A stretch of DNA of 7,367 nucleotides from Candidatus Mcinerneyibacteriota bacterium (GCA_030630935.1 DAOVMD010000145.1:1-7367); one strand, 5' to 3'. Positions 1-7,367 are shown, counted from the first letter of the stretch. A program made the numbers and translations. The notes: a model not told the origin generated them from the sequence alone.

Positions 1-1203
1 AAAATTGACCTGGTAATTACAGATTTAAAAATGCCGGGGATTAATGGACTTGATTTAATTAGACATGTAAGAGAAAACTATAAAGAAACCGAAATCATGA
101 TGATTACCGGATATCCGACTGTTGATACAGCTGTTAAAGCAGTAAAACTCGGGGCAGAAGAATATTTAACCAAACCCTTTACTGATGAAGAATTATTTTC
201 AATAGTAGAAAAAGTGCTCGCAAAACAGAAAATGAGAACCTTAAAAAAGAAGGAAATAAAAAAAGCATTCTCATTAACCCACGAAATAATTGGTGAATCA
301 AAGGTAATAAATGAGGTTTTAAAAAATATAAAAAAAGCCACGACTACTGCTGCAACAGTTTTAATTACTGGAGAAAGCGGGACAGGCAAAGAATTAGTTG
401 CAAGGGCGATACATTATAACAGTTCCAGAGCATCATTTAGATTTGTTCCTGTTAACTGCGGTGGAATTCCCGAAGAATTACTCGAAAGTGAATTGTTCGG
501 TTATATAAAAGGTGCATTTACAGGAGCAATTGAAACTCGGGCGGGTTTCTTTCAGACTGCTGATGGGGGAACAATTTTCCTCGATGAGATTAGCGAAACA
601 AGTTTAAGTATGCAAGTAAAACTTCTTCGAGTTCTTCAGAATAAAGAAGTCTGTATGATAGGCAGCAGGAAATCACAAAAGGTTAATGTCAGAATTATTG
701 CTGCAACAAATAAAGACCTTTCAATACTAATTAAGAAAAACCTTTTTAGAGAAGACCTCTTTTTTAGATTGAATGTGATCAATATTAATATCCCGCCTTT
801 ACGGGATAGAGATAATGATATTATCTCACTTGTTCATCATTTTGCAGAAAAATTCGCAAGAGAACACGAAACAACTGTACCAACTTTTTCTGATAATGCT
901 CTTAAGGTCTTAAAAAAATATTACTGGCCTGGGAATGTAAGAGAGCTTGAAAATGTTATACAAAGAATTATCGTTATGTCCGAACATAGTATAATTGATG
1001 TTCCCGACCTGCCTGATTTGATGCATTTCTATGCACTAAGAGGGAAAAGATTAAATCGAACCCTTGAGGAAGTTGAGATTGAATATATAAAGGATGTACT
1101 TAATTCTCAAAATGGAAATAAAACAAAAACCGCGGAAATCCTTAACATTGATAGAAAAACCTTAAGAGAGAAGATTAAAAAATTTAACCTGAAAGAACTG
1201 TAA
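1..1203 (+). CDS. Sigma-54-dependent response regulator, NtrC family (5' partial)
   Basis: This gene encodes an enhancer-binding activator of sigma-54 RNA polymerase. The reading frame is open to the first base, so the true start lies upstream; 400 residues are visible. Numbered from the window edge, the receiver part has the likely phospho-acceptor Asp8 (ITDLKMPG), switch Thr36 (MITGY) and conserved Lys58 (TKPF). The AAA+ domain has Walker A GESGTGKE (124-131), the sigma-54 contact loop GAFTGA (171-176), Walker B TIFLDE (191-196) and WPGNVREL (309-316). A Fis-type helix-turn-helix (about 374-395, KTAEILNIDRKTLREKI) ends the protein. All motifs needed for ATP-dependent open-complex formation are intact. 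About 165 bases after its stop is a near-consensus sigma-54 promoter serving the next operon, which makes that operon the likely target (inference). A partner histidine kinase is not visible and may lie upstream. The family assignment is very secure; the signal is unknown. Confidence 0.96.
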   Translation, partial: KIDLVITDLKMPGINGLDLIRHVRENYKETEIMMITGYPTVDTAVKAVKLGAEEYLTKPFTDEELFSIVEKVLAKQKMRTLKKKEIKKAFSLTHEIIGESKVINEVLKNIKKATTTAATVLITGESGTGKELVARAIHYNSSRASFRFVPVNCGGIPEELLESELFGYIKGAFTGAIETRAGFFQTADGGTIFLDEISETSLSMQVKLLRVLQNKEVCMIGSRKSQKVNVRIIAATNKDLSILIKKNLFREDLFFRLNVININIPPLRDRDNDIISLVHHFAEKFAREHETTVPTFSDNALKVLKKYYWPGNVRELENVIQRIIVMSEHSIIDVPDLPDLMHFYALRGKRLNRTLEEVEIEYIKDVLNSQNGNKTKTAEILNIDRKTLREKIKKFNLKEL

Positions 1204-1223
1204 CCTACCTACTACTTCCAACG

Positions 1224-1256
1224 GGGGCATTTCTCCCCTGCGGGTAATTTCTCCCC
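1224..1256. repeat. Tandem G-run/C-run element after the regulator gene
   Basis: Two imperfect copies of one motif lie 18 bp apart. Each has a G-run, then ATTTCTCCCC (1229-1238 and 1247-1256). Each copy is a short inverted repeat (GGGG with CCCC around a 7-base loop, and GGG with CCC). The element sits 138-170 bp upstream of the predicted sigma-54 start site, a normal distance for an enhancer site bound by an NtrC-type activator. It could instead be a weak transcription end for the regulator gene, but no U-run follows directly. The repeat is seen; its role is a guess. Confidence 0.4.
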
Positions 1257-1278
1257 ACCAACTTTAAGGATTTTAATT

Positions 1279-1313
1279 GTCTTTTTAATTTAAATCACAT
1301 CATTTTTAAAGAC
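1279..1313. repeat. Short inverted repeat GTCTTT...AAAGAC upstream of sigma-54 promoter
   Basis: Six-base arms GTCTTT (1279-1284) and AAAGAC (1308-1313) flank a 23-base AT-rich spacer. The element is centred about 100 bp upstream of the predicted transcription start, where an activator dimer could bind. The arms are short and AT-rich sequence yields such repeats by chance, so this is a weak candidate. Confidence 0.2.
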
Positions 1314-1367
1314 TAAACTCCGATTATACCGTCACTTACATTCCTTTTCATATTTCAAATCAAAAAT

Positions 1368-1383
1368 TGGCATATCAATTGCT
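1368..1383 (+). promoter_or_regulatory. Sigma-54 (-24/-12) promoter of the redox operon
   Basis: TGGCATATCAATTGCT matches the sigma-54 consensus TGGCACRNNNNTTGCW at every defined position but one (T for C at the sixth base). The invariant GG (1369-1370) and GC (1381-1382) are exactly 10 bases apart, as required. Transcription should begin about 12 bases after the GC, near 1394, leaving a leader of roughly 32 nt before the ATG at 1426. The site lies between a sigma-54 activator gene and a five-gene operon on the same strand. The leader is too short for a riboswitch, so control is probably at initiation by an enhancer-binding protein. Confidence 0.85.
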
Positions 1384-1415
1384 TAAAGAAAAGAGTTCGT
1401 TAATCTAATAAAAAT

Positions 1416-1419
1416 GGAG
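1416..1419 (+). promoter_or_regulatory. Ribosome binding site GGAG deciding the start at 1426
   Basis: GGAG is six bases before the ATG at 1426. It overlaps the in-frame ATG at 1414, which has no Shine-Dalgarno sequence of its own. This favours 1426 as the real start. Confidence 0.7.
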
Positions 1420-1425
1420 CAAGAT

Positions 1426-1725
1426 ATGGCGATATTAGAGAAGTCATCGGTACTTAAGAAAACCGGAAGAGAGTCGAAAGGATTATGTTCGACTTGTATC
1501 CATTGTTCAGACTGCGCTTTCTGTTCTGATTCAACAGCCCCTATTTTTCAATGTGAGGAATTTGAAAGTGAATCAGCTGCAGTTAAAACAGTAATCAAAA
1601 ACCCGGTTACGGCTAACATCATAGATGATAACTTGAAAGGACTCTGCAAGAACTGTGAGAATCGTAAGACTTGTACATTTAAAAAACCCGAGAGCGGAAT
1701 TTGGCACTGTGAGGAATATAGATAG
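1426..1725 (+). CDS. Small Cys-rich protein with duplicated C-x2-C-x5-C-x11/12-C motif
   Basis: I do not recognise a named family. The 99-residue protein contains two copies of one motif. Copy one (18-47) begins KGLC and ends CEEFE, with Cys21, 24, 30 and 43. Copy two (71-99) begins KGLC and ends CEEYR, with Cys74, 77, 83 and 95. Each copy has four spaced cysteines fit to bind one zinc or iron ion or a small Fe-S cluster. Copy one has two additional cysteines (27, 33). There is no signal peptide or membrane segment, so it should be cytoplasmic. It is the first gene after the sigma-54 promoter and precedes the NuoE-like gene by 46 nt, so it belongs to the operon. It may be an electron carrier, an assembly factor or a metal-binding accessory subunit; the sequence does not decide. 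An ATG at 1414 would add four residues but lacks a ribosome site. Confidence 0.85.
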   Translation: MAILEKSSVLKKTGRESKGLCSTCIHCSDCAFCSDSTAPIFQCEEFESESAAVKTVIKNPVTANIIDDNLKGLCKNCENRKTCTFKKPESGIWHCEEYR

Positions 1726-1771
1726 ATAAGTAACTGAGTATTTTAACAATTTAAAAAGACGAGGTAAAATT

Positions 1772-2242
1772 ATGGAAGCAGCAGCATTGATAGCAGTAAT
1801 TGACAACTCTGTAAAAAATGATAGTGGATTAATTCCAATATTAGAGGATGTACAAAACAATTTTGGTTATATTCTGGAAGAAGCGGTTCAGATTATTTCA
1901 AAAAAAATCAATCGACCGGCATCTGAAATTTATGGTGTTGCAACATTTTATAAGTCTTTTAGCTTAACTCCAAGGGGGAAGCATTTGATTACTGTTTGTG
2001 TGGGAACTGCTTGTCATGTCAGGGGTGGAAGCAAAATTGTTGATGCTCTTTCGAGAGAATTAAAAATAGACCCTGGTGAAACAACAGAAGACTTAAATTA
2101 CTCATTAGAAGCAGTAAACTGTCTTGGGTGTTGTGCAATTGGCCCGGTAATAGTTGTTGATGATGAGTATTATGGTGAAATGACAACTCAAAAAGCATTA
2201 AATTTGGTTTCAAAATTAAAAAAGGAAGATGAAAATGATTAA
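1772..2242 (+). CDS. NuoE/HydC-like [2Fe-2S] subunit of NAD(H)-dependent oxidoreductase
   Basis: This is a thioredoxin-like [2Fe-2S] subunit of the complex I 24-kDa family, the partner of the NADH/FMN flavoprotein in NADH dehydrogenases and in HydABC/HndABCD-type hydrogenases. Residues about 10-65 form the helical N-terminal part (ILEDVQNNFGYI, then IYGVATFYKSF). The cluster ligands are Cys76 and Cys81 (CVGTAC) and Cys117 and Cys121 (CLGCC), which is the full C-x4-C plus C-x3-C set. At 156 residues it has the usual length for the soluble forms. GAGG at 1761-1764, seven bases before the ATG, supports the start. Its 3' end overlaps the NuoF-like gene by 8 nt, implying translational coupling and a stoichiometric complex. 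It should pass single electrons between the flavoprotein and the other Fe-S centres. Family is secure; HydC-type versus NuoE-type cannot be settled on this gene alone. Confidence 0.95.
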   Translation: MEAAALIAVIDNSVKNDSGLIPILEDVQNNFGYILEEAVQIISKKINRPASEIYGVATFYKSFSLTPRGKHLITVCVGTACHVRGGSKIVDALSRELKIDPGETTEDLNYSLEAVNCLGCCAIGPVIVVDDEYYGEMTTQKALNLVSKLKKEDEND

Positions 2243-4079
2243 ATTGAATTCTCCGGATGAGTTTCATTCTTTCAAAGAAAATCTTTCAAAAACCATAAAA
2301 AAAGATGAACTCTTTATTTCAATCTCTAATGCTACTTGTGGTCAAGCACGAGGTTCGAAAAAAATTGTAGAAGCTTTTGAAAAGGCTGCAGATAAACTTT
2401 TAAAAAATAAAATTAAAATTAAAGCTACCGGGTGTCATGGTTTTTGCGAAGCTGAACCCAACATAATAATTTTCCCGAAAGGAATTTTTTATCAGCATTT
2501 AAAGGCAGAAGATATTCCTGAAATCGTTGAGAAAACCATAAAGGGTGAAGTTGCAGAAGATTTTTTATATACTGACCCTGTAACAAATAAGAAGTGTGTT
2601 TCCATCGAAGATATCCCATTCTATAAAAAACAGCAACGTGTTTTATTAGGAGATAACCCTTTAATAGATCCTTGTTCAATAGAAGATTATATTTTTCATG
2701 GGGGATATGAATCGTTTTTAAAAGCCCTTGAAATATCTCCGAAAGATATCATTAAAGAAGTAAAAGAATCGGGCCTTAGAGGACGAGGTGGTGCAGGATT
2801 TTGGACAGGCAAGAAATGGAAATTTATTGAAAAGGAAAAGAATCCCGTAAAATACATAATATGTAATGCAGATGAAGGAGATCCCGGGGCATATATGGAT
2901 AGAAACCTTTTAGAGAGTAATCCTCATTCTATCTTAGAAGGAATGATAATCGGAGCTTTTGCAACTGGTGCGAGTGAAGGATGGATTTATGTTCGTCACG
3001 AATACCCCCTTGCAGTTAAACATATTACTGAAGCAATTGTTCAAGCAAAAAAATCTGGTTTCTTAGGGAAAAACATTCTTAATTCCGGTTTTGACTTTGA
3101 TATCAATGTTTTTGAAGGAGCTGGAGCTTTTGTTTGTGGAGAAGAAACTGCATTAATACATTCAATTGAAGGTTTTAGGGGAGTACCAAAACAAAGACCA
3201 CCTTTCCCAGTACAAAAAGGGTTATTTAATAAACCAACATTAATAAATAATGTAGAGACTTGGGCAAATATTCCTCAAATAATAAAAAAGGGCGGCTCCT
3301 GGTTTTCAAGTATAGGAACGGAAACAAGCAAGGGAACAAAAATCTTTTCACTTGTCGGTAAGGTTCGTAATACCGGTCTTGTTGAAGTACCGATGGGGAC
3401 GACATTAAGAGAGATTGTCTATGATATCGGCGGGGGGATCCCTGATGACAAGGAATTTAAGGCCGTTCAAACAGGTGGCCCTTCGGGTGGATGCATACCA
3501 AAAGACGAAATGGATTTAATTGTTGATTATGAATCTCTGACAAAGGCAGGGGCAATTATGGGTTCAGGCGGAATGATTGTCATGGACGAAACCACCTGTA
3601 TGGTTGATGTTGCAAAATACTTCTTAACATTTTTACAAGATGAATCCTGTGGAAAATGTGTTCCTTGCAGGGAAGGAATTCAGAGATTATTAGAAATTGT
3701 TACCGAGATTACAGATGGTACTTGTAAAGAAAACAAGTTAGAACTTTTAAAAGAATTATCTATAGTAGTTAAAGATACTTCTATGTGCGGTCTTGGACAG
3801 ACAGCCCCCAATCCTGTTCTCTCGACATTGAAATATTTTATGGATGAATACATTGACCATATTGATAATAAGAAGTGCTCTGCGGGAGTATGTAAAGCAC
3901 TCATAACTTTTGAAATTTCTCCTGAAGAATGTACTGGCTGCGGATTATGTAAACGCGCATGTCCGGAAAATGCAATTGAAGGAAAGATCAAAGAGGTCTT
4001 TACAATAACACAGGACAAATGCATTAAATGCGGTATGTGTTATGATGTCTGTAATTTTAATGCAGTTAAAATTAATTAA
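2235..4079 (+). CDS. NuoF/HydB-like NADH-binding FMN/Fe-S flavoprotein
   Basis: This 614-residue flavoprotein oxidises or reduces NAD(H) at FMN and feeds Fe-S clusters. Domains in order: a thioredoxin-like domain (about 1-95) with Cys35, Cys67 and Cys71; the NuoF core with the glycine-rich FMN/NADH motif GRGGAGF (183-189), NADEGDPGA (211-219) and GAGAFVCGEETAL (295-307); an SLBB-like region; the N3-type [4Fe-4S] ligands Cys472, 475, 478 (CGKCVPC) and Cys518; and a C-terminal pair of [4Fe-4S] motifs, Cys566/569/572/576 and Cys596/599/602/606. The extra N- and C-terminal domains are typical of HydB/HndC subunits of soluble bifurcating hydrogenases and NAD-linked formate dehydrogenases, and are absent from respiratory NuoF. 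The first cysteine of the N-terminal [2Fe-2S] set is replaced by Ile. GGAAG at 2224-2228 sits six bases before ATG 2235; the in-frame ATG at 2229 abuts that site and is less likely. Confidence 0.96.
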   Translation: MIKLNSPDEFHSFKENLSKTIKKDELFISISNATCGQARGSKKIVEAFEKAADKLLKNKIKIKATGCHGFCEAEPNIIIFPKGIFYQHLKAEDIPEIVEKTIKGEVAEDFLYTDPVTNKKCVSIEDIPFYKKQQRVLLGDNPLIDPCSIEDYIFHGGYESFLKALEISPKDIIKEVKESGLRGRGGAGFWTGKKWKFIEKEKNPVKYIICNADEGDPGAYMDRNLLESNPHSILEGMIIGAFATGASEGWIYVRHEYPLAVKHITEAIVQAKKSGFLGKNILNSGFDFDINVFEGAGAFVCGEETALIHSIEGFRGVPKQRPPFPVQKGLFNKPTLINNVETWANIPQIIKKGGSWFSSIGTETSKGTKIFSLVGKVRNTGLVEVPMGTTLREIVYDIGGGIPDDKEFKAVQTGGPSGGCIPKDEMDLIVDYESLTKAGAIMGSGGMIVMDETTCMVDVAKYFLTFLQDESCGKCVPCREGIQRLLEIVTEITDGTCKENKLELLKELSIVVKDTSMCGLGQTAPNPVLSTLKYFMDEYIDHIDNKKCSAGVCKALITFEISPEECTGCGLCKRACPENAIEGKIKEVFTITQDKCIKCGMCYDVCNFNAVKIN

Positions 4080-4103
4080 TTTGAACTTATATTGGAGGTA
4101 GAG

Positions 4104-4802
4104 ATGCCAATAATCTATATTGATGGAATCGAATTTGATTCACCTTCCGGCTGGACTATCCTTGAAGCGGCACAATTCTTAGGATTAGAGATCCCCACTC
4201 TCTGTCATAACGATGGTTTAACGCCATGGGGCGGCTGTCGTCTATGTATTGTGGAGATAGGAGAAGGGGAAAGAGCAAAACTGGTGACTTCATGTACTTA
4301 CCGGGTTGAAGAAGGTTTAAAAGTAAGGACAGCCTCAAAGAAAGTTGTTAAATCAAGAAAGATGATAATCGAACTTCTAATTGCACAATGTCCAACTTCA
4401 AAAACACTCCAGGACCTGGGAGCAAAGTTTGGAGTACAAAAAGTAAGATTTAAGCCCAAGTGGGAAGATTGTATTTATTGCGGGCTTTGTGTTCGGATCT
4501 GCTCTGAGCAAATGGGGGCTGACGCAATTGATTTTGCATTTCGGGGAAACAAACTAAAGATAACAACACCATTCGATAAGAAATCAGATGATTGTAGGCG
4601 CTGTGGTGCATGTATGTATATTTGTCCAGTCTGCAGTCTAAGATGTCAGGGGCCTGAACCACAAGGAGTAGTTTGCGGAGGTTGCTATAATGAACTGCAG
4701 CCGACATGTTTAGATGTCTTTGAAGATTATATGTGCTATGAAGGGCTCACAGGCGATTGTGGAACATGTATAAAAGAAAAACCTGAAAATAACAAAAAAT
4801 AA
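4104..4802 (+). CDS. NuoG/HndD N-terminus-like ferredoxin subunit with Cys-rich tail
   Basis: This 232-residue electron-transfer protein is built like the N-terminal Fe-S part of NuoG, HoxU or [FeFe]-hydrogenase large subunits, without a catalytic domain. A plant-type [2Fe-2S] ferredoxin domain (about 1-80) has Cys34, 45, 48 and 64. The usual His-Cys [4Fe-4S] site is missing: only Cys96 remains in that stretch. Two [4Fe-4S] motifs follow, Cys123/126/129/133 and Cys164/167/170/174. A C-terminal tail adds Cys177, 181, 191, 194, 202, 211, 219 and 222, enough for at least one more cluster or metal site. The ATG at 4104 is preceded by GGAGG (4094-4098) with a 5-base gap; an earlier in-frame TTG at 4092 overlaps that site and is unlikely. 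The gene starts 24 nt after the NuoF-like gene and ends 16 nt before the FMN protein, so it probably wires the diaphorase to that protein (inference). Confidence 0.92.
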   Translation: MPIIYIDGIEFDSPSGWTILEAAQFLGLEIPTLCHNDGLTPWGGCRLCIVEIGEGERAKLVTSCTYRVEEGLKVRTASKKVVKSRKMIIELLIAQCPTSKTLQDLGAKFGVQKVRFKPKWEDCIYCGLCVRICSEQMGADAIDFAFRGNKLKITTPFDKKSDDCRRCGACMYICPVCSLRCQGPEPQGVVCGGCYNELQPTCLDVFEDYMCYEGLTGDCGTCIKEKPENNKK

Positions 4803-4807
4803 ACAAC

Positions 4808-4813
4808 AGGAGG
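4808..4813 (+). promoter_or_regulatory. Strong ribosome binding site AGGAGG for a GTG start
   Basis: AGGAGG lies five bases before the GTG at 4819. No ATG is available near the start of this frame, so this perfect Shine-Dalgarno sequence decides the GTG start. Confidence 0.85.
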
Positions 4814-4818
4814 TCAAG

Positions 4819-6399
4819 GTGACACTGACAAGATTAAACAGGAGTGCAGCAACATTAACAAAAAATAGAACAGTTGATTCAGTCGTTCCACTTAGCGGTA
4901 TGTGTGCAACTTGTGTTGATGGCTGTATAGGAATGTGTGAAATTGGAAAATCAGCATATCGGGGACATGAAGTAATTTATCCTCAGCCATTTGGAATAAT
5001 AACTACTGCTTCTGAAAAAGATTATCCGGTTGACTTATCTCATTTTACAATCTTAGGTACCGTTATTGGAGCACAGGGAATCGAAGCTGATTCTGATAAG
5101 GCAATCTTCCCCAGCGCAGATTTAGAAAGAGTAATCTGCCCTGAAAACCCTTTAAAGGTAAAATTACCATTTGTTATTCCGGGGCTCGGCTCTACTAACA
5201 TCGCAAAAATTAATTGGGAAGGCCTTGCAATAGGTTCTGCAATGGCTGGTTTTCTCCTTACAATTGGTGAAAATGTTGTTGCAATGGATGGAGACTCTGA
5301 AATTAAAGATGGCAGAATCCTCTCAGCGCCGGACTTAGCCAGAAGAGTTAAACTTTATAAGGATTGGCAAGAAGACGGATATGGCGATATTGTTCTTCAG
5401 GCAAATGTTGAAGATACAAGATTAAAAGTACAAGAATTTGGAATTGAAAAACTGGGCGTTGAAACAGTTGAACTTAAGTGGGGGCAGGGAGCCAAGAATA
5501 TCGGCGGAGAAGTTAAACTCAAAACTTTAGAAAGAGCGCAGATGCTTTATAAAAGGGGTTACGTTGTACTTCCGAACCCAACAGACGAAACTGTAATTAA
5601 AGCTTTTAAGAGAGGTGCCTTTAAAGAATTTGAAAGACATTCAAGAGTAGGAATGCCGGAAGAAGAAGGCTTTATTAAGCGAGTAGAAGAATTAAGAGCA
5701 GCAGGAGCAAAGAGAGTTTTCTTAAAAACCGGAGCATATCGTCCGCAAGATTTAGCAAGGGCATTAAAATGGGCATCCAAATCAAAAATAGATATGCTGA
5801 CTGTTGATGGAGCTGGCGGTGGAACAGGAATGAGTCCATGGAGAATGATGAATGAATGGGGAGTTCCAGGCGTTGAACTTTGGTCATTGTTATATCAATA
5901 TGCTGATAAATTAGCAAAAAAAGGAGAACATGTTCCGAGTATTGCAATTGCCGGTGGTTTCACATTTGAAGATCAAATTATTAAAGGCCTGTCCTTAGGT
6001 GCACCATATTTCCAAATGATTGGAATGGCAAGATCTTTCCTTGCAGCAACAATGGTTGGAAAAACAATTGGAAAGAAAATAGATGAGAGCCAAGTTCCGG
6101 TATATATTGAAAGATTTGGTACAGACATTGAAGATATTTTTATTACTGCTGCTGAACTCAGGAAAAAATATGGAAAAGATTTTGATAAAATTCCGACAGG
6201 GGCGCTTGGTGTTTTCACCTATGCCGAAAGACTTTCTATGGGAATGAAACAGATTCTTGCCGGTGCCAGAAAATTCAAGATTGACCTGCTTGACAGAAAT
6301 GACATTGCTTCTCTTACTAAAGAAATTGCCAATGTAACCGGAATTACATATATTATGGATGTAGATAAAGAAGAAGCAGAACAAATTCTAAATTCATAA
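4819..6399 (+). CDS. FMN-binding glutamate-synthase-domain protein (stand-alone GltB FMN domain)
   Basis: The 526-residue protein is essentially one alpha/beta-barrel FMN domain of the glutamate synthase large-subunit family. Family marks are GQGAKNIGGEVK (223-233 region), the phosphate/FMN loop GAGGGTGMSP (331-340), IAGGF (377-381) and the following GAPYFQMIGMARSF stretch. The N-terminus carries Cys29, 32, 36 and 40 (C-x2-C-x3-C-x3-C), a likely Fe-S site. It lacks the glutaminase domain and the C-terminal GXGXG domain of full GltB (about 1500 residues). It also lacks the three-Cys [3Fe-4S] motif that normally follows the FMN loop in GltB; no cysteine occurs after residue 107. It therefore cannot take ammonia from glutamine by itself and may not make glutamate. 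As last gene of the NADH/Fe-S operon it is probably the catalytic end of the complex, accepting or donating electrons through its FMN; its substrate is unknown. The GTG start is set by AGGAGG at 4808-4813. Confidence 0.93.
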   Translation: MTLTRLNRSAATLTKNRTVDSVVPLSGMCATCVDGCIGMCEIGKSAYRGHEVIYPQPFGIITTASEKDYPVDLSHFTILGTVIGAQGIEADSDKAIFPSADLERVICPENPLKVKLPFVIPGLGSTNIAKINWEGLAIGSAMAGFLLTIGENVVAMDGDSEIKDGRILSAPDLARRVKLYKDWQEDGYGDIVLQANVEDTRLKVQEFGIEKLGVETVELKWGQGAKNIGGEVKLKTLERAQMLYKRGYVVLPNPTDETVIKAFKRGAFKEFERHSRVGMPEEEGFIKRVEELRAAGAKRVFLKTGAYRPQDLARALKWASKSKIDMLTVDGAGGGTGMSPWRMMNEWGVPGVELWSLLYQYADKLAKKGEHVPSIAIAGGFTFEDQIIKGLSLGAPYFQMIGMARSFLAATMVGKTIGKKIDESQVPVYIERFGTDIEDIFITAAELRKKYGKDFDKIPTGALGVFTYAERLSMGMKQILAGARKFKIDLLDRNDIASLTKEIANVTGITYIMDVDKEEAEQILNS

Positions 6400-6436
6400 T
6401 TTTTTTATTATCGCTGTTTGTTATTATATGTTTAAT

Positions 6437-6478
6437 CTCAGTCATTCCCCTTCGGGGTAATGACTGAGAACAATTTTT
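6437..6478 (+). terminator. Intrinsic terminator with UUCG-capped hairpin
   Basis: Arms CTCAGTCATT (6437-6446) and AATGACTGAG (6459-6468) pair perfectly. Above one C-U mismatch, CCC pairs with GGG around a TTCG tetraloop closed by C-G, a very stable cap. After AACAA at 6469-6473 comes a T-run at 6474-6478. It ends the redox operon 38 nt after its last stop codon and insulates the dehydrogenase-like gene downstream. Confidence 0.9.
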
Positions 6479-6495
6479 AATATCAAATATGTAAA

Positions 6496-7367
6496 ATGAG
6501 AAAAAATAATTCTATGAGCTACAAAAAGCAGAATCAGTTAAAAACATTTTTTAAACAGTTAATAAAAACTGCCGATTTATACGGCGTGAATTCCAATATG
6601 GAAACCATCCTGCTACACCCATTTAAAGAAGTTATAATAAATTTTCCCGTAAAATTTGATAATAATCATGTAACAATTTTTCAAGGTTATCGTATTCAGC
6701 ATAATAATTTTCTTGGGATTTATTCCGGTGGAATTAGACTCGAACAAACACTTGGTTTGGATGATATTAGAATCTTTGCATTATTAATGACTCTTAAATC
6801 ATCGTTGGTAAATATCCCGTTTGGAGGTTCATTTGGCGGAATTAAAATTAATCCGGAGAAATATTCAAAAAATGAAATTGAAAAAATAATTAGAAATTTT
6901 ATACAAAAGTTGAATAAAGATATTGGACCGGAAGTTGATATTCTGTCTCCGGATCTAAATACAAATTCAACTGTTATGTCCTGGATACTTGATTCATATT
7001 TATCAAAATTACCGCCTAAACAAAGAAAGAAGTCAATTCAGCTTGTTACTGGAAAACCTATTGAATCAGGGGGAATTCTTGGGAGAGAAAAAGCCGTTGG
7101 TCAAGGATTGGTTTATATTATTGAGAAATGGGCGAAGGATAAAAAGTTTAAATTAAGGGGTGCAAAATACTTCGTTCAAGGTTTTGGAAATGTTGGTTCA
7201 TGGGTTTCCAGATTATTGAAACCACTCGGGTGCAAATTAATTGCTGTCGAAGATTCTTCCGGAGCAATTTCTAATATTAAAAGTATTGATCCCTATAAAC
7301 TTGCTGAGTACAGAAAAGAAAATGGGGGGATTGCAGGATTTCCCGGAACGAGAAAAAATAATCATAA
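6496..7367 (+). CDS. Glu/Leu/Phe/Val dehydrogenase-like protein with altered active site (3' partial)
   Basis: The frame is open to the window end (290 complete codons). The protein follows the glutamate dehydrogenase fold throughout: GYRIQHN (64-70), GGIR (78-81), MTLKSS with Lys101, PFGGSFGG (108-115), DILSPDLNTN (148-157) with the conserved Asp153, TGKP (185-188), and the Rossmann motif QGFGNVGS (228-235). Active-site positions are changed. In the usual GPxKGGIR motif Lys is Ser77. In the usual PxGGAKGG motif the catalytic Lys is Phe113. The usual Thr in GRxxATG is Val201 (GREKAVG). The family normally oxidatively deaminates an amino acid with NAD(P); losing the catalytic Lys suggests little or no such activity, another reaction, or a regulatory role. 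The frame is uninterrupted, so this is not an obvious pseudogene. It lies behind the terminator, so it probably has its own promoter, which I could not identify. Neither ATG 6496 nor in-frame ATG 6514 has a clear ribosome site; 6496 is chosen as the longer form. Confidence 0.88.
   Translation, partial: MRKNNSMSYKKQNQLKTFFKQLIKTADLYGVNSNMETILLHPFKEVIINFPVKFDNNHVTIFQGYRIQHNNFLGIYSGGIRLEQTLGLDDIRIFALLMTLKSSLVNIPFGGSFGGIKINPEKYSKNEIEKIIRNFIQKLNKDIGPEVDILSPDLNTNSTVMSWILDSYLSKLPPKQRKKSIQLVTGKPIESGGILGREKAVGQGLVYIIEKWAKDKKFKLRGAKYFVQGFGNVGSWVSRLLKPLGCKLIAVEDSSGAISNIKSIDPYKLAEYRKENGGIAGFPGTRKNNH

Follow-up and report, generated by a model that had tools for sequence, protein, structure and literature searches.

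What reaction is served by a set of NADH dehydrogenase-like genes that ends in a stand-alone FMN protein of the glutamate synthase type? The question is raised by a locus from Candidatus Mcinerneyibacteriota bacterium (GCA_030630935.1 DAOVMD010000145.1:1-7367). The 7,367-nt stretch of DNA analyzed is called the window, and coordinates are counted from its start (Table 1). The source assembly contained 3.16 Mb in 471 contigs and was 80% complete. All genes in the window are on the plus strand. They encode the end of an NtrC-type regulator, a small Cys protein, NuoE-, NuoF-, and NuoG-N-like proteins, an FMN protein, and the N-terminal part of a glutamate dehydrogenase. The three Nuo-like proteins are here called BfuC, BfuB, and BfuA, and the FMN protein is called Glt.

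A first-pass annotation of this DNA had described five tightly spaced genes, from the Cys gene to Glt. This layout held. None of the five reading frames is interrupted, their order is the one given there, and the genes are closely packed up to position 6399. The start that it gave for the Cys gene (1426) is probably correct because GGAG lies 6 nt upstream of the ATG. As it also stated, the five-gene set lacks genes for a glutaminase, an H-cluster protein, a molybdopterin subunit, or a membrane subunit; Pfam placed no glutaminase domain in Glt or elsewhere in the set. Searches of the window for RNA families in Rfam and against PHROGs gave no match.

Table 1. Position and supporting evidence of each feature in the window
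Feature	Position	Strand	Evidence
NtrC-type response regulator, cut by window start	1..1203	+	Pfam Response_reg, Sigma54_activat, HTH_8
Putative sigma-54 promoter (-24/-12), TGGCATATCAATTGC	1368..1382	+	Exact TGGC-N7-TTGC, 5' of Cys gene
Small duplicated-Cys protein, 100 aa, two C-x2-C-x(n)-C-x(n)-C motifs	1426..1725	+	14-sequence alignment
BfuC (NuoE/HydC-like), one [2Fe-2S]	1772..2242	+	PF01257, E 6e-48
BfuB (NuoF/HydB-like)	2229..4079	+	Start 2229 or 2235
BfuB C-terminal 2x[4Fe-4S] domain (B3/B4, predicted ferredoxin docking)	3912..4064	+	Pfam
BfuA (NuoG N-terminal type), 232 aa	4104..4802	+	PF13510 E 6e-15, Fer4_7 E 1e-6
BfuA Cys-rich C-terminal extension	4632..4769	+	Eight Cys, 99-100% in 74 relatives
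Glt, stand-alone glutamate-synthase-type FMN protein, 526 aa	4819..6399	+	PF01645
Glt N-terminal C-x2-C-x3-C-x3-C, predicted Fe-S site	4903..4938	+	Family alignment, 97 members
Glt motif ELKWGQGAKxIGGE, equivalent to EIKMAQGAKPGEGGQ of ferredoxin-glutamate synthase	5470..5511	+	Profile alignment, 1ofd-protein numbering
Terminator-like hairpin, closes operon, 3' of FMN gene	6436..6469	+	-23.2 kcal/mol, z -6.9
Glutamate dehydrogenase, cut by window end	6496..7367	+	PF02812, PF00208 (Pfam)

The NtrC-type response regulator is likely the activator of the operon. At 13 more loci, a relative of it (>55% identity) precedes the same operon. Of the 14 loci linked to the regulator, 7 have TGGC-N7-TTGC between regulator and operon, where shuffled sequences predict 0.08. 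The source genome encodes RpoN. The operon is probably expressed from the sigma-54 promoter via the adjacent regulator. The small Cys protein had no match in Pfam or NCBIfam. Both of its Cys motifs are common to 13 relatives, and eight Cys are invariant in the alignment of 14 sequences. The strong hairpin after the FMN gene suggests that the glutamate dehydrogenase gene lies outside the operon; it is likely a neighbor in a separate transcription unit.

The BfuABC core and its two designs

Judged from their domains, BfuC, BfuB, and BfuA are a true Bfu-type core. They contain all of the domains by which the Bfu family is defined (Schut et al. 2022; PMC9304861). The first-pass annotation had called these genes an NADH-diaphorase module. 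The NADH-type subunits are present, but with all of the Bfu-defining domains they make up a Bfu-type core and not a plain diaphorase.

BfuB contains, in order, a Trx-like N-domain, the NADH/FMN domain (PF01512, Nuo51-FMN), an SLBB domain (PF10531), a [4Fe-4S] domain (PF10589, NADH_4Fe-4S), and a C-terminal 2x[4Fe-4S] domain (Fer4/Fer4_21). It matches bifurcating HydB-type chains over its full length with 659 to 764 bits, the top match being the NiFe-Bfu HydB (764 bits). The best respiratory NuoF scored 383 bits. Most of the cluster ligands could be located. At the N-terminal B5 [2Fe-2S] site, C37, C69, and C73 were identified and a fourth Cys was not recognized. The B2-site residues are C457, T495, H544, C550, and C555. 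They recur in 72 linked BfuB, 69 of which carry T, S, or C at position 495. Because the B2 His also aligns in 4/7 canonical NuoF sampled, it cannot by itself identify a Bfu protein; C555 and residue 495 discriminate better. The B2-site residues were tied to bifurcation by Schut et al. (PMC9304861). The nature of the site is debated, and Zn has been reported at the BfuB linker of Stn (PMC10482914).

A phylogeny of the NuoF-like subunit had been proposed in the first-pass annotation. In the BfuB tree, the Glt-linked BfuB group apart from the NiFe, FeFe, Stn, and canonical NuoF references, with modest support (0.68). Four BfuB without Glt nest inside this clade.

BfuA encodes, by domain, one [2Fe-2S] and two [4Fe-4S] clusters, and the His-Cys cluster motif is absent. 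Hydrogenase models matched BfuA only in their Fe-S part, and no H-cluster domain was found in it. The starts of BfuA and Glt in Table 1 are the likely ones, with an AGGAGG-type site before each. The closest solved structure to BfuA is chain 9mqx_A, and the match stops at residue 190. Most of the eight Cys of the C-terminal tail lie beyond the matched part. The structure prediction for BfuA is poor past residue 120 (pLDDT 57).

The core occurs in two designs. The C-terminal ferredoxin domain of BfuB is swapped for a GltD domain (two [4Fe-4S], FAD, and NAD(P)-binding) in 38 of the 66 relatives with a complete BfuB. Ferredoxin is therefore not universal in the set. The BfuB in the window has the ferredoxin design, and L102, its closest relative within the same family, has the GltD type. 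The BfuB tree requires at least six ferredoxin/GltD switches within the largest BfuB sub-clade. A swap of this kind on one core would be well suited to testing how Bfu enzymes select a low-potential partner. We rejected the GltD fusion as a sign of glutamate chemistry because a GltD-fused BfuB also adjoins an FeFe hydrogenase (L190). BfuB with this extra domain has also been reported in Hydrogenedentota hydrogenases (PMC11406978).

Glt, its linkage to the core, and its neighbors

Glt is the predicted catalytic subunit of the set. It is a divergent member of PF01645 (Glu_synthase), matched at E 2e-11 over residues 282 to 400 only. Its sequence found nothing significant among solved structures. 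The AF2 model had a pLDDT of 83 and a pTM of 0.87. With this model, Foldseek placed 1ofd (ferredoxin-glutamate synthase) at rank 2 (E 1.2e-9), with the top listed query TM-score of 0.52. VIA-align ranked 2-hydroxyacid oxidases and IPP isomerase 2 (IDI-2) first. Since these other FMN barrels rank higher, the function cannot be read from the fold alone. In hhalign, Glt aligned with the archaeal-type GltB over 339 columns (probability 97, E 2e-10).

The active-site motif is more specific to GltB. Glt E151 aligns with E903 of the 1ofd protein. We take E903, Q969, K972, Q978, and R992 of that protein to line the 2-oxoglutarate site. Across 97 Glt family members, E151, E218, K220, Q223, and K226 are invariant and R246 is mostly R. 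The equivalent of Gln978 is an invariant Glu. All three [3Fe-4S] cysteines of GltB are missing in Glt, and the aligned region is Cys-free. The family has its own N-terminal motif, with Cys 29, 36, and 40 present in 97/97 members and Cys 32 in 96/97. These are the sole invariant Cys of the family. The motif is predicted to be the Fe-S site through which electrons enter. The first-pass annotation had left the final substrate open. Its assignment is still a prediction, but the choice has narrowed, given the 2-oxoglutarate-site motif and the nitrogen-metabolism neighborhoods described below.

A genome scan for Glt relatives retrieved at least 587 loci. The best 80 of these were taken, a choice that favors close relatives, so the counts describe the clade and not every Glt. 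The 80 were from Cloacimonadota, Aminicenantes, Zixibacteria, WOR-3/Stahlbacteria, KSB1, Calditrichia, Planctomycetes, Riflebacteria, Coatesbacteria, Ignavibacteria/Bacteroidetes, Acidobacteria, Deltaproteobacteria, Neomarinimicrobiota, TA06, and Firmicutes (Dethiobacter). The archaea among them were Methanoperedens, ANME-2, and Thermoplasmatota.

The first-pass annotation had made its proposal depend on conservation of the set in other genomes and on how relatives of the FMN protein cluster. In public genomes, BfuA is immediately upstream of Glt in 74/74 relatives with enough flank. BfuB and BfuA are both present in 66/67 such relatives, and the full order BfuC-B-A-Glt is kept in 50/51. The median gap is 25 bases. 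Some Glt share the N-terminal Cys motif but stand alone, without Bfu genes. They all fall outside the Bfu-linked Glt, which form one clade (85/85, support 0.83). The earlier reading of NuoE/F/G-type subunits with a glutamate-synthase-fold FMN partner is supported by this conserved order and single clade. Gene fusions, which it had also proposed as evidence, did not materialize: no natural BfuA-Glt fusion occurs among the loci retrieved.

The set lies in a nitrogen-related neighborhood. Its commonest neighbor is glutamate dehydrogenase (NCBIfam GdhA-type), in 17/85 loci. By hand count, this gene is within 7 kb of the set in about 13/56 carrier genomes, against 0.43 expected. Glutamine synthetase (GlnA) adjoins the archaeal set in L061. 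Neighbors of stand-alone Glt include GAF-ANTAR proteins (L106-L108) and the nitrogen repressor NrpR (L111). The stand-alone Glt in L106 lies in a series of genes for glutamine-dependent enzymes (GuaA, PyrG, PurF, CarAB, and HisH-like).

The source genome, at 80% completeness, contained no PF00310 (GATase_2) glutaminase and no canonical GltB. Canonical GltB was found in only 14 to 16 of 49 carrier genomes. The idea that Glt and canonical GltB strictly exclude each other was rejected, since this third of the carriers has both; there is a trend only. By hand count, canonical GltB is present in 2/9 genomes whose Glt shows 56% identity or more, versus 24/47 genomes without any Glt. Carrier genomes also encode glutamine synthetase (53/56) and glutamate dehydrogenase (47/56). 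Given the latter count, the set need not be the sole glutamate route.

Proposed enzyme and alternatives

We give about an even chance to the reading that the product of the set is a soluble complex of the Bfu type ("Glt-Bfu"), with a glutamate-synthase-type FMN enzyme as its third-substrate module, confurcating to glutamate. We infer one physical complex, its electron direction, ferredoxin use, bifurcation, and substrate as follows. NADH would be oxidized at the FMN of BfuB. Reduced ferredoxin would probably enter via the C-terminal 2x[4Fe-4S] domain of BfuB, and the BfuBC core would combine both electron supplies (confurcation). BfuA, with its extra Cys-rich tail, would relay electrons to the N-terminal Fe-S site and the FMN of Glt. 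Glt would reduce 2-oxoglutarate and ammonium to glutamate.

The glutamate couple lies at about -120 mV, and at this high potential NADH alone is thermodynamically enough. The driving force from both donors merged would exceed that from NADH alone, an advantage at low ammonium that would need no ATP. Under cell conditions, NADH is at -280 mV and ferredoxin at -500 mV (PMC9304861). More tentatively, Glt-Bfu may be a widespread ammonium-assimilation route that spends NADH and reduced ferredoxin, not ATP, and replaces GS-GOGAT in many uncultured anaerobes, both bacterial and archaeal. The GltD-type members might, just as tentatively, spend NADH and NADPH instead of NADH and ferredoxin.

The same complex and substrate could also work as a plain NADH-dependent glutamate synthase, with a straight flow from BfuBCA to Glt and no bifurcation. 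Reduction of 2-oxoglutarate and ammonia is downhill from NADH, and the frequent replacement of the ferredoxin domain by GltD (38/66) fits this route. We consider it unlikely, though credible, because the window retains the ferredoxin domain and the B2-site residues tied to bifurcation by Schut et al. and because BfuB is much nearer to bifurcating HydB than to NuoF. Alternatively, Glt may act within the same complex on another 2-oxo acid, imine, or hydroxy acid. Such a substrate would suit the weak, partial PF01645 match, the 2-hydroxyacid oxidases and IDI-2 as closest folds by Z, the change of Q978 to E, and the loss of [3Fe-4S]. This appears rather unlikely, as the GltB-specific QGAK..GG motif and the E903 equivalent do not vary among 97 members and the neighborhoods concern glutamate and nitrogen.

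It is improbable that the locus encodes two enzymes of one regulon, with BfuABC making a soluble carrier (e.g., reduced ferredoxin) that a stand-alone Glt uses. Glt with the same Cys motif exists without Bfu genes, so another donor is workable. However, BfuA is directly before Glt in 74/74, the set has no other catalytic partner, the Cys-rich BfuA tail is lineage-wide, and the linked Glt are one clade. A conserved response regulator, a sigma-54 site, and the small Cys protein are upstream in many bacterial loci, and the complex might signal redox or nitrogen status to the neighboring two-component system. We regard a sensor as very improbable: active-site residues are invariant, and archaeal and many bacterial loci have the set with no regulator detected.

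If Glt-Bfu confurcates to glutamate, it would add a third substrate to the Bfu family. It would also offer a testable answer to how glutamate is made in many uncultured anaerobes without classical glutamate synthase. Redox-driven, ATP-sparing ammonium uptake would alter metabolic models of sediment bacteria and methane-oxidizing archaea.

Comparison with known systems

We found no description of this arrangement in the openly accessible literature; an earlier one is possible. The Bfu classification paper makes no mention of glutamate or GltB. Its survey of 1558 BfuB, with a tree of 57 clades, leaves the function of 17 clades unassigned, and no reaction of nitrogen is listed in it (PMC9304861). 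In our best reading, Glt-Bfu is a new Bfu type that is missing from the published classification, an NADH- and probably ferredoxin-driven glutamate-synthase-type reductase. As far as sequence can tell, the set has the Bfu domains and B2-site residues examined, with three of the B5 ligands recognized, but not the full glutamate synthase definition.

The set differs from respiratory complex I (NuoEFG) in the C-terminal ferredoxin domain of BfuB, and no membrane subunit genes are in the window. It differs from the [FeFe] hydrogenase HydABC in that its BfuA has no H-cluster domain. The Stn/Nfn-Bfu transhydrogenase (PMC10482914), like some relatives of the set, combines a BfuBC core with a GltD-type FAD domain. 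In Stn, however, GltD sits in the A subunit and binds NADPH, and there is no GltB-type FMN protein.

Bfu Type 2 (Wor-Bfu, Bam-Bfu, and Por-Bfu; PMC9304861) shares with the set the BfuBC core, NADH/FMN, the ferredoxin domain, and the B2 residues. It also has a short BfuA without the His-Cys motif that feeds extra catalytic subunits. In the set, the partner is a glutamate-synthase-type FMN protein, which is outside the third reactions given by the authors (PMC9304861). Its BfuA has a Cys-rich tail, and many set members have GltD for the ferredoxin domain.

Glutamate synthase (GltB/GltS; Fd-GltS 1ofd and the archaeal-type split GltB) resembles Glt in its FMN barrel, its E903, QGAK, and GGTG motifs, and its nitrogen-assimilation neighbors. 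Glt differs in having no glutaminase, central, or GXGXG domains and no [3Fe-4S] cysteines, and Gln978 is replaced by Glu. It has instead the N-terminal CxxCxxxCxxxC, and its predicted electron source is the Bfu core. The F420-dependent glutamate synthases named in ANME archaea (PMC9012536) are like the set in that an unusual anaerobic electron module feeds a glutamate synthase. Their module is of the FrhB-type F420 kind, whereas that of the set is BfuABC.

Upstream and downstream neighbours

The window carries an NtrC-type regulator and a sigma-54 promoter upstream of the BfuCBA-Glt gene set, and many bacterial relatives keep both 5' of the set. On the 3' side of the set, relatives recurrently encode a large protein that contains a pyruvate-phosphate-dikinase N-domain.

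Coordinates of features in the window and in loci of relatives (L numbers; positions within each locus)
Feature	Location	Remark
NtrC-type regulator	window 1-1203
Sigma-54 promoter	window 1368-1382
Duplicated-Cys protein	window 1426-1725	recurs 5' of set in relatives
Cys-rich zinc-ribbon-like module	L040 3422-4363; L025 2581-2988; L027 2592-2999
GltD in place of BfuB ferredoxin domain	L025 3025-6207; L044 3088-6282; L102 3-2474
Pyruvate-phosphate-dikinase N-domain protein	L079 6363-9137	also L033, L037, L058, L087
Glutamine-dependent enzyme cluster holding stand-alone Glt	L106 852-12798

Cysteine-rich proteins and BfuB

The duplicated-Cys protein received no Pfam or NCBIfam family assignment. 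It is possibly an Fe-S or Zn protein. The Cys-rich zinc-ribbon-like module is fused to BfuC (NuoE-like) in some relatives and is its own gene in others; the window does not contain it. Apart from the BfuB of the window, no full-length protein of the NuoF/HydB type was detected in the window's own genome, which is 80% complete. On BfuB, the ferredoxin domain and GltD (NAD(P)H-FAD domain) have switched repeatedly, and close relatives differ.

Glt outside the set

Stand-alone Glt, which lacks Bfu genes, is surrounded in L106 by HisH-like, GuaA, PyrG, PurF, and CarAB proteins and two GAF-ANTAR regulators. In methane-oxidising archaea (L045, L059, and L061), a second Glt-family protein adjoins the set. 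It shows an identity of about 47% and is encoded left of BfuC by a divergently oriented gene.
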